Origin: Dictyophora rubrovolvata
Lineage: Eukaryota; Basidiomycota; Agaricomycetes; Phallales; Phallaceae
Reading direction: 5' to 3'
Length of the DNA: 64,000 bases
NCBI GenBank assembly: GCA_029959195.1
Contig: CP114123.1
Location: 248,001 to 312,000 of the forward strand
Below are positions 1 to 64,000 of the stretch, in pieces. Under the pieces are notes generated by a model. That model searched no databases, was not told the origin of the DNA, and worked only from the letters and a program-made list of their open reading frames with translations. Position numbers and translations under genes: made by a program. Numbering within the stretch: position 1 is the first letter of the stretch; every line of letters starts with the position of its first letter.

Positions 1-790
1 AGGTGTCGTGGGGATGACTGAATACATATTATACAAGACGCTCTATGCACCGCAGTGTGGGACTACGGTATATACCAACGGGTTGCGCATACCGTAATAA
101 ATACCCAATGAAGCGACACATACAACGTACCATCACCTTCTAACAATGACGAAAGACAGATAGCTGAAAGCGCGACGAAGGATGTGGCATGGATTTGACC
201 CCAGTCCGGCCCCTAGACTCACTTCTCATTAGATGACGATGTGTCCCGGCGTCACCCTGCTCAACAAACAGTCCGGTATTAGTTGTGCGACGTAGCACGT
301 GTTGAGGCGATCAACGGACATATAAATGTCCGTCCGCTGGTTCTATTTGCCTTGCAGAGTCAGACGAAACAGAGTGAACAAACTCCACAGTGGGTATGGT
401 TGAACTTGAGACTGTAACTGTAAGTCAGTAACACAAATCCTCGAAACGAATAAAAAATTTGAGGCGAATTTTGGGAAAAGACGGGGATCGCGAACAAGAA
501 GAAAAATTATTGGCCCGTTGGAAGTGGGTGGTATGACAATGTCTTCATCCATGGGAGTACCTTAGATAGCCCTAGCACACCCAGAAGGTATGTGCGGTGT
601 CAAAGACATCAAAGTAGACATTCAAGTGACAAGTCTAAAATCTGCGGAGTGATACTCCTTGACAAGACTACATAATAAATCAAGAAAAATTCAACCGTGG
701 TTGATTGACATTTGAGGTAGATGAAATACTAGACAACCGTTGGACTTAAACTAGTCAATAAAGATTGAGAAGAGGAAGTCCAGTAATGGT
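1..790. other. No supported gene; flank of copy A
   Basis: I see no supportable gene here; the only open frames are short and lack splice-linked partners. The 3' flank of the family gene copy A lies at the right end. A short palindrome around 318-335 (7-bp arms CGGACAT/ATGTCCG around a TATAA-like loop) is visible but has no gene clearly attached to it. Confidence 0.4.
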
Positions 791-1872
791 TCAGTGAGAA
801 ACTTGCTCAAGACGGTATTCTCCAGTCTCGGCTTCTACCTCGAATATCCAATCAGTGCTGTCAGATAGCAGTCTCAAGTCCTGAGCCCAAAGTGGTTTCC
901 GAGTCTCGATAGGACCTTCCAAAAGCGTTGTTTCCTCGTAGCCAGCAATCACATATGCTTGTACAATAGGTGTAAACTCGACGCTGAGGCTGGATCCTTG
1001 TCTTTTAAATTAAATATTCAGTCAACGTGCAAATTGAAAGAATGCAATGACATACTTGACTTTAGGGAAATAAAAAAGAGGTATGGTCCTCTTCCCGTCA
1101 AAAAAACCTGGTGATACCGATGAAACTTATTTGTTGAGGGATGAACATAAGGAGATACCTATTCCCAAACCTTGCGGAATTTTTGTGAGATTTTGAATAA
1201 CAATTTGTTGATCGCTTCCTTTCTCAGGTGCCTATAAGTCACAAGTATTGGCACAACCCAAGGGCTCGACGGATAGTATTAAGACTCTTACGGTGAAAGC
1301 AATGCCTGAGTCTCTTTCCTCAAGAGCTGTCTTTTGACCAGGCTAGATCGTAGTTTAGGATGGCATACACATGGTGTGTATGTACAAACGCACCTCGATC
1401 TTTATCCACAAATTGGGATGAACGTGCTTGCCTTCGATTATTTGAGGATAACAGACGAAAAGTCTGTTTCATTTCAATCAGATCGCGTTCAACCATGCAA
1501 TTACTATGAAATACGTGCTGGTTTATACAGGTGGCTTCCATTGCCTCAATTCCTGTCGAGAAGACACAGTCAACATCATATCTAGAAATTCCCTGGCACA
1601 TACCTTTACCCGAAAAGTTGACAACTCTAAGTGGAGAAATTCATTAGATGGAGCTTAATCGATCCGACCCGAGGGGAAAGAGTATTACCTCCATGCCACA
1701 GAGAATTGGGTTTGATACAGCTGTTTCGGATCTGGGACTAGAAAGCATAGTAAGAGCGTCGCGGGCTTTTCCCCGATGTTTCCACTACAGATGATGAGAA
1801 ACCATGAGAGCTTTGAAATGGAGGTGGCCCTGCCACGTACCGCCTGATGTTGAGGGTTTTTCTGACAAACAT
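791..1872 (-). CDS. Family copy A, about 181 aa, unknown function
   Basis: This is the minus-strand member of a four-copy family (A-D) in this window that I do not recognise. Eight exons by paralogue alignment: 1872-1841, 1626-1604, 1552-1519, 1463-1394, 1342-1292, 1231-1159, 1107-1056, 1001-791. Exons 1-6 have exactly the same lengths (32, 23, 34, 70, 51, 73 nt) as in B, C and D, and the joined frame is open to a TGA at 791-793. The protein starts MFVRKTLNIRR, has no signal peptide or membrane helix, and ends with the family hallmark block: an FTP motif, AYVIAGY, and a W-[AI]-QDL segment. Intron 3 uses a GC donor (gcacgt), as in copy C. A TATAAAC box lies near 1950-1944, about 75 nt upstream. 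It is the most diverged copy. The mixture of short hydrophobic strands suggests a soluble beta-rich intracellular protein, which is inference only. Confidence 0.75.
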
Positions 1873-1879
1873 GATATCC

Positions 1880-2955
1880 ACAAGAAGAGTGAGTACGTAT
1901 GACCCTTGTATGAGTGAGAATTGACTGGATTTTTTTATCGTTGTTTATAGTAAGAACGAATTCCTGTTGTCTGATTGAACTTTGAAATATGACAAAGACC
2001 CCGAATGCATCGGACTCTCTGTCATTCCAGATACACGCCCAACTGCGGGTGCAGGTTATTTTCACCTGATCTAGCAAAGCCTGGAATGGGGAAATCACAA
2101 CAATTCGCTTGATGCCGCTTAAGATTTGACGCCGACGACTGAATAGAAAACTGAATTGAAGCTAGATCAGTAACCTGTCCCCCCAGTTGGGCGTGTACGA
2201 AAATCTTCCTCAGGTACATTCAAGTGTAATTTTTTGAATTGAGAAGTCGACATTTTTGTGAAATTTGGCGGACACGGAAATTTTCCTCTCCAAAATGCTC
2301 CTCAATTTTGTTTCGAGCGAAGAGTCCATTTCCGCCGCTGTTTCATGGAATGTACATATTAAATTGGCATCATGAACGCACAGACATATTCAATTGAAGC
2401 CCGCGTGTTGAACAACTACCAAAGATGCTTTGTTCCTTTGTTAGCTTCTTGGATTAAAGTCTCAATGGAATTAAAAAAAAAGGCATGATATTAATTGTGG
2501 TCGTGCGCGAATTGATGTCGTAACAAAATGTCCTACTGCATTTAATTCAAATAGTATTTAAATGAGAGCGTTGACGTAAAAATAAGAGTTCTGTGTCAAC
2601 TTAAATCAACATGTGTAGGCAAAGTGACCATTTTTGGTGTTCTGATGCCTACGATACCCGGGAAACGTTTAGAGGAAAGAGCAGATAAGACGGCTATATT
2701 TCAAACTACATAGAAGAGATCGTAAAATCAAAGAAGGCGACTGCGTTCGATTTAATATTTTTTCGGTATGAGAAAGAGGCTAAACGGAAACAACTGGAAA
2801 CATGAGAAACAAAGGAAGGTTTGATTATTGAACTCGTCAGGAGTGACTCTGGAACGCCGTGCATTAGCATGTTACAAAGAACTGGCTATGGGACAGTCGT
2901 GGCAGATCGGGAGCTTGAAAGGATAATAAGAGACGGGTATTCCTCCGACATCTCC
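1880..2955. other. Intergenic, upstream of copy A and before the unit B repeat
   Basis: No gene is supported. The part next to 1880-2000 is the presumed promoter of copy A. The rest is AT-rich with only short frames. A 10-bp word (cgcccaactg at about 2037) recurs inverted near 2190, which is too little to call an element. Confidence 0.4.
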
Positions 2956-2956
2956 A

Positions 2957-4325
2957 CTAAAGGCGATAGCTGCTAGACGGTGGTTGGACGTACCGGGGAG
3001 TTTTCTGGAAAACCATTAAATTGGAAGTAAATATGAGGTGATGAAAAAACGAATAGTTTTTTTCGTCGCTATTTGGAGGATAATCGATTTTCAGTTGAAT
3101 TGATATGCACTCCGAATGCATGGGGTTCTTGTAACTGTCTTCCATTACAAAATGAAATGGAACTTCCTTTGTTTAATTTTTTCAAGTGTTCCCATACAGC
3201 AGCCCCGGAGCCATTGAAATGTACGAGCGGAGCATCATTAGGCCCAAATATCTACAAACTAGGCACCATATATGCATAGAATTATTCAATCGAATAACGA
3301 TTATTCACATGTCGAACACGCACCACAAACGTTTCTTTCTTCATCGGCTCCCGGACCAAAATTTTATTTATGGAAACGAGAAACGATGACGTTTAAACAA
3401 TTCCAATCGCTAGCGAATAGAAGTTATCGCAGTCCCATTGTGTACTTCATTCCAATATTTGATTGGTAACTGAGGGGTGACTTGAAAGAGGGAAAACAAA
3501 GGGTGACGTACGGGAAACTATGCAATAGAAGCTCGGTGAAAAACAATTCAAGGTACAGTTTACAATCGCTTCTCGGTAAGATAAGGTCGGGAAACAAACA
3601 TCCCCGTTTTCTCAATTATCTCGGTAATTGTGATATAGGCGGGGAGCATCTTCGTTTGAATTTAATGGTTTGGGGTAAATAAACGTCGATGTAATATCGT
3701 AAGAGAATTCACATACGTATCAATATGGACATTTTGAATAGCGAACGAACATTGGATACCGTTGTGGACGGAACTCCCCATTAATCTGTATGTCGCGTTC
3801 GATATTACTTGCCTCTGTTTCAAAGATTAAGACGTTTGGACGCGCGGAACATGGAAAATGCCACAAGACGCAGCCCGCGTATGTTACTTGTAACGGCACG
3901 AAGCAAGGTCCGATGCCGGGTGTGTCCGACCTCATAATGTGAATCAAATGTAACACACTCGCTTACCAGACTTGCTGACTAAAGGAAGTGCGAGCCAACG
4001 AAGAAAGGTCACTTGCCTCACTGTTATAATTGAATAAGGGCGTATGTATACGGTGCCATACTGCCAACCCATTATTTTTGGAAAGTCAACAATGCCTCCG
4101 CTTGTGTATTTCAATAGCCCTTGGGAGAGCCACAGTTCAAATTCGCTTAAACAAAATTGAACAAAAGAAGTTCCATGTTTGTCGATTTTTACAGACGTCG
4201 ACTTCTCAGTTCAATATTCATTTGAACGCACTTGACTTTGATGAAATCGTACACGAAACCAGGGTTTGGAAGCCTTTCCATGCCTTGTTATGCCTTGAAA
4301 TAACAATTCAAAGCGAATTTTTCTC
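2957..4325 (+). repeat. Amplified 5' flank, unit B
   Basis: This non-coding-looking 1.4 kb block upstream of copy B recurs upstream of copies C (about 9778-11250) and D (about 13319-14769). Shared landmarks in order: the ggaggataat word, the tattcaat/aacgattattc block, the caccacaaacgtttctttct block, a run ending acaattccaatcgc, the gcttctcgg segment, the gaattcacatacgtat segment and the GAAGTTCC words before the TATA box. Unit B lacks part of the captured exon seen in C and D: the sequence jumps at about 3840 from gacgtttgga straight to the cgcggaacatgg core. Unit B is therefore either the deleted or the older form. Confidence 0.75.
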
Positions 4326-4334
4326 TATAAAAGG
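4326..4334 (+). promoter_or_regulatory. TATA box of copy B
   Basis: TATAAAAGG, followed at once by a tandem pair of the 12-mer aaaaggacagcg. The same box lies exactly 86 nt upstream of the ATG in copies B, C and D. Confidence 0.75.
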
Positions 4335-4411
4335 ACAGCGAAAAGGACAGCGGAGGTCTCATCCGTTCCTCAATCACCTCACATTTTACTCATTCACTTT
4401 TCTCTGCGATA

Positions 4412-5533
4412 ATGGTTTTCACCAGGATTCTCAACATCAAACGGTGCGTCCCACCACTATCTAAATCTCATCGCCGCTCATCGTATACACAGTGGAAGCG
4501 TTGGGGAAAAGCCTGTTACGCTCTTGTTGACTTTCCAAGTCCCCGATCCGTCGAAGTTGTACCATGAGCAATTTCCCATAGCATGGAGGTAATAACTAAT
4601 AACTTTTTCTTCTCGCAAGCTTCATCTAATATATTCCTCCGTTCAGAGTCGCCGATTTCACGGGTCAAGGTATGCATCATAAAGTATTTTCGTGGATGAC
4701 ATGATGCTGACCGTGTCTTTTATGACAGGACATGAAGACTTAACTGCCAAGTACATAAGCCAGTATGTGTTCCATTGCAACTACATATTGAGAGCGATTT
4801 GATCGAACTAAAACTAGACTTTTCGTCGCCAATCCTCAAATAACCAGCGGCAACCACGTCAAGCCCAACCAGTGGACAAAAATTGATGTGGGTTTCGTTG
4901 ATTCACGCATCCTCTATTTCATTATAAGTCAATATTATTATTAGCCTGGTCAACGGACAACTCTTGAGAGAAAAGGCGGGGATGTTACTTTCACGGTGAG
5001 ACTCTTAAAACCATCTGTCCAGCTGCCATTGGCGGTTTGAAGTCGATATCAATAACCGGTATGACCTACAGCCACCGGTGAAAGGGATCGGTAAACTTAT
5101 AACCGCTGAGAACAACACACAGAGAAGAGAAGATTTTGCTATAGGTATGGCTTTTTATTTGATTATCATTCTTTGATGAGCTAACTTCCATACTACATAC
5201 CACCAGGTATTGTTGAAGGGAACGATCATGCCATACCCCTTCTTTACTTCTCAGATATTGGGTATGACATTGCCCTTTATTCACCCGGGCCGAATACTTA
5301 TATACTTCTTCCGCAGACAGGGATCGAGTCTCAGCGCTCAGTTCACACCTGTGTTACAAGCATACGTAGTTTCCGGTTATCAAGAAACGACCCTTTTGAA
5401 AGGTGATATCGAAGCTAAGAATCCATTTTGGACCCAGGATTTAACGCAACTACGAGACACGACCGAATGGGTGTTCGAGCGAGATCCCGGCTCAGGGGCA
5501 TACACTATCGTCCCAGGCGCATTGGCGGAATAA
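4412..5533 (+). CDS. Family copy B, about 184 aa, unknown function
   Basis: Plus-strand member of the four-copy unknown family. Exons: 4412-4443, 4647-4669, 4729-4762, 4818-4887, 4945-4995, 5072-5144, 5207-5261, 5317-5533 (555 nt including TAA). The start MVFTRILNIKR is shared with C and D and lies 86 nt after the TATA box. Intron 5 (4996-5071) is 13 nt longer than in D and would look like a frameshift plus stop if read as exon; the gtgag...ctacag borders conserved in all four copies show that it is an intron. The C-terminal half has the family blocks FTPVLQAYVVSGYQE and W-x-QDL, then a W-V-F segment, and ends GALAE. There is no signal peptide, transmembrane helix or known catalytic motif that I can see. 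The 3' flank carries reiterated cttgtttt words, also present after copy D. Confidence 0.8.
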
Positions 5534-5539
5534 ACATGT

Positions 5540-6900
5540 CGTCTTCCGAATCACTCTTGACACTTTTAATCACCAAGGTTTGAGTTGTTTTCTTGTTTTC
5601 AGGTTCTATATCTGTCTGCCTTTTTTACATATTACAAAAACAAAAAAAAATGCATGTCTCAATGTTGATCGAACCTGAATGCGGTCGACTTTTCTTGTTT
5701 TCTTGTTTTCTTGTTTTCTCATTTTGTGATCTTCCCATTGCACTTCTGAAATAAAGTCGTTTTATACACTCGATTCGCGATCTAACATATGGTCTCTTGC
5801 ACGCGTCTAAAGGATCACTCTTCTTTTAGTCTTGGATGCCACACACCGACGTACTACACACATGCAGTCCGGATAAAAATCATTCCCCTGAGCCCTCCAT
5901 ATTCTCAGTAGTTCCGTATGCGATATCTCTGTCTGAATCGTAAGCTGTAGTTTGATCACCGCAAGCACCGAGCATCATTTAGTGACAAGCTGAACATACG
6001 TACATACAGTCCTAGTCACATTTTGGTGTATCGAGGGTAGTACACAGGCTGTTTTATTTACACCATGAGAATAGACATTTGGGGCATGGAGAAAATAGTA
6101 ATCGTGTCCGTGTGTGGCACGTCGTCGCATAAACCACTAGGTTCATATACTCGTGAGAATGAGAAAGACACAACTTAAAACTCGATGATAACACGTGTTC
6201 TATACAGACCGTATTGTACTAAATACAATCGACCGCAGACAACATGCCGCTAGTATAATCCACCTCTCTTGCATGATTATATGTTATCAGATATGGCGAC
6301 AAGCATGCCCAACAGCTCTACCATGGAAGCACCTTATCAGGTTGGTGGCCGACGGGAGGTTAGTCTGCGTTGTGGGACTCGGAAGAACAAAGGCCACGTT
6401 CGTTGTTGGCTCCTTGGAGGAGCTCTGATCTTTTTTCACACTCTGCGGCCCTGCAACACAGTTATGGTAGTTAGTGACATTTGGTCAGAATGTTCGAGTG
6501 AAGAATGCAACCAAATAATAGATTATCATATGACATAATTATTTCGTGAAAACACAAAATAGATAACGGTGCTTTATCATTATTTCAAATATTCATCAGG
6601 CATTATATCACATCAAAACATTAAGGGATTCAGCCCATTCACTATTTCACTGTTTTGAGAACGCGGTGAGTCAAGGCTCTCAATACGAAGGGGATAAAAT
6701 GCCATTGGAATAAAAGAAGGGTCATATTGAAAAAAAATAGGAACCAGGAAAAGGTATTACAGAGTGAAAATGAAACTGAAATTGAAGCATTTAAGAAAAA
6801 AGAGTATCCTCGGGGCTACTACTAGCGAAGGACATAAACGAAACAACAATGGGGCCAAATATTTCCAACAACATATGTAAGTGCCAACGTAGTAGTCCCT
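5540..6900. other. Intergenic; 3' flank of unit B
   Basis: The first 300 nt are the 3' flank of copy B. They hold reiterated cttgtttt words at about 5593-5716 and an aataaa-like signal near 5750, and they match the 3' flanks of C and D. Beyond about 5850 the similarity stops, and no gene is supported up to 6900. Confidence 0.45.
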
Positions 6901-6903
6901 CCC

Positions 6904-9164
6904 TTACTCGTCGTCATCGTCATCACTCAGGCTGTCGTCGACACAAGGGCTTTCGTTTATTACCGTGACATGGTACGTGTGTTGATGTACGGTAGAACTC
7001 GTTGCTGTGAATGTTGAGGTTACGTTGGTGGGATTCTACATAAATGAGAAGCTTGTAACACCCGAATAGGGTTTTATGATACGTTTACCTGGGGGGAGGA
7101 CATGGCTAATTGACAGTCTAAGGAAGGGGTATTGAGTTAGTCTTTCGCAACGAAATGTGCTATGTAGTGTACCTTTACAAAATTTGCAAACTGAGTTCAG
7201 AGAAGTGGATACCAAAAAATGTGTTTGGGTTGGGGATGGAAAAATATAAGAGGGTTTTTAAGCATCGAGTCCAAACGCGTCAACTTTGACTTTAGTGGAA
7301 TCAGTCGCACCTAATCCACATTGAAAACATACCTTTTGATCGAGGGAGGCTCGAAACCCTTGCGCGCAATTCAGATGACATGATTATCATCCGTTTTTTC
7401 GGATATTAAGAAATTTTTCATGTGAATTGCGGACCGCTGATAAGGGTGATCATCGCGTTTTTTGGCAAGAATCCTCATGGCATGTTGAGTGAACGCCCAG
7501 ATCCGGTGATCAAAGATATAGTAGTACCAATGGTTATGCATCATAACTCATCGTCGACTACCTTGATCACAGAGCGGGTGAAATATCACCTGGTTCGACG
7601 AGGAAAATTTGATATGGGAATTGGTAATACCTGCAATATATATTGTATGTGTTTGTAAAGATTTCGAAGGCAAAAACCTCTTAAGTGCGCAATTCAGACC
7701 ATATCACTAACCTTCCATTTTTGACATTAAGAGGATTTCATTATCATAATCGATAGAGCTGATAAGCACGATGATCGATTTTTGAGTCAAAAGGTAATTA
7801 ATAAACAGGAATGAATGGACGGTGGCGTCTTTTGGTTACATCTACCTGTCATATATTACCTCCTGCAATGTCCTCATCCCAAATTCAGTGATTAACCAGT
7901 CGTACTAATTACCGCATGTGATGTCCGTTGTTTTGATAACCATCTAACCTGTCACTTGAGCTGGAACTTTCCGAGTTTCCTTGGTATGTATCCTTATTGT
8001 CGGAATCCTCCGAGTCGTTCAAGTCGCTGGCCGTGAGCGCGACATGCATTCTACTGCTGTTAAAATGTTGACGACCGTTAGACATTGACGACCTCAAAAA
8101 AAATCCAACAGGCACCATTGTAGGCCACCTGATGTAGATTCCATGGGGCGAGCTTGAACTGACAGAGAGACATCTCAAAAACCGCAGAAAATTCAATTAC
8201 TCTTATTGGAACATCTAAGAATTTGAACGAGCTACAGCACCGGGATATTACCACCAGATTCCGCCTGCAATCCTCGAATTCGCGGAGAACGTCGCAAGGC
8301 TGAGTTGTCACTGGGCGTACATAGAGTCTGACCGGCCTGAGCAGCGGACTCACCCAATTGCAACTGCAACTGCGACTTTTGTGATGAACTTGTGGTCCGA
8401 TCACCATCAGGTGTATCGATTTCGCGAGGGGCGTTTCCATGACACTGGCACTTCAGGAGTGCCAGTAGTAGCAACCTGACTGGTACTAGATTCAGAGCTC
8501 CAAGTCGACCTGCGAAAGCGCGACATCGACCCCCTCTCGTCAGCTGACTACTACTAGTAGCATCCGAACAGTGTTCCGAGGGATTTGAATTGCGGAGTTT
8601 TGACTTTGACTTTTCAGGAGGAGCACGAGCACTGCCAGTATGATCACAGCCTGAGCATCGGGTGCTCAACGTCAGCTGTGGGTGTGGATGTGGGTGCGGG
8701 TGCGGGCCTTTACTAGTAGAAATGGCATGACCGGACCCGGAATTCGAGGAGCGTAATGCGCAACGCCTCAGCCTCGGCTTCGGCATCTCAGACGCAGCTT
8801 GTCCAGTATTGGGGTTACTCGGCTGTGAACACCGTAAGGAGATGGATCAGCATCGTGTAGGCCTATTCGACTACATTAGATTCCCCGAAGAACTCGATCT
8901 ATTAAGTCTTGATTCCCTCCCAGAGAATTTCCGGACCAGCATTCAAAGGATCACCCGACTGAGCGTTCCAAAACAAAACTATCCGGCGAAGTCTTGGTTC
9001 TTGATCAGAAGTAGCTTGATCAGCGTAGACATTAATCGAATCTCCATCTCCTGGGGAACTTTGAGGTTTGGGTCCAGGGGTAAGCTAGTAGACGAATAGC
9101 CTGGAGGTCGTTCAACAGCGAATCCAAATGCTTGGGATACAGATAGGCGTGGGCGGTATCGCAA
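6904..9164 (-). pseudogene. Decayed or unresolved minus-strand gene with acidic tail
   Basis: Several stretches look like protein, but I could not join them into one frame. A convincing 3' exon is 7035-6904, with an atgtag acceptor, a Thr/Val-rich segment and a tail rich in Asp (SLSDDDDDE) ending in TAA. Further upstream a Ser/Asp/Glu-rich frame (about 8080-7909) and Ser/Arg-rich frames (about 8790-8230) occur, with a codon repeat encoding HPHPHPHP near 8690-8710. Near 9100-8900 another open stretch switches frame. The mix of low-complexity, frame-shifting segments suggests either a disordered protein with many introns or a pseudogene. No domain is recognised. Confidence 0.25.
7355..7800. repeat. 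Pair of diverged direct repeats, about 110 nt
   Basis: Two blocks, about 7365-7470 and 7690-7800, share the order gcgcaattcaga, atcatatg-like spacer, ttttttcggata or ttttgacatt, aagaaattttcat, then gctgataag-[ag]-[gt]-tgatcatcg and ttttttg. They lie inside the unresolved minus-strand gene and may be duplicated intron or exon pieces of it. Confidence 0.4.
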
Positions 9165-9777
9165 AAAAACTACTGTATTGTGGTTGAAGGATGTTTGAAT
9201 GAATGTTTGAATTTGCTACTTTAATTATTTGGAATACGAGGTTGGTACTGTTGGACAAGGGTAGTCCATGGTTTGGTTGAATCGTCTAAAGGAAGTGAGT
9301 TAACCTATAGTGGTGCAGTGACGAGTGGGCGTTCCGGTATGTTCACCTGAGCAATAACATACTCATCACCCGAGCCGACGGAGATTTGCTGATCTACGGC
9401 ATGTGACGGTGTCTGGCGTTTAGAGCTTTAGGTTGAAAGATCGGTGCGAAGGGGGAAAGTGTTGAGTTACTTTACAGTTACTGCATGACTAAGCGTTAGC
9501 TGTACATAGTAGTTACGCGCATAGCGCGGCAGCGCCCATGTTCCTCACTCGTGTCGTTACACCGAGTGAGGTACGTAGTTTATTTCCTGTTATTCTTTTA
9601 TTAACAAATAGCCATTATTCTTTAGTAAGACTGCTAGCGAACGAGTAATGGGTAAAAAATGTGAAGTGAAAATAGTATGTATCAAGAGCTCTGAATCCCT
9701 CTGATAGAGAGAGTGGGGGAAGAAAACGAAGTTATTGCAGAATCGAGTTGAAGAAATGGACTGAAGAACAACATTTA
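9165..9777. other. Intergenic before unit C
   Basis: No gene is supported. AT-rich sequence with a small palindromic gagtgag/ctcactc pair near 9545-9570. Confidence 0.4.
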
Positions 9778-11250
9778 TTTTGAGATTTCTCTGGAAAAAC
9801 TATTGAATTGGAAGTAAGTACAAGGTGATTAAAAAACGAATAGTGTTTTTTTTGTTGCTATTTGGAGGATAATCTGTTTTGCGTCGGGTTGGGCTTGATA
9901 CGCACTCTGAATGCACCGGGTTCTTGTAACTGTCTTCCCTTAGACTCATCCAAATGGAATGGAACTTCCAGACCGCAATCGTGGAGTTATTGAAATGGGG
10001 AATCATTAGTCCCAAATAACTGCAAACTTGGCACTAAATATGCACAGCATTATTCAATAGAATAACGATTATTCGCACGTCGAACACGCACCACAAACGT
10101 TTCTTTCTTCATCGGCTCCCGGACCAAAAATTTTATCTATTGAAACGAGAAACGACGACTTTTAAACAATTCCAATCGTTTGCGAATAGAAGTCGCAATA
10201 CTGTTGTATACTTCATTCCAATATTTGATTGATAACATTGAGGGGTGACTTGAAAGAGGGAAAACAAAGGGTAAACTATGCAATAGAAGCTCGGTGAAGG
10301 ACAATTAAGATACAGCTTACAATCGCTTCTCGGTCAAATATGGTCGATAAACCCCGGCGGCCTTCTCGCTTTCTCAATTATCTCGGTAATTGTCATATAC
10401 GCGTGGAGCATCTTCCTTTGAATTTAATGTGGGGGTAAATACACGTTGACGTAATATCGTACAAGAATTCACATACGTATTAATATATCCATTCCATTTT
10501 GCACGACGAGCGAACATTGCATACAGTTGCGAACAGAACTCTCCATTAATCTGTATATCGCCTCCGATATCACTTGCCTTTCTGTTTCAAGATTAAGACG
10601 TTTGGACTATCCTTCATTATGACCACTGCCGCCAACAGATGTATCTCGTAACCCACTCCCAATTAGTCGTCTACATTTTACAGGTTCTAACCAGTACTCG
10701 CAAATTTTCTATCTGTGTTGGCGACGCCGACAAGCTGGAAAAGGCGCGGAACATGGAAAATGCCACAGGATGGGGCCCGCGTATGTCGCTTGCAACGGCT
10801 GGAAGTAAAGTCCGATCCTGGGTATGTTTGCTCTTTAATAACCGATATCATAAAAAGAGTGATATGGCATGCTCGCTTGTTGTGGAAGACTGCTAAAGGA
10901 AAGGAATCTCACTTTCACGTAGATATTCGAGAGAAGAAACTTGTCACTTGCCTCACTATTTCAATTGAATAAGGCTGTATGTACATGGTGCTAGCTTGTT
11001 ATTTTATCAATGAGTTAACGATGCCTCCGCTCGTATATTTCAATAGGTCCAGGGCCACAGTTCAAGTTCGCTTGAAAAAAAATAAATTCATAAGAAGTTC
11101 CGTGAAGTTCCATGTTCGTCGATTTTGGCAGACGTCGACTTCTCAGTTCAATACTTGACTGTGATAAAATCGTACGCGAAACTCGGGGATGTCTGCTGCA
11201 TTTGGAACATATGTCTATGGCTTGGTACTATGCGAAAGCTAATCTGACTC
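9778..11250 (+). repeat. Amplified 5' flank, unit C
   Basis: Second copy of the upstream block described for unit B. It is closest to unit D: from about 9866 (gaggataatctgtttt) onward C and D align through the captured exon, the TATA box, the family gene and the PTR2 5' region. It therefore belongs to a tandem duplication of roughly 3.4 kb. Confidence 0.8.
10684..10821 (+). pseudogene. Captured 138-nt exon-like fragment, copy in unit C
   Basis: A 46-codon open segment bounded by a good acceptor (acattttacag) and donor (gtatgt) inside the amplified upstream block. The frame reads V-L-T-S-T-RKFSICVGDADKLEKA, then RNMEN, RMSLATA and SKVRSW. The same fragment, of identical length and still open, is at 14192-14329; unit B keeps only its right part near 3840-3915. 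No neighbouring exons can be joined, so it looks like one exon of another gene trapped in the unit, or the residue of an upstream gene lost elsewhere. The parent family is not recognised. Confidence 0.45.
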
Positions 11251-11259
11251 TATAAAAGG
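11251..11259 (+). promoter_or_regulatory. TATA box of copy C
   Basis: TATAAAAGG followed by the doubled aaaaggacagcg word, 86 nt before the ATG at 11337. Confidence 0.75.
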
Positions 11260-11336
11260 ACAGCGAAAAGGACAGCGCAAGTTTCATCCGTTCCTCAATC
11301 ACCCCACACTTTACTTATTCACTTTTCTTCGCGATC

Positions 11337-12430
11337 ATGGTATTCACTAGGACTCTCAACATCAAACGGTACGTCCCACCACTGTATAGATCTCATGAGC
11401 GCTCATCGTACACAGTGGAGATGTCGGGAAAAAGCCCGTTACACTCTTGTTGTGTTTTCAAGTCCCCGATCCGTCGAGGTTGTACCATGACCAATTTTCC
11501 ATAGCATGGAGGTAATAACTTTTCTTTATGACAAGCTTAATCTAATAAATTTCATTCAGAGTTGCTGATTTCACGGGTGAAGGTACTATGCATCATAAAT
11601 ATGTTTATGGATGACATGATGGCTGACCATGTCTTTTATGACAGGACATGAAGACCTGTCCGCCGAATACATAAACAAGCATGTGTTCCATTTCAATTGC
11701 ATATTGAGAGCGATCTAATCGAGCTGAAACTAGACTTTTCGTCGCCAATCCTCAAAAAACCAGCGGCAGCCACGTCAAGCCCAACCAGTGGATAGAGATT
11801 GATGTGGGTTTTGTTGACTCACACGGCATCTATTTTATTAGTAATTCAATATTATTATTAGCCTGGTCAACAGACAACTCTTGAGAAAAGCGGCTCGGGC
11901 GTTATTTTCACGGTGAGGGTCCACAAACGATCTATCTAGCTTGAAGTCGATATAAATAACTGGTATGATTTACAGAAACCGGAAAAAGGGAGCGGTGATC
12001 TTATAATCGCTGAGAACAAGACAGGAAAGGAACGAGATTTTAGTATAGGTATGGCTTTCTATTCTTTGGTCTTTCAATGAATAGCTTCCACACGTTCCAT
12101 CAGGTATTGTTGAAGGGACAGATAATGCCGTACCCCTTCTTTACTTCCCCGACATCAAGTATGCAATTACCCTTTATTCACCTGGACCGAATACTTAACT
12201 TCTTCCTTAGACCGGGATCCAGTCTCAGCGTCGAGTTCACACCTTTGTTGAAAGCATACGTAATTTCCGGTTATCAGGAATCGAAGATTTTGGCAGGTGA
12301 TATCGAAAATAGGAACCCAATTTGGATCCAGGATTTAACGAAACTACGAGAATCGACCAACTGGGTGTTCAAGGTACTAGATCCCCACACTGAGACGTAC
12401 GCTATCGTCAAAGGCCCATTTACGGAATAA
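11337..12430 (+). CDS. Family copy C, about 185 aa, unknown function
   Basis: Exons: 11337-11368, 11560-11582, 11645-11678, 11734-11803, 11862-11912, 11976-12048, 12104-12158, 12211-12430 (558 nt). Intron 3 starts with a GC donor (gcatgt at 11679), as in copy A, whereas B and D have gtatgt. A TAG at 11937-11939 first looked like a nonsense mutation, but it lies inside intron 5, whose borders are conserved across the family, so the gene appears intact. The protein begins MVFTRTLNIKR, carries LSVEFTPLLKAYVISGYQE and W-I-QDLTKL near the C-terminus, and ends GPFTE. It sits between its own duplicated flank and the truncated PTR2 fragment. Function unknown; no secretion or membrane signal. Confidence 0.78.
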
Positions 12431-12916
12431 ACATGTCATCTTCTGAATCACTTTTGTGACAAGCTCAATAACCAAGCTTTAAGCTGTTTTCTTGTTTTAA
12501 GGTTCTATCTCCGTCTACGTCTTTTACAAATTACAAGAAAATGTATGTCTCAAATGTTGATCGAGCTTGAACGCGGTCGACTTCCTTGCTTTATGATCTT
12601 CTCATTGCACTTCTGAAATAAAGTCGTTCTATACACATGATTCCAGATGTAACGTAAGGTCTCTTGCACATGTCTAAAGGATCACTCTTTCCTCAGACTT
12701 GAATGCCGCACACTTGATCTTTTTGATATAATATGATACTCCGTGAAGATTCGAAATGATAATAAAGCGCCTCATAGCTGGAGCATTTCATGCTCTATGC
12801 TATACGTCTCCACGCGGTGCAGTGAATAATAATCCAATCAATAATTGATTACTTTGTTAGTATAATTCACCTAATTGGCATTCTTGATCGCGGTTATATG
12901 GGTCTTGTTTTCTTCA

Positions 12917-12925
12917 TATAAAAGG
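12917..12925 (+). promoter_or_regulatory. TATA box of the truncated PTR2 copy
   Basis: TATAAAAGG 63 nt upstream of the ATG at 12980. It corresponds to the TATAAAAG box of the intact PTR2 gene at 17296-17303, so the promoter was duplicated together with exon 1. Confidence 0.65.
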
Positions 12926-12979
12926 AGTGCAGGGTAAGAATGGAGGTTTTCTTTCCTCCTTCCCTTAACACACATCAAA

Positions 12980-13318
12980 ATGACCGTCGCGCGAGGAAAT
13001 GAATTCGCCAATTTTGAAGGTAATCTAGATGGCCCACGACATGTATCCGTGCACGGTTATGAAAAACGGACCATGTGCGTTGGTGACGTTGACGATCAAG
13101 TCGCCGCCGTTCATGCGAGTCGGGACGAGGAAGAGGAGGAAGACATTGTGATTTATGGAGAGAATGTCGAGTTTCCTAGCGAAGAGGAGATTGCGACTCT
13201 TACACATGTTGCGGATAAAATCCCGATCGGTGCGTTTGCTATTGTTAGTATAGTGGAGCTCTGCGAGAGATTTGCATACTATGGTGGGTATCAATGGTCG
13301 AGGATGACACCCCGATTA
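12980..13318 (+). pseudogene. 5'-truncated duplicate of PTR2 (promoter plus exon 1 only)
   Basis: The segment encodes the PTR2 N-terminus: MTVARGNE, an acidic stretch with a five-Glu run, the EEIATL segment and ELCERFAYYG, closely matching exon 1 of the intact gene at 17354-17642. After the conserved exon border (TATG|gtgggt) the first 30 nt of intron 1 are still similar (caatggtcgag-a/g-atgac), then the sequence changes at about 13305-13319 into the start of unit D. All transmembrane exons of a PTR transporter are missing. If still transcribed from its intact TATA promoter it could give only a short polypeptide of about 120 aa, reading into unit D until a stop at 13349-13351. It marks the breakpoint of the tandem duplication. 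Confidence 0.85.
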
Positions 13319-14769
13319 CCTTCGAGGATAATCTGTTTTCCGTCGAATTGAACTTGAAAACTTGATACGCACTCCGAACGCATCGGGATCTTGTAACTGT
13401 CTTCCTTTAGACTCACCCAAGTAAGTGGAACGGAACTTCCTTCGTTTAATTTTCTTCAAGCGATCCCAGACCGCAGCCCTGGAGTTATTGAAATGTACGA
13501 TTGGAGAATCATTAGGCCCAAATAACTGCAAACTTGGCACCATATATGCACAGCATTATTCAATCGAATAACGATTATTCACATGTCGAACACGCACCAC
13601 AAACGTTTCTTTCTTCATCGGCTCCCAGACCAAACGTTTATGTATTGAAACGAGAAACGATGACTTTTAAACAATTGCAATCGCTTGCGAATAGAAGTTA
13701 TCGCAATACTATATCTGATTAGTAACAATTGAGGCGTGACTTGAAAGAGGGAAAACAAAGGGTGACGTACGGGTAGACTATACAATAGAAGCTCGGTGAA
13801 AAACAATGTAAGGTACAGCTTATACAATCGCTTCTCAGCCAAAGTCAAATTAGGTCGATAAACCGCGCCAACCTCCCCGCTTTCTCAATTATCTCGGCAT
13901 ATACGCGTGGAGCATCTTCCCTTGAATTTAATGTGGGGTAAATACACGTTGACGCAATATCGTACTAGAATTCACATACGTATTAATATATCCATTCCAT
14001 TTTGCATGACGAGCGAACATTGCATACAGTTACGAACGGAAGTCTCCATTAATCTGTATATCACCTCCGATATCACTTGCCTTTCTGTTTCAAGATTAAG
14101 ACGTTTGGACTATCCTTCATTATGACCAGACCACTGCCGCCAACAGATATATCTCGTAACCCACTCCCAATCAGTCGTCTACATTTTACAGGTTCTTACC
14201 GGTACTCGCAAATTTTCTATCTGTGTTGGCGACGCCGACAAGCTGGAAAAGGCGCGGAACATGGAAAATACCACAAGACGCAGCCCGCGTATGTCGCTTG
14301 TAACGGCACGAAGTAAAGTCCGATCTTGGGTATGTTTGCTCTTTAATTAGCCGATATCATAAAAGTGTGATATGCCGCGCTCGCTTGTTGTGGAAGACTG
14401 CTAAGACTGCTAAAGGAAAGGAATCTCACTTTCACGTAAATATTCGAGAGAAGAAACTTGTCACTTGCCTCACCATTTCAATTGAATAAGGCTGTATGTA
14501 CACGGTGCTAGCTTGTTATTTTATCAATGAGTTAACGATGCCTCCGCTCGTATATTTCAATAGGTCCAGGGCCACAGTTCAAGTTCGCTTGAAAAAAAAT
14601 AAATTCATAAGAAGTTCCGTGAAGTTCCATGTTCGTCGATTTTGGCAGATGTCGACTTCTCAATTCAATATACTTGACTGTGATAAAATCGTACGCGAAA
14701 CTCGGGGATGTCTGCTGCATTTGGAACATATGTCTATGGCTTGGTACTATGCGAAAGCTAATATGGCTC
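13319..14769 (+). repeat. Amplified 5' flank, unit D
   Basis: Third copy of the upstream block. It starts abruptly inside former PTR2 intron 1 sequence with the gaggataatctgtttt word found in unit C at about 9866, and runs through the second copy of the captured exon to the TATA box of gene D. Confidence 0.8.
14192..14329 (+). pseudogene. Captured 138-nt exon-like fragment, copy in unit D
   Basis: Twin of the fragment at 10684-10821: same acceptor and donor, same length, and an open frame with KFSICVGDADKLEKARNMEN conserved. Differences fall mainly in the second half (T-R-R-S-P-R for T-G-W-G-P-R). Retention of the frame in both copies may reflect recent duplication rather than selection. Confidence 0.45.
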
Positions 14770-14778
14770 TATAAAAGG
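14770..14778 (+). promoter_or_regulatory. TATA box of copy D
   Basis: TATAAAAGG followed by the doubled aaaaggacagcg word, again 86 nt before the ATG (14856). Confidence 0.75.
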
Positions 14779-14855
14779 ACAGCGAAAAGGACAGCGGAAA
14801 TTTCATCCGTTCCTCAATCACCTCACACTTTACTTATTCACTTTTCTTCGCGATC

Positions 14856-15949
14856 ATGGTATTCACTAGGACTCTCGACATCAAACGGTACGTCCCACCA
14901 CTGTATAGATCTCATGAGCGCTCATCGTACAAAGTGGAGATGTTGGGGGAAAGCCCGTTACACTCTTGTTGTGTTTTCAAGTCCCCGATCCGTCGAGGTT
15001 GTACCATGACCAATTTTCCATAGCATGGAGGTAATAACTTTTCTTTATGACAAGCTTAATCTAATAAATTTCGTTCAGAGTTGCCAATTTCACAGGTGAT
15101 GGTATGCATCATAAAGTATTTCTATGTCGATTACATGATGCTAACCGTGTCTTTTGTGACAGCACATGAAGAGATCCGTTCCGTCTATATAAGCCAGTAT
15201 GTGTTCCATTGCAATTGTATATTGAGAGCGATCTAATCGAGCTGAAACTAGACTTTTCATCGCTGTTCCTCAAATAACCAGCGGCGGCCACGTCAAGCCA
15301 ACCACGTGGATAGAAATCAATGTGGGTTTTGTTGATTCACGCAACGTCTATTTGACTACAATTCAATATTATTACTAGCCTGGTCAACAGACAACTCTTG
15401 AGGAAAAAGGCTCGGGCGTTGGTTTCACGGTGAGGGTCCACAAACGATCTGTCCAGCTTGAAGTCGATATCAATAACTGGTATGATTTACAGAACCCGGT
15501 TCTAGGGACTCCTAACCTTATAATCGCTGAGAACCACACACAATATAAACAAGGTTTGAGTCTAGGTATGGCTTTCTATTCCGTTATCATCTTTCAATGG
15601 ATAGCTTCCATACTACGTACCACCAGGTATTGTTGAAGGGACAGATAATGCCGTACCCCTTCTTTACTTCCCCGACATCAAGTATGCCATTACCCTTTAT
15701 TCACCTGGACCGAATATTTACTTCATCCTTAGATCGGGATACAGCCTCAGCGTCGAGTTCACACCTGTGGTACAAGCATACGTAATTTCCGGTTATCAGG
15801 AATTGTCCATTTTGAGAGGTGATATCGAAGGGAGGAAACCAATTTGGATCCAGGATTTAACGGAACTACAAGACACGACCAACTGGGTGTTCAAGAGAGA
15901 TTTCGAAACTGGGGAATACACCATTGTCAGCGATGCACTTGTTGAATAA
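14856..15949 (+). CDS. Family copy D, about 184 aa, unknown function
   Basis: Exons: 14856-14887, 15079-15101, 15163-15196, 15252-15321, 15379-15429, 15493-15565, 15627-15681, 15733-15949 (555 nt including TAA). All introns are GT-AG and the spliced frame is open from MVFTRTLDIKR to DALVE. Shared family blocks: a V-A-x-FTG segment after exon 1, PQITSGGHVKP, a PGQQTTLE segment at the start of exon 5, then EFTPVVQAYVISGYQE, W-I-QDL and a N-W-V-F-K segment. There is no signal peptide, no transmembrane helix and few cysteines. The first intron (about 190 nt) is much longer than the others and itself conserved, so it may hold regulatory sequence. The function is unknown. The gene is immediately followed by the PTR2 promoter region. 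Confidence 0.82.
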
Positions 15950-16296
15950 ACATGTCATCTTCTAAATCACTCTTGACAAGTTCAATAACCAAGCTTTGAG
16001 CTGTTTTCTTGTTTTTTTTTTTTTTTTCAAGTTCCATCTCCATCCTACGTCTTTTACATATAACAAAAAATTGTATGTCTCAAATGTTGACCAAGCCTGA
16101 ACGCTGTCGACTTTTCTTGTTTTCTTGTTTTATGATCTTCCCGTTGCAGTTTTGAAATAAAGTCGTTTCTATACACACGATTCCAGATGTAACGTAAGGT
16201 CTCTTGCACGTGTCTAAAGGACCACACGCTTCCTTCAGACTTGAATGCCGCACACCGTACAGAATCAAATTAGTATCGAGTATGTGCTAAACCATG

Positions 16297-16401
16297 GTAT
16301 CGTACCCCATGAAGATGCGAAATAATAATAAAACGCCTCATAGCTGGAGCATGAAACGCTCCATCCGAGTCCAATACGTCTCCATGGGGTACAGTGGATA
16401 C
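16297..16401. mobile_element. 105-bp foldback element near the PTR2 promoter
   Basis: Terminal inverted repeats: GTATC plus GTACCCCATG on the left (16297-16311) and CATGGGGTAC plus GATAC on the right (16383-16401). An inner hairpin GGAGC/GCTCC lies at 16346-16362. A diverged version with weakened arms lies at about 12735-12830 in the duplicated copy. It is too small to code; the structure fits a MITE-like or hairpin insertion that predates the duplication. Confidence 0.5.
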
Positions 16402-16840
16402 GAATAATTTCATGAATCGTCCATTCTTTTTCACGTAATGCACAGCCGATAAGAAAGGCGCATATTCTCGGTTCGTAATGTCATCCTTTCAGAAGGTTTA
16501 AAAAGATTTTTTAACACTGAACGGATGTTGCGTGTAACATAAATACACACGCACTTTTTTTTTTCCGCTTTGACAATACTAGTACCAAGTCCGAATTCGT
16601 TGGATTATAAGCTTCCCGCCGCCAGGGACGTCGTGACGTCGTCGTCTCAATTTTCAAATTGCATCCACGTGTATCAGTGATGCGAAAAATCAGAATATTG
16701 GATTATATAGACCCATATGAAGTTACATAGCCTGTGGCAGGTAGTCTCGACTCTCGACTCTCAACTCTCCGTAGGCATATTGAACAATTTGGTGACCATG
16801 GGAAACGACAACACCACACTAACCCCACACGGATCCACAA

Positions 16841-16866
16841 GATCATATCATATCATATCATATCAA
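16841..16866. repeat. Short atatc microsatellite
   Basis: About five tandem copies of the pentamer catat/atatc in the PTR2 upstream region. Confidence 0.7.
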
Positions 16867-17086
16867 CGATCGATTCCGTGATCTGCATGTGATTTTCGGA
16901 AGCGGGGCCGGGTAAATGAATTTTCTTGGCAGGTTTTATTGATTGTTGATTGGACGTTTCAACTATAGTTATAGTCAATACGTGTTACGTGCTGGTGCTG
17001 GTTGTTGGCTGGTTCCGGTGGATATCGGTGATTTACAAGGTTCTGAAACTGCGACGTACTGAAGCGTACTGACTTGTTTTAAGATC

Positions 17087-17109
17087 CGAGGTTCGAGGTC
17101 CGAACCTCG
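17087..17109. other. Perfect 9-bp inverted repeat upstream of PTR2
   Basis: CGAGGTTCG and CGAACCTCG arms around a 5-nt loop, 267 nt upstream of the PTR2 start. It could be a dyad operator-like site or a chance hairpin. Confidence 0.35.
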
Positions 17110-17353
17110 AAACGCGATGTGCCTGTACAACAATGCAAGAACCAGAAGCGTTCTTCTAAACTTTAAAAGAGCCATCTATCTATGCCGCCACGTGGTGCAG
17201 TGGATATTCTGACTTGGCTAGTACAGTTCACCCAATGGGTATTCTTTTTATCGCGGTCATGTGGGTTCTTGCCTTGTCCGTCCCCTTCATATGCATATAA
17301 AAGAAGTGCGGAGTAAGAATGGGCCGGGGTTTTCTTTCTTCCTTAACGCACCA

Positions 17354-19655
17354 ATGGCAGTCGCTCGAGGAATTGAAGTCGCCAATGTTGAAGGTAATCT
17401 CGACGTCCCACGACGTGTATCTGTGCACGGTGATGAAAAACGGTCCATGTTCGTTGATGACGTTGACGATCATCAAATCGCCACCGTCCATGCTCGCGAG
17501 GAAGACATTGCAATTTACGGAGAGAATGTCGAGTTTCCTAGTGAAGAGGAGATCGCGACTCTTAGACGTGTTGCGGATAAAATTCCGATCAGTGCGTTTA
17601 CTATTGTTATAGTGGAGCTCTGTGAGAGATTTGCATACTATGGTGAGTTGTCAATGGTCGAGAATGACAACAGCTCTGACTGACTGAAACTTCTCAAGGA
17701 CTCTCTGGACCATTTCAAAACTATCTTCAAAATCCACTTCCACCCGGTTCTTCGACGGGTGCACCACCCAACGGCGACGCAGGAACAGCAGGGGCACTCA
17801 ATCGCGGTCAAACCGCCGCAACAGGACTCCAAAACATGTTTTCTTTTCTCGCGTACATTACTCCGATATTCGGCGGTATAATAGCAGACGCCAAATGGGG
17901 GCGGTACAAGACCATCTCCGTCTTTTGCGTCGTGTATATCACAGGGCTGCTTATTATATTTGTGACGTCGTTGCCTGGCCCGTTGAGACACGGCGCTGGG
18001 TTTGCAGGGTGGATCGTCGGTGCTATCGTCGTCGCCATCGGGACGGGTGGAATCAAAAGCAATGTCTCTCCACTCGTTGCAGATCAGTATCGTAAAACGC
18101 GAATGTTCATACGCGTTATCCCATCAACCGGAGAACGCGTCATTGTCGATCCGAACGTGACTATAACCCGAATCTACAACCTTTTTTACTGGTGCATCAA
18201 CGTTGGCTCGCTGTCTGCCATCGCTACGACCGAGCTGGAACACAATGTCGGATTCTGGGCTGCGTTTTTGTTGCCTGCTGTGGTGTTTTTGGGGACTCCG
18301 ATTGTGTTGATTAGTGCGAGGCGGACGTATCATAAAGTGCCGCCTAGAGGATCGGTTGTGGTGGAGACATTCCGGGTCAGTGCGATTGCGCTGAGAGGGT
18401 TTTGGAGTCATCCTGTTCGGTATTGGAGGGAAAGTCGCGTCACGGGGTTGTGGAATCGGGCCAAGCCTTCGTACGTACGGAATAGATGGATTACTTGGGG
18501 TGCGTAGTACGGCTATAGTAAATGTGTAACGCCTTAACTTAATGCGATTGCCAGATGACGCGTTTGTGGACGAAGTCAAACGAACAGCCAAGGCGTGCCA
18601 GATATTCCTCTTTTTCCCCGCAAGTCCTCTTTATCTCCTTCCTTAATCTCCCTGCTAACCCCCCACCCTACTCTAGCTCTATTGGATCTCATACAATCAA
18701 CTGACAACGAACCTCGTCTCGATGGCGGCAGACATGTCACTCCACGGAACACCAAATGACTTGTTCCAGAACTTTGACCCCATCGCATTGATCATCTTCA
18801 TTCCCGTGTGTTTATCTCTCTCTCCAATTCAAAACTTTGCCCGCCGCTCTTACACCCTACCCTTCCTCCCCGTTTCTAGATAATGGATATACTCGTGTAT
18901 CCCGGTCTCCGCAGAATAGGATTCGTCGCACGTCCCGTATTCAGGATATGGCTCGGGTTCATATTCGGTGCTGCTGCAATGGTTTATTCCGCCGTTTTAC
19001 AACACTTTATATACAAAACAAACCCGTGCGGCGATTTCGCGTCGAATTGTACGGATGCGAATGGCAATGCGACGCCTTCGACGATTAGCGTGTGGGTTCA
19101 AGTGCCCGCGTATGTTTTAATTGCGATTAGTGAGATTTTTGCTTCTATCACTGGGTGCGTTAATTCCGAGTTTTTTTTTTATCGCAAATGAGAGCTTACT
19201 TTCTGAGATAGACTTGAATACGCGTATAATAAAGCACCGAAACGGATGAAATCGCTCGTTATGGCTTGTTTCCTGTTCACCACCGCAATCGGAAACGTAA
19301 ATATTAAATACGCACCTCTCCCTTCCTCTCTTGCCCTAATGACCATTTATTCCAGGCACTCAACGCGTCTTTGTCGGCAGTAGCTGTAGACCCGAAACTA
19401 GTAGGCAATTATGCTGGAATTGGGATTGCCACGTTCATTGCTGGAATGGTGTTTTATGGGTTGTTCCGTAAGCGGGATAGACAAGGTAAGGAAGAGGTTT
19501 TAGTTTTGTCAAAGCGCAGGGCTGAATGGGTTTTTTTATTATTAGAGGAGAAGGAGAATCTTATTGGGACTGGGAAGAGGTATGAGGATAGTGGTGAGAC
19601 TTTGACTAGGGGTGATGTGGGCACAGTGGCGCCGGTGGAGAAAGAGCGGGTTTAG
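17354..19655 (+). CDS. PTR2: PTR2-family proton/oligopeptide transporter
   Basis: Di/tripeptide:proton symporter of the POT/PTR family, expected in the plasma membrane, importing small peptides as nitrogen source. Eight exons: 17354-17642, 17699-18499, 18555-18619, 18677-18805, 18880-19154, 19212-19296, 19356-19485, 19546-19655; 1884 nt, 627 aa, close to the usual 580-620 aa of fungal PTR2. Key blocks: ELCERFAYYG then LSGPFQNYLQ near residue 100; GGIIADAKWGRYKTI (PTR2 signature 1); IGTGGIKSNVSPLVADQY; FYWCINVGSLSAIAT (signature 2 region); a Y-W-I-SYNQL segment; and the C-terminal SEIFASITGLEYAYNKAP. The acidic N-terminal 90 residues are cytosolic. Intron 3 has a GC donor (gcaagt at 18620). 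The last intron (19486-19545) is inferred from gtaagg and a T-rich acceptor; without it the protein is 20 residues longer. A TATAAAAG box is at 17296-17303. The upstream duplicate of exon 1 is described separately. Confidence 0.93.
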
Positions 19656-19722
19656 AGTTGCGCGCGACTTTGCACGATTTGCTAGTAATAATTTTTTTGG
19701 AGTTAATTTGGCTTGGCAGAGA

Positions 19723-19795
19723 ACTTTTTCAAGCGACGTTTTAATTTGTCTGTATATATACAATCAGTTCCGTGAACTTGGCGATGAGCGAGTGA
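19723..19795 (+). repeat. Promoter-like module, copy a
   Basis: First of three copies of a roughly 65-nt module of the form ttcaagcg[gt]cgt-[ct]t-[ca]aa-tt-g, a TATATATA-like run, agttcc, then aactTGGCGA. Other copies are at 23585-23645 and 27091-27155. In copies a and b it is followed about 100 nt later by a gatggtct-n-gttgg|gtgagtat donor-like site. Confidence 0.5.
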
Positions 19796-19799
19796 AATT

Positions 19800-21140
19800 T
19801 TTTCTTTCTCAAAGGCAGATGCATAGTTGGATTGGTGACGTGGATGGTCTGTGTTGGGTGAGTATCATATCAAACCATATCCTTTTTTTCTTTCCATAAT
19901 GACGATAAATATGAGCATATCTCCAACTCCGTTTTCTTTATATACGCGGAGCTTGACGACTAATACTTTCTTCGGTGTTTTCTGAGATATATTACTTTGC
20001 TTCGACCCTCGTTTATGGCATCTTTTACTAATTGTGTCTTTTTCTTTAGTGTTTGATGGTATGCACAGCTTCCACTCTTCTTTTTCGTGCCGCCTTTAAA
20101 CTCTAATAGTATTCCCGGGACCGTTCACCAGGGCCTCAGACTGAACACGGCATATCAATTTTTTTCTTTCAGTCCCCTTGGCTCTCTGAAGTTTGAACAG
20201 TTGGCTCCGGTAGCTACCAGCCACTTACGAAGAGAAGTCTATCGCAAGAGTCTGTGAGAGGGGTATGCCCCAGCGCTCCAGCGCCCAGGCCGCCTGCAGC
20301 AGCGACAGGTTTTTTTTTTAGTCAGATGGATGTGGGCAGGTATTAGAACACGATTCAAAGAGAAACACGCACGTATGATTCTTCTTTCAACGATTTGTAT
20401 ATACAGCTAATATAAAGAAGACCGAGCTTAAAATTGTGCGTTGAAGCGCCTGAGACGTATATATTCTTCGAAACATAGGTTTGGATTGACATCCATCATC
20501 CAATTTTCAACGCTGAAGACTATCTTTCTTTCGATATGCATGCACGCCTTCATTTGTTTTATTTCTTCTGTTTCGAGAGTGACAATGCTTATTGCTTTGT
20601 TTCTCGTCCCATGAGACGTTCGCCAGGGCCCAGTGGCTTTTTTGCTCACAGATATTAGTAATAGATTGCACGACGCAAAGAAAAGATGGCTTGCGGTGAG
20701 TTTAACGTTTGTCATACAGTATATAGGCCGTTTAGTCGGGTCAACCAGAGAATCAACCCCGTTTTTTTCATGATTTGCTTTTCACTAAACCGGCGCACAG
20801 CACACATTATCAACGCTCCGCAAGATTTTTAACCTCCAAAATAGCGAAAACGCTCCGTGTTATAATGCCCTACTGACCGAGTGCCACAATATTATGTAAA
20901 TGGTAAATGTCTTTCGCTTTTTCCCCCCTACGCACCGATGTTTATGCACCCGATATTTCAGGTTAACTTGTCTGACCGTGACGGAGAGGATAACATCGAG
21001 ACAAGCCCTATGGGTGGGTTATATAAATAGTAATGTATTAGACACGCAACCGCTTTTCCACCACAAGTACATGACGACAATGCATCTATTTCACTATAAA
21101 CAGCTTTTTACCTTATACAGCAACGTTCCAGTCCCGTTCA
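19800..21140. other. Decayed, intron-like sequence downstream of PTR2
   Basis: No gene is supported. The stretch contains donor-like gtgagt and pyrimidine-rich acceptor-like tracts (for example at about 19861 and 20050) that recur around 23740-23930, including the pair aactccg.../gcggagctt versus aactctg.../gcggagtt. This suggests an old duplicated, now non-coding transcription unit. Confidence 0.35.
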
Positions 21141-21145
21141 GAACA

Positions 21146-22892
21146 TCATCTGCTAATCGACTCTGGACTAATCCCATCGTAATCGCTACTTCCATCATCT
21201 GCAGATGTGTCTTCCGGAGTAGCAAGCTCCACAGTAAAAGATTGGTGTACATGCTGGAGGACACTTTGAATTTGCAGGCTTGGTAAAGATATGCTGCTGG
21301 CTTGAATTTTCTTGGAATTACGACAGCGAAGATCCAATGTGAAATCGGCCACTATGATAGCTTCCAAACTCAATTATAATAAAAGTCAAAAGCTGTGATA
21401 AAGGTACATATGAATTGATTAAAAAAAAAAATAGCCTCACGCATTTTGGTAAATAGTTAAAGCTTGTACTGTTAATGTGTGGATGTCAAAGGTCGTCTGA
21501 TTGATTTGGAGTTGTCAAATTGAACAACTGATTTGAGTGCAAAAAGACGAGTTTTTACCGGTGGACCCAGGCCGATCTATTAGTAGGGAAGGTTTTTAAG
21601 TAGGTATTAATTCGACTTATTACTTAGAGACCTACATAAGACAAGGTTGTGGAAACAATGATAAGAAAGAACGACACAGCTTGAGAAAGTTACGATAATT
21701 CAATCTTGTTAATGTAGAAATCAAGTAAATTCCTACTGACATATAGCTGGATATCCGAGTCGTTTTTGTTAAACCTTATCAATAAATTTATTGTATTGAA
21801 ACTTACTTTGTACGAGGAATAGGGTAATAAGGCTACTGCCACTTTGGAATCCGGTTTCGCACTTCAATTTCCACATGCGCCACATCTTCCAGGAGCAAAC
21901 ACTAAATATAATGGAGTTTGTGAAAAAATTGATGGTCCCGATGACCCCGGCGAAGTAGGTCAAGATCCTTGTGTCAGCTAAAATATGTTACGTAGTATGG
22001 GTGGACCTGATTATTTATGAATGAACACAGAGCGTACCGTTGCTGAGAGTAATAGTAAAAAATGAGATAACCACTGGACAAGAAATAATTATGTACTAAC
22101 TTAAGAGAGCATCCAGAAAATACTATCGCCTCTGGTGAAAGAGTTGACATATCTTTTTATCACTATGATTCAATATTCTCTTACGGGATATCCTTAGCAT
22201 CAGTCCTGAGAGAAATCCAAGCCATAGCATGATTTTAATTCTGCCGCACAAGACATATGCTCGAGCTACTAGTAAACCTAAAATGTATAGATTGAACTGT
22301 TCAGTAGTACCATTATGCTAAAGAAAAATGAACAGACCTTGGACACCAATATAGGCCACGGCGGACATTGCATTTTCGATATCAGCAAGCGTATTACAGG
22401 TCCTTTAAATTGTATTACACAACCCGAGATATCAGAGATCGTGGGATTACCTGATATCTGACTTGAGGAAATTGATAACAATTATAATAATGAGGTATCG
22501 AACTGAAGAATATTCAGCTTACTAAAGAACTCCCCACGTCAAGCCATGTATTAAGTCCTTGATTGATCAGCATCCCATATCTTGCGAAGATGTAAAGCAA
22601 TGCGGGTAAACTAAACGACTTCCAGTTAAACCAGATGTTTCCAATTTCTTGTGGGAGGTTTAACAAGGTAGTATAGACAAGAAGTCCTGAGGTTCATCAT
22701 GAGGCTGATATCCACCTGATTTTAAAGGTCACTCACCCAGACAACTCATGCTTAACAAGCTGGAGAGGTAGCTGAAAGCGCATATTTAATTAGGTGATGC
22801 ACTAGTATGTTGTTGAAGGTAGACACATACCTTTCATAAACTTCCAAGATGAACAGATTGGTGACAAATTTGAATTCAGTTGTGCTGTTCAT
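21146..22892 (-). CDS. DUF6533-like seven-helix membrane protein
   Basis: Multi-exon minus-strand gene of the basidiomycete DUF6533 seven-transmembrane family, whose members resemble G-protein-coupled receptors but have no proven ligand. Recognised pieces in order: MNSTTEFKFVTNLFILEVYE (start 22892); LPQEIGNIWFNWKSFSLPAL with LLYIFARYGML (the E-x-x-x-IW...W DUF6533 hallmark); SDIR joined to TCNTLADIE; GLLVARAYVLCGRIK; ADTRILTYFAGVIGTINFF; TGFQSGSSLITLFLVQ; and a C-terminal soluble tail starting VADFTLDLRCRN and ending at the TGA at 21146-21148. Frames join through gt...ag introns, but the border after LFLVQ is uncertain: the acceptor at about 21740 must be chosen to avoid a stop. A decayed duplicate lies immediately to the right (24739-26100). 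Confidence 0.7.
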
Positions 22893-22899
22893 TCTATTA

Positions 22900-24730
22900 T
22901 CCCAAGGTTTCGGATTCCCCTTAGAATGATCTAAAATTTTGAGAACGTTCGAGCTCTTAAATAAGTAATGCTCAACATCATAGCACCCATTGCCATGACA
23001 AAAAAAAGAAACCTTGATCTGGAGCAATACAACGGATTGAGAGGAGTTGAAACCTCCATTACGCTGATATCGTAGCATCATAGCCGTCGCGGCGCGCCGG
23101 CATACATAATATTTGATCTTTGGGATGGAATGCCTTCAAAATTGTAATGATACGCGTCAGAAATAGGAGTGATAGTTTTGCTTTGGGCTTGCTCTAATGA
23201 TGTTTTCGTTTAGAGGATATCCATGTGAGAACACCCATGTCAATTAATTGAATGATGAGAGTCAGTTGAGATGTAGACATTTATCAACCCCGCTGTGAGC
23301 TCAGCTCAATTACGAGAGGAATTAAATGAAAAACGTTGATGAAACTGGCGTGTGTTGTATTATTGGGGCAGCCCGGATGTGGAGTGAGAGTGAAAGAGCG
23401 GGTTTAAGACAATGGTGCTCGTTCGTTATGTGTTATGACCCTTTGACGACCCTACAGCTGCATTTCACATTCATCCGTATGAAGCTGAAGACACAGACCC
23501 GTATCTTTGTGCAAAAGAGGCCAAAGAGATGAGATGATTACGAAGCCAGGCTGTAAGGCCTTAAGGACTCGGCAAACATTCAACTTTTCTTCAAGTGGCG
23601 TCTCAAGTTGAATAGGATATATTCAGTTCTGTATGCTTGGCGAGGTTTTTCTTGTGCTTAAGTACCATGCATTGACAGGCTACAGCTTGCTCTTGCCATG
23701 CTAGCGGTGAATGTTAATTGAACTGTGCACAGATGGTCTAAGTTGGGTGAGTATAGTAACATTGACCTTTTCCAAAACATATGCAGTTTTCCTTTTTTTA
23801 ACGGTTTATACAAACGTCTGAAACTTCAAACGACGCCCAACTCTGCTGCTGTTTTTATAAAGCAGCGGAGTTCAACGAAATATCGAATATTTGCAATTGC
23901 TACTTTTCTTTCACGCTCTTTTTCATTAGGTTTTTTGTGCAGCCCTATTCATCATCGTTATTGCTTGGCGGTTTCAAACAACGATTCAGTAGGATAGGAT
24001 GTCCCCCGTTAGGCATGCACGGTTTCTGTTTCTCGTGCCATGCGTGCGCGCATTGAATTTTTTGTAGGGTGGAATAGCTCTGGTTACTTTTTCTCGTGCG
24101 AGTCTAACGCTTTCAGAGATGCCAGAACACGATGGGAAGAAAAAGATTGCTGTTCGCGGGTCGGAACGTTTGTCATGCCAGCTGGGTGAGTTTTATGACG
24201 CTTCAACGTTCGCGCACATGTGGACTTTCCTTTCTTTCAATGATTTAAATGGATTGTCATTTGACTCTGTCGTTGTTATTACAAGACGGAGCTTGATGCT
24301 TGTTAGGAGCTCTGAGATATATTTCCTTTTCTTTCGACATTTCTTTTGATTGTTTGTGCATCTTTACTTACCGATTCCCAGATAATAGCACGCTCGATAT
24401 CCAATTTCAGTGATTGTTGTAGATATCACAGCATTATTTCGCATGTGTTTGGCCTTGTACACATTCGAAGAGATACTAATGCTTCACGCTTGCCGGGTAT
24501 CGTGGATGCGTTGGAGTTTTTCAATATCGATCCCGGACTTAACTGATCTACACATGACGAGTAAAAGACATAACTCCACACATACATCCATTCTGTCGTA
24601 CCGCTGTTGATATGCTTATGGCTGGTTTGGGGCGCCGTACTAGATCTCAGCAGTTCCAACCATCACTAGGTCATGTAATGATATAGAAGCAGACGACGTG
24701 GAATCAATGGTCTTTTCTCGGACTATCAAC
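22900..24730. other. Gene-poor spacer with promoter-like module, copy b
   Basis: No gene is supported. It includes the promoter region of the DUF6533 gene (about 22900-23320; its gagctcagctcaatta...gaattaaat end recurs at about 26070-26105 beside the relic) and module copy b at 23585-23645. At 23390-23407 the word gaaagagcgggttta is identical to the PTR2 stop region at 19643-19657, hinting that the duplicated segment once began at the PTR2 3' end. Confidence 0.4.
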
Positions 24731-24738
24731 CACAATGC

Positions 24739-26100
24739 TTAATGCACTAAAGCCGTCAATTCTGAAGGCAATCGCGACCTATATTTATGGCTAAAAAAGT
24801 TGCTTAAATTTTCAAGGGAGAATTGAAACTTTCTTTGTATGAGAAATACGACAATAATACCATTACAACAACTTTGAAATCCAGTTTCTTTTGCGCCCCA
24901 ACTTCCATGTTCCTCAAAATTTTTCTCATACAGACTCTGGGGATAAGGACATCTACAAACGTTTACGGTATTTATGAGCAATCCAAGAACGATCATTTCG
25001 GCTCAAAATTTGTGGTTTTAGAATAGGCCCGGCGTTTAGACTGGAACATGAGACATACCAGCACTGGTCCTAGAAATTCAATTTTAAGTTGATTATGAAT
25101 GGATGGAAAGCAAGATATTAATCATCAATCAGTTTCGGAAATTATTAGACGTCCAGGGAATGCTACTACGGCTGTAGTAAAAGATTGAATAAGATATTTG
25201 TTTTCAATCTTTTTTACCGAACGCGTCCGAAGCCAAGACCGGAAAAAAAACAAAAATGAGGATCTTATTATAATTAAGATTTTACCGCCCTGACATTAAG
25301 AATACACTCGAGCAACCAATAAACCTAGAATCAATGAATGAATGCATTTAAAATTTTGATAAACAGATGAAGACCTTGAACCCCAATATACGACAAAATG
25401 GACATAGTGTTTGCTGTGCTGGTAAGCCTATCACAAGTCCTTTAAATATTGCGCTCGCTCGATTTCCGGAGATATTGAAGACAACAAATTTTCACCTCTC
25501 AGGCTTCAAAAAATTAGAGATAAAAACAATGAAAGTGCTCGGGTAACACCCGACTCACTGCAACTGTCCCAGCGTTGACATAGAAAAAAAGTACTTGCGA
25601 AATAAAGACGGGATATCTCGTGAAAATGTAGAGTAACGTGGGTAGGATAAATGACTTCCAATATAAAAGAAGTGTTCAACCCTAAAAGCTTCCTGGATAA
25701 TGAGGTTCATGACCGGAGCGGATAAGCTCTCAAGATTGGCTACTGCAAAGACTTAAAAAAAAGAGTTCCTAAACTCGAGTCCTTAAACATTGTTGGAAAA
25801 GAACAATCATGGAACTTGGTTATTTCAAAACATCGCCAATCAAAAAGAGGATGACTTCTACTAAACAGGTGCGGTATTATCGCGTTTGAAAGAATTCAAG
25901 ACTCGTGCAGCTGAAGTCGCAGCATCTGGGTAATATGCAAAAACATAGCTTCATCAGCGACAGATATATAGTCATCCAAGACCTTATTTTCTACTTGCCC
26001 TAAGAACGATTTTAGCTCCAAGCCAAAATTGAATAAGAATATGCACCTCACCGTTAACTTCATCGTGACCTCAACTCAACTGTTGAAGGGAATGAATTAA
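24739..26100 (-). pseudogene. Decayed DUF6533-like duplicate
   Basis: A degraded relative of the 21146-22892 gene in the same orientation. Recognisable remnants on the minus strand: an E-T-GFQS segment followed by V-x-FLIQ-x-K-FQ (about 24890-24820), matching TGFQSGSS...LFLVQSKFQY of the intact gene; the segment at about 25450-25375 (gaccttgaaccccaatata...cacaagtcc) matching 22337-22402; and a segment near 25780 (aactcgagtccttaaa) matching 22940-22960. Stops and frameshifts separate the pieces, so no complete protein is possible. Confidence 0.6.
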
Positions 26101-29100
26101 ATATTGCGAGGTATGGTTCTTGCCTCGTCTCATCCCTCGGTGTTTTTATTCGCGAAAATTATATGGTAAAATTTAAACCATGATATGAGGAATGGAGGAA
26201 CGAGAATAAAAGTGGGATGGTGGGAAAGGAATTAAGATGAAGTGAAAGAACGATGATTAACAGGTGAATTATTTTGCGTGATGGTGAGAACAAAGACCAG
26301 GGCACATGCGAACTCGACAAGACGTTGGTGCCATGCCGAAGATGAATACAGAGTGGTTTGAACTTTGAGCGGCAGAGATCCAGTTCCACTGCTGGCGCAA
26401 GTAATCACTGATTATCAACGGTGATCAAGCTATCGAAATTGAAAATTAGATGATGCTTGGTGCAGTGTATAGTAAAGTCCCGAAACATACTCTAATTAGC
26501 CTTTTAGCAATTATTTGACCTCTCGGAAGCGAACATATCCGAACTATTACTCAGTGTAACTCCAGCTAAAGTTACAAAAATCACGAAACGATAGGGATAG
26601 GTGATTGTAGGCATGAAAACTGTCCACGTACACGTTACGTTGTTAGCTTGGCTCCACTGTCGTTCCGCACTGCTTTAGAACCAGAATTTTGAAATACTTG
26701 AATACAAATAATAAATGTCTGCGAGTCCCTGCTAGTCGCGACGGTCGCGGTGGCTGATGTTAAGCCACAAGCACGTTTTCATAACACGCTATACTTCGGG
26801 CGCTGCTCGGCTTGATCTTCAGAGCGAAGATGTTGCACAATCTCTTGGTCGGAAAGCTTGGGATAAAATGTGTCCCTTCCATTTCGCTAATGGAAAACCG
26901 CGACAATGACGAGAAGAGCAAGGCCGGGTTGCCTAAGCTTATTGATTTTTTAAGTGTACCTGGAAATAAAGTAACAACCAGAATTGTTCGAATACCCGGC
27001 ATGGAATTTGGATTATAGAGACGACAGCTCCGGGAATACTACGCGAATTGCGCCTAACTTATGTAATCTCCTCTGCAAACTCAGCGAGCCGCTTTTCAAG
27101 CGGCGTCTCAAATTGCATATATATAGTTCCCTAAACTCGGCGAGGATTTTTTTCTCTTCAAGAGGACTTGCCACGCTGAACGATGAAAAACTTTTTACCC
27201 TACCATCGTATCAGTGCCAATCGACTTGGGTTTCCACTCAAGTTCCTTTGTTAGCCTCGAGAGCAATGGTTGCTTTTCCCATGCCTAGGAAGTGTCGTGC
27301 TCGACAACTCTTGAGGACACGGCATGTCGACTTGCGTATGGGACAGTCTTTGAAGTTTTCCTAGGTGTTGGGCTGATTAGTGGGCAGTGGGTGTCAGTTG
27401 ACAGGTTTTGTGATTATCTCGGTAAGTGTTCACCCTTTCTTTCGTATATCGATGATTCTTGCAACCAAACCTGATTTAATGAGCCCGACTCTGTCATCGT
27501 TGTCAGAGTTTGACGACACTAAACGCTTTGCCTGAGATTTTTTCCTTCGTAATACCCATGTATCATTGGTTCAGTTGCTCACGGTCTTTTTTTCGTAGTA
27601 CGTTGTCGAAGTTTTGGATGCTTCGTTGTAATATAATGTATCTCATAATTTTCCTGGACCTACCATTGCCAGCACCAGAGTGACTGAAATGAGAACGACG
27701 TCCGCACTCTTTCTTCTGGATGGCGGCGGTTCGTCGCTTGGTATGGTCCCCCAGCGCAATATGGAGTAATTTCGTCATTCCAATAGACTCTGTCCGTCAT
27801 GATTCAGATTGTCATCCTCTTCGCACAATCTCAAGACTGTAACGAACACGGGATATGCTTGACAAACAGCTACAGCACTGTATTTTTACAGTTTGAAACA
27901 CCAGTGAACGCTGGTCCATCCTGGTCCGACAAGATATAATCATAACAATGCCTCTGGCTTAAGATTATTCTCTACAGCGAACGTACCGCTACTTTCAACG
28001 ACAGCAACCGACTAAGGTCTTAGTTTCAAGTGAGGACGTCTTTGCTATCGTCCATAAACTTATGCTGTTCTATTCACTTTGGAATACGTGCGGATCGGGG
28101 AGCGGCCCACAATACTATGAAATTTCATACCGAGGTAAGCAAATACTGTCATGTCTAGGAACTCAGGACTGTACGTTACGGACATGATGAAGCCCCCTAT
28201 ATATAATTCTTTGCATTCATCAGTTCTGCTCAACTTCTAGCTATTGAACTTTGCATGTGCTTTTCTTTCGAAGACCTGGATGAAGATGGAGGCATCTTTT
28301 GATCTTCGTGCGCGTGGATGAAACCTCAAAGTTGACTTCGACGGTCAGCGATCTGAAGCCCTCACTTCCGGACATAGTTGGGTTAAGAGATAGATACTTC
28401 AGATGGTTTTGCTGGTATTGTGCAGGAATGTTTTCGCGTCGTCGTGTGCAAACGTTTTACATCTATACAGCCTTCAATCTTTTCCATGGCTTTACTTCGA
28501 ACATCATAAAGGTGAAAAAACCCGATGAAACATTCCTGCACCCTATCAACTCCACCAAACCCATCTGACCTATTCATCCTTCAAACTATGTGAGGAAGCT
28601 GCAAATATTTTCCAATGGCTTCAGGTCACCGGTTACCGACCGTCAAAACCGACTTTTGCCGTTTCATCCACGCGCACTGCTGTCGACGCCTTTTCACAAT
28701 GTTTCCAGGGATAATTCCTCGACATGGACGGATGCACAGGAACTCCGTGAAGAATTCAACCTTGGGCGGGCTTCAAGACAAGCGAGGCTGTAATATTCAT
28801 CATAAGATAAGGAAAAAAGAGAACTACCGAACGATTTCTCAAAGCAGAACAAAATCAAAGCATTGCACCACGTTTTCTCAAGTACTAGGAGCTTTGCGCA
28901 ATCCAGCGCACACGACGTGGCACAATGGCAATCCTTTTTCGCCTTGAATATTGATGCCGCGGTAAGACTAAAGTATCGCGCTTCAGTTGGCTTTACTCGG
29001 TGGTTTTTTTACAAGGCGTTTGTCCTGTGATATTGACAGACAAGCTTGCGCTGTGAACATCAATGTCGCTCGAGGCCAGGCCAGGACGATAAATGAATTT

Positions 29101-31720
29101 ACGGGACCCCGTCCAACTATTATGGAATACAAATACTTAGGTCCGATGAAACACACATCTTGACATACCCGTGTAACGTGTTTACTTCGATCAGAGTTAT
29201 TTCAATATAACTAGATTAATCCCAGACTATCTGGGCTATCATTTCAATGTTTCGCAGAAAGCCGGTCTGGTCTGTTCACATCAATATACATCGTGGCAAC
29301 ACACCGAGTTCGAGGCGCCGGCGATTCGTCTTCAAGCACGCCCATACACGGCCATCTAGTCTCAACAGTACTAGCGATGGATATCTTATCCAGACCTAAT
29401 TTTGGGGGAGTTATACGGGAGGTAACCCCACTAATTCGCGCTTTTTTGGATTCTTATGATGTTGGGTTATTGATGACATTATTTGATTTGACGTTCTGGA
29501 TCTTTCTTCCAAAACAACGTGGCTCGGTCACAGAACCTCCCAAATATATTTAGCCTCTCCATGAAATGACCCGCACCGTCCGTCTTTGTCGGTTCCGAGA
29601 CTGGTCCTAGTCAGTACTACCGTGCTACTATTAGCCACTGGTCGTCGGTAAGAGCTTCTCATGATCTATCCTTTGTCGTACATGTTTTGTTTGGTCGTTG
29701 CCAGTGCCAATTGTAGCATTGCTTCAGACCATTTTTACCCCGCGTGGCTGTCTTGAGGCTGTTCAATACGGATTTTAGCAGACAGGGAATATATCGCAGG
29801 CTTGCAGGCACCTCGTGCGGGCAGGTTTAGAAAAAGAACAGTGATCCGTTAAATTAGGGTGATGTGGCAATCCGGTAGACTGATGATTTCTCTCTTGACA
29901 AGGATCCGAGTCACAATGAGTCAACTTTTGAATGCATATGATTAGAAAATCCGTGCGATCCCCGGGTATACGTATCGAATCAGAACGACTTTTGTCAATA
30001 GTAACCTATAGTAACTCCTCTTTCGCAAGGTTCCGGAACGAAGTTTGAATTGCGTAGTATGCCTTCTTTAATTTCAGAGCGTTAAAGTTTTGAGTCATGT
30101 GCACGCGGGCCCGGGCCACCTTGTCAACATGATGCAGCGGGACAACGTTCAAAGCGCTAGTTTCCCAACTGCCAATTTAACGAATAAACAATGATTAAGA
30201 AAGATGATCCCAAATCAGGCATGTAACGGAGGATGAAGCTGAAGTACCACACTCGTTCGAAAGATTGAAATCTTACTAAGCGACATGCGAGAAGATGTAA
30301 ATAACCGTCCATATCTCCGGGCTGCTACTGATATGCAGTTTAGAGAGTCATGTTCTATTGAATATGATTCGTTCTTGATCAATCGACGATGTATAAAGAA
30401 CTTTGTGATTGTGACTCATGATACTATCCCGGCGGTTCCGTCCGACCATTGAGTCAAGCACCCTTTTCCGAACTAATTTGATTAACGAAGGTCTACTGTT
30501 TGCGTATAAATATCGCGATCGTACTTCTCAGTACTGCAGTCTGAGCTCTCATGGTTAGCTCTTATACGAGAGCAATGACTTTGACACCCTTTTCTGTCTT
30601 TTCCCTGTAGTCTTTCCGCATGGGACGTTTCCGTCGCCCAAACCCCAGCCTTTTGCAATGTTCGGCGTTGTTAGTCCTCAAGTCTGCAGTTCCGTGATCA
30701 GTGAGTTCCGAGATTTTTCATATACATCTTTTTATCCATGATCGTGAAACAATATGAATCATGTATTAAGTCCAATTCTGTCATATGGCAGAGCATGACG
30801 ACTCAAACTAGAGCCGATATCATCTGAGATACTTCAATTGTGTTTATATAACTTGTTAAACCACTTGACTTATTCGTCTCTTTTTCTGTAGGCTATGAAG
30901 ATCAGAGGGTTCAGTCGTACGCGATCTTTATATGCGCACCTTCAACTGTCACTTAATCGCGTCAGACACTCTCAAATTGCTTATGATTTCTTTTCCGTTT
31001 CCTTCAGACTTTATTTGACCGTGCCGCGGCAGTGCCAAACCAATAAGCTCAAGTTTCTGGCCTATCAACGATGCCAGTTACTTCGGTTCTCACATCCCGA
31101 CAATATCTTGTTCAACTAGCGTTACTCAGACATGCCAGTGGGAGCACCAATACCCTGACGTTTGCTGTTGCATAGGGCGATTCGTGAAGATCACTTGATT
31201 TCCTTCAAAATTCACATGGACCCCGTGTCCTGAGTCTTCGTTTCATTCAAGGTTGGTTCCTGTTCTCACGCCGCGTGCACATAACATATTCATTCACATA
31301 TTGACGTATGTATACTAATTTCAATTTATCAAATTCGAAGGAAAGTATGCCGGCAGCATTGCCTTCGTATGAATTCACAATTAAATATCCTACAAAATGA
31401 AAGCCCGAAGCCCCACATTGACTCCCAAGCGTATAATCCGCAAAATTTCGGAGTAATTACAAAACAATTTATTCTCCATTAGTTGAACAATAGTTTTCGA
31501 CGATCATGTGAATCCACGGCTTCCTCATCCACCCAACCCCTGGCGCGAGCGGGCTGTTTTCACCCACTGATATGACCAATGAGATGTTTTCAAACCTAAT
31601 TAAGCTCCTTTGTCCTACGGCACTCATCACCATATATCACGTGAAAATGGCCCCACGAAATGCATAAAAAGGACGGCGATTGAGCGAGTATCCGAAACAG
31701 ATCCTTTCATCATCACTTTT
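26101..31720. other. Gene-poor stretch, no supported gene
   Basis: Only short open frames without joinable exons. Contents I can point to: module copy c (27091-27155), a TATATATA element at about 28197-28206 with no clear gene downstream, and an 86-codon plus-strand frame at 29293-29553 with a hydrophobic segment that I cannot assign. Gt...ag intron-like tracts occur at 27420-27590 and 30700-30890. The region looks like old, decayed duplicates rather than active genes. No transposase, reverse transcriptase or long terminal repeats are visible. Confidence 0.35.
27091..27155 (+). repeat. Promoter-like module, copy c
   Basis: Third copy of the module: ttttcaagcggcgtctcaaa, a TATATATA run, agttccctaaac and TCGGCGAGG. 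Copy b (23585-23645) shares the tcaag-t/c-ggcgtctcaa core and the TTGGCGAGG end. Confidence 0.5.
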
Positions 31721-31722
31721 TG

Positions 31723-32857
31723 CTAGTCACTATCTTCCAACAAACCTGCGATCCTTAATCCGGGCAGCGACCTGTCTGGTGTTTCAGGATGAATGAAAGG
31801 TGGTAGAGGGTTTGTGCCAGTATGAGATGCGACGCCTGGTGCATTGGGAAGTGGTGTCGATGGTGGTGGTTGGACGATTTGCTCCCAGCCCTCGTCAGAG
31901 GCAGAGGCTGTGGGAGACCGGGATGGAAAGTTTCCAGTCATCTCCGACCATGGCTGCACCTTGGGTTTTCTTCCAAGTTTGCTGGAAGACGGAAGACGGC
32001 TTGGACTTATGCCTCTCCTCTCACTTCTCGCTGAAGGTGTAACATTTGGGGCTGCCTCATTGGTGCGAACCCACCACGCTCCCTTGAAAAATTAATCAAT
32101 AAAAGATATTTCCTTCACAAAGAGTTGTCTACTCACCGGATCGTTGTCCTTTATTGGTCGTTTGATTTGTTGAAAGTTCGGCAGCCGTGATAATGCGTGC
32201 CGAACACTGTTCTAACAATTCAACGCCGTTTTTATGAAAGATGACATTCCAGTCAGTACGGCTGATATATAAAAAATTCAATCATATTTTTCTCACCTGC
32301 CAGCCTTTATTTTTCGGATCCGCAAACCATGCGAACCGTCTAACGATTGCGATTTCTATTTCTCGCAGCGTTAGTCGTTTTTCGGGGGATCCATATATCG
32401 CGCATTCAATGATAAAGCGTAAACCGTGTGGGGGACGTCCCCCCTTACGGTTACGGTTTCCATCTTGAAGATCAGCGAGGTTTCCACCGGCTCCGGGGGC
32501 AGGCCCGTTAGCTACGTTTGATTTTGTGAATCAGATACTCAATAGACTATTTATTTGGAATTGTGAAAACGTACGATGAGCAGCCTCCCATGCGTCAAAC
32601 ATAAGCTGATGATGCCTTAATGGATAATAATCTCTCGAGTTTCTGGTACCCGCCGGCTTGAATGAAGAGAGGTTGAACGACGTGCCTTCGTCGGGGGTAT
32701 TGCCAGTTTCCTCGTCATCAGAGTCGAGTATATGCTCGGGATCTGGGTAAGCTTCTGGTTCGGTGAAGTGAACGAATTCGAATTCAGTCTGCGAGGTTCT
32801 GGAAGTGGACGGTCCGGGTTCTTGGCTGACGTTGACACCACTGGCACGGCGGGACAT
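31723..32857 (-). CDS. Short forkhead (winged-helix) transcription factor
   Basis: Nuclear DNA-binding protein with a forkhead domain. Four exons: 32857-32575, 32511-32297, 32211-32137, 32082-31723; 933 nt, 310 aa. Residues 1-95 are acidic and low complexity (DSDDEETGN) and include a F-D-AWEAAHR segment. Residues about 120-205 form the forkhead fold: LRFIIECAIYGSPEKRLTL, REIEIAIVRRFAWFADP, then NKGWQNSVRHALSRLPNFQ (the NSVRH-x-LS recognition-helix signature), and PIKDNDPGAWWVR as the wing. The C-terminal third is Ser/Pro-rich with basic patches (a LGRKPKVQ motif). The domain is interrupted by two introns, one right before NSVRH. It is shorter than FKH/FHL1-type regulators (usually over 500 aa) and has no visible FHA domain, so it is a small basidiomycete-type forkhead protein. 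Target genes are unknown. Confidence 0.88.
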
Positions 32858-32859
32858 GT

Positions 32860-34855
32860 TGATTCTCGAGAGCTAACTGAAATATGAAAAATGACAACGT
32901 GAAAACAAACGTCGACAGATAAAGTTGGAAAAAAGGTTTGACATACGTCTTAGGTTAAAGGTGAGGGGTGATGCTGGAGAGGTTCGACTAAAAAAACTGC
33001 TCGGAGGAGACACAGAAAAGCGAAAAAAAATTGCGGTGAAGAAGGGAAGAAAAGCCCTTTTGGTCAGTATTTATACCATGGGGTTGTGTGTAGGGAAACT
33101 TGAGACGAGGTTATATATGCGAGATGGTGGGCGGTCCGTCCATCTCATCGGACGAAAAATGCCAGAAAAAATACAGAAGCAAAAAGACGAGAAATAACGA
33201 AGATCGATTTGGTTTGAAAGACAAAATGACAAGCAAAAAAAATGAGAAATAAATCAAAAACTTGGACTTTCAAAGAAAAGTCGGAGAAAGAATTATGAAA
33301 AGCATAACTCGCCGCTCGCGGTCGGTGGATGGCATTGTCCCCGAGAATTGTGGATCAATAAAGTTTTCAACGGTTAAATTTGTTTACGTTATGAAACGGA
33401 CACAGATTATAATCAATGCTTTATCAGTAATTTCTGCCTGCCTGTAGATTATCGTATAATGAGTCAAATTATAATCTTTTACGGATGGCGGGGAAATGGC
33501 ATTTAAATCAAGCCTCGGTCCGAAAGTGGTGAATAGACTGGACATTATATTCATTCATAAAATTACCTAGACAATCGAGGTTCATGTTGCAGCATACATA
33601 ATACTATAACAATAATAATATACAATATGTACAACTCAAAAATGCAAATTAGACTTCGCGAGAATTCTGCAACAAATCCAATAAATAACGCGCTTTCAGC
33701 GTGATATTTTACGCGCACGTCTTAGTGAACTTGGGTGCAGTGCGCCCTTTCAACGGGTCCAGCGGGTACCTTACAAGTCCTTGGTCTGCACCAAGATTAA
33801 AGTCACGTGACTTCTTTTTTTTTGTTTGAGCGCTTTGAGCTTTGTTCAACTTTGACTACGAGGCTCACGCGTCTCTTCGCTCAGAACTCGCCGATACGTT
33901 CAACAAAGTACTCCATTTTGCACACCCAGATCAACAGATTAACGAAGTGATAAACATTGGTTAGTACTCAATATTTGCTACTTTGAATTATAGACTCGAA
34001 TTTCGGCTTCAGCCACTCCATCCACATGACTGGCGTTCATTCCGAATGATTGCATCGATTGCAGATGTCATGGATATCGATGGATAGGACACACAAAGCC
34101 GGTAACAATCGAAGTCCCCCAAAATTCGGAACTGGCCCGGTGTCCTGCGGTTTTTGAACTCGACGAAGCACCCTTCAAGTTTCCACGACCATCGCACTTG
34201 ATATTGATGAATCAAGGTCAGTCATCCTCTTAAAAAATGTGATCACATCTCTGAGAGACCATTGTTCTTCTATATTCTCAGGTTTTGATTTGTGTTAGAT
34301 TGTGGCGTGGGTTCTTCCGGTCAGGACTCGTGAGGCTATGACGATCTATCATTCCCATCTGTCTTCTTTGAATAACGCGTCATGCACTCGGGATTCAATA
34401 ATAATAGCGATTTCTCAGTCCGTGCTCATTCGTACACGCGACTTAGAAGTGGGCAAATAGCATTCAAGCCTGCTAACTCTGCCCAACCACCGTGTACTAT
34501 TGCTATAGTCTCAGAATCCTGACTATCACCCGTATGTTTTGACGTTACTCAAACTTGAGCATTCTGCAAAACATGATCTTTTTATAATCATTCTAGGGAC
34601 CGAAATCACCATGTGCGTGCTTGTCAAGTTTAGTTCGGACAATTTCCGCTGACAAGATCCACAAGTTTTCTAAATCTAAATTGAAGATTCTCCGGCAAGA
34701 GGGGCCAGTTCCGAACATAGGAGTCCAGTAAAAACATAGGAGATGTCCATGTTCTCGCTGACCATTCACCTCCGCTGATAGCAATCGAGAGAAGAATCGA
34801 CTTGAATTGAGTACCGCTTTGATGATCAATACTCAATTACCCACGTTATTCAATA
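32860..34855. other. Forkhead promoter side and spacer
   Basis: 32860-33250 is a strongly purine-rich (A/G) strand, probably the 5' UTR and promoter of the forkhead gene read on the other strand. From there to 34855 no gene is supported. Confidence 0.4.
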
Positions 34856-34859
34856 AAAC

Positions 34860-35935
34860 ACGCAAGACGCCATTCTATCTCCCAATGTTAACCTAGAGAA
34901 AGTACATTTGGCGGTAAGGATTGATTTCGGCATATCAGTTATCCAATACCAACCGGCATCCTTTTAGATTTGGATGGTCTTTTATCAAATGTATTTATCT
35001 TATAGTTCGCTACCTGGCCCTCTCTCTTCAAATGTAAGAATTAACGATTATGTATTCAAACTGACTAGAGACAAACTCTTTTGTAGTGTCAACGGACTAG
35101 CTCTATACTCAACTATCACTTTGTCCGACCCAGTTTGTTTCAGCTCTGAAATGGTTTCAAGGCTTGGGAGGGACGACAATAGCAGCAGTAGTAGAAATTA
35201 TTTTGATTTACCGAAGTACGAATGGCTGTCCTTTGTTTGCCATAGACTTTTAACGGTTTTTTTTCAGTATTTTCGTTTTGGGAGCACCAGAGGGCCCTTC
35301 TATACTTTTTCATTGCTCTTTATCTCTGCTCTCAAGCTGCCACCTTCACCCTTACGGGTTTGTTATGCATGAGTATATATGGGTCCAAAACCCGGTCGTT
35401 CAGTATCGTCCACTCATCGGTGATTGCGTTCCGCTGGTTTTTCCTAGAAAGCTAATATTTGAGTGGTATGCATCCGTCTTCTACCGTATTACCCCGTACT
35501 GATTTGTTAAGAATTGTCCTCCTTGCCGTCCAATGCATACGGCTCGCATGTGCTCGCCCGACTCGTTTATACTCACTATGGAACTTGGAGTCTGGGTATT
35601 TATACCGCATACGCGACTTTATACAGGGACGGCTGGGCGTATAGCATTACCGTTGGTATGTTCTTCAAGGTCATATTACTTGCGTCAACTAATAAAATGT
35701 AGTGACCCTAGTGCTTTGTATCATCTATACCGAGAGAGCCTGATTGGATTTTCGTTGATTTCGTACGTGTTTGTCCTTTCTCAAGGACTTCAACTTATTT
35801 AATATAGATGGTTATTTACGACAAGTATCATTTGCGTATGTATTTTAACGATCCAACTTATTTAACTGATCACACTGCCCAGGCCTGTCGTATGATCCTC
35901 AACCTCTGAGAAATTCATAATGAACCCACCTCGAC
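34860..35935 (+). pseudogene. Full-length DUF6533 relic with preserved splice sites
   Basis: Plus-strand relative of the two intact genes at 51.8-55.8 kb. Exon counterparts in order: WSFIKCIYLIVRYLALSLQ (34982-35034), the A-L-K-WFQGLGG block ending I-L-I-Y-R (about 35145-35215), ALLYFFIALYLCSQA, then RPLIGDCVPLVFPRK in another frame (35408-35450), a T-W-S-LGIYTAY and RDGWAYSITV block, VTLVLCIIYTERA followed by TGA, and CRMILNL followed by TGA (35884-35908). At least two frameshifts and two stops break it, yet nearly all GT and AG intron ends match those of the intact paralogues. It is therefore a DNA-level duplicate, not a retrocopy. Confidence 0.75.
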
Positions 35936-36271
35936 AGTGTCATTGTCGGTGCCAGTGACATTTGTGCGAGGTTAGCTAGATTCTCCGCTCTTAGGGAATA
36001 GGGTTAGCGACGGCCCAAACCCGCCGCGATCTCCGCAACGCTGGGTGACCCTAACGGAAAGACGGCAAAACATGCCCCATAAGTAATTTCGCGTCACCAA
36101 CGTCGCTCTGGAGGATGCTCGTTGTAAATACAAAGGGGTTAGTTCTTTCACTGGAATAGTTACAAAATTCTTTGTACTACGCATGAATAATTTCTACTAT
36201 ACAGAGTAAGTAAGATGGTAGGAGTTCAAAGTCCAATCACGACGTCGAACTTCATCCTTCAATTACTTCAA

Positions 36272-37086
36272 TTAGTTCAGGGCACCTGGGAAGATGAGCC
36301 TACGAAATGTCAAATGAACAAAGCGAATGGAAAGCAACCGGTAAACATACGTCAAATCAAACGAAAACTCGATATTTTCCTGACTGCATTCTGCTGCATT
36401 TTGAGGTGGGGTTGCAAAACATGCGTTCATGGTGGGAAGCAATCCGCTCTATAGAACCAATTAGCAATGCCGAAGGCTTGTATTGCAGATTGTGAACCGA
36501 CGTACCAACCAGGAGAAACAAACATCAACAGGTTGAGATTGACCATGGAAGAACCGAGTAGAACACTGTCCAATTTCGAAAAGGGTTATAGTGCTTGGCG
36601 GTGCGAGGAAGGTTTGATCTATAAAAAACAAAAAAAAACAATGAGTGGTACACATAAAAAACATAGGCAATACCATCCAGACTATTGACGACATTGATCA
36701 GATCCGTGCAGTTGGGAACGTTGGAGCCCCCAAAAACATGGCAACTTTGAAGACCTGTTATAAACTTTAGTAAGTAAATGACCAACGGCCCGTTCTGATA
36801 AATCATCCTTACAAGTTTGATTGCAGATCTCCGGATTCTGACGAGCAGCAAGCTCCAAAGGAAGAGCTCTGGGGTCAAAAGAGGTGGAATCGCCATCGGC
36901 ACATGAATAAGTGGTTGCTGCCAAGCTTCTACCATCTGCAGTCGTGAAATCTTGTTTGTTGACGACCAGAAGAGATTCAGTGGGACAGTCTCTCAAAGAC
37001 GTCGCAAGTTTTTTGGACAGTGCTAGGCCATTGGCCAAAGAGAAACAGAGAGAGAGAAGAGCGAGACCAATATAATGCATTTGCAT
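36272..37086 (-). CDS. Small secreted cysteine-rich protein 1
   Basis: Predicted secreted protein of 197 aa, family not recognised. Five exons: 37086-36813, 36754-36674, 36618-36506, 36448-36351, 36299-36272. The start MQMHYIGLALLSLCFSLANG is chosen because it gives a typical signal peptide and aligns with the paralogue; an upstream ATG would add a non-signal-like leader. The mature part holds ten cysteines, all conserved in the paralogue, including the block RALPLELAARQNPEIC, SCHVFG, PNCTDLINVVN, LFEIGQCSTRFF, VDVCFSWL and LLPTMNACFATPPQNAAECS. It ends D-L-T-LIFPGALN. The last intron (36350-36300) is 51 nt and in frame, so its retention would add 17 residues without a stop. The extracellular role is unknown; an effector-like, adhesive or cell-wall role would be speculation. 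Confidence 0.75.
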
Positions 37087-37089
37087 AGG

Positions 37090-38850
37090 AATGCTTGGAA
37101 GTTTTTTAGTAAAGGAAGCGTTGCCTTGGAGCAAACCTTCTTATAACGTATTCAAGACAAATTGAAACGATGGCCGTCGCTCCCCGCATGTTTCTGGCTC
37201 AGCCTAGAAGTGCGCGTGTTGTGTCGGAGACTCAGAACTGAGTCATTGGCTCCACGATAAAAGGGTCCGTGACATGTGACAAATTGTTTCAATTCGGCAT
37301 CTCGGAATTGGATTTAAGCGTGAAATTTATTCTGTGTCGTTCCTTCAACTTGTGTTTCGTGGAGCTTCAGTTTGAGGCACGATTCAACCGACTTGCCTGA
37401 TCGACTCTAACTTAGGAGCCAACTTAATATTTAATATTCAATATCTCGTGATGTATTTGGGGCAAAGTTAAGTGCCCAACGGCAACCCACCGGAAATCCT
37501 GGCTTTAACGCTCCCAGCTGATCTAAACTCAATTTCAGAATTCGAAAAGAACATTTCTCCGTCCCCATCAACGTATTGAATTCGCAGAAATTGCCAGAAA
37601 AAATATAAACAGTCGGAATTACTTGGAACTACGTCACGAAGTTACGAGCAATTTGAGACCTTTCATTCTAGTAATTTTCTGCGCATTCGCTGTAGAATAA
37701 TTCAAGTTCGGGAGTGGGGTTGATGTTTAAGCCTGAGTCCAATTTGATTTCATTGGAGTAATATCTATGGAACGAGTTCAAGCGTATATATTTATAGCAT
37801 GTGAGTACGCCGTTAAAAATGAACGCTTAAATCGTCGGTAAAACTGTTCTTTCCCTTGACCAGAGCTCTTATATTGAAAATGGAGGACCTCCTATTTTAA
37901 TGTTGTTCTTGTACCTCCAGAATCATAGGCACTCAGCGAGTGTCATGACTCGAATCGACAGGCTTTCAAAAACAGCACACGGCATGTCGACTTTGTGGAG
38001 GATCATTTTTTTAGTTGAGCTGAGAGGATTGAATATTGAAGAACTAAAGTGTAGTAAGCGTTCAATGTTCGTTTTTCATATATACTCAATCTGTCAGTGG
38101 TTCTCGTGAGGGTTTGGGACAATATTAATGCTGGCACTATCATCAATTGCCAAAGTTTTATCAAATGTCCCTTTTGAAATTCCTTGTTTGCCTCCGCACC
38201 CTATTTGTCAAGTTCCATTGCCTGTCAAGTGTCTAACTAAACCACCAATACAGACTGTAGGGCGTTCGTCAACGTAGTTTCCTTGTACAACGTCGGATTT
38301 CAATGAACGCATTTTTCCTATCTGTGTCGACTCGGCCTTTCATGCACATGCTCCAGCCAATACCGTTTTGACTAATTGAGGGTATATCGCGGAGCATGTT
38401 GTTAATAATTGCCTTAGACTTCGAAACCGGACCGCTTGAGTTAGTCTTTTTCTTATCCGGCCGCGCCAGAGCTTAAGACGCTTACTACTTTGGCTCACTT
38501 TGGTTCGTATCGGATCGTGGCAGGGATCCGATTGTCGTTCCGGTCAGCAATTGTAAGTGTATATTTATATCACGGTCCTGATTTCACTTGCACAAAGCAC
38601 TGATGATTAACCCTCAAAAGTGGGGTATGCTCGCTTGCGTACCAAATTTAGCCTCTCAAGTCTTTGAGAACCCTGGCCCTACTGCAGACTGATTCGTCCT
38701 CGTACGTTTTAATACAAGCTGAGACTCGTTTTTTGGGCTTGCGCGAAACAAATTAAAAAAGGTATTGTACATTCGATGAACATTTATATAATTCAAAGAA
38801 AGACGTTAACAAAATGACTAATTTCAGTCACTTCAACTTTCGATCGACTG
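37090..38850. other. Spacer between the two secreted-protein genes
   Basis: 37090-37200 is the promoter of the first secreted-protein gene (a TTATAA-like element at about 37141-37146). The rest has no supported gene. Confidence 0.4.
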
Positions 38851-38852
38851 GA

Positions 38853-39665
38853 CTAATTCAAGGCACCAGGGAATATGAGCCTACGAAACGTCAGATATGA
38901 AAAGCGAACAAAAGGCACCCGATAAACATACGTCAAATCAAACGAAAAATCGACATTTTGCTGACTGCATTCCGCTGCATTTTGAGGTGGAGTTGCAAAA
39001 CACGCGTTCATGGTAGGAAGCAATCCACTCTGATGAACAGACAAGTGAGGGTTCCGAAGTTTGTATTTGAAATAGTCAATTAACGTACCAGCCATGAGAA
39101 ACAGACGTCAACAGCTTGCGCTTGATTATGGAAGAAGCGAGTGGAGCACTGTCCAATCTCGAAAAGGGTTATGGTGTTAGGTGGGGCGAGAAAGGTTTGG
39201 CCTATGGAAAAACAAAGTAATTAATGTGTGCTAACGTAGAAGAAAGGTCTGGATGTAGTACCATCCAAATTGTTGACGACATTGATCAACTCTGTACAGT
39301 TAGGAACATTGGTTCCGAACACATGGCAACTTTGAGTACCTGACATAAAACGCAGATGAGAAAACATGTCCTGTCCTCGTTGGTTAATCCTTACAAGTCT
39401 GAGAGCAGATCTCGGGATTCTGACGGGCAGCAAGTTCCAAAGGAAGTGCTCTGGGCTCAAAGGAGGTAGAGTCACCCCCAGCACATGCATGGGTGGTGGC
39501 TGTCAAGCTTTGGCCATCGACACTGGTGAAAATTTGTCTTTGGACGATTGAAGAGGGATCAGCCTGACATTCTTTTAAGGACGATGAACGCCTTTCAGAG
39601 AGGGCACGAGCATTGATTGAGGTGGCAACTCCGAGAGAAAGAAGAGCGATACTGAAGAAACGCAT
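38853..39665 (-). CDS. Small secreted cysteine-rich protein 2
   Basis: Paralogue of the previous gene, 195 aa, same five-exon structure: 39665-39395, 39339-39262, 39201-39089, 39029-38932, 38880-38853. The signal peptide is MRFFSIALLSLGVATSINA. It shares all ten cysteines and the RALPLELAARQNPEIC block, while the N-terminal quarter has diverged. The frame is open throughout. TATATAAAAG at 39770-39761 lies about 96 nt upstream of the ATG. As in copy 1, the last intron (38931-38881) is 51 nt and in frame. The two genes lie 1.8 kb apart in the same orientation, so they are a tandem duplicate pair. Confidence 0.75.
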
Positions 39666-39669
39666 TGTA

Positions 39670-41029
39670 AGAATGAAGTGATTGTTTCTTGGGGCTGTTT
39701 AAAGGGAGTGCTAGCGAACGAGAACAAGCCACTTTATTGCCTTGGAACTATGTAAGTGCCCTTTTATATACCTTAATCTCAGATTAAACTCGAAAACAAA
39801 GCGGCTCGTACCGTCTATGTTCCATAAATTGAAGTACATGCCTCCCGTCCTTCCACGGATATCATATAACTCCCCGGCTTAGCCTATTGCTAGTGCGCTC
39901 CACATATGACATGTGACATTTGAAGACTCAGAATCTTCTCTCCGCAACTTCTGCCACACCTTCCGAGACTTGATGTTTGCTCAAGAATTTGAGTGCACCG
40001 GAAATTACGATTGACCGATCAATTTCAAACGGCAGCGAGCCGTGAAGGTGCGGCTTTTACCAGTAGCCGCCCTACTTGTGATGCCACTCTAATCATAAAT
40101 CTCGGATTATAGCGTAATTATGTATGTATGTAATATGTACCAGTTTGAACGAGTGAAATTGACTTGTTTACTGTTCTGCACGCACAAGGGGTTCCAATGA
40201 TGTAAACAATTTGGGGTAGATCGGCTACTCTGAAGACGGTACTACCGTGTGTCTTGATGGATTACCAAGTATGTATTGAAAAAATGGGTAAGAAGCTCAT
40301 TAGAGTTGATGATTCCACCAAGGTTTACCCGTGCTTCGCACGTCCCGACCTTCAAAGCTTCAAAGCTCAAGTTTATCTGATTATCATGGGCGCCATTTCT
40401 CTTCAATTCATCGATTGACTTTTGTCCTTTCAAAAAGAATCATAATACATATGTACCCGCCATTGCAGCTTCCAAATTCCGCGATTACCCTGGCAATGCC
40501 AAGGCTGCGCGACAATTTAAGAAGCTTAATATCAATTATAGCCATGCTTTTTAGAGAAACCCGATCAATTCGACTTGGTCGTATGATAGCCACATGGGTT
40601 TGCGTTCGACTTACTACATACTCATTCTCCTGTAATCATGGCTAAGTGCTACATAACATATTAAACAAAGTCTTGGACAGCCAGGAGTAAAGCTAATTAC
40701 TCCGAGATGGCCCCGCTGTGATTACTTTGATTGGCCATGGCTGTCAAGAGTATTGAAACCAGCCTGGAGGTTTGAAGGGCCACTTTGACTGGCGCACTTC
40801 AGGATAACACTACCTCCCAATGTGGCTATTATCGGAGAAGCTTACGAAGTGTAATGCAGAGTCTCGAAATCTCATACTACCATTATGCTTCGGAGGGATG
40901 CAGCGGGTAGGCGACCATGGTCAGATACGGTCTGCTTGGGACTAAAATGTTTCTGTATGTGAATACTCCGTATTTTGCTTGAATTGGTTGACGACCATTC
41001 GTTATCTATTCCACAGATACGAATTGGGT
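39670..41029. other. Intergenic
   Basis: Promoter of secreted protein 2 at the left end (TATA box on the minus strand at 39761-39770). No gene is supported in the remainder. Confidence 0.4.
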
Positions 41030-41030
41030 T

Positions 41031-42589
41031 TCATGAGGGCTTAACTAAAACTTTACATGTATTCCGACTTTCGAGCGTATCTATTACCCGGTGATATTCA
41101 TGAATTGTATAAACGTCCGTCACCTGTTTTTGGTATTTAGCCAATTTGTTTTGCGGTCTCTACGAACGAAAATGGTCGCTTACGATGCCTTCTGTCTGTA
41201 TTTTCCCGCTCTCCAAATATGCGATTGCCCTGGAGAAGCTGCAAGATTGTCCGATGGCTGTTACAATCTATCGTGACCCATAAAAATTGAATTCATCTGC
41301 GGAAGATGAAACTCATTGGGTTTGATTTACCTGTATTTCCTCGAAAAACATGTATGCGGCAGGCCATTGGAGAGTACTTCCCGAGGGATACAGACCATAC
41401 ATAAGCAGCGTTCCGCCTCGACGGACGTGGTATATAGCAGCGTTTAGGACTTTGACCGAACCGGTCGCTTCTACCTGAAATACATGAGATAAGAGGTGAA
41501 GGTTTCAAGACTAAATTCAGGGCATACAATGATATCGAATCCAAGCGGGTACTGTTCCTTCAATTTGACCCATTGTTCTTTCTCATCAACATCAGAACCT
41601 CCTCGCTCTCTCTCAAACTCAAAAAACTCATCCGCAGCCTGAATTTGCTTTGCAATTTCCATCTTGCGTCCTTTATGAGATGCTAAAACCACTTTGGTCG
41701 TCCCATTCAGTTTGAGGACTTGTGATAATAATAGCCCAGAAGGTCCAGCTCCCAAAATGAGCACCTCGGTTCCCGCTAGTGTACTGTGTTTTAGCATGTC
41801 GACAGCGTGGACGACGCAGGACATGGGTTCAACAAGGCTTGCTTGTTCGTCGGTTAGTGTGTCGATTTTGTAGACCTGCTTGACAGGACTGCAAAACATG
41901 GTCATTTGATTAGACGAACTGCGTGCTCGTGCAGTCTGGTCATACTTACAACGATACGTATTCAGCGCAACCACCTTGTAGATTCAGTCCATGGCATGCG
42001 CGTTTCTTACATAAATGGTTTTTGCCTCTTCGGCATTGAAAACATATGCCGCACTGTGCTAAATTAGAAACCGCCGCATGAGATGTTTTGTCGTGCTAAC
42101 CGAGATGGTAGGGTCAACAACACAACGATCACCGATCGAAAAATCTGTAACGTTTTTCCCTATTTTTGCAATTTTACCCACTATTTCATGGCCTGGAATG
42201 AGCTACCGTGTGTAAGAAAGGAGTAGGTGTCCTATATGTACACGAGCTCACTGGAAACGTAGCCAGAAACCCTTCGTGGATATGCTTGTCTGAACCACAC
42301 ATTCCTGAACAAGCGAGTGTTATATACATGTGTGTACTTGATGATTAGAGAGTCATACCGCAACAAATCACTGGATAAAATTAGGGCGGGGTATTGGTTA
42401 AACTCGATTTTGAAATAGTTACCATACCTTTAAGTAATACTTCCGAGTCGGAAATCTCGGGCACAGGTATTGACCGAACCTCGAATAATCGTGGCTAAAA
42501 CAGGCTACGTTCAATATCTTTCAAACGTATAATAGCCTTGGACTTACCTTTTCATAATAGATAACATTCATGTTACCTTCTGCTTCCAT
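41031..42589 (-). CDS. Zinc-dependent polyol/alcohol dehydrogenase (MDR family)
   Basis: Medium-chain dehydrogenase/reductase oxidising a secondary alcohol or sugar alcohol with NAD(P), probably cytosolic. Ten exons: 42589-42548, 42494-42428, 42370-42359, 42304-42252, 42202-42101, 42053-41950, 41888-41528, 41474-41331, 41267-41184, 41123-41031; 353 aa, normal for the family. Visible features: MNVIYYEK and PRLFEVRSIPVPE (GroES-like start), CGMCGSDKHIH (catalytic zinc Cys), PGHEIVGKI (GHE signature), the structural zinc lobe CGICFQCRRGKNHLC with its four cysteines, EPMSCVVHA, and the Rossmann motif LILGAGPSGLL. It ends with RAIAYLESGKIQTEGIVTDV. It most resembles arabinitol/sorbitol-type dehydrogenases; the substrate is inference. 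Exon 3 is a 12-nt microexon. An upstream in-frame ATG could extend the N-terminus. Confidence 0.9.
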
Positions 42590-42594
42590 GTCCG

Positions 42595-43774
42595 TATGAT
42601 TAAGTTCGTCATTAATTCCGTTCTCTGGGTTTATAGGAATACTCGATTCCGTATAAGTCATTTCTTCGTGCACCACAGTAAAGTTCCTGCTTGTGAGCTT
42701 GCTTTCTTCAGATCTAAATTGAGCGAGTTGCTTGATGTTTCTTGTGAAATGATGTAGTATTAGACGTCTGGAGGACCATAACAACGAGCTTTGAGATTAC
42801 AGTAGGAGTAAACTCACCAGGACAACCAGAAAAATGTGTTGCCAATGAAATGGGAAGGAAAACTTCCTAATCCTATAACTGCCCACGCTTCTTATTCACA
42901 TCCCTCCATGACCAGCAGCGATGGCCCTAGATTCGGCACACGCCCGTAAAGCTGCGCTTTACCCATCGGGGAAGGGTCCTGCGGAGTTCGAGTCGGAGTG
43001 TGAAGGAGATCCGCCCAACCTACGACGGCCCAAGCTCAGCTGTCCAAATCTTTCCCTCAAAAGGTAACACTCCGTTCCACCGAAGTCCAATCAGCTTCAA
43101 ACACGCGTATCAACAACCGGGAGCCCTTTCACAATTTAAATGATTTTGATTTCTCAGTTTCCGAGCGTAGCATCGCGAATCGGCGTGATGTCACTACATA
43201 CGGAACTTTTTGAAGTGAGATTGGAGTTTAACTTGCACCGGAAGATAAAGACTGGGTATTTAAAATAAAGATGCTTTGACATATCATGCCATGGCAAATT
43301 CGCCAGGAAGTCACATAGGGCAAAGTTAGGGCGATACGGCTGTCAAAGTGGAGAAGAGCTTCATCGGCGCTTGCGGGCCGTGAAACTTATTTAACGAGGC
43401 GCTCAAGTTAAGGTGCCAAACATTTGTCATTTGACTGTCGACAACGATGCGTTTATATCTCTCGTCCAAACAATCGAAAAATAACTTTCAGATTAATGCG
43501 AAGGGTCTGTTATCTATATGTAGTTCTCATATACTGACACTCGATTGTTGAGGATGGTTGGACGAATCATCCCCTTGTTCCACGCAGGGAAAGGATGTCG
43601 ATTTGTTGGATTATATTTAGGTCGAGGGAAGAAAAATTGTCTAGACACTCTACGGTGTACACTCGTCATCAACAGCCAGTAACCGCAAACCAGTCCCTAT
43701 CTCGTATCATCCCGACAGATTGGTAATTTGCTCAAAAATGAACTTCTATTCTTCGACATACTCGTACTATTGTA
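42595..43774. other. Intergenic between dehydrogenase and carboxypeptidase genes
   Basis: Promoter of the minus-strand dehydrogenase lies at the left. A gttcgagtc word near 42998 resembles a Pol III B box, but no cloverleaf forms. No gene is supported. Confidence 0.4.
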
Positions 43775-46374
43775 CTACAAGTGTATTGGTTTTCGTATCA
43801 TACCATCAAGAACAGCATGCCTATCCGATCCATCGTGGACGCCAGAGACGAGGTTTTCAGTAGAAACTGCGATTGCTTGCGTGACAACAGCAGGAACAGC
43901 TTGAGGTGTTGCATTGGTGACACTTGCGGGAATTTGGGAAGGGCTGAACGCTGGTGGAGCAGGAACCGGGACGAGTTTCTTTTGTGTTTTGCTTCCTGAT
44001 GGCCATTCCGTTAACCAGTTTGAGAGCGTAGCTACGCCCGCGTCGATTACCGTTTTGATTGTGGGATCAACCTCTGACTTTACGATAAGATCAGAGCAGT
44101 GGAATCCATTTCCGACGTAAATTGGCTGTGAGGCTGTTGAGACACGTGTGTGGAAGTCGCTACTCAATGTAGCCTCTCTCCATGGGTCCTCTAAGCGACG
44201 CGAGTTAGATTCCGTTGAAAGTGTTTTCAGGAAAAGAAAAACAACAAACGTTTTCCGTTTGCGACGAATAATCTCTGAAGATTGACATTCCAGCCTTGAT
44301 ATTTTGCATTGGTTGCCTTCACATTTGGTGTCGGTGGCTTGGGGAATGCTTTCGGGAATGATTGACTGCATTGACGCTAATACATCTCATGGTAATCAAT
44401 ACCACTATACGTGTGTTAAGAGCTTACTTCGAAATAGGACGGTTGAACAAGTCTGGTAACCAAGGATGGCCAATTGGGTGGCGCTCCGTCTTGGAAAAAT
44501 CCCACTTCGGTACAGCTACACAAATAAAGGCGAGAGTATGTATAAGAAGTAAACTCATTAAAATGATCCAAATTGAGCTCACGTCACTGAAATTATTTAT
44601 CAAAGTTTCTCAATAATATGAGCAAAATGGTAACGGGAAGACCTACTCCATGTCCAGGATCGCTCGGCATTATTAATTGTCGTGTTTGTGTAAAACGACT
44701 GAGAGGCATTATATGTCCCAAGACAGTCACTTATAGATTGAATGTCAGTCTTTATTAAAAACATATAAAAGAGTAGTACTTTGGATCGTCCCCGTCGCAT
44801 ACTATATCCAAAAAACAATAATGTTGTTGTATCCGGAGAAAAGTAAGGATTAAGAGACCTACGGGCAGGAAGGTAGATGTTCTTGAAATATGAACCAAAA
44901 GCGGGAAGGGCATGAGCAAGTCCCCAACCACTAGCTGGTGCATTAACGCCGTTCTTAACTTCTAGAGCATCACAGGACTGGAAGAATGTGGCATTCGGTC
45001 CCGTGTATGGCTGTAAACTCTGCCAATCGAAAACGATATTCATTACTATCGTTTATTGAGTCGAAGATCGTATAAGAAACACCACGCAATAACAAAAATA
45101 CTGAACAGAACGACGTACGAGCTCCTGCAGCATCATCCAAATGTGTTACATCACCCATACCAAACATATTTTTGATCTTCTGAATCTCTTGTAAATTTCC
45201 TGAAGTAAACACTTTATCGATGTATGAGATGACAGCTTCAATATCTGCTGAACAATTTTTAGGCATGTTTTGGCGAATTGGCTCAAAATAGGCCCAATAA
45301 TCGCTTGTAAAACATTAGTCGTGTTTTGATGTCTTGTATGAGTGGACGCACGTTATTGCTTCGACAACAGCGGAAGAGGCATATCCTGCCCAGAACACAC
45401 CCGGTTGACTAAATAAGCATGAAGATTAGCTTCGAACGATCTAAGTCTGAAAGAATCGACTTACTCCACCAGCGTCCAGCTAACCAAAGCACCTGACCAG
45501 TGACCAATGTTAAACTAGGCAATGTGCTTTAATTCAGAATTTCTGGGCCTACCTGCATAACTACCTCCAATTAGAACCCAAGGCACCTTGTCAGCAGTCA
45601 ACTTGTCCCCTCCAGGCTGAGGAAGCTTGACGTTCAGCGCAAAATATGCTAGGTCTTTCGCAGCCTATGGTTTTGGGTTCAAATTCCTGGTATATTATAC
45701 AGAACAAGCAGTTACACACTTGATCGATAGTAAGGAGCTTCAAACTTTCGTCTTCAAGGTTATCAATTGGGTTCGAAAAGCCGAAAAATCGATGCTCGAG
45801 GATGATCGTAGTGCCGTTATTTGCTTCAGCGACAAGCCCGTTGATTGTTCTATGAAACAACAGTAATGAGAACGATCATAGTGTTTGCTAAGGACTAAAC
45901 CCACTGATTCGTCAAATACCCGATGTACGCATCGGCATTGACTTCCCCTGGTGTCATCAAAATTACAGGCCCTCCTGAGTAGTACATTTACGAACACCAT
46001 TTTTGTGAGAACATAATTCAATACACGTAAACGAAGCCCCTCCTTACCTGGCTCGTATTCTTGCCACCTGATCAATGGCAATTAAGATCATGTTTATCAA
46101 TAAACTTGCTCTCAACGAAATTAACTCACGAAGTCCAGAACCTTTGTTTGAACGTTCCTCTCGAAGGATCATTGTGGTCAATCAACTGATCAAAGAAGTA
46201 GGTCTTATTTAATGGAGGAAGAACGGCGCCTGATTTATCAAATCTGTCGATGTCGGGTACTGGAACTCGAGGGATAGCAGGCCGAGGAGGAAAATTGGGA
46301 TGCCGCTGGTTTACAGACAATGAAAATGAACATAGAGGCAAAAGGCTCAAGACTGCCGTCAACAAAGACTTCAT
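43775..46374 (-). CDS. Secreted serine carboxypeptidase, peptidase family S28
   Basis: Prolyl-carboxypeptidase-like S28 enzyme, expected to be secreted and to release residues after proline from peptides. About 13 exons. The signal peptide is MKSLLTAVLSLLPLCSFS (start 46374). Domain blocks in order: FDQLIDHNDPSRGTFKQRFW, GGPVILMTPGEVNADAYIGY, EANNGTTIILEHRFFGFSNP, DKVPWVLIGGSYAG with the nucleophile serine (about 45550), QPGVFWAGYASSAVVEAI, YWAYFEPIRQNMPKNC, DWQSLQPYTG, FFQSCDALEV, EVGFFQDGAPPNWPS, GWNVNLQRLFVANGK, QDPWREATLSSDFHTR (Asp of the triad), and VGNGFHCSDL (His). After the domain comes an unusual Ala/Pro/Val-rich tail of roughly 90 residues to the TAG at 43775. The peptide-import gene PTR2 in the same window would use such products, but they are too far apart to suggest a cluster. 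A TATATATATA run is near 46446-46458. Confidence 0.88.
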
Positions 46375-46459
46375 CGTTTCGCTTGCTTGAGTGGAGTTTG
46401 TGAGAGAAAACTCGTTGTGCAATGGAATACTGGGTAAGATAATCGATATATATATAAAG

Positions 46460-47400
46460 GCAGATGCACATTATAATTGCCATGCGTGTTTTTTCCTTGA
46501 CCCCGAGGTCCGAAGATAAGAAGAATTTAAACTTCTGAATGGTCATGTGATTCGTTATTTATAAGGAACACAAAATTCCTCACATGGATGCTTGCTATTG
46601 GCAAGCGTAATTCCGATGCTGAAGGCATCGTCAGGAGGAACCATATGTACTGACATCATCACGAGTGTTGAGCTTGGAGATAAGAGGCAAAGTTTATTCC
46701 CATGGTCACTTAAAGAGACGCGTGTCAGCGAAGCTATTGATCAGTGCACCGGCAGGATTTTCCGATATCGCTGGCATAACTGAAGCATTCAAAAATACTG
46801 ATTCCGACATCCATATAGAACGCGTGGCAAACATATACGAGTAATAAACATTAGGGCAATTACTATACTGGGAACGAATTCGACATCTTCGAAGTAGCGT
46901 ATACCATGTCACGTCATGCATCATGCATCATGTCCGGAAGTTGTCCGGGAGACGATACCGCCCGGCTTATATCCCATGTCGAATTGACAAGTCTTAGAGG
47001 GTTTGAGGTGAGAGATTGGACAGAGGTTTCATGGTTCTGAAATACGCACGATTAATATAAAGACGCCTTATTGGAATAGTAATCAGTCCCTTGAATGTGT
47101 CGAAGTGCTTTGCTGATTTTGGTTCGTATATGTACATATACGCGGGAATGGTCTGGGCCAGAAGGAAGGCTTTTCACATGTCCCATGCCTAACAAAACTA
47201 TACATCGGTGTTTATCAGAAGCTCAATTCAGTACATATGAGCTTACATGGTGTTTGAGTACATCTAGTTTATCCGGATTCATGAACGTATCTGTGCTACC
47301 CCGGACGCATCCAGCATTTCCAAACGATTGCGGATCATCTGTATCCATCTCCTTTTCTGAACAAGTTTCAACTCTGTAAAGCATAAATATTCGTTCTCAA
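46460..47400. other. Intergenic
   Basis: No supported gene. One possible coding stretch on the minus strand near 47390-47240 (E-M-DTDDPQSFGNAG, then TFMNPDKLDVLKHH) is flanked by splice-like sites, but I could not connect it securely to the next gene. Confidence 0.35.
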
Positions 47401-47405
47401 CAAGC

Positions 47406-48115
47406 TTAACGAGTCGGGTGGGTGGGGCGGTTCTGTGGCATAATTGCTGGTATCGGACTCGGGCGACGCGGAAGGACTGGGTTCATGGGTTGGATCTTTT
47501 TGAAGATGTTTTTTTTCGGACCCGCAGGCCTTTTGATTCCCTGTACATTCATTCGTTCCCCAGCCCAAATACACCCCATGATTGGTAAAGAGGGATCAGT
47601 ACTAAAAGCTTGATAGACTTGCATGGCAACTTGCTTTTCAGCTCGAGTTTGTGAATGGTATCTGTCAGCCTCATCACGGGGTGGCCTCTTTACCCCCACC
47701 GGTAAATCGAGGCGATTCGTGACTCGTCTGATATTGGTTATACTGTCGAAGTCGAGCAAAGATGAAAGATAACCTCGGTTTCTTTTCCGATTCAGACTGC
47801 TGACTTGAAGACTTTGTGAATGAGAAAACAATCTGTGCGTATTTGAATGGCAGGAGCCTTGGGTGATGGCAGAAACAAGTTTGATTGATCAGGACTTGAG
47901 GAAAGTTATTGGCAAAAAAAAAGAATCATTTTGAGTGATTGCTTGAATGAATAAAACGAACCATGACTGATGGATCTTTATCTGCCTCGTACTCGGAGAT
48001 TTCGTCATCCTCGCCACGCTGAGGGCTAGCTGGGGTACCTCGGTGTATCACAGCGCTGTTCACTCTCGTTCAACCGCCCGACGAGCAGATCATTGAAATA
48101 TCCGTCCCATGAGGA
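47406..48115 (-). CDS. Hypothetical basic protein, exon structure uncertain
   Basis: The best-supported exon is 47831-47406: 141 codons, basic, with S-L-NRKRNRGYLSSLLDFDSI, RLDLPVGVKRPPRDEADRY and a Pro-rich end. An upstream acidic segment on the same strand (about 48020-47963: RGEDDEISEYEADKDPS-V-M) followed by a gt donor probably belongs to the same gene, with one or two small exons between. I do not recognise a family. A nuclear or DNA/RNA-binding role could be guessed from the charge pattern but is not shown. Confidence 0.4.
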
Positions 48116-48129
48116 CTCCTTTCGATGAG

Positions 48130-49985
48130 CGAGGATATAGTATAACGATAAAGAAAGAGAACAACGGAATTACAGAGTGGATTTCGTGTCAGAAATCGGG
48201 GGACAATTTCGGAGTATGTTGTTACTTTTATACCTTTGACTCATTAGCGCTAATTACATAATCTTCGTTACTGTACAAATTTGATTCCGCGCAAATTCCG
48301 CGACTACTATCATCCGCTTTCATCATTTTGATTCATGTATACCATTGCTGAAGGCATTGTCAAGTTTTAGTAGCATATTTATCCTCGAGAATAGCCTTCA
48401 CTTTAATTTATTGATACCCTGGCAATTAATATAGTTGGAGGGTGTTTGACGAAGAAAGAGTTTTCGAAAGAGTTCATCGCTTAGATATATCTGATACATT
48501 TTATTATTCTATGATTTCAACGTGGAAACGTCATTTCAAATTCTTTTTCAAGCTTTACCAATTACCACCACATAACGGCCTATTAGTATTCACCAGGATC
48601 GGGACCAGTAAGCTCCGACAATAAAAATTCTCTATGTAAATGTTATTCGCTGATTACTTGACATTCATCATCCTCAAAACTATCTTTGCGAAAAGATAGC
48701 TGTCTGGTACACCAATATGTCCACGTTTGTCGCTCGTTTTGTTGGATTTTGTGGCTCGGATATATACAGTAGCTTACATAATCACTAATTTTTTCCTTTC
48801 CGCTTTCCGCGTTCGCGTCAGTGCCTGTGCTTCATCTGCGTTTTTTGAGCGTACTTGAACGGTGCGCTCCATTTATTTCTGAGTATTCAACACGTTCTTG
48901 TCATAGTGTTTCAGACAATGACTTCGTAATTGATTTCAATTCATGCTTTGCGCAACTATTTTATTATGATTCTTTACTAGTATATCTCCTGGGAAGTAAT
49001 GATAAGCTCAATGCCGTCTTTGTGGATGCTGTGGATCTATGCCGAGGAGTCTATCCTTGAGCAATAGCGACCTGGTATGTAATCGCCGTCGTCATCAGTT
49101 TTAGATTCATTGTCTGAACTTTATTATGTGAATAAGGGATCAGTAATCGAACATGAACACTAAAACGATGGACGTTCTAAATGTCAGCTAATTGCACCCG
49201 GGAAACTGAGGGCCACTTCCGAATGTAGATATACAAGCACGGATAGACGGGGATTGTAATATTGACGACCTGTATCGATGACCACGAGCCCGTTTCTCTT
49301 GTAACAGTTTTGTCGTTACTTTATTTACGCTTGTGTACTGAAAGTATCCGTGTACAGTAACCGATAAGGTCAAAAGTGCAAGAAGGTATATTTTGCTACG
49401 TGTATTACAAGGCTAAACCTTCCGTGATAAAGATAGCATCGCCAAGCCTAAACGAATTCACCAACCAAACAGCATTTTCAGTCTCTGACCATGCACAATG
49501 ACAAGAGAAATTATTTTTTGCCTTGCCTTCTGTTACTTATGCTCAATTAAGATTTATATGCAGACAAGACGTCGAGGTTGAGTAGAGGTTAATACATAAA
49601 CTGAAGGCAGAAAATAGCCAATAGGCCAATTTTTAGCTTAAGTTTGAATAATGACCACATTTGAGGAAGAGAGGGAGGGTTTGTAAATTCTAGTTGATCA
49701 AAGTTAGTGGTTCAGTATTTATTCCTTCCGATTGATTGACTGATTGGACACAACAGGCCCGGTATATTCACATGGAACGTGTCCACTGACAGAAGGGATC
49801 ATGGACCAACCAGTATGCTCTCGTTGGACATGAACAAAATCAACATGCCATGCACTTACGTCCCATCGTTAACTTGTCCTGGCAGTTTATAACAAACCCG
49901 TCGCCGTTGCCCTTGAACCAGTCTCGTTCTTACTTATAAGCCGGGTTTCTTCTGAAGCTACATTCGTTCACTCCTCCAGCGAAAC
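48130..49985. other. Intergenic; F-box gene promoter at the right end
   Basis: No gene is supported. An open plus-strand frame at 48821-49060 has no start or splice context. A cttataag TATA-like element at about 49931-49939 lies 50 nt before the F-box ATG. Confidence 0.4.
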
Positions 49986-51539
49986 ATGTTTTCTTCGAGC
50001 GTACATCACTTCCATAAAAAGACATCTCTCATCCGAAAATTTCCGGTTGAAATCCTTACTATGATTTTCTTCCTTGTTGGACCTGCTTCAACCAACAATC
50101 CCTATGTGTATCTTCCACTTTCCTGGGTTTGTCGTTACTGGAGATCTATTGTGCTTGAAAACCCAAAGTTTTGGACCGTCATAGGATACAAGAAGGGCTT
50201 GGGCAGGAGCGACGATTTCGTACGGGAAGCCATCCGTCGTTCAGAACCTCATAAATTTGATTTTTTCTCGTGCCCACAAGGTTTTTACATCCCTGGGTGT
50301 AAAACGCATTACGCACAACTGGTCGTTTCCGAAAGCTCTCGAATCAGGACGTTACTCATTCGGAACGAAACAGTCTTTAATCGTGGATATATCACATGGC
50401 CCAAATCATTTCCTCAACTGGAGAACTTGATTTTGTGCAGTCAAATGAATTATGTTGTCGAAACCGGTCGAGATTCTCTTACCCAACTCTTCCTTGCGTG
50501 TCGTCCGCGATATGTCGAGCTTTCGTGTGCGCTACTTTACAAACAGATGTTTCACAGTCTGTCTCGCGTCGAGTGGTTGAAAATCCATTATTCCGCCTCC
50601 TTCAATGTTTCCATTATTTACAATCTACTAGAGCGTTTGCCCAATCTCCGCGTTTTGAACTTGATCCCAAGCAGCTCGGCTTGGACACTGGTGGACGATG
50701 GCGACGTTTCAGTTGAAGTCATGCCGCCCTTAATACTACCAAACTTACGGATGTTGAGCTTAAATCCAGGGAGGGGCGAATTCCGTTCTATTCACGCGCC
50801 TACCTTGGATTACCTCGGTCTTTCGCACTTTCCGACTCAAGATGCTTATGACTGGGATTTTTTGGGAAGTATTGACTTCCCCATGATCAAGAACTTCCGC
50901 ATCAAACTTTACGACCTTGAATTCAACTCCTCGAAGGGTAATAGCTGGGAAATCATATCCCTCATGGCTTGTATCTCAACGGGCTCCCCCAATGAAACTT
51001 GTGAAGTATTCGAGAATTTTCATAAACAGGTTTCTGTCTCACTAGCAAACGTGGATGACCATCTCATATTACCACCCAAAAACTCCTTCCATATCGAACT
51101 ACCGTGGTCACGATGTTTTGGGACGCTATTCGATTATCTCAAGCGGGCTACAAATCTTGTCGAACTCTCCATAGATTATCAGTCTCTCCAAATCAGCGAG
51201 GACGATAACTTATTGGTGGTTCAAGTGTTGGATAATTTTGACAAGATCACACATCTAAACATATTACACAGTCTGTGCTTCGTTTCAGTCTGTGACCTTC
51301 TAACGCAGCAAAGGAGGGTCCCACGTTTGGAACGATTAGCCTACCACAGCTCTGATAAACCAAATTACGATGCGGGGTTTGTAGTCAAACATGTGAGAGT
51401 GATGCAACAAGCCAGGATCAGGAATTCCTGTGAACAATTGAAGATCTTAGAGATAAAGGGTTTTGCGGCCCTTTCTCCTGCAGAAGTTGAAGAAATTGAA
51501 GGACTGGGAATACAGTTGATACAAAATGGGATGTTATAA
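49986..51539 (+). CDS. F-box protein with C-terminal leucine-rich-like region
   Basis: Predicted SCF ubiquitin-ligase substrate adaptor of 517 aa, unbroken by introns. The F-box is at residues about 15-60: RKFPVEILTMIFFLV, then YLPLSWVCRYWRSIVLENP and KFWTVI, a typical Agaricomycete layout (P-x-E-I-L...L-x-VC-x-x-W-R-x-I). The remaining 450 residues contain irregular leucine-rich segments such as LERLPNLRVLNLIP, LPNLRMLSLNPG and TNLVELSIDYQSL, as in the large mushroom F-box/LRR families. It ends GLGIQLIQNGML. Neighbour: it converges on the DUF6533 gene whose stop is at 51786. Its last 140 nt are duplicated at 53903-54043. The substrate is unknown. Confidence 0.88.
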   Translation: MFSSSVHHFHKKTSLIRKFPVEILTMIFFLVGPASTNNPYVYLPLSWVCRYWRSIVLENPKFWTVIGYKKGLGRSDDFVREAIRRSEPHKFDFFSCPQGFYIPGCKTHYAQLVVSESSRIRTLLIRNETVFNRGYITWPKSFPQLENLILCSQMNYVVETGRDSLTQLFLACRPRYVELSCALLYKQMFHSLSRVEWLKIHYSASFNVSIIYNLLERLPNLRVLNLIPSSSAWTLVDDGDVSVEVMPPLILPNLRMLSLNPGRGEFRSIHAPTLDYLGLSHFPTQDAYDWDFLGSIDFPMIKNFRIKLYDLEFNSSKGNSWEIISLMACISTGSPNETCEVFENFHKQVSVSLANVDDHLILPPKNSFHIELPWSRCFGTLFDYLKRATNLVELSIDYQSLQISEDDNLLVVQVLDNFDKITHLNILHSLCFVSVCDLLTQQRRVPRLERLAYHSSDKPNYDAGFVVKHVRVMQQARIRNSCEQLKILEIKGFAALSPAEVEEIEGLGIQLIQNGML

Positions 51540-51785
51540 ACTTTGCAGCAATTTGCGTACATAATTAGTCTTAGAGTGCACATACATACATATACTAGCA
51601 TGTATTTATTACCTTCCCCATTTCGTAAGATAATTATATACCACCGTTCAAGAAAAAATAATAATTTATACGGCCGACGATAGTTTGTTATCACTGACAC
51701 TGGGGGGCACTGAGCGCTCAAGGGAAAGAACGAGAGAGTGGTGGAACGAGCAACGGCAACCACGTAGTGTATGGTACAGAGCCTC

Positions 51786-53274
51786 TCAAACTACCGCATC
51801 ACCTGTTCGCTCCGCACTGGTATGCCAATTGTTATCGTTCACTTTGAAAGTGAGTGAAATAGCCGACTCATCTGAAGCTGGCTCATGAGCAGCGGAACGG
51901 AGGTTCAGAATCAAGCGACAGCACTATAAGATTGTCATTTCTCAGAAAACAGAATTAGGGTAGGAAGATGAGCTTAAACGTACACAGACGGCGGTAATGG
52001 TGAATAACCACCTGATCAGTAATGCGGACGCGAGAGACAACATATCAGAGGATGAAACCGAATTTCTAGTTTAAAATTTAAACGTACGAGATGAATGAAC
52101 CACTGAGGGTTTGTGCCTTATAAGCTGATACGATGCATAGCAATAAGCTCACTGTCAATGGAAAAAACAATTAGTCATTGGGCAATCTACATCCAAAAAA
52201 CTGCTACTCTTTTACATACCAACAATGAGAAAGTAAGCCCAGATACCGTCTCTTATAAATATTATATAAAGCGGAGACGGTCGTATTCCCAGGTACCATG
52301 CTCCAAACTGCGCATAAGCGATTTGAAAAAGCAAACACCCAAAAAGAATGCTTTGAAAACTGAGCGTGATGATCCTTGAATGCCAAATCAGTCAAAGATG
52401 GGAAGCATAATATATATGATGACAATGAAACACATACCAAACCGCAGTGATTCTTCGGGGAAATACTAGTGGGACACACTCTCCTAAGAGAAAGCGGAAT
52501 TGCGATGCTGGATTTGCAATTTCAATGTATTGGGGCAGGAATATGCCCACTAATGAGAATAATGTTGCTTGAGAGCCAATATAGAGAATAGATAAGCAAA
52601 CGAGTAAATATTTATTTCTTCCGCAAAAGGCATAAACTGAGAAAATTGACCTTGAATGGTGAGATAATAATGAAAAAATGATCTTAAATCATACCTCGAT
52701 AAATTAAAAACATGTCGGCAGCAGATTGCATCGCTATACCTCCCACGCCTTCGAACCACTTGAATACCGAGCAGGCTAATTCAGAGGCGATGCCACTTCC
52801 GTATAAAGCAATAGCTTGGGTACTGTTTGGAATGAATGAGCTTTTGAAAATCAGATTCGTGTGGATATTTTTCACATTTGAAGGGCAAGAGTTATATAAC
52901 GGACTGTCAGAAATATGCATTTGATAGGTGACCACTTGGACCTGCCAATCAGGAGTGCGGATTGTTTCCAGAAACTCTAGGGATAGAAACATCCTAAACT
53001 CACTTCCAGAGGTATGTCCACTGGCAAAGGTTACAGCTGGGTTAAGCTTTTGATTTCATAATAAGACAGATGACTGACTTCTTCTTCCATCGTAAGCAAG
53101 GTATCGTATATGAGAATGGTTAAAGTGGCAACTATGTACAACAGTTAAATTAATTTCGTACAATTCCGGTAAATAGAACTTACTAAAAAAGAGCGAATTG
53201 GCAAATTCTTGAGGTGCATCGGCCAGCAGAGCCTCTGCTATTTCCAGGCTCGTCAAGTTTGCAGTCTCGCCCAT
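51786..53274 (-). CDS. DUF6533 seven-helix protein, tandem copy 1
   Basis: Receptor-like integral membrane protein of 312 aa. Ten exons: 53274-53184, 53131-53079, 53020-53004, 52941-52876, 52822-52695, 52636-52438, 52374-52220, 52151-52088, 52011-51984, 51923-51786; 939 nt, all GT-AG. Order of features: soluble N-terminus MGETANLTSLEIAEALLADA; helix 1 TLTILIYDTLLTMEEE; the DUF6533 core W-T-YLWKSKWSPIKCIFL followed by VRYITLALQ; VFKWFEGVGGIAMQSAADMF; RVYAFCGRNKYLLVCLS; ECVPLVFPRRITAVW; PSPLYIIFIRDGIWAYFL; and CCRLILNLRSAAHEP, the usual end of the membrane part, then a soluble tail. The family is widespread in mushrooms; signalling by such proteins is assumed from topology only. Exon 3 is only 17 nt. 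Confidence 0.88.
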
Positions 53275-53279
53275 CTTAA

Positions 53280-53557
53280 CAGGGATTTGAGAGTCGAGGA
53301 GGTTGACACTCGTTGATATGGAAGGTTTTTCAATAGAAACTACACAAGGGAAAAACTTTATCTAAAAAAGTTGATATCAAAAATGATGCTAACCATCCGG
53401 GTAGCTAGGCGTTGATTCTGGAGTGGAGCCCTAGATGATAGATTTGCAGTGAATCCTATGTCCCGCACAGTGAATCAGTGATTCTATTTGAATGGGCGCG
53501 CTGCACCCGTACCTCAGTTCGTAAGTTGAAGAACGCCAGTAGGGCTCGGCACCGTAC
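53280..53557. other. Promoter region of DUF6533 copy 1
   Basis: Upstream of the minus-strand gene; the first 120 nt match the region upstream of copy 2 (about 55775-55900). No gene. Confidence 0.45.
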
Positions 53558-53695
53558 CCGTATGACCCGTATTTACGGCACCCATTACGGCATGTACCGT
53601 ATAGTATTACGTACGCCAGTTTATCCGTATGACGAACGCCGACTATTTTATACGTATACGGCCCGGCCGTATAGCCGTAAATACGGGTTATACGG
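53558..53695. mobile_element. 138-bp foldback, MITE-like element rich in CCGTA
   Basis: The 21-nt ends, 53558-53578 and 53675-53695, are inverted copies of each other with a single mismatch (left CCGTATG, right reverse complement CCGTATA, both continuing ACCCGTATTTACGG). Between them CCGTA/TACGG words recur many times and there is a central CGGCCCGGCCG palindrome, so the strand could fold on itself. It has no coding capacity. I could not identify a clear target-site duplication. Confidence 0.6.
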
Positions 53696-53902
53696 ATTAG
53701 CTTATGTCCATGTCAAGTTACGTGTTTTCCGCGTCTTTGAGTCGGATTTAATCCAGGGGATGCAAAAATTTCGACTTTTTCTATTTTTTTCACAGATTTA
53801 ATGACGTGAGCCCCGACTTGCATCGCTTCGTCTGGGGTCACGTGGGGTCACTTTGAAGCCGCCTAACAACAGATCCCCACCTGTGTCGACTTGCCAGTGA
53901 CA

Positions 53903-54043
53903 TTATGAGAATGATGCAACAAACTAGGAACAGGAACTCCTGTGAATAATTGAATATCCTCGAGTTAAAGGATTCTGCAGCCCTTTCTCCCACAGAAGTT
54001 GAAGAGATTGAAGGGTTGGGAATACGATTGGTACAAAATTGAA
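53903..54043 (+). pseudogene. Duplicated 3' fragment of the F-box gene
   Basis: Matches the last 140 nt of the F-box gene (51396-51539): gagaatgatgcaac, ggaactcctgtgaa, gccctttctcc and cagaagttgaagagattgaa are shared with few changes, and the similarity continues into the 3' flank. The frame is broken by a TAA soon after the start of the match. It was carried along when the DUF6533 gene and its convergent 3' neighbour were duplicated. Confidence 0.85.
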
Positions 54044-54293
54044 TGTTATAAACTTTACAGCAGTTTGCGTACATAATTAGTCTTAGAGTACACATACATA
54101 TACTAGCATGTATTTATTACTTTTCTCGTTTCGTAGGATAATACATTATGGGTTCAAGAAAAAATAATAATTTATGCAGCCGACGATGGTTTGTTCACAG
54201 ACACTCGATGAGCACTGATGAATGCGTAAGGAAAAGACAGATACGGCAGTGGAACGGGCAATGGCAACCACGTAGTATGTGGTACAGAGCTTC

Positions 54294-55771
54294 TTAAACT
54301 ACCGCACCTCCTGTTCGCTCCGTACTAGCATGCCAATCGTTCGCTCTGAAAGTTAGTGTACTTTCCACCGACTCATCTGAAGCTGGTTCGTGAGCAGCGG
54401 AACGGAGGTTCAGAATCAAACGACAGCACTATATGATAGACATTTCTCAGAAAACAGAATTAGAGTGGGAAGATGAGCCCAGACGTACACAGACGGCGGT
54501 AATGGTGAATAACCACCTGCTCAATGACGCGGATGGATGCGAGAGACAACAAATCAGAGAATGAAAAAAAAAAAACGAATTTGCAGTTTATAACGTACGA
54601 AATGAATGCAGAGCCGAGAGCTTGTGCCTTATAAGCTGACACGACGCATAGTAATAAGCTCACTGTCAATGGAAAAAACAATTAGTCATTGAGCAATCTA
54701 CATTCAAAAAATTGCTACTCTTTTACATACCAACAATGAGAAAGTAAGCCCAGATACCGTCTCTTATAAATATTATATAAAGCGGAGACGGTCTTACTCC
54801 CAGGTACCATGCTCCAAACTGCGCATAAGCGATTTGAAAAAGCAAACACCCAAAAAGAATGCTTTGAAAACTGAGCGTGATGATCCTTGAATGCCAAATC
54901 AGTCAAAGATGGGAAGCATAATATATATGATGACAATGAGACACATACCAAACTGCAGTAATTCTTCGGGGAAATACTAGTGGGACACAATCGCCTAAGA
55001 GAAAGCGGAATTGTGATGCTGGATTTGCAATTTCGATGTATTGGGGCAGAAATACGCCCACTAATGAGAATAATGTTGCTTGAGAGCCAATATAGAGAAT
55101 AGATAAGCAAACGAGTAAATATTTATTTCTTCCGCAAAAGGCATAAACTGAGAAAATTGACCTTGAATGGTGAGATAATAATGAAAAAATGATCTTAAAT
55201 CATACCTCGATAAATTAAAAACATGTCGGCAGCAGATTGCATCGCTATACCTCCCACGCCTTCGAACCATTTGAATACTGAGCAAGCTAATTCAGAGGCG
55301 ACGCCACTTCCGTATAAAGCAATAGCTTGGGCACTGTTTAGAATGAATGAGCTTTTGAAATCAAATTCGTGTGGATATTTTTCACATTTGAAGGGCAAGA
55401 GTTATATAACGGACTGCCAAAAAGATGCATTTGATAGACGACCACTTGGACCTGCATGCGGAATGTTAGTCCAAAAACTCTAGGGGTATATCCCAAACTC
55501 ACTTCCAGACGTATGTCCACTGACAGGAGTTACAGCTGGGTTAAGCTTCTGATTCCATAATAAGACAAATGACTGACTTCCTCTTCAACCGTAAGCAAGA
55601 CATCGTATATGAGAACGGTCAAAGCGGCAACTATGTACAAAAGTTACATTATTTTCGTACAATTCAGGCAAAAGACTTACTAAAAAAGAGCGAACCGGCA
55701 AATTCTTGAGGTGCATCAGCTAGCAGAGCCTCTGCTATTTCCAGGCTCGTCAAGTTTGCAGTCTCGCCCAT
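54294..55771 (-). CDS. DUF6533 seven-helix protein, tandem copy 2
   Basis: Tandem duplicate of the previous gene, ten exons by alignment, start ATG at 55771, TAA at 54294-54296. The spliced frame stays open: MGETANLTSLEIAEALLADA, TVLIYDVLLTVEEE, YVWKSKWSSIKCIFLAVRY, FKWFEGVGGIAMQSAADMF, RVYAFCGRNKY, DCVPLVFPRRITAVW, FIRDGIWAYFL, CCRLILNLRSAAHEP. Differences from copy 1 are mostly conservative in the helices and larger in introns and in the tail, where copy 2 lacks a few residues before D-W-H-A-S-T-E-R-T. The duplication unit (about 51390-53400 versus 53900-55900) includes the F-box 3' fragment. Both copies look functional. Confidence 0.85.
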
Positions 55772-55779
55772 CTTAACGG

Positions 55780-57820
55780 GGAGTTAAGGTCTGAGGAGGT
55801 TGGCGACCGTGCTGTTACAGGTTTTTCAGTAGTAACTGTGGGGAAATCTTTATCCGAAAAAAGTTGATATCAGAAAGGACCCGCGTAGTTACGCGTCGAG
55901 TCTTGACGAGATCTGCCGTGACTCTTATCTTTCACATGATTCTATTGAATGGATCGCCTAAAGTTATTATGCGCCCGTACCTATGCTCGTATTATGAACC
56001 AAGCCAAACGTTTCTGAGATTCATAACTTACAAAGAGAAAAGAGGCTGTCCTATCTTGACATTAAAATAGTGGCCATCACCGTGGCTCGTTCACGGTAAC
56101 GCTACCAGATGCCGTTGTCTCAACAATGTTTCTCGGTTTTCATTGGTGCTCCTTTTCTTTCGAGTTCATAAGGATCACTGAAAGAATCGGTTACAAATAA
56201 ATTGGTGGAATGATGCTATCAATATTAGGGACCCACTTCAATTCAGAACCTTGTATTTTAACAGTAAATGGGACTTCTTGAGCATAGCAGATGCGCGATG
56301 CGAATTGATCTGGGTCAAAAAACACATACCCGATAAGATCGGAGCAGCAGATGCACAGCTTAATCTTCCCAACAACTTCAATCCGTAAACAGATGCCGCA
56401 CTGGCACCTGCTTTGACACTAGTTCAACAACTTAATACGAAGATCTATATCAGCCAGAACAGGAAGAGGGAGACAGGCTGACTTTTACATGTTCGCTGAG
56501 ATGTGATGGTCATGGATCATTCGGACAAAGCTGACGCTCTGGCCTAAGTTTTGAACACAGGAAGCTGGCTCAAGTTGATCCCGGTCACTACGCCGCATAG
56601 TGAGCAGGAGCCACGGGCTCAGTGACGAACCAGAAGGACGTGGATATTCAGACGTTTTAAATTTCAAGTCTCAGAGTCAAATACACTGTAAGCCAGTACT
56701 GGAGCAACACTGGAGACAACAAAGCAAATCGCAATGTCGGCAAGAAAAAAGAAACCGCTTTCCCCCGCTCTATACTTAGCTCCCAAGGTGTGACGCATCG
56801 TCACAAGGTTTTCGTTTTTTTCCTCTTGTACCCTGTTTGTGTTTAGGTCCTAGGATCATTAATCTCGCCTGAATTTATGTCGAAGCAAGTGCAGAACGTC
56901 TATGCTACTCAACAAATTGAACACAAACTTTGTCTAGAATACCTGAGGCACTACGAAGATCTTGTTATTATGGTAGATCAAAGCGATAAACACTGTCATT
57001 CGAGATGCCATTCATTTTGATTTAACGATAGTGAATGGAACAGTTCTATCTCTCGAACATGACACTGAGCGAGCACGAATTCCCAGCCAGAAATGATATC
57101 AACCACCAGGCAAGATAGGACGAAATTGCGCTCGAAAACGACGGTCTGAGGGAATTTGATTTGATGAAGTCGGTAGAAGGGAAGGAATATGGTCCCTGTT
57201 CCTTATTGGAGACTAAATCCAACGCTAAAGTTGTCCTCGTCATCTAACATCGGTCAAACTGCAAAGGTACTGTGCTTGTGGATGTTTTGCTATTCGTTTA
57301 TTGCAAGTCGCTGATTGATTTTCAGCTTGGGGGTGATTACTAGTACGCTCGGGAATTAAAGCATTGATGGTACTGCCGCTGCGAACAGTAGTCTTAAGGC
57401 TTCATCTGCGCTGCAGCGGCTCGCATACCAATCATGTTCGAATCCCCTTTTGAGCCTACCTCTTGGAAGATAGCGGAATGTTGAGAGTAATACAATATCT
57501 TCATACCTTATTAAAGCCATGAAATCACAGGTGATATGTGTGTATTGAACTGAGACTAGTCTGCTCCTCCTGAGAGACTTCGGGTGACCTCGGAGATCTA
57601 CTGTTGAGACAGGAAAGATATTAGGAAAATTCAAAGGCTATACTCAAATGGCTTGCTCAATGGGCTTGTCGGAGGTGCAGTGTTCCGCAAGGCTACCGAA
57701 GGCAGATTGAAACAATATGATCAATTGGTAACATTTATTAACTACTATTCACAGACAATACTAAACTAACGTATGTTAAAAAAAAGGACGACCTTTTCAC
57801 AAGTTCCTCTAACATACGAA
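55780..57820. other. Intergenic
   Basis: 55780-55900 is the duplicated promoter of DUF6533 copy 2. The remaining 1.9 kb shows no supportable gene; frames are short and lack splice partners. Confidence 0.4.
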
Positions 57821-58642
57821 TCAGATGGAGTAAGACGGGGACGGAAGTGAAGAAGTAATCAGAGAAGTAATGAGCGAAGAGTTTTGAGGGGTATTGACAG
57901 GATAAGACCAATTATATTGGGGGAATGAATGCACTGGATAAGGATTGCCTTGGGTATAATACGGATAAGGTGGATAAGGTGGATATGGCGGCTGAGAGAA
58001 AAAGACGGGGTTACGATGGTATATATAATATGGAGGGTACGGGGATGGGATGTAGGAGAATTGAGGGACAGGGCTAGGCGCGGGAGGAGGCACGACTACA
58101 CTCGGAGTGTACGCGCTGGGCGAAGGCGTGGTCTCGTTGCTAGGAGGGCGTTGAACTTCTGCAACGGCAACTTCACTGTTCTCGACGTTGGGCTCGGTAT
58201 TATTTCGATTAGACGGTCGCAGGGGCGAAGGCTCCGGAGGCGTATAGGGCTTGATCCTATCCTCAATGTTGTCCAATGGTAAAACCATCGCCACGTAACG
58301 AGTGAGTCGTTTCCCTTCCGGATCACCTGAATCCGCCATATCCTTCACGGCTTCCGCAGGGACTTTGAGCACGATTTCGTAGTGATCCCCTACTCTGTAC
58401 AAGACTGTGGACCCCATGGCCACTTTGTCCATTTTCTTGTTGATCCTTCTGGAAGAGCGAAAAAAGTAATTGTTCGGCTTGGGACGCTGTTTCGGTTCTA
58501 CTAGTGGCGACAGAGCAAAAAAGGAATCAGCCACTCTGAAAGAAGCAAGTGGTTTTTCCATACCTTTCTTGGTATCTTTCGTGGAAATTTTAGTCTTGAT
58601 TCCGTTGGAGTTTTCATTGGGAGTTTTTCGGGATGAAACCAT
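57821..58642 (-). CDS. Hypothetical protein with Pro/Tyr-rich C-terminus
   Basis: Single-exon gene of 273 aa, no family recognised. Residues 1-75 are basic and Lys-rich. Residues about 75-130 look folded (STVLYRVGDHYEIVLKVPAE, then TRYVAMVLPLDNIED). Residues 135-273 are low complexity: Pro/Ser-rich, then repeated PYPPY units (SYIPSPYPPYYIYHR and PPYPPYPPYPYYTQ), and end S-L-P-SPSYSI. A TATAAATA box at 58743-58736 lies about 95 nt upstream of the ATG. The tail resembles sticky, disordered Tyr/Pro repeats seen in RNA-binding or phase-separating proteins, which is inference only. Length and an intact TATA promoter support a real gene. Confidence 0.65.
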   Translation of the reverse strand: MVSSRKTPNENSNGIKTKISTKDTKKGMEKPLASFRVADSFFALSPLVEPKQRPKPNNYFFRSSRRINKKMDKVAMGSTVLYRVGDHYEIVLKVPAEAVKDMADSGDPEGKRLTRYVAMVLPLDNIEDRIKPYTPPEPSPLRPSNRNNTEPNVENSEVAVAEVQRPPSNETTPSPSAYTPSVVVPPPAPSPVPQFSYIPSPYPPYYIYHRNPVFFSQPPYPPYPPYPYYTQGNPYPVHSFPQYNWSYPVNTPQNSSLITSLITSSLPSPSYSI

Positions 58643-58996
58643 ATTTGATACAGTTGATAAAATGTAGATGTTTAAGATGGGTAGCGAGTGTAGTAGTAGA
58701 GAAGTGATTGGTTTTTCATGCTTTCTGTTACCCGGTATTTATACTTTTTTTTACAAGGCGCAAACTTGCGGACCGGCTCGGTTGTTGGACTTAAGGATTG
58801 TGGGCAATACGTACATTGGCCCATACCACTGCTGGCACAAGACATCCGAAACAGTGCCTCGGCTTAGCCTACGGCACCTGATTTCTTAATTAGCTAGATC
58901 CTTGCATAAGAGATCTTGTCCAAAAGAACCAATGATCGTGAATTCAAGAAAATCCCGAATAACAAAGGGAAGCGACAAAGAACGCCAGGCGGCTTG
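58643..58996. other. Spacer between hypothetical gene and RdRP 3' end
   Basis: Holds the minus-strand TATAAATA promoter (58736-58743) of the hypothetical gene and the short 3' flank of the RdRP gene. No further gene. Confidence 0.5.
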
Positions 58997-61900
58997 TTAC
59001 ATACACAGCTCCTTTCCTTCTTTGATAACAGCAAACAAAGAACTCAACACAATGAACATAAATGAGTTCAATCCAAACACGCTATACGCGGTGCTGGGGC
59101 TTGTCCGAAACTCTGACAAACCAAACTTCCACGCCGCCCAAGCTCGATTTGCCCATTCATAACCGGAAACTTGGGCTTTTGGATCGTCACCCTTCTCTAA
59201 AATGACCCAAACTTGCCATGCCAATTGACTAGTCTCTTCTTTGAGAGATATACACAACTCATCTCTCCCGTGAAGATTGAAAGTCTTGGCTAATATCGTG
59301 CCCACAAAAATTTCTTCTTCACTCAGTTTTACGCCGCTGTACAGGCCTAGTCCCAACATGTAAGAGTCTCGAAAATGCTGCATTTTGGAAACGAAATGAT
59401 TAAACAGTTGAGGGATGTTTATACCCGTCGTCCTTGAATTAAGCCCATCTTGACCGGATGGTTGATTTGAAATGACACAAAGCGAACGTAATTCCTTCTC
59501 CAGATGGGACGTTATTGTCTCATAAAAGGCAAGCGTGGTCTTATTCGCTGCGATCACTTGCTCGGCCGCCGTCGTACCATCGTCGCGGGAAAGTGCCTCA
59601 GCCAAATGCACAAGCTCTGAATCGACAGTCCTATACAAATGTCCAAGGACATGTTTCGAGGGATAATATTTGATCTTTCCAGCATCAACTTCAAGCTCCG
59701 GTCTCAGGTAATCGGGTTTTTGACCTTTTTTCTTCGGGTAAGGTATGTCGTTCTTTAGGACTGGCAAACCCGTTTTTGAAAAATCTACAGCTTGACTATG
59801 CAGACGCGCCAGTTTTATACAATTCGGATGGTGCACTCCGGATTCCTCGGCGATACGAAGAAAGTTCGTTGAAATAAGGCCGATGCTATAGTAAAACGTT
59901 AGGAAGTTTGTCGTTTTAATGGTACTGTTAAATACCGCACGTGTCGCGCAGAATAAAATCTAACACAAAATCAATGATGTCATCTACTTTGCAGTCATGA
60001 TCCAACTCTTTGTTTGTACTCGTTGGATTGTATTGCAGGGGAGAAAATGGATTCGTAGGGTGCAGGTCCTTGAGAGCGATAATATCGTACATGTCCCCGT
60101 CTAGGTCTGATCCACTGCACTTATTAGGAAGCGGGCGATCACCTATATAATTGGGAAGATTTAAAGAGTTCGCGTTTGCTTCCTCTAAATCCAGAAGGCA
60201 GCAAACATACCTTTTTGAGAAAATACCACACAGTTTTTCAGCTCTAAAAGCGGACAGTTCGGCGGGAGATTTTTACGCGATACGGCCGTTGCGAACTGCA
60301 CGTCTCCAGGGTGTATAACAGGAGATTTATAAATCAGCACTTTGCCTTCCACCTCAACCAATTCGTTGTTTTCAACAACAGGTACTAGAAGAATGAAATG
60401 AAATTAAGTGATAATGCAATAAAAAAGTTCTACATACCGAATATCTCTTCTGGTTGCAGAATGCTGAATTCATCGATCGTGCCAACCAACTTCCAGCTCC
60501 GAGGAACAGGAATTTGCATCTTGTACTTGAGATTCCTCATCATATGATATAAAGCCACACTCATACAACGTTCTATAAAAGGATGTTTCAGAGCGGTACC
60601 AATTGTGTTGAGTTTATGTAGGTTCTGCAACGTCGCCGGGAAACCAAACGATGAACCCATCGCATAAACATCAAGGAATTTTCCCGTATCTTCAAGGGAT
60701 TGGAGTGAGACCGCTTTTTTGGCTTGCGCGATTGCCTCTCTTTGGAGGTTCAAGAAGACTTTCCGAGGCACGCCTCTACCATAGAGAATTGTGATGAGAG
60801 GTCTGTTAAGCCGGACTCTTTTGGTTCGATCGAAGGAACGGGCAATCTCGAGGTGATAATGTGGTACTTCGAATTTCCTCATAGATGGGCGGAGGCAGAT
60901 TACGCCGCCAGACAGAAGTGGATTGAGGGTTATGATTCCTTTCGCTCCTCCAATTCTGATTTGATAAACACTTGGAGGAGGAAAACGAGAAAGAATGGTA
61001 GATTCTGGTGTTATGTCATGTATTTTCCCTTGTTTGAAAAGCAGTTCACGATGAATAGCTATTCCCATTTCTGGGGAAAAACTACCAACACCATCGGTGA
61101 AACAATAGAACTTCTGTTGTCCATGCTCACTTGAGCTTTCGGTCCCCACCAGAAGATCAGATTGAGGCACGGGCCGCTCCACATCGTCAACATAAATCAT
61201 TTCGCCTTGAGCGTCATTTATAATCACAGATGGGTTAGTTGCCGTAAAAGCTTGTGCCAATCTTGCTCCAAAGCGTGCTGGACAACGGGTCAACTGTCCT
61301 GGAAATTCCATACCAATCGAAGTACGGATAGAATCCGCGTTAACTTGTCGTTGACGAATTTTGAGTGGATACATAAACCAGAATGACAACTCCTTAAGCG
61401 AAGAATGTGAATAGTGAAGATACTGGAAACTGCAAAGGTTGATTAATATTCGTTAGCTGCGTACTCAAAGCAAACCCATAATGACTTACTGATGCCCAAT
61501 GAACGAGAAGCCTCTTCTCATAATTGTGCCAATATGCTCATTGACAAATCTGGTTTTATCGATGTTTTGGTTTTGAAATCGAAGCGGAAGGCCTTGCTCA
61601 TCAGTGAATGAAACTCGTAAAAAATGATCGTGGTGATTAGGATATGCCCGAAGAATACGATTGGACATGGCCAGAAAAATCGTTTGAAGGTTAAATCCAA
61701 AAGGCATTATGTTGATATGATAACATTTCGTTTGACCAGCTTCTCCGTCGGAGCTGAGGTTCAAATACACGTTTCGTTTTTCGACATCTTCGAGCGCCTT
61801 CGCGAAACAATCACGAACGCCGCGGAAACAGTAAGGCCGTTGGTCTTCGAATCCTCGTAATATGGAGCTTAGCTGCCGGATGACATCTTCAGTAAATACA

Positions 61901-62582
61901 ACCCCTTTCGTTTCTAGGAGGACTTGAATTTGAGATTTGAGCGGAAGAAGAATAAGAGGACAGATTTGTAAGTTATATAAAAGACTGGCGCATTGGAAGG
62001 CGATACCCCACGGAATTTGAGAGTACCACTGATTTATTTCATCCGTGTACTCTTTCAGATAATGTTTACGAGTAGATATTGACCAACGCTCGACTTTTAT
62101 GGGTAGTTCCGACATGGTACAAGATTTTTGAAGCGCATCAAGATCTTCACGACGTTCAAAGACCAAACGAATGGTATTCCATGTGAAAGGTGCGATATGT
62201 TTGTGAAACGGGGACAAATGCGTGATTTTCTTTTCAAGGCGTTGTTTGTCTGGGGGAGATGGCTTGCTCGAGAGTGTAGATTCGATGGCACCAGCTGGTG
62301 CTTCCTGTGCCGCACATTCTCGCAAAGGAGGTGGGTAATGAAGTTTCAGAATAAGCCCGATGCCATCTCTCTCCGGCACGTATACACTTCGGATAGATGA
62401 CGCGAAGATTAAGACGGTTCGAATTGTATCCTGGCAAATGCTTTGAGCAAGAAGTTGTTTATTATCCTCCTTCAGAACCAATTGATATTGATTGAAAATG
62501 GTTTCACGAGCGGCCGAATATTCCAGATAGTAAGTGTTATCGTGGCATCGATGCAGGAATTGGATATCTCGGAGTGGAACTG
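58997..62582 (-). CDS. Cellular RNA-dependent RNA polymerase (RNA silencing)
   Basis: Eukaryotic RdRP of the QDE-1/RDR type, which makes double-stranded RNA for Dicer in RNA interference; it is not a viral polymerase. Exons seen: 62582-61490, 61429-60438, 60384-60211, 60142-59941, 59885-58997, about 1,110 codons. Features: a long N-terminal region with FVNEHIGTIMRRGFSFIGHQ; FCFTDGVG-like YCFTDGVGSFS; the QIRIGGAKGIITLNP segment; LRPSMRKFE; VEGKVLIYKSPVIHPGDVQ; the catalytic loop GSDLDGDMYDII with the three Asp residues (about 60120-60090); and, after the last intron, CIKLARLHSQAVDFSKTG. The C-terminal 250 residues follow the usual RdRP C-terminal helical region. The N-terminus is unresolved: one or more upstream exons (a frame beginning MQTQPPKSDEEF at 62675, or MSAARSILK at about 62884) probably supply the start. 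The catalytic residues look intact. Confidence 0.92.
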
Positions 62583-63460
62583 CTGAGCGTTACGATTAAT
62601 ATTCACAACCATGACCACCGGATGTAAGTTTGACGCACTAAATTCTTCATCCGACTTAGGAGGTTGCGTTTGCATTGCAGCGAAAGATGGGAGTCGCAGA
62701 GCAGCGTAGAGCGCGATATTTCAACGTGGCGCCTCAAGTTCAATTTGCGACACAGGATCAAGAAGCTTTTCTACAGCCTCGTGTATCCGATAACTGAGTC
62801 CAGAAGCACTGCGGTTGAACCTTCACGTCTCATATCCTCGGAAATAGACTTCAAGGTTTTCAAAATCGATCGAGCTGCAGACATTTAGTAGAGTCGCAGT
62901 TGAAACGTTTTTCTGGTTGTTTCTGGTTGTTTCTGCATTGAAATGAAATCGTGCGAACATTTGCATGTCAAGGTAAAAGCTTAACTTCAAATTTAGAAGT
63001 GGGTGGTGGCAGCTCGTGCATTCTGGAATTCGGCACGATGTGCGCTACAATTTGAGTCGGAGTAAGAAATAACTTCGTGCCGAGCCTTTCGCTTCTCAGG
63101 GCTAGCACTTCTCTTACTCAAACAGCTTCAAATTTAACGTCAAAATCCTAGTGTAAAACTATTTTCACGAAGTGTGGATCATTAGCTTGTAAAAAAGCAA
63201 GTGTTGGAAAGACGCATAATTGGTGTTCATACCGTCATGGAGCTAGACGCGGCGACGCCCAAACATTTTTTCGCGTACAATCGTACTAGTAGTAGTACTA
63301 CGTCGCTGAAAAGTCTTTTGCGCTGTTTAATATCAACTAATGAGATTCATGGTAACAATCATAACGCTTTCCGTATGACAATCTGAGACATTCTGTTACA
63401 AAGGTTTACAAGCTTTTTACAGTGGCATATTGTATGCTAGCACCTTCGGTAAGGACATAC
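62583..63460. other. RdRP 5' region and spacer
   Basis: 62583-62890 probably holds the first RdRP exon(s), not resolved. Beyond that is a tandem ttgtttctgg repeat at about 62910-62935 and no supported gene. Confidence 0.4.
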
Positions 63461-63463
63461 TAG

Positions 63464-64000
63464 TTAAACTAAAGAACACTTGATAAAACGACCTGTTTGG
63501 TGGCCCAACAGACTGTCTTCATCTTCTTCAGCTTGGCTCCATAAGCCTACTTGAGGATCTTCACCTTCATGTCCGGCCAGCGCCGGTTTCCAATACGGAA
63601 CGTTGAGGATGTATAGATCAGTAGGCCTATTCAGATTACAACCATCGAAAAACACCTTACGAAATAGAGCAGCACTAGTTCAGCGAGATAATCAGAACGA
63701 GCGCGGCCAACACCCACCTTCCAAAGAGGAGTCCAAAACCACTGCCAAAATCTGACATCGCGTCGCTTGCTGGCGATATGCTCGAGAAACAAAAACTCGC
63801 CGCCAGGTTTAAGCAGCTTATGGACTAGATTTCTAATAGTTTGTTCCGGATTAGGAACAGAACAGAGTGTGAGAACAGAGATGATGGTATCAACGGTCCC
63901 AAGTCCGTCCAAAGCGCCTGCGATGGTCTTGTAGTCTTCGGCGCCGCATGAAAGAATGAGCAGTGAGCCGTCTTCCTCAGAATATCCCGCTTTCAAAGCA
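63464..64000 (-). CDS. METTL7-like SAM-dependent methyltransferase, 3' part
   Basis: The N-terminal part lies beyond the window. Two exons are visible: 64000-63718 and 63655-63464 (TAA at 63464-63466). The first contains the later half of a class I methyltransferase fold: DTIISVLTLCSVPNPEQTIR, KLLKPGGEFLFLEHI (motif post-III, KPGG), then RFWQWFWTPLWK. The second begins VFFDGCNLNRPTDLYI and ends EDSLLGHQTGRFIKC, as in METTL7/UbiE-like proteins of fungi. Members transfer a methyl group from S-adenosylmethionine, often on lipid droplets or ER; the substrate here is unknown. The SAM-binding glycine motif would be upstream, so an intact active site cannot be confirmed. Confidence 0.82.

Follow-up and report, generated by a model that had tools for sequence, protein, structure and literature searches.

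A nine-exon orphan gene family of the mushroom-forming fungus Dictyophora rubrovolvata in which exons 4-9 outpace introns between recent duplicates

The window analysed here is a stretch of 64,000 nucleotides from the genome of Dictyophora rubrovolvata (contig CP114123.1, positions 248,001 to 312,000), the first part of which carries four related multi-exon genes. Their positions and orientations, one on the minus strand and three on the plus strand, were confirmed as originally predicted, and the following models were obtained:

791..1872, minus strand: gene A, 213 aa; exons 1872-1841, 1784-1689, 1626-1604, 1552-1519, 1463-1394, 1342-1292, 1231-1159, 1107-1056, 1001-791
4412..5533, plus strand: gene B, 216 aa; exons 4412-4443, 4493-4588, 4647-4669, 4729-4762, 4818-4887, 4945-4995, 5072-5144, 5207-5261, 5317-5533
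11337..12430, plus strand: gene C, 217 aa; exons 11337-11368, 11416-11511, 11560-11582, 11645-11678, 11734-11803, 11862-11912, 11976-12048, 12104-12158, 12211-12430
14856..15949, plus strand: gene D, 216 aa; exons 14856-14887, 14935-15030, 15079-15101, 15163-15196, 15252-15321, 15379-15429, 15493-15565, 15627-15681, 15733-15949

A spliced protein-to-DNA aligner returned identical exon borders for gene C. The exon lengths reported earlier (32, 23, 34, 70, 51 and 73 nt) are exact in all four genes, the intron phases are equal and the spliced frames are open. The genes have nine exons, however, rather than the eight originally described, since a further exon of 96 nt, encoding 32 conserved codons, sits within what had been taken for intron 1:

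1689..1784, minus strand: exon 2 of A, 96 nt, with ag/gt borders, in frame and conserved; absent from the earlier model
4493..4588, plus strand: exon 2 of B, 96 nt; absent from the earlier model
11416..11511, plus strand: exon 2 of C, 96 nt; absent from the earlier model
14935..15030, plus strand: exon 2 of D, 96 nt; absent from the earlier model

This exon is preceded by AG and followed by GTAATA, is in frame and open in A-D, and has the same length in two further copies, E and G, described below. Its length is divisible by three and the introns on either side are both in phase 2, so that its omission left the reading frame open; this is why it was overlooked. With exon 2 included, the proteins of A-D are 213-217 aa long instead of 181-185 aa (213-220 aa across the family). 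The case carries a lesson for annotation, in that a frame-neutral exon can drop out of a gene model without any frame being broken.

All six intact copies share the nine-exon structure with the same phases, and exons 2-7 are equal in length throughout. Every intron in these copies begins with GT or GC and ends with AG, the GC donor occurring at intron 4 of A and C only (2 of 6 copies), and intron lengths range from 47 to 82 nt. Introns of this size are usual in mushroom-type fungi, so that the "extreme fragmentation" of the original prediction was overstated, although the density, eight introns within some 650 coding bases, is high. Inspection of the six proteins by eye gave no obvious secretion signal or membrane segment. 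Upstream of three genes, a TATA box could be read in the sequence at a fixed distance from the start codon:

4326..4332, plus strand: TATAAAA box of B, 86 bp upstream of the ATG
11251..11257, plus strand: TATAAAA box of C, 86 bp upstream of the ATG
14770..14776, plus strand: TATAAAA box of D, 86 bp upstream of the ATG

The family extends beyond the four copies first recognised. A fifth tandem copy, E, is intact and lies some 2.2 kb ahead of the start of the window (G000:C7:244.7-245.8 kb), and a sixth intact copy, G, is found unlinked on another contig (C1:2.68 Mb). A further three copies are broken or partial (C7:190.5 kb, C7:222.4 kb and C6:2.696 Mb), and two more relatives are very distant. 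Gene A is the most diverged tandem member, with 52% protein identity to C. Copy G has 45-52% protein identity to the other copies, yet its exons 2-7 are exact in length, which argues that the shared exon structure is beyond chance. The more recent copies lie in larger duplication units:

2734..5818, plus strand: B duplication unit; with the E unit, which lies upstream of the window, it makes up a 3.1-kb inverted repeat (97%)
9862..12828, plus strand: C duplication unit, a direct tandem copy (85%) of the D unit
13321..16400, plus strand: D duplication unit, the direct tandem partner of the C unit

The B and E arms of the inverted repeat flank gene A. B and E are identical across exons 1-4 and introns 1-4, and exon 7 of E is equally close to C and to B (0.81 each).

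The original description of the family as unrecognised stood up against Pfam, NCBIfam, PHROGs and the PDB, none of which gave a significant match; relatives in other mushrooms are possible. At E-values up to 10, Pfam returned no family for A, B, C, D or E, and for copy G a single weak match to Enas (E 0.13; 12.8 bits, where the cut-off is 22). None of five members matched NCBIfam, and one of five matched a nameless PHROGs family at a non-significant E of 0.16. The best PDB profile matches, at E 1.1 with a five-member profile and 0.19 with a six-member profile, were both to a designed Ig dimer. Pattern-based scans yielded 57 pattern matches in bacterial and archaeal genomes and five in viral contigs, none confirmed as a relative. 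A TP-methylase search gave two matches, both within one gene that reads as uroporphyrin-methyltransferase-like, and so lent no support to a placement of the fungus in Omphalotus. Such a family was not found described in those parts of the literature that our searches covered. Two xIxPG motifs hinted at an internal two-domain repeat, which profile self-comparison did not support. Structure prediction for exon 9 alone (four window sequences) gave a pLDDT of 43.7, too low to be informative, and no fold was recognised.

The original prediction had noted that both coding sequence and introns have diverged. That wording hides the main point, namely that introns are better conserved than exons when the most recent copies are compared. 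In the B/E pair, exons 4-9 differ at 39 of 497 positions (7.8%) against 9 of 396 (2.3%) in introns (P 1.3e-4); for C/D the corresponding values are 96 of 500 (19.2%) and 40 of 371 (10.8%; P 4.2e-4). Exons 1-3, by comparison, show no differences in B/E and eight in C/D (151 positions each). Exon divergence thus exceeds intron divergence between recent duplicates, and the excess is confined to exons 4-9 of each gene. It is absent from six of the ten pairs among A-E, namely BC (P 0.60), CE (P 0.66) and all four that include A. Most coding differences between B and E are non-synonymous (34 of 40), as are nearly all of those assignable to a lineage (13/13 in B, 9/11 in E).

Selection, which the original prediction had read from the open frames, is supported more strongly than was claimed, by dN/dS between copies, the exon-intron comparison and codon models, the last run with custom code on five of the six intact copies. 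Over the whole gene, omega is 0.15-0.49 in all nine pairs that include A or G, a sign of long-term constraint. An excess of dN over dS in single pairs was not significant by itself (bootstrap support 0.962 for B/E and 0.894 for C/D). A branch model gave omega 1.83 on the B, C, D and E tips against 0.51 elsewhere (P 5e-6), the tips being above 1 at P 0.008. In the site-model comparison of M1a with M2a, 2dlnL was 43.3 (P 4e-10), with about 15% of codons at omega about 7.5; all 24 null simulations, run without recombination, gave 2dlnL of at most 4.79. The signal persists when only A-D are analysed (P 5e-7) and when two segments are taken separately (P 1.6e-4 and 6e-6), and is absent from exons 1-3 (2dlnL 0), where the constrained class has omega 0.13. 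At a posterior above 0.7, selected sites number 0 of 51 codons in exons 1-3 and 23 of 165 in exons 4-9; those above 0.9 are, in C numbering:

residues 56, 58, 80, 103, 106, 119, 120, 178, 189, 201, 204 and 212

Site tests of this type can be inflated by recombination, and tandem copies may exchange sequence. A greater hydrophilicity of the selected sites was not significant, whether they were set against other sites (P 0.057) or against other variable sites (P 0.32), and their surface position is therefore unproven. Exons 1-3 are under purifying selection. The accelerated evolution of exons 4-9 and the long-term constraint on the genes are, like the gene structure and the copies, shown by the present analysis.

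The rapid change of exons 4-9 suggests a molecular arms race. The product may be a protein that serves defence or recognition inside the cells of this mushroom-forming fungus, with a constant N-terminal part and a hypervariable remainder, a reading to which we give slightly less than an even chance. On this view the family is lineage-restricted and its proteins are small and probably cytosolic. Duplication has been both tandem and inverted, and every copy retains an upstream region of its own along with the nine exons. Residues 1-51 (exons 1-3) are held constant and would most likely serve as a scaffold or a shared interaction part. Diversifying selection in exons 4-9 falls on scattered positions, with invariant W, P, G and Y residues in between, a pattern to be expected where a surface has to bind a foreign target that itself evolves. 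The proteins could be stored in hyphae or fruiting bodies and act on fungivores, parasites or competitors. The cytosolic location, the exposure of the selected sites at the surface, the binding of a target and the defence role are inferences.

The same acceleration might be a by-product of duplication, with relaxed constraint and gene conversion between tandem copies giving exons the look of changing faster than introns, in proteins of ordinary cellular role. The identity of B and E over their first four exons and introns suggests conversion or very recent duplication there, and the mixed affinity of E exon 7 also fits. Relaxation alone, however, should not lift exons past intron rates, and a tract of conversion ought to take introns with it; moreover, the signal survives without E and in separate segments, and null simulations lacking recombination fall short of it. 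We consider this explanation improbable. We think it equally improbable that the family serves self/non-self recognition within the fungus, the variable part telling kin from foreign hyphae or nuclei and the copies being alternative specificities. Diversifying selection and tandem copies would fit this equally well, and fungal recognition proteins are often cytosolic, but Pfam recognised no NLR, HET or HeLo-type domain in the proteins, and several intact copies occur within one assembly.

Reproductive proteins, too, show diversifying selection, which would suit a rapidly evolving protein of development or mating at the fruiting stage. A scan of ten open-frame pieces of the window gave indications of a peptide transporter, an F-box-like protein, an RdRP, a methyltransferase and an oxidoreductase, and none of mating or development; this alternative appears very unlikely. 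Somewhat less unlikely, though still improbable, is that the proteins belong to one of the known defence families of the mushroom cytoplasm (lectins, inhibitors of cysteine or serine proteases, aegerolysins) and have drifted beyond the reach of profiles: size, apparent absence of a signal peptide and multi-copy nature match such families, a class described in PMC6238071, but Pfam and PDB similarity was not significant in searches up to E 10. The intracellular defence or recognition reading has a fuller form, an undescribed hypervariable immune-type family with a constant N-terminal part and a diversifying target-binding part, spread in tandem and inverted copies in an arms race with fungivores, parasites or foreign hyphae; this we regard as doubtful, if a serious candidate. 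If confirmed, it would be an addition to the intracellular effector or recognition families. The catalogue of fungal innate defence is poor, most families having been found through abundance or toxicity screens; here selection alone flags an unannotated family and names residues for testing.

This is an orphan family of interest, but one whose evolutionary kind is already known. Mycocypins (clitocypin, macrocypin) are mushroom cysteine-protease inhibitors, beta-trefoil proteins of about 150-170 aa that are multi-gene, cytosolic and heterogeneous; the present family is likewise multi-gene and heterogeneous, and probably cytosolic, but its proteins differ from them in length, and Pfam and PDB searches gave no sequence match. 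Cytoplasmic fruiting-body proteins toxic to fungivorous nematodes are an established class (PMC6238071). The present proteins resemble the cytoplasmic fruiting-body defence proteins of Agaricomycetes (the galectins CGL1/CGL2, tamavidin and MOA) in being small, apparently free of a signal peptide, multi-copy and encoded in an Agaricomycetes-consistent genome, and differ in that no lectin, biotin-binding or ricin-B domain is recognisable with Pfam; toxicity and expression in fruiting bodies would be putative properties of the present family. In venom and similar gene families, introns are more conserved than exons. The same is seen here when the most recent copies are compared, and the present family also resembles such cases of accelerated exon evolution in its tandem copies and in having codons whose omega exceeds 1. 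The present family differs in being fungal, intracellular by appearance, and accelerated only in exons 4-9, with exons 1-3 constrained, and, if confirmed, it would offer a clean case of exon acceleration outside animal venoms.

The four genes in the window, A (minus strand) and B, C and D (plus strand), together with E, a fifth tandem copy about 2.2 kb before the window edge, and G, an unlinked copy on contig 1, form a real orphan family that, with a corrected gene model, looks functional. Exons were inferred from borders conserved in an alignment of the four copies with two loci found by DNA search, while G was detected via a protein search and modelled with a spliced protein-to-DNA aligner, which was validated by recovering the borders of C. 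The exon borders of the original, eight-exon prediction stood, but its intron 1 proved to be interrupted in A-E by a further exon, giving nine. This exon 2 has a length of exactly 96 nt in all of A-E and in G alike, is bounded by AG and GTAATA in all five clustered copies, and in C encodes GDVGKKPVTLLLCFQVPDPSRLYHDQFSIAWR, including the split codons of both flanking phase-2 introns. Exons 2-7 measure 96, 23, 34, 70, 51 and 73 nt in 6/6 intact copies; exon 1 has 32 nt (35 nt in G, whose start lies one codon further upstream), exon 8 has 55 nt (52 nt in A and E) and the last exon 211-226 nt, with introns of 47-82 nt. The proteins are 213-220 aa long; when all six are aligned, 65 positions are invariant. 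A TATAAAA box lies exactly 86 bp upstream of the ATG in B, C and D. Intron 4 has a GC donor (a GC-AG intron) in two of the six intact copies, C (window 11679) and A (window 1518), and GT in the other four.

The window spans positions 248001-312000 on contig 7 of a genome of 11 contigs and 28.2 Mb, where the intact cluster runs in the order E(-) A(-) B(+) C(+) D(+). Further copies, relatives and traces of duplication were located as follows, the family counts being lower bounds because the genome search scores the best candidates only:

Contig 1, 2.680 Mb (L058, C1:2677500-2683500): G, intact unlinked copy, 220 aa, nine-exon structure as in A-E
Contig 7, 190.5 kb: last-exon remnant with an in-frame TAG, scan score 174.7
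Contig 7, 222.4 kb: last-exon fragment, scan score 115.3
Contig 6, 2.696 Mb: frame-shifted partial copy, scan score 111.2
Contig 5, 208.7 kb (L062, ~815-2000) and 219.9 kb (L063, reverse strand): very distant relatives, an inverted pair, scores 78.5 and 70.1
Window 2734-5818, and ~3.6-0.5 kb before the window begins: the two inverted-repeat arms
Window 12851-13309, between C and D: partial PTR2 (POT family) peptide-transporter gene, consisting of a truncated 5' end

A short match on contig 4 (2.720 Mb) is weak, scoring 45.0 against 31.3-35.0 for four reversed sequences and 28.5-40.2 for six other-strand scans. In the scan, which included this match and the partial copies, the contig 5 pair owes its scores mainly to the last exon. 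Read by hand, the relative at 208.7 kb has a phase-2 exon 1 and a 23-nt exon 3 reading RVFDFPAQG, compared with RVADFTGEG in C; the pair has a start architecture similar to that of the family and an apparently different middle part, and may represent a sister family.

The B and E units form 3.1-kb inverted repeats, 97% identical, on either side of A, while those of C and D (~3 kb) lie in direct tandem and share 85% identity. B and E are identical throughout exons 1-4 and introns 1-4, suggesting gene conversion or very recent duplication. The PTR2 fragment is 78% identical to the start of a fuller copy after D (~17.2-19.65 kb), and is probably a leftover of tandem duplication.

All nine pairs that include A or G have a whole-gene omega (dN/dS) of 0.15-0.49, at dS values of 0.77-2.61 of which several are near saturation (for BG and EG, dS of exons 4-9 alone is not estimable); these distant pairs show constraint. 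The most recent pairs depart from this pattern. Between B and E, introns 1-6 are identical in all ungapped columns, and exons 6 and 7 are 86% and 81% identical. With intron splice-site bases excluded, exons 4-9 of this pair differ at 39/497 positions versus 9/396 in introns (P 1.3e-4). For C/D the figures are 96/500 and 40/371 (P 4.2e-4), and intron 3 of C is apparently misaligned, so that intron conservation in this pair would be understated. Exons 1-3 carry 0/151 differences in B/E and 8/151 in C/D. Exons 4 and 7 alone, chosen post hoc, give a stronger contrast (P 2.7e-5 and 2.6e-7). Among the ten A-E pairs, the exon excess reaches P ~0.01 or less in four (BE, CD, BD and DE), and no excess of exons 4-9 over introns was seen in BC, CE or any of the four pairs involving A. 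Bootstrap support for pairwise dN above dS is only 0.962 (B/E) and 0.894 (C/D), and for dN above intron divergence it is 1.0 in both.

Our own maximum-likelihood codon model was applied to A-E (216 codon columns, at most one gap each), G being omitted because its dS is near saturation. A single omega was estimated at 0.82; the tips B, C, D and E have omega 1.83 versus 0.51 elsewhere (P 5e-6; tips above 1, P 0.008). Site models gave 2dlnL 43.3 (P 4e-10), with omega 7.5 for 14.7% of codons, as compared with a maximum of 4.79 in 24 null simulations, which were free of recombination, leaving conversion among copies as a caveat on the site tests. By segment, the signal is absent in exons 1-3 and present in alignment columns 51-150 (P 1.6e-4) and 150-end (P 6e-6). 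The 23 codons with posterior above 0.7 fall in exons 4 (3/11), 5 (1/23), 6 (2/17), 7 (6/25) and 9 (11/71), with 0/51 in exons 1-3 and 0/18 in exon 8. The hydrophilicity of these sites does not significantly exceed that of the remaining sites (P 0.057) or of other variable sites (P 0.32), and their surface position is therefore an assumption. Overall, the family shows clear signs of diversifying selection.

Across the genome, DUF6535, a domain typical of Agaricomycetes, has 52 matched stretches on contigs 1-7 and 9-11, 51 of them above the family cut-off and some of them densely packed on contig 2 (359-884 kb). Taken with the 47-82-nt introns, this points to a mushroom-type basidiomycete as the likely source. 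The window also holds pieces of an RNA-dependent RNA polymerase gene (PF05183; 59000-61452, minus strand), a component of fungal RNA silencing.

A constant N-terminal part with a fast-changing remainder, in several copies, would be the expected legacy of an arms race, and mushroom cytoplasmic proteins toxic to grazing nematodes are an established class (PMC6238071; PMC4704728). On these two grounds we tentatively favour a role in intracellular defence or recognition, at somewhat less than an even chance. Self/non-self recognition and a developmental role are rival readings of the same genes. Drift plus conversion is another; the conversion caveat is weakened because the site signal is kept without E (A-D only, P 5e-7) and introns are conserved amid diverged exons. 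The proteins might also be a known defence fold in disguise. No trustworthy match was found in Pfam, NCBIfam or PDB, PHROGs gave one match (E 0.16), a pattern-based search yielded no confirmed relative in prokaryote genome contigs or viral contigs, and the last exon, modelled by itself, gave an uninformative structure prediction (pLDDT 43.7). Relatives may well exist in other mushrooms. The evolution of the family follows a pattern that is already known; the family itself is an orphan.
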